Positions 1-12,065 of a DNA stretch of 12,065 bases are shown piece after piece. The position numbers and the translations under genes were made by a program. Every line of letters starts with the position of its first letter. Positions within the stretch are counted from its first letter, which is position 1. The DNA lies in assembly GCA_016928995.1 (NCBI GenBank), contig JAFGJS010000008.1, forward strand, positions 1 to 12,065. The letters run 5' to 3'. The notes beneath the pieces were generated by a model. That model saw nothing but the letters and a program-made list of their open reading frames with translations. It searched no databases and was not told the DNA's origin. The DNA comes from Candidatus Sumerlaeota bacterium. GTDB taxonomy: Bacteria; Sumerlaeota; Sumerlaeia; JAFGJS01.

Positions 1-72
1 CTGTTGCTGCTCGAACTCGCGCGAAGAAACGACGACTGGGACGAAATCTGGAGCGAACGCTTGGTAGCTTGA
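1..72 (+). CDS. C-terminal end of an unidentified protein (partial)
   Basis: The frame that starts at base 1 is open for 23 codons and closes with TGA at 70-72. The visible residues are rich in Leu at the start and then mixed charged and aromatic (two Trp, several Asp, Glu and Arg), which looks like a normal protein tail and not random frame. Too little is present to name a family. It is the only plus-strand gene in the window and converges on the minus-strand operon, whose last gene stops 483 bases away. It lies on the outer side of the tRNA-Ala fragment at 203-247, so if that fragment is an integration scar this gene belongs to the original chromosome. The call rests only on an open frame and plausible composition. 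Confidence 0.5.
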   Translation: MLLLELARRNDDWDEIWSERLVA

Positions 73-185
73 TCAAGATGCGCCCGCTTTGATATCAATG
101 TGAAGCGCAATATTGAATAAATAATTGAGGCATGTAAATATGATGTGATTTGATTGATCATGTCAATACAGATCGCACCATAAGT

Positions 186-284
186 GCCGTAAAATCAAGG
201 AATGGTGGAGGTAAGGGGGATCGAATCCCTGACCTCTTGACTGCCAGACCGATTTAGAGGCCTTGAAATCATTAGACTTACGGC
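186..284. repeat. Imperfect inverted repeat bracketing the tRNA-Ala fragment
   Basis: The left arm has GCCGTAA at 186-192 and TCAAGG at 195-200. The right arm has CCTTGA at 261-266 and TTACGGC at 278-284. Each pair is an exact reverse complement, with unequal spacers inside the arms. The repeat encloses the whole tRNA fragment (203-247). A second small dyad lies inside the right arm: GATTT at 251-255 against AAATC at 266-270, around the palindrome AGGCCT at 258-263. The arms could be recombinase or accessory-protein binding sites of an attachment region, or simply a stem-loop. The pairing is seen directly; any function is inference. Confidence 0.5.
203..247 (-). pseudogene. Truncated 3' half of tRNA-Ala(GGC); probable attachment-site scar
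   Basis: On the minus strand this reads, in order, an anticodon loop CTGGCAG (anticodon GGC), the 3' anticodon strand TCAAG, variable region AGGTC, T arm with TTCGATC loop, acceptor strand TACCTCC, discriminator A and encoded CCA. That order and wording match the 3' half of a bacterial tRNA-Ala(GGC). The expected 5' strand of the anticodon stem (CTTGA), the D arm and the 5' acceptor strand are absent: the sequence upstream of the loop on this strand (plus 248 onward) is unrelated. The T stem has A instead of the near-invariant G at position 53, facing C61, which suggests decay. Homology that starts exactly at the anticodon loop and runs to CCA is typical of att sites left by tyrosine-recombinase integration into tRNA genes. 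The intact tRNA would be expected to the right, beyond this window. Confidence 0.75.
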
Positions 285-554
285 GTTCAAGAAATTGAAT
301 CAAACGCATTTATGCACAATCGGGACACGCTGACGACACATTCAATACACGCTTAGTACACATCAAAATTTTGAATAATTTTGAACGACAATCTTTATGC
401 GTTCAATTCTTATAATGTCCAACCCCCGCTCCACAAGCGACAGGAGAGACACTGAATAGATCCTGCCTTCAGAATTGATTGCTGATCACATCCTAGAAAC
501 GCTCATATCAACAAATCCGGAACGACTGTAAACTGGAAATGTCATTCAGTCTGC

Positions 555-1991
555 TCAATTGCCGCGGGCGATGCGTTCAACTTGGTTAAGGTATTGCTGG
601 ATGTTTTCGCGCGGCTTCAAATCCTGCGCGCGGCGGAGCAACGGCAGGGCTTCGGTGTATTTTCCGACGCGTACGAGGGTTTGGGCGTGGCGGACTTTGG
701 CGTCAGCCTCGAAGCCTTCGATGTTGGCGGCGCGTTCGAAGTAGTAAACGGCCTTTTCCATGTCGTCGTGCCGGCTGTAATGCTGGCCTAGCAGGATAAG
801 CGCCTCGCCATCCAGTGGATCCAACTCGACGATTTGCTCCAACGTTTTGATCTCCTCGTCGCCCGCGCCCTTGGCGACGGCGAGACGGGAACGGATTTTG
901 AGCAGCTCAACGCGGCTGGAGTTTTCCAGCGCATCGCCGCGCAGTTTTTCGATGCCGGAGATCAGGTGTTCGGTTTGCTCCAACGCGCTGCGGGCGGCCA
1001 GCGCCTTGGCGGCGTTGATGGCGCGCACAGGAGCGCCTGACGCTTGCTGTTCCATCGCACGCACGTAGGAATCCACCGCTTGATCATACAACTCTTCATT
1101 GACGTAGATGTCGCCCAGCATGTTAAGCGTGTCGGGAGTCGCTTGCCCCAGTTGATTGACCAGTTCGAGAATTTCCGCCGCCCTGAGCGGCTTGCTCTGG
1201 CCGATGTAAGCATTCGCCTGAAGCAGCCACAGATCGGCGCGGTTGGGATATTGCTCGATCAGCTTGTCGCAAAGCGCCACGGCCTCGGGATATCGTGCCT
1301 GCTTAAAGAAACTGCGCGCCAATCCCATCTTCCAATCAACCGTATCTGGATCGAGCAAAATCGCCATGCGATACGCGGATTCGGCGGAGAGATCGTTGTC
1401 GAGGGAGGAATAGGCGAATGCGAGCAGACCGTAGGAAATAGATGACTGATCGCCGAGTTCGATCACGCGAATCAGCTCGGGCAGCGCTTGTTGAATCTCG
1501 CCGCGGCGCACATGGATCAGCGCCAGATTTTTCCAGGCGCGGCGGAACTTGGGATATTCATCAACCGCCTGTTGATAATATTGCGCGGCCTGATCCAGTT
1601 TGGCTTTCACCTCCTGTTCAGAGAGCTCCGGCAAGTCGGCCTGCTGAAAATAGAGATTGGCCAAGGTGAAATGAAACACAGGACTTGCCGCCTCGTTGCG
1701 TTTGAGTTCCTTTTCCAAGAGCTGAACAGCCTTGTCGATTTTGTCCGACTTGATGTATTCAAATATTTTTTCCAGCTGCTCCCGTTCATCGACGGTCACC
1801 CGCGGCTCGATCTCGGTTTCGGCGATGTAACTTTCCGCAAAACTCCGTTCAAATGACGGATCATTCCAAATTACCAGTTCGGTTTTGCTCAGCGTGGGAC
1901 GGCTAGGCAGATCGACCTCCTCGGATGCGCGGGATACGATCATACCTGCCGCGATCCAAAATATCAGCAGCAGAGTGAATGCGGATTTCAT
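555..1991 (-). CDS. Periplasmic tetratricopeptide-repeat protein of the TonB system
   Basis: The product has 478 residues. Residues 1-22 form a signal peptide (Lys2, hydrophobic 4-19, cleavage after Ser-Arg-Ala), so it should be periplasmic. From about residue 70 to the end it is built of helical repeats of TPR type. Clear units lie near 104-145, 150-180, 186-214, 220-248, 253-280, 287-315, 395-424 and 430-460, with the usual small residues and Asp-Pro or Tyr-Pro turns. TPR proteins are a regular last gene of TonB2/TtpC-type clusters and probably scaffold the energy-transducing complex; that role is inferred. The chosen ATG follows the tonB stop by one base (TGA-T-ATG) and has AAAGGA at 2000-2005, eight bases upstream. 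An in-frame ATG at 2177 would lie deep inside tonB and hide the signal peptide, so it was not used. Confidence 0.92.
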   Translation of the reverse strand: MKSAFTLLLIFWIAAGMIVSRASEEVDLPSRPTLSKTELVIWNDPSFERSFAESYIAETEIEPRVTVDEREQLEKIFEYIKSDKIDKAVQLLEKELKRNEAASPVFHFTLANLYFQQADLPELSEQEVKAKLDQAAQYYQQAVDEYPKFRRAWKNLALIHVRRGEIQQALPELIRVIELGDQSSISYGLLAFAYSSLDNDLSAESAYRMAILLDPDTVDWKMGLARSFFKQARYPEAVALCDKLIEQYPNRADLWLLQANAYIGQSKPLRAAEILELVNQLGQATPDTLNMLGDIYVNEELYDQAVDSYVRAMEQQASGAPVRAINAAKALAARSALEQTEHLISGIEKLRGDALENSSRVELLKIRSRLAVAKGAGDEEIKTLEQIVELDPLDGEALILLGQHYSRHDDMEKAVYYFERAANIEGFEADAKVRHAQTLVRVGKYTEALPLLRRAQDLKPRENIQQYLNQVERIARGN

Positions 1992-1992
1992 A

Positions 1993-2673
1993 TCAATTGT
2001 CCTTTGGAAAAGTGATGGGCACGCGCATACGAAACCGCACGGGCTTGCCGTTGCGCTGACCCGGTTCGAACTTCCATTTTTTAACGGCGTCCAACGCCGG
2101 TTTGTTGAAGACGGAGTCCGTCGATTTTTGCACGATAGGATTTTCGACCCGGCCGTCCTTGTTGACGATGAACACAATGTAAGCCGTGCCAGGCGCCTTC
2201 TTGCGCACGGCTTTGCCGATCATTGGTCCGGGCTGATAAACCACACGAGGCTTCTGATCGAGATCGGCGATGGAGAAAAGCTGTTCCAAATCCTCGCTTT
2301 CCGCCATGGCCGTGTTCAATTTCAAGGCGAAATCGCCTGCGACCAGTCCGCCGCTCAAACCCTGGTTCAAAAGCATCTCCATCTGAGCAATATCGAGCGG
2401 TTGCGTCTCCTCGGCCAGTTCGGGAGGTTTCTCTTCCGGCTCCGGCTCTTCTTCCGGCTCCTCCTCTTCCGGCGGCGGAGGAGGAGGTTCGAGTTGAGCC
2501 GTATCCATGGTATGCAATTGCAAATCCGTGTCTGGCGGCTTGCTAAGCGTCTGCATCAACGGCAAGACCATAAAAAAGATCAGCGTCAATCCCGCCGCGC
2601 CGACGACGACAAGAAAACGGTGCAACACGTTTCGCAGCAGCCGGGATGCTTTGTTGTGGATGCGATAACTCAT
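1993..2673 (-). CDS. tonB: TonB energy transducer
   Basis: A 226-residue TonB. It has a short basic cytoplasmic N terminus, a single membrane anchor at about 20-40, a Pro/Glu-rich periplasmic stretch at 62-88, a helical linker, and a C-terminal TonB domain at about 147-224. The domain shows the alanine-valine-lysine-lysine-Trp200-lysine-phenylalanine core followed by Pro204 and a Gly-Lys-Pro-Val turn, which is typical of the family. It would carry proton-motive energy from ExbB/ExbD to the TonB box of the outer-membrane receptor encoded upstream in the operon. The Pro-rich stretch is short and acidic (Pro-Glu, not the Pro-Lys blocks of E. coli TonB), as in the short TonB2-type proteins. It begins 11 bases after the exbD stop, with no strong ribosome site, so translation is probably coupled. 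Confidence 0.95.
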   Translation of the reverse strand: MSYRIHNKASRLLRNVLHRFLVVVGAAGLTLIFFMVLPLMQTLSKPPDTDLQLHTMDTAQLEPPPPPPEEEEPEEEPEPEEKPPELAEETQPLDIAQMEMLLNQGLSGGLVAGDFALKLNTAMAESEDLEQLFSIADLDQKPRVVYQPGPMIGKAVRKKAPGTAYIVFIVNKDGRVENPIVQKSTDSVFNKPALDAVKKWKFEPGQRNGKPVRFRMRVPITFPKDN

Positions 2674-2684
2674 AGTTTTGTCAC

Positions 2685-3101
2685 TCAGTTTTTGCTTTGG
2701 CGCGTGGCCACGCTGACCTTGACCGCGCCCGCCAATTTGGCTTCGTCGATGATGCGCACGAGCATCCCGGATTGCGCGGCGGTGTCCGATTGCACAATCA
2801 CGGGCAGGTCTTCTTTTTGCAGCATGCGCTTGACCAGAGGCTGCACGCCGCTGACGCCGATCTCGCGCCCGCCATAGACCACTTCGCCTTTCTCGGTCAG
2901 GGCGATCATGATGCTGTTCTTTTCGAGTTGCACGGATGAGGCGGCCTGGGGCTTGTCCACCTCCACGCCGGTCTCATCCACAAAAGTCGTAGTGACGATG
3001 AAAAAGATCAGCAGGATAAACACGCAGTCGATCAACGGCGAGATATCGATGCCCGTCTCGTTATTGTCATCGGCGGATGATTGTCGAAATCGTCCCATCA
3101 T
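2685..3101 (-). CDS. exbD: ExbD biopolymer transport protein
   Basis: A 138-residue ExbD/TolR-family protein. It has a short polar cytoplasmic N terminus, one membrane helix at about 22-42 and a periplasmic domain from 45 to the end. The helix carries Asp25 in an Ile-Ser-Pro-Leu-Ile-Asp context. It matches the essential proton-handling Asp25 of E. coli ExbD in both position and surroundings. ExbD works with ExbB as the proton channel that drives TonB. The gene overlaps the upstream exbB by four bases (ATGA at 3098-3101), so the two are translationally coupled. Two Met codons stand in tandem at the start, and either could be used. Confidence 0.97.
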   Translation of the reverse strand: MMGRFRQSSADDNNETGIDISPLIDCVFILLIFFIVTTTFVDETGVEVDKPQAASSVQLEKNSIMIALTEKGEVVYGGREIGVSGVQPLVKRMLQKEDLPVIVQSDTAAQSGMLVRIIDEAKLAGAVKVSVATRQSKN

Positions 3102-3766
3102 GTCCTCGCTTTCTTCTGGCTTTGCTCTTTATACAGTTTCTGTGCGCAGACTGTCTCCAGATGCGCCAGAAAGCCTTTATAGCGCTCTAGTTTCCGGGCC
3201 AGCTGATACTGGAAAAACAGCCCCGGCAGTGCGATCACCAAACCCGTTTCTGTGGTCACAAGGGCCTCGGAAATGCCTCCGGCGACCAGCGCCATAGTTT
3301 GATCGCCCCCCCCGCCGCCGGCCAGCGCGGCGAACGTAGCGAGCATGCCCGTCACGGTTCCGAGCAATCCCAGCAAGGGCGCGGCCCCGACGCAGATTTT
3401 CATCACGCGCAGGTCGCGCTCGAAAGGCGCGATTTCCGTCGCGCGCAGCTCCTCGAAGTTGACTGCGGCTTCCTTGAGCGACGCGGCGCCAACAACAAAA
3501 TCCAGCAGATCGCCGATCGGACCGCGCCGCTCGTTCGGGTGATTGATCCAATGACGCCAAGTTTTTTCGCGCACGCTGGAAAAGCCTTTACCGGTGAGTT
3601 TGAGCCGGACATGCATGCCGAGTCCGAACATCGCCAGAGCGATGCAGGCGATGGCGATCATGGCCCAGCCGCCGGAAAGCCAGATTTCAAACGCCTGGCT
3701 CCAGAGCGAACCAAGCTGATCGCTCAGCATCTTATAATCCATGGTCGCTGTAATCATTGCGCTCAT
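3098..3766 (-). CDS. exbB: ExbB proton-channel protein (short, second ExbB)
   Basis: A 222-residue MotA/TolQ/ExbB protein with three membrane helices at about 33-51, 122-146 and 165-186. The second helix holds the Ala-Pro-Leu-Leu-Gly-Leu-Leu-Gly-Thr core with Thr137 in the place of E. coli Thr148. The third holds Ser-Glu-Ala-Leu with Glu167 and Thr172 in the places of Glu176 and Thr181. These are the residues thought to line the proton path, so the protein should be active. It starts with a four-base overlap (ATGA, 3763-3766) on the upstream TtpC-like gene and ends with another on exbD. Later ATGs at codons 4, 9 and 13 are possible but would break the overlap. A run of eight G (coding strand) lies at 3306-3313 and encodes part of a five-glycine stretch, residues 150-154. 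Confidence 0.96.
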   Translation of the reverse strand: MSAMITATMDYKMLSDQLGSLWSQAFEIWLSGGWAMIAIACIALAMFGLGMHVRLKLTGKGFSSVREKTWRHWINHPNERRGPIGDLLDFVVGAASLKEAAVNFEELRATEIAPFERDLRVMKICVGAAPLLGLLGTVTGMLATFAALAGGGGGDQTMALVAGGISEALVTTETGLVIALPGLFFQYQLARKLERYKGFLAHLETVCAQKLYKEQSQKKART

Positions 3767-5628
3767 CGCTCCATGACTGCCGCAGGCACGCGTTGCGGCC
3801 GGGATTGCTTTTTCGATCCGTTCGAACCCGCTTCAACGAGCTCGCCCGAATCCATGTCATAGTCGTCCTCATCTTCCAGCGCATCATCTACAGCATCGGA
3901 TACGTCTTGTTTATCGGAATCCGTGATTGCGAGATCTTCAGCGCTGACCGCTGCCGTCGCATGCCGGTGCGTTTTGCTGATTTGGTTGGCCAGCGAGATG
4001 GCGGCTTTTTCCATCTGGTCGATCACGCCGCGAGCCTTGCGCGATAAAAACGCATGCAGCAAGAGCGAGGGAATCGCCACGATCAGTCCGAATTCAGTGG
4101 TGATCAGCGCTTCGGAGATGCCGCCGGAAAGCGTCTTCACGTCGCCCGAGCCGAAAACCGTGATCAGTTTGAACGTGTTAATGATGCCAGTCACGGTGCC
4201 CAGCAATCCCAGCAACGGCGCTGATGCGGCGCTGATCGAGATGAAGGAAAGCATGCTGTTCAGCCTGAAGCGCGTGGCCAGCACTTTTTCATACATCACT
4301 TCCTCGATCAAATCGCGTGGTTCGTCGATATGCTCCACGCCAATGGCCAGGGTCTGCCCCACGGGCGAATAGCCAAAGGTCTGTTGAAGCAGATAGATCA
4401 ACAGGCTCCACACAAGTCCGATCACGCCGAAACCCAAGCCGCTGAGCAGAAATAGTTGCACGACCGGCATGCTTGCGATTTGGGATTCCTCATAATCCGG
4501 CCAAATCCAAAGGATCGTTGCAGGAACGTATTGATAGATCAGACAGGCGATGCCGCAAAAAGCCAATCCAGCGACAGCCCCACGCGCGGCGCCACTGAAT
4601 ATCCTTGGACGCGCTTTCATGATCGACGCGGCGTGTTTTTTGAGTGAAATGACGTCATTCTTCGCGACTGCATCCAGCAATGCTTTAATTTGTTGATTAG
4701 ACGGCATGCGCAGGACGAGGAAAGTGAGGAACTTGTACAGCGCGACGATCAAAGCAAGACCGGCCAGCGTGAAAATGGGATACATCACCAGGCCGCCCTT
4801 CTTAATGTGCTCGAGCAAAGTCTCTTGCGTCGTTTCGATCTTGTGCGCATTGCCCAAGGTCGGATCGAGCGGGAAAGTCCCTCTGCTATCATGGATCAAA
4901 TTCGCCGCGGCCAGAGCGTCTTCGGGCAGATTAAAGGGCACGATGGAAGGTTCGAGTGAACCAAGGCGCTGCTCGACGCTGCCGACGTGCTTTCCATCCG
5001 CGGATTGAAAAATCGCGGCAGGCCCGACCAGCACAAAGGCTCCTTGTCGGATCAGCCCATTGTCATCCACAGCGGATCCAGGAAACGCCGCACCACTCAA
5101 GGCTTCGTGCAGTCGATTCAGCGAAGCCGTCAAGAGACCGGCCTGCGCCTGATAGATTTCTTCCTGCGAAAGACTTTTATTTTCCGGCGCAAGTTTCGCG
5201 GTTTCCAGCACATCTTCATACTGCTGGATCTCAGCAATGTGCAGGCGCGATTCGAAATTGCGCGTATACTCGCTCAACAGATTCGAGAGATAGAGCGCCT
5301 CTTCCCGGCGCTTCTCGATTTCGGTTTTCAGATTGGTCAGGTCCAGCGTGCGGCTGTCGAGCAGACGTGTCGTCTGCTGATACTTGAGCCGCACGTCGCT
5401 CAGCTCGTCTTCCAATTCATTGAGCCTGCGGCTGAGCGGAATTTTTTCAGCGGCCGTTTGTTCGTTGAGTTTTTTCAGTTCGGCCAGGCTGTCCGCCAGC
5501 CGCTGTTGCACCGACTCCGCCGCCTGATCGAACGATTTTTCAGCGGCGGACAATGGCATGGGACGATATGCCAAAAGCGCCATAGCACCAACGAGCGCGA
5601 GTGCAATAATGTGTTTTTTTGTTTTCAT
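3763..5628 (-). CDS. TtpC-like MotA/TolQ/ExbB protein with periplasmic coiled-coil domain
   Basis: The product has 621 residues. It has a signal peptide (1-29, cleavage after Ser-Ala-Ala or nearby), a long coiled-coil region at about 32-135, and a further periplasmic part to about 275. The membrane domain follows: helix at 279-306, then an extra helix pair at about 348-375 and 388-414, then the conserved ExbB core at 459-530. The core has Thr478 in the Gly-Thr-Val-Thr motif, and Glu506 and Thr511 in the Ser-Glu-Ala-Leu-Ile-Thr-Thr motif, matching E. coli Thr148, Glu176 and Thr181. This layout is that of TtpC, the extra component of TonB2 systems, but longer. The added helix pair inside the cytoplasmic loop and a strongly acidic tail (about 570-600) followed by a basic end are unusual. 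A GGAGGG site at 5639-5644, ten bases upstream, supports the start. Confidence 0.92.
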   Translation of the reverse strand: MKTKKHIIALALVGAMALLAYRPMPLSAAEKSFDQAAESVQQRLADSLAELKKLNEQTAAEKIPLSRRLNELEDELSDVRLKYQQTTRLLDSRTLDLTNLKTEIEKRREEALYLSNLLSEYTRNFESRLHIAEIQQYEDVLETAKLAPENKSLSQEEIYQAQAGLLTASLNRLHEALSGAAFPGSAVDDNGLIRQGAFVLVGPAAIFQSADGKHVGSVEQRLGSLEPSIVPFNLPEDALAAANLIHDSRGTFPLDPTLGNAHKIETTQETLLEHIKKGGLVMYPIFTLAGLALIVALYKFLTFLVLRMPSNQQIKALLDAVAKNDVISLKKHAASIMKARPRIFSGAARGAVAGLAFCGIACLIYQYVPATILWIWPDYEESQIASMPVVQLFLLSGLGFGVIGLVWSLLIYLLQQTFGYSPVGQTLAIGVEHIDEPRDLIEEVMYEKVLATRFRLNSMLSFISISAASAPLLGLLGTVTGIINTFKLITVFGSGDVKTLSGGISEALITTEFGLIVAIPSLLLHAFLSRKARGVIDQMEKAAISLANQISKTHRHATAAVSAEDLAITDSDKQDVSDAVDDALEDEDDYDMDSGELVEAGSNGSKKQSRPQRVPAAVMER

Positions 5629-5646
5629 GATCTTCGTTCCCTCCGG

Positions 5647-6456
5647 TCAGTTGATTTCAAGCGGGAGTTGAACGAAAGATGCCGCTTGTTCATTTTTTAG
5701 AATCGCAATCGCATTGGCGATTGGCTCCGCGAATTCATTGCGCTGTTCCCAAACCCATCCCTCGTCTGTCGCATGCCCGATTCCCGCAACAGCCCCATTG
5801 GCGCCGACATAATACGCCTGACTGACGCCGAGATACAGCACGGCGACCTCGGCCGATGTTCCGTCGGGCAATGCGCGCACCTCGCTGGCGACGGTGATCT
5901 CGCGGTTGGCTTTGTTGAGAAAGTTCAGGATTCCCACGACGTTCTGAAAGCGCTGCGACAAGGACAGCTGCGTCTCATCGGGATTGTCGGGCAATTGTTG
6001 GCTCAAGAGATTGACGCGTTCCTGAAGCGACTCAGGCAGCCGGTTGAGCAAGTCTTTTGTTTGAGTCTCCAGCTCAGCCAGAATACCAGCCAGCGCGGAT
6101 GACGCGGTTTTCATCGTTTCATTCTGTTCCAGCAATTCAACGCGCTTCTTGTCCGCTTCGGCGATGCTTTCCTCCGCGTTGTGAATTTTCCCCTTCAGCG
6201 CTTCGATCTCCTGCTGCACAAGTTCAATGCGCTGATTGAGCGTCTCCTTGGCCAGCGCCAAGTCGCGTTTTTCCTTGGCAATCACGCGTTGAGTTTCCAC
6301 CCATTCGGAAAGCGCTTCGCGTGTCTGTTCAATTTGGGCTTTGACTTCCTCGGCGGCCCTTGCCGGAGAAAGCGGAAGCATGCCTGTGCAAATCAAGATC
6401 AATGCGCATCCCCATAAACGGCGCCCGCGCCGCCGTTGAGCAATTGTAATGTTCAT
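5647..6456 (-). CDS. DUF3450-type periplasmic coiled-coil protein
   Basis: A 269-residue protein with a basic N terminus and hydrophobic stretch (1-34, cleavage after Ala-Arg-Ala), so it is predicted to be periplasmic. Residues 36-135 form a long charged coiled coil. The C-terminal half has the Val-Leu-Tyr-Leu-Gly segment near 205-210, followed by Ala-Tyr-Tyr, a glycine-rich turn and a Trp-Val-Trp stretch at 234-236. These features fit DUF3450, the family that regularly precedes the TtpC-like gene in TonB2-type clusters. Its biochemical role is not established; a periplasmic partner of the TtpC coiled coil is a reasonable inference. The ATG has AAGGAG at 6466-6471, nine bases upstream and overlapping the receptor stop codon. 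The gene ends 18 bases before the next. Confidence 0.85.
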   Translation of the reverse strand: MNITIAQRRRGRRLWGCALILICTGMLPLSPARAAEEVKAQIEQTREALSEWVETQRVIAKEKRDLALAKETLNQRIELVQQEIEALKGKIHNAEESIAEADKKRVELLEQNETMKTASSALAGILAELETQTKDLLNRLPESLQERVNLLSQQLPDNPDETQLSLSQRFQNVVGILNFLNKANREITVASEVRALPDGTSAEVAVLYLGVSQAYYVGANGAVAGIGHATDEGWVWEQRNEFAEPIANAIAILKNEQAASFVQLPLEIN

Positions 6457-6469
6457 GAGTCGAGACTCC

Positions 6470-9400
6470 TTAAAATGTAATGGTCATTCCCAGTGAGTAT
6501 TCCACACCTTTATGAAAAGAGGTTTTCGTCACGTCTTCGCCGATATACTCCGAACGATACACCGTCTCGATCAGAGAATCCGTGACATTCTTGGCGGCGA
6601 GTTTGACCGAGAAATGATCGCCGAATTTCTTTTTCACACTCAGGTTCAACGTGCCGTACTCCTTAGCGTATACATTGGGCACATAGTTGCCCTTGGACTG
6701 TCCGGCGCCGGCGATCAACGTATCGCCTTGCACCGTGTAATATGCGCCAAGTTCCGTGCCTTCCAACCAATCGATGTTCCATGCGCTTAAATCATACGTG
6801 AGAAAAACATTGTAGAGATACTCGGGCGCCTGGGTCATGTCGCGCTTCGGCATCGGCGCCAGGATATTTTCATCCGCGAATTCCTCGGCCTCGTCTTCCG
6901 GCAGCGTCACCTCCGATTCGATGAACGTCGCATTGGCTCTAACGTTCAGCCCTTCCAGCCGCTCCCAAAGCCGCCCGATGTCTTGCCGGATTTCAAATTC
7001 ATAACCGCTCAATTCGCCCTCGGGGTAATTCACCGGCGTGGTGTAGGGATAACTGCCCAGCCGCTGCACGTACTCAATTGGGTCCGTGATGTCCTTGCTG
7101 AACCAGGAAGCGGAAATCAGACCGCCTTCATACGGCGTGTAATCAAGCCGCAGGTCGTAGTTCTTCAATGCACTCATCCGCAGCGCTGGATTGCCGATGA
7201 AGACATCCGCGCCGAGAAACTCCTGCTGCTGAATCGGGGTGAGTTCCTTGAAGGTCTGCCGTGCCACGGTCTCGCTGTAATTGCCGCGCAATTTCAGTTG
7301 CTTGAACGGCTTCAGTTCAAAGCCGATGGCGGGCAGCATGTCGCGCTGCTCGTAATTCACATCCGCGTCGCCAGGCTCCATGTCGATCGGCCCCTTGGCG
7401 CCTTCCGGAAACCAATTCACATCGTCTTCCGGGATGTTGACGATGCTGAGCTCCGTCTCCTCATAACGCGCGCCGCCGATGACCTTGAAAAAGGATGTCA
7501 GGGGAAAATCCGCCATCCAGTACCAGGCCGAGATGTTTTGTACGCCGCAATAATCAACATCGATTTCCGCGGCGGTGATCGGATGATCTTCATCCGGAAA
7601 ATATGCGCTCCAGAATTCTTCCCAGGCGCCCTCATAATTGGCAGCGCTGTCGTTGAAATTGCTGTAGGAGTCCTGGTTGTATTCACGCGTCACTTCATCT
7701 TTGAAGACGCCGAACTTCACGTAGCCTTCCGTGCCGGTCCACTGTTCGAAAGGAAACTTCACGTCAACGGCATGTTGATCGCTTTCCTCAATGATCTCTT
7801 TGTATATACGCTGCAAATTCCCGATGGTGAAGTTGGCCGTCGGCTTGAACGGATAAAACGTTTCGTCGGTCGTGTAAGCAGACACATATGGCGGGCGGCC
7901 CGGATAGTAATACGACGGCCACCATAACGAGCCGAATTGCCGTTTGTCCGGCTGATACATTTCAGCGATGCTTTTCGCGGTATACCAATCCACTTCGGGC
8001 TGCAAAATGGTGAAAAAACCATCAATGCCGAATTCAGGAATCGGAATCACGTGGTGACCGCTGAATTGCGACAAGCGCGTCACGCGCTCCGTATAGGTCA
8101 GCGTCTCCAGCCTGAGATAGGGCGCCGAGTCGCGATTTTGATTGCCGATCGCCGTCGGATCATCGGCGTTGTATCCAGGAAAATAATATTCCTTTCCGCG
8201 CGTATCCTCGGCCATCGTCGCCTCGTCTTCCGCGGTGCGAGTATACAGGTTGACCCACTTGAGTTCTTGATCAGCAACCTCAATGCCCAGCACCGTCAGC
8301 CAGCCCAGTTTGATCTCCTCGCTCCCCTGCACCACATCGAACAGTGAAGTTTTAAAATCGCCGTTTTCCGGATCGGTATTCGAGGGCGCGCCTTGGGTGT
8401 ATTGCGGAGTCATTGGTTCGCCAGGATCGACAACCCAGTATTTATCGTCGATCATGTCGTCCACGTATGACGAGTCCCGCTGCCAGAAGAAACTGCCCCA
8501 ACCGCCGATCCGAGTGTTGTCGAACACATCAAACTTGTCGCCGATGGCCAGCGACCATTTATAGTCGATGGGCGCATCGCCATACATCACTCCCACCGCG
8601 CCGTCCCAATTGCCGCCGATGTTTTCTTCCTGCACATCCCGGCCGCCGTCATCCTTGGCCCATTGGCGGACACCCCCGCCTTTATAGGTGAGAAAATCCG
8701 TGACCTGGACATTGTAACTCGTTTGTGTGCTGAGTTTGAAAATCCGCTTGTCCGGCACGCCCTTCAGCACCACATTCACCGCGCCGCCGGATGCGTCGCC
8801 TTGTTGATCAGGCGTGAACGTTTTGCTGACTTGAATGCTCTCTATCGCCTCGGAGGGAAACTGATCCAATTCGACGGCGCGCTTATCCACGTCCGCAGTG
8901 GGCAGACGCACGCTATTCATTTGAGAACTCACATATCGATCCGGCAAACCGCGAATCACGGCGTATTTGCCATCCTGCACCGTCGCCCCGGAAACCAACT
9001 TCAAGGCGCTGGCCGCGTCTCCCGCCCCAGCCTGACTCATTAAATCGGCGCTGATCGAATCCATCAGCGCCGGGCTTTCCAGCCGGAGATCGAGCAGAGC
9101 CGCCTCCGTTCCGCCGCCAATTTGCACATCCTGTACTATGAACTCTTCCATTTCCGTGAACTCTCCGGATAGCGATGCGTTTAGTTCGGTCAACTGCCCT
9201 TGCGTAACCACGACGTCGGTTTTGACGAAATTGGCGTAGCCGTTTTTGGAAAACAGCACAGTGTATTTTCCCGGTTCAAGCCCGCCAAACGAGTAATTGC
9301 CATCCTCTGACGCCGTGATTTTTTGCCCTGTCTCGACAATCGTGATTTCCGCCGCGGCCAATGGCGCGTCGAAATCCTTGTCATACACCACGCCTCGAAT

Positions 9401-9487
9401 GTTGCCTGCCTGCTGCGCCTCTGCCGGCGCCAACGACAATGTCAATGCGGCGCATATCATCCAGCAACCCAAGCTCCATCTCACCAT
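6470..9487 (-). CDS. TonB-dependent outer-membrane receptor with carboxypeptidase-regulatory-like N-domain
   Basis: A 1005-residue receptor. Residues 1-24 form a signal peptide ending Ala-Glu-Ala. Residues 28-107 form a beta-sandwich of the carboxypeptidase-regulatory-like type (Gly-Val-Val-Tyr-Asp, Gly-Asn-Tyr-Ser-Phe-Gly-Gly-Leu, Gly-Lys-Tyr-Thr-Val motifs). A probable TonB box (Glu-Glu-Phe-Ile-Val) lies at 114-118. The plug follows at about 130-245, with Ile-Arg-Gly-Leu-Pro-Asp-Arg-Tyr and Asp-Ala-Ser-Gly-Gly-Ala-Val-Asn-Val, and a beta-barrel runs to a terminal phenylalanine. It should import a ligand too large for porins. The plug wording resembles large receptors linked to polymer or chelate uptake; the substrate is unknown. 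The start overlaps the preceding gene's stop by seven bases (ATGGTGA), so it is translationally coupled. It is the only receptor in the operon and is presumably served by the TonB system encoded downstream. Confidence 0.97.
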   Translation of the reverse strand: MVRWSLGCWMICAALTLSLAPAEAQQAGNIRGVVYDKDFDAPLAAAEITIVETGQKITASEDGNYSFGGLEPGKYTVLFSKNGYANFVKTDVVVTQGQLTELNASLSGEFTEMEEFIVQDVQIGGGTEAALLDLRLESPALMDSISADLMSQAGAGDAASALKLVSGATVQDGKYAVIRGLPDRYVSSQMNSVRLPTADVDKRAVELDQFPSEAIESIQVSKTFTPDQQGDASGGAVNVVLKGVPDKRIFKLSTQTSYNVQVTDFLTYKGGGVRQWAKDDGGRDVQEENIGGNWDGAVGVMYGDAPIDYKWSLAIGDKFDVFDNTRIGGWGSFFWQRDSSYVDDMIDDKYWVVDPGEPMTPQYTQGAPSNTDPENGDFKTSLFDVVQGSEEIKLGWLTVLGIEVADQELKWVNLYTRTAEDEATMAEDTRGKEYYFPGYNADDPTAIGNQNRDSAPYLRLETLTYTERVTRLSQFSGHHVIPIPEFGIDGFFTILQPEVDWYTAKSIAEMYQPDKRQFGSLWWPSYYYPGRPPYVSAYTTDETFYPFKPTANFTIGNLQRIYKEIIEESDQHAVDVKFPFEQWTGTEGYVKFGVFKDEVTREYNQDSYSNFNDSAANYEGAWEEFWSAYFPDEDHPITAAEIDVDYCGVQNISAWYWMADFPLTSFFKVIGGARYEETELSIVNIPEDDVNWFPEGAKGPIDMEPGDADVNYEQRDMLPAIGFELKPFKQLKLRGNYSETVARQTFKELTPIQQQEFLGADVFIGNPALRMSALKNYDLRLDYTPYEGGLISASWFSKDITDPIEYVQRLGSYPYTTPVNYPEGELSGYEFEIRQDIGRLWERLEGLNVRANATFIESEVTLPEDEAEEFADENILAPMPKRDMTQAPEYLYNVFLTYDLSAWNIDWLEGTELGAYYTVQGDTLIAGAGQSKGNYVPNVYAKEYGTLNLSVKKKFGDHFSVKLAAKNVTDSLIETVYRSEYIGEDVTKTSFHKGVEYSLGMTITF

Positions 9488-10737
9488 GGATTCCCTAACT
9501 CCTCGCTGCTGATTTGATGAATCCGTGTTCGCAACTCTTCGCTCGGTTCAAATGCATTCGCCGCCATTGACACGCACGTGGCGGACAGATCCTCGGCGCG
9601 CGGCCGCGAATTGGGATTGATCATCCCCGCTTCAATGGCCTTTGCGTAAACCGTCTGGGCGGATTCAGCATCGCCCATGGCTTGATAGGCTTCGGCCAGA
9701 GGCACAAGCGCCTCTGCACGGAATATGTTGACGATTGTTTCGCCGTCAGCGTCGTAGCGCTCCAGCGCGGAACCCAGTATCTTGCGTGCGCCATCCTGAT
9801 CGCCAGCCAGTCCGCGCAGACGCTCCGTTTTGCCAATCAGCGCAAGGTAATGCTCTAAAGGCCACTGACAGTCATCCAGCGGTTGCTGGATTTCATCGAC
9901 GAGTTCCAACGCCTTGGCCTGATCGCCGTGATCCAGCGCGAATTCGGCCAATTCCATCAACGACTGCAACCGGACAATGATCGGTAGTTTGTTCCATGTC
10001 GTCTTGATCTTTTGTTCCGCCTGATCGCGCTTCTCATGATCCTCGTAATACTGGTTGAATAACTGAGCACAGGCATGGTGGACGTTTTTCAGAATATCAA
10101 AATCGCCTTTCGCAATGAGCCGGTCCAGTTCCTCCATTTGCGCATCGAAGGACTTTTTATTGCCAGCAATCGCCTTCGCATCGGCCGCTTTGCCAGTTTC
10201 CGATTCCACAACATTCGACGCGAACTCTTCCGCCTGCGTGTTTTGTCCCAATAAAGTGTAAGCGCGCGCGATCTTCACCCGGATGCGATCCCGGCGCCAA
10301 TCTTCGGCCTTTTCGGACTCCTCTTCCGCCAGCGTCAGATAATGCCGGGCTTTTTCCGTAAAGCCATGCTGGGCGCAGTAAAACGCCAAATCCGCATAGC
10401 AGGCGCCCCGCCGCCAGTTTTTAATCTGCTTCGCGTAGCCGCCGGCCCTGATAGGCTGATCCAGTTCCAAACATGCCATAACCACCGCTTCCTGTGCCTT
10501 CGAACGATCCTTAATGTGGGGATTGACCGGGATTTTTGTGGCGGTGGAAAAAGCCAGATCAAGCAGATCACCCTGATATTTCGCAAGCGAAGCATCGACA
10601 AGAACGCCGGATGATTTTTTTTGTCCGCTTGTATTTCCGCGGCAACTGAATGAAAACAACAACGGAACGCATGCGCAGAGCAGATAGAAGCCGCATAAGA
10701 GATAAAAGATACTTGAGTTTACCTTGAGATTTTTCAT
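9481..10737 (-). CDS. TPR-like helical-repeat protein, membrane-anchored or lipoprotein
   Basis: A 418-residue protein and first gene of the operon. I do not recognise a named family. The N terminus is hydrophobic at about 9-30 with cysteines at 15, 21, 23 and 32. Leu-Cys-Ala-Cys23 resembles a lipobox, while Cys32 follows Ser-Phe-Ser and fits less well, so it is either a lipoprotein or a protein with an uncleaved anchor. The rest is mostly helical and contains TPR-like pairs near 114-140, 152-176, 257-282 and 342-370. It ends inside the receptor gene (seven-base overlap), so it is translated together with the receptor, and it probably helps assemble the receptor or handle its ligand. The start is preceded by AGGGCGG a few bases upstream, a weak ribosome site. 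Confidence 0.85.
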   Translation of the reverse strand: MKNLKVNSSIFYLLCGFYLLCACVPLLFSFSCRGNTSGQKKSSGVLVDASLAKYQGDLLDLAFSTATKIPVNPHIKDRSKAQEAVVMACLELDQPIRAGGYAKQIKNWRRGACYADLAFYCAQHGFTEKARHYLTLAEEESEKAEDWRRDRIRVKIARAYTLLGQNTQAEEFASNVVESETGKAADAKAIAGNKKSFDAQMEELDRLIAKGDFDILKNVHHACAQLFNQYYEDHEKRDQAEQKIKTTWNKLPIIVRLQSLMELAEFALDHGDQAKALELVDEIQQPLDDCQWPLEHYLALIGKTERLRGLAGDQDGARKILGSALERYDADGETIVNIFRAEALVPLAEAYQAMGDAESAQTVYAKAIEAGMINPNSRPRAEDLSATCVSMAANAFEPSEELRTRIHQISSEELGNPW

Positions 10738-10759
10738 ATTTCCGCCCTAAAGAAAAATT

Positions 10760-10783
10760 GATGACAGAACTGCTCATGTCATC
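10760..10783. promoter_or_regulatory. Inverted repeat upstream of the operon, possible operator
   Basis: GATGACA (10760-10766) and TGTCATC (10777-10783) are perfect reverse complements separated by ten bases. The centre-to-centre distance of 17 bases places the halves on roughly similar faces of the helix. The site ends 22 bases before the ATG of the first operon gene, in the 5' leader or promoter region. It could bind a dimeric regulator controlling the receptor and TonB operon, or form a small RNA hairpin close to the start codon. No convincing -35/-10 pair was found nearby, so the promoter itself is not located. Confidence 0.4.
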
Positions 10784-10808
10784 GTCGAGTGACTTCGTTT
10801 TTTGTTTT

Positions 10809-10843
10809 AACTGATGGCAGGGCTTTTAACCCTGCCATCAGTT
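10809..10843. terminator. Perfect 14-bp hairpin between the beta-helix gene and the operon
   Basis: The left arm at 10809-10822 (AACTGATGGCAGGG) and right arm at 10830-10843 are exact reverse complements with a seven-base loop. It lies 17 bases beyond the stop codon of the minus-strand gene ending at 10860, the expected place for its terminator. The T tract (10842-10846), however, follows the hairpin on the plus strand. On the minus strand the hairpin is followed by AAAAC and more A. As a classical intrinsic terminator it therefore points the wrong way for its neighbour. It may still stop or stabilise the upstream transcript, or block antisense transcription. Confidence 0.6.
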
Positions 10844-10859
10844 TTTACCGCTTGATCCT

Positions 10860-12065
10860 TTACTGATACTGATTCCATGTCGCATTCGGCACGGCGTTCG
10901 GAGCGCCGTAGGAGAGATTGATAAAGCCGAAGGCGTCTGCGGCTGTCCATATGTCGACCCAGTTCTCACCCTCTTGAGAGCTGAAACCGCCGCGGTATTG
11001 CGCCGGGGTGAAGAAACCGTCATCCGGAGCGGTGTTCACGCTGTTCAACGCGTCGTTCGCCGGCAATGGATTGATGACCGACACTGGAACCATCACCTTG
11101 CCGCCTTTAACCACCGCGCCGCCGCGTTTCAGATACTTAATGGGCATCGCGTCCGCAGTGACATTGTTGTTCGCCGCATCACGCACACCGCGCGCGTCAG
11201 CCTCGGTGTAGGCGTTGCTGGCCAGGTTGTTGTAGAACACGCAGTCGCTGATCTCGGCGAGCATACCCGAGGTCTGAGCCTGATACAGAGCCGCCGGATT
11301 ACCTGAGCCGATGTTGACTGTCGAGGTGACCGAATACGCCGTGTTCCACGTGTCTTCCCAGGACAGCGTGCCGTTGTAGCCGTAGCCCTGCGAGCCGTCG
11401 CCGTCCAGGTTGTCCGGACGTACCAGCTGCTCGCCCAGTTCCATGAAGATGCAGTTGCGATACTGCGCGCGAAGGTTGTCACGCCAGGCCGTGCCGCCGT
11501 CGCCGTCCACCGGCTGGCCCACAACCGTGAAGTTGTAGATCGCAGTGGTCGTCACCGGCTGAGCGTCCGAATCCTCAGCGCCGTCGCCCTCGAAGCAGTT
11601 GTCGCCAACGCCGGAGCCCTGGCTCGCGTCAAGGCTGTAGCCCTGCACGATCAGACCGAACTGCGCCTTGCCGCGCCAGCCCTGGTCGAAGTCAAAACTG
11701 TCATCGCCCACGTTCCAGATCGAAACGTACTTATAGTTGACCGTGCCGCCCCACGTCTCGATGCCGTCGTCCACGTTGTTCATGATTTCGACGTGATCCA
11801 CGTCGGTCGCCCGGCCGATGCCGCCCATCGACAGGCCGTTGAGCTCGTTGGCCAGCGCGATCACCTTGCCGCCGTAACGGATCGACAGATAGCTGATCGA
11901 GCCGCTGTCGTCATCGTCATCCGCGCCGCCATACAGCGCCGCAGCGTCGGTCAGACCTTCCATCTGCGCCGTATTGAGGCCCGTCGGAGTCGCCGTGTTG
12001 CCCGTCTCCAGCGAGTCGGAAATCAGCGCATTGCCCATGATTGTCAGGTTGCCCCATTCGTTCGC
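10860..12065 (-). CDS. Secreted beta-helix-like surface protein linked to TonB receptors (5' end missing)
   Basis: The frame is open to the right edge, giving 401 visible C-terminal residues; the start and any signal peptide lie outside. The visible part opens with a Trp-Gly-Asn-Leu-Thr-Ile-Met-Gly strand motif. An Asp run follows at 49-53 before Ser-Gly-Ser-Ile-Ser-Tyr-Leu-Ser-Ile, then Leu-Asn-Gly-Leu-Ser-Met-Gly-Gly-Ile-Gly-Arg (75-85), Asp-Asp-Gly-Ile-Glu-Thr-Trp-Gly-Gly (99-107) and Gly-Asp-Asp-Ser-Phe-Asp-Phe-Asp (120-127). Near the end are Asp-Asp-Gly-Phe-Phe-Thr-Pro with Tyr-Arg-Gly-Gly-Phe (348-361) and Trp-Val-Asp-Ile-Trp-Thr (369-374). I recognise this pattern from large secreted proteins of Bacteroidetes, PVC bacteria and gammaproteobacteria that often sit beside TonB receptors. 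A right-handed beta-helix with Asp-rich, possibly calcium-binding turns is likely; its function is unknown. No C-terminal sorting domain is visible. Confidence 0.8.
   Translation of the reverse strand, partial: ANEWGNLTIMGNALISDSLETGNTATPTGLNTAQMEGLTDAAALYGGADDDDDSGSISYLSIRYGGKVIALANELNGLSMGGIGRATDVDHVEIMNNVDDGIETWGGTVNYKYVSIWNVGDDSFDFDQGWRGKAQFGLIVQGYSLDASQGSGVGDNCFEGDGAEDSDAQPVTTTAIYNFTVVGQPVDGDGGTAWRDNLRAQYRNCIFMELGEQLVRPDNLDGDGSQGYGYNGTLSWEDTWNTAYSVTSTVNIGSGNPAALYQAQTSGMLAEISDCVFYNNLASNAYTEADARGVRDAANNNVTADAMPIKYLKRGGAVVKGGKVMVPVSVINPLPANDALNSVNTAPDDGFFTPAQYRGGFSSQEGENWVDIWTAADAFGFINLSYGAPNAVPNATWNQYQ

Follow-up and report, generated by a model that had tools for sequence, protein, structure and literature searches.

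Identification of a displaced tRNA-Ala(GGC) half

The 45 bp at positions 203-247 (minus strand) are probably the displaced 3' half of a host tRNA-Ala(GGC) gene, left behind by tyrosine recombinase-mediated integration at the anticodon loop. Such scars are common and well understood, and this one adds a further example, from a class that has received little study, of an element integrating at the anticodon loop of a tRNA gene. The window (the whole stretch of DNA analyzed here) is the entire contig C24, 12,065 bases of a 4.55 Mb MAG with 161 contigs and 92% completeness. Comparisons within the class used 39 genomes (this MAG and 38 others, none of them from the same genus, family or order).

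Read on the minus strand, positions 203-247 have the sequence CTGGCAGTCAAGAGGTCAGGGATTCGATCCCCCTTACCTCCACCA and agree at 44 of 45 bases with the 3' half of an Ala(GGC) consensus, while the next-best site in the window agrees at 23 and the best of 200 shuffles at no more than 26. This consensus is a composite of the anticodon arm of L047/L040 and the acceptor of L129/L052; compared with single intact Ala(GGC) genes, the fragment shows 3-6 differences in most cases, and the closest of these genes differ from it at at least three positions. It contains an anticodon loop (CTGGCAG, with anticodon GGC), the 3' strand of the anticodon stem, a variable loop (AGGTC) and a T arm, followed by the 3' strand of the acceptor stem (TACCTCC), A73 and CCA. 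The acceptor base U70 is present, which fits the G3-U70 alanine identity pair. The sole mismatch to the consensus is a G53 to A change, which the sequence-only reading had correctly reported and which turns the invariant G53-C61 pair into A-C.

The boundary of the fragment is sharp. BLAST identity to the Ala(GGC) genes of five relatives (G014, G016, G023, G012 and G006) stops exactly at window position 247, which corresponds to tRNA position 32, the first base of the anticodon loop. The 31 bases lying 5' of the fragment share at most eight positions with known 5' halves, no better than shuffled sequence (P 0.65). These results bear out the sequence-only reading in its description of a tRNA-Ala(GGC) 3' fragment running from the anticodon loop to the CCA, with the 5' half replaced by unrelated sequence. 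Neither ARAGORN nor Rfam called a tRNA at the fragment, as expected for only half a gene. The fragment avoids conserved coding domains, lying between the coding regions at 1-72 and 555-2177, and the Ala(GGC) half occurs only once in its MAG. Based on the consensus match, the break at position 32 and this single copy, we annotate 203-247 (minus strand) as a displaced, non-functional tRNA-Ala(GGC) 3' half (positions 32-76, G53A).

Other identities for the fragment were rejected. It is not a tmRNA end, as the tmRNA of this MAG (contig C29) has another 3' end, and it is not part of a split or intron-containing tRNA, as no 5' half was found in the MAG (including the window) or in the sequence immediately preceding the fragment. 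The half tRNA is flanked by an inverted repeat (GCCGTAA/TTACGGC) that is no better than chance.

Probable integration at the anticodon loop

The integration scar would have arisen from an integrative element that carries, as its attachment site, a copy of the tRNA sequence spanning the anticodon loop through the CCA. A tyrosine integrase would recombine such an element into the host tRNA-Ala(GGC) gene, with the crossover inside the anticodon loop. One end of the integrated element would then have a complete tRNA, rebuilt with the 3' half that the element brought, and the original 3' half of the host gene would be displaced to the other end, where it would be free to mutate (G53A). Because the half faces left, the element would lie, or would have lain, to the right of the half tRNA. 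The way in which these elements insert implies, as the sequence-only reading had proposed, an element on the right, with host DNA on the left. Parts of the model that we infer are the integrase, the intact tRNA partner, how far the element extends and in what state it is today. We consider integration to be the best explanation because the half is clean, the break falls at the anticodon loop, the 3' end is intact and the same MAG contains a second scar with its intact partner.

Truncated tRNA genes often mark attR sites (PMC9897764). Among the 3,919 islands found with Islander, 3,760 have a 3' fragment, and the integration site is centred on the anticodon in 2,083 (PMC4383910). Like these tRNA-gene islands, the window carries a 3' fragment starting at the anticodon loop and oriented as expected if an element lies 5' of it (PMC4383910). 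Islander looks for an end fragment of a tDNA rather than an internal one, and 203-247 is such an end fragment (positions 32-76, to the CCA). Unlike the Islander islands, this case has neither an intact tRNA partner nor an integrase in the sequence examined, and it would fail the Islander filters. The partner sought by Islander is an intact cognate tDNA on the same replicon, in the same orientation and 2-200 kb away, and the integrase sought is a non-Xer tyrosine integrase inside the interval; the 12 kb window covers one end of such an interval. A close parallel in length is the attR of PYG1 of Pyrococcus yayanosii (44 bp flanking repeats; PMC9897764), a fragment of almost the same size that also derives from an element in a tRNA gene. 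For PYG1 both ends and the element are known, while the tRNA-Ala case offers one end only.

A second scar at a tRNA-His gene

The same MAG contains a 3' half of a tRNA-His(GTG) gene at C86:10046-10093 (minus strand; L255, G000:C86), with 45 of its 48 bases identical. An intact tRNA-His gene is found at C86:13210-13286 (minus strand), so that the half lies 3.1 kb downstream of it, in the expected island geometry. This is the sole other tRNA fragment in the 1.82 Mb of the MAG that was screened. The 3.1 kb interval has a lower GC content (0.48 versus 0.563) and encodes an ECF sigma factor and an unassigned 472 aa protein. No integrase was found on contig C86, including this interval. Like the tRNA-Ala half, the tRNA-His half starts in the anticodon region, is displaced and mutated and obeys the same polarity logic; unlike it, the tRNA-His half has an intact partner 3.1 kb away, whereas no partner of the tRNA-Ala half was found in the MAG. 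Providing indirect support, the tRNA-His scar suggests that this genome has undergone events of this type, whose remnants can be devoid of an integrase.

A 16-base word, TTGAACGCCGYAAGTC, is present both in the window (275-290, minus strand) and in L255 (10009-10024, minus strand), and these are its only copies in 1.82 Mb of the MAG. It is located on the 5' side of the tRNA-Ala half and on the 3' side of the tRNA-His half. An equally good match was obtained in 7 of 1500 shuffles, and the shared word is possibly due to chance.

Genes of the TonB2-type cassette

To the right of the half tRNA, the window encodes nine proteins on the minus strand, in the order secreted beta-rich protein, TPR protein, TonB-dependent receptor, DUF3450 protein, TtpC-like protein, ExbB, ExbD, TonB and TPR protein. 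The first two genes (9481-12065, with the 5' end of the secreted protein gene cut by the contig end) are both conserved beside the receptor in relatives. The receptor (6470-9487) matches PF00593 and PF07715 and has a carboxypeptidase-regulatory-like N-terminal domain (PF13620). It is followed by the TtpB-like DUF3450 protein (PF11932) and the TtpC-like MotA/TolQ/ExbB protein (PF01618) at 3763-6456, and by ExbB (PF01618), ExbD (PF02472) and TonB (PF03544) at 1993-3766. The last gene (555-2177) encodes a protein with Pfam TPR matches in the TtpD position; gene order is conserved here in relatives, and the true start is probably inside the ORF.

TonB2-type systems are defined by a contiguous TtpB(DUF3450)-TtpC-ExbB-ExbD-TonB-TtpD(TPR) cluster (PMC6957404). 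By Pfam matches and gene order the window contains this cluster, an import system of a type already known. The order DUF3450, TtpC-like, ExbB, ExbD, TonB and TPR is shared with the Vibrio TonB2 and TonB3 operons, and the TonB3 operon also starts with an outer-membrane receptor (PMC6957404). Unlike the Vibrio operons, the window has a second TPR gene and a secreted beta-rich protein gene ahead of the receptor.

The secreted protein (window 10860-12065; L103 4329-6146) is conserved next to the receptor in 16 loci, with identities of 55-72%. It had no sequence match in Pfam, NCBIfam or the PDB. Its structural model, of medium confidence (pLDDT 64), is beta-rich, with only weak matches to right-handed beta-helices. 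The TPR protein gene at 9481-10737 overlaps the receptor start, and a possible lipoprotein signal is present in its product here and in several relatives. By analogy, this protein is placed like a putative SusD partner of a SusC-type receptor.

The cassette as possible cargo

A stronger form of the integration explanation, rather than an alternative to it, is that the scar belongs to a real island carrying the whole nine-gene import cassette as cargo. On positional grounds only, we regard this as a tentative proposal that is somewhat less probable than its opposite. The cassette does lie on that side of the scar where the element would be, and its distribution is patchy. All nine genes are grouped in Planctomycetota (anammox bacteria among them), parts of the set are present in one Verrucomicrobia MAG and one Deltaproteobacteria MAG, and gene order varies somewhat among related loci. 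Within the class, the receptor is found over most of its length (above the level of fragments) in only 3 of 39 genomes; this distribution fits either transfer or repeated loss. In a Phycisphaerae MAG (L103), a tyrosine recombinase gene (2979-3797, minus strand) is located approximately 0.5 kb from the cassette, and because this gene lies near it, the cassette could still be mobile.

Several results argue against the cassette as cargo. Its GC content (0.556) is near that of the other MAG sequence (0.547), i.e. of host composition, and the closest known relatives of the receptor are only approximately 63% identical. In a concatenated tree the window groups weakly with two class relatives (support 82/76); a quick tree gave 99.7 for the window with class relatives, and a receptor-only tree leaves this grouping open. 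None of the related cassette loci has a tRNA gene nearby: in G034, for example, the cassette is on a 47 kb contig (C107) without a tRNA, while Ala(GGC) is on C41. Finally, no mobility gene lies between the scar and the contig end. The sequence-only reading had combined an integrated island with the TonB operon inside it. The integration mechanism stands as the best explanation, given the clean half and the second scar, but the operon as its cargo is not established, and neither is the movement of a complete import system as one cassette, given the host-like GC content and the related loci without tRNA genes.

A broader proposal, and one that we think improbable though worth stating, is that the nine-gene module, with its own TonB2-type motor, spreads as a block among Planctomycetota and other phyla and was delivered here by an element targeting tRNA-Ala(GGC). 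If the far end of the element enclosed the TonB cassette, a receptor could move with its own energy supply. Such joint movement of receptor and motor, if true, would help to explain the patchy spread of the gene set across phyla.

Insertion sequence at the left contig end

The first 85 bases of the window (plus strand) are the end of a multi-copy insertion sequence, comprising the last 23 codons of a presumed transposase (1-72) and a 13 bp terminal inverted repeat, TCAAGATGCGCCC (73-85). This end also closes at least seven other contigs of the MAG, with 100% identity in most and 95-98% identity in two. The opposite end of the element, with the same 13 bp repeat, was found at other contig ends; the terminal repeat is also recorded as GGGCGCATCTTGA for window 1-85 and the ends of at least seven other MAG contigs. 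Matching 8 bp target duplications were identified in two contig pairs. Multiple copies, terminal inverted repeats and target duplication were thus all observed, from eight contig ends with no whole copy read. The duplication partner of the C24 copy was not found. Contig breaks in this MAG also occur at several other families of repeats.

Because 1-85 is the end of a multi-copy insertion sequence, the contig breaks at a repeat and the 1-72 gene is unusable for a test of synteny. The sequence-only reading had taken 1-72 for a host gene; it belongs to the insertion sequence and was discarded as a host synteny anchor, and earlier weak peptide matches of 1-72 were due to chance. Between the insertion sequence and the 3' side of the half tRNA is the stretch 86-202, which is cut by the insertion sequence, would be host DNA in the integration model and had no match elsewhere in the MAG sequence examined.

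Searches for intact tRNA-Ala(GGC) and integrase genes

Rfam identified 48 tRNA genes in the MAG, including Ala(TGC) and Ala(CGC). An intact Ala(GGC) gene is absent from this 92% complete, 161-contig assembly, both in the Rfam results and in direct pattern searches for the whole gene or its 5' half. As an intact Ala(GGC) is present in 30 of the 39 class genomes, one would expect this genome to have it too, and a partner that has gone unseen is plausible. Since the gene is kept in these genomes, and in 18 of the 20 that are of good quality, its absence more likely reflects sequence missing from the MAG than a true loss.

If the loss were true, the half could be the product of tRNA decay, in which an ordinary deletion or insertion (for example, via the many insertion sequences) broke the sole tRNA-Ala(GGC) gene and Ala(UGC) reads the alanine codons GCC and GCU. 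The presence of Ala(TGC) and Ala(CGC) without an intact Ala(GGC) fits this explanation, as does the insertion sequence ending only 117 bp from the fragment, and E. coli tolerates deletion of alaWX (both of its GGC genes), with a growth defect as a result (PMC11480407). We nevertheless judge tRNA decay to be quite unlikely: the break falls exactly at the start of the anticodon loop, the insertion sequence sits on the other flank of the fragment, Ala(GGC) is retained by 18 of the 20 class genomes of good quality and the tRNA-His scar shows a site-specific pattern in the same genome.

The integration explanation calls for a tyrosine integrase, and none was found in the window. In the MAG, the tyrosine recombinases found were limited to one XerC-like gene and one broken remnant of an integrase, both on other contigs, and no intact non-Xer integrase was found in the MAG. 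The remnant, the broken C-terminal part of a tyrosine integrase, is at a contig end (L134, G000:C147, 169-288, minus strand). A search with only two recombinase queries detected no integrase-like ORFs at distances of up to approximately 1.5 kb from intact Ala(GGC) genes in the class. Viral contigs contained no exact match to the Ala(GGC) half, and the right end of the contig could not be joined to another contig among 120 stretches of the MAG (approximately 1.8 Mb).

Sequence between the half tRNA and the operon

It is highly improbable that the half tRNA has been kept for a role at the RNA level, for example as a signal for processing or terminating the operon transcript. It is on the same strand as the operon, approximately 310 bases past the last stop codon, and positions 180-292 fold better than shuffled sequence (z -2.9), but its acceptor stem has no partner strand, G53A disrupts its T-stem, no T-run terminator is located at it and the operons of relatives are without a nearby tRNA gene. 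Positions 248-554, which separate the half tRNA from the 3' end of the operon, contain no 5' half and gave no other match. This intergenic stretch has a low GC content (0.41) and, if the integration explanation is right, is on the island side of the scar.
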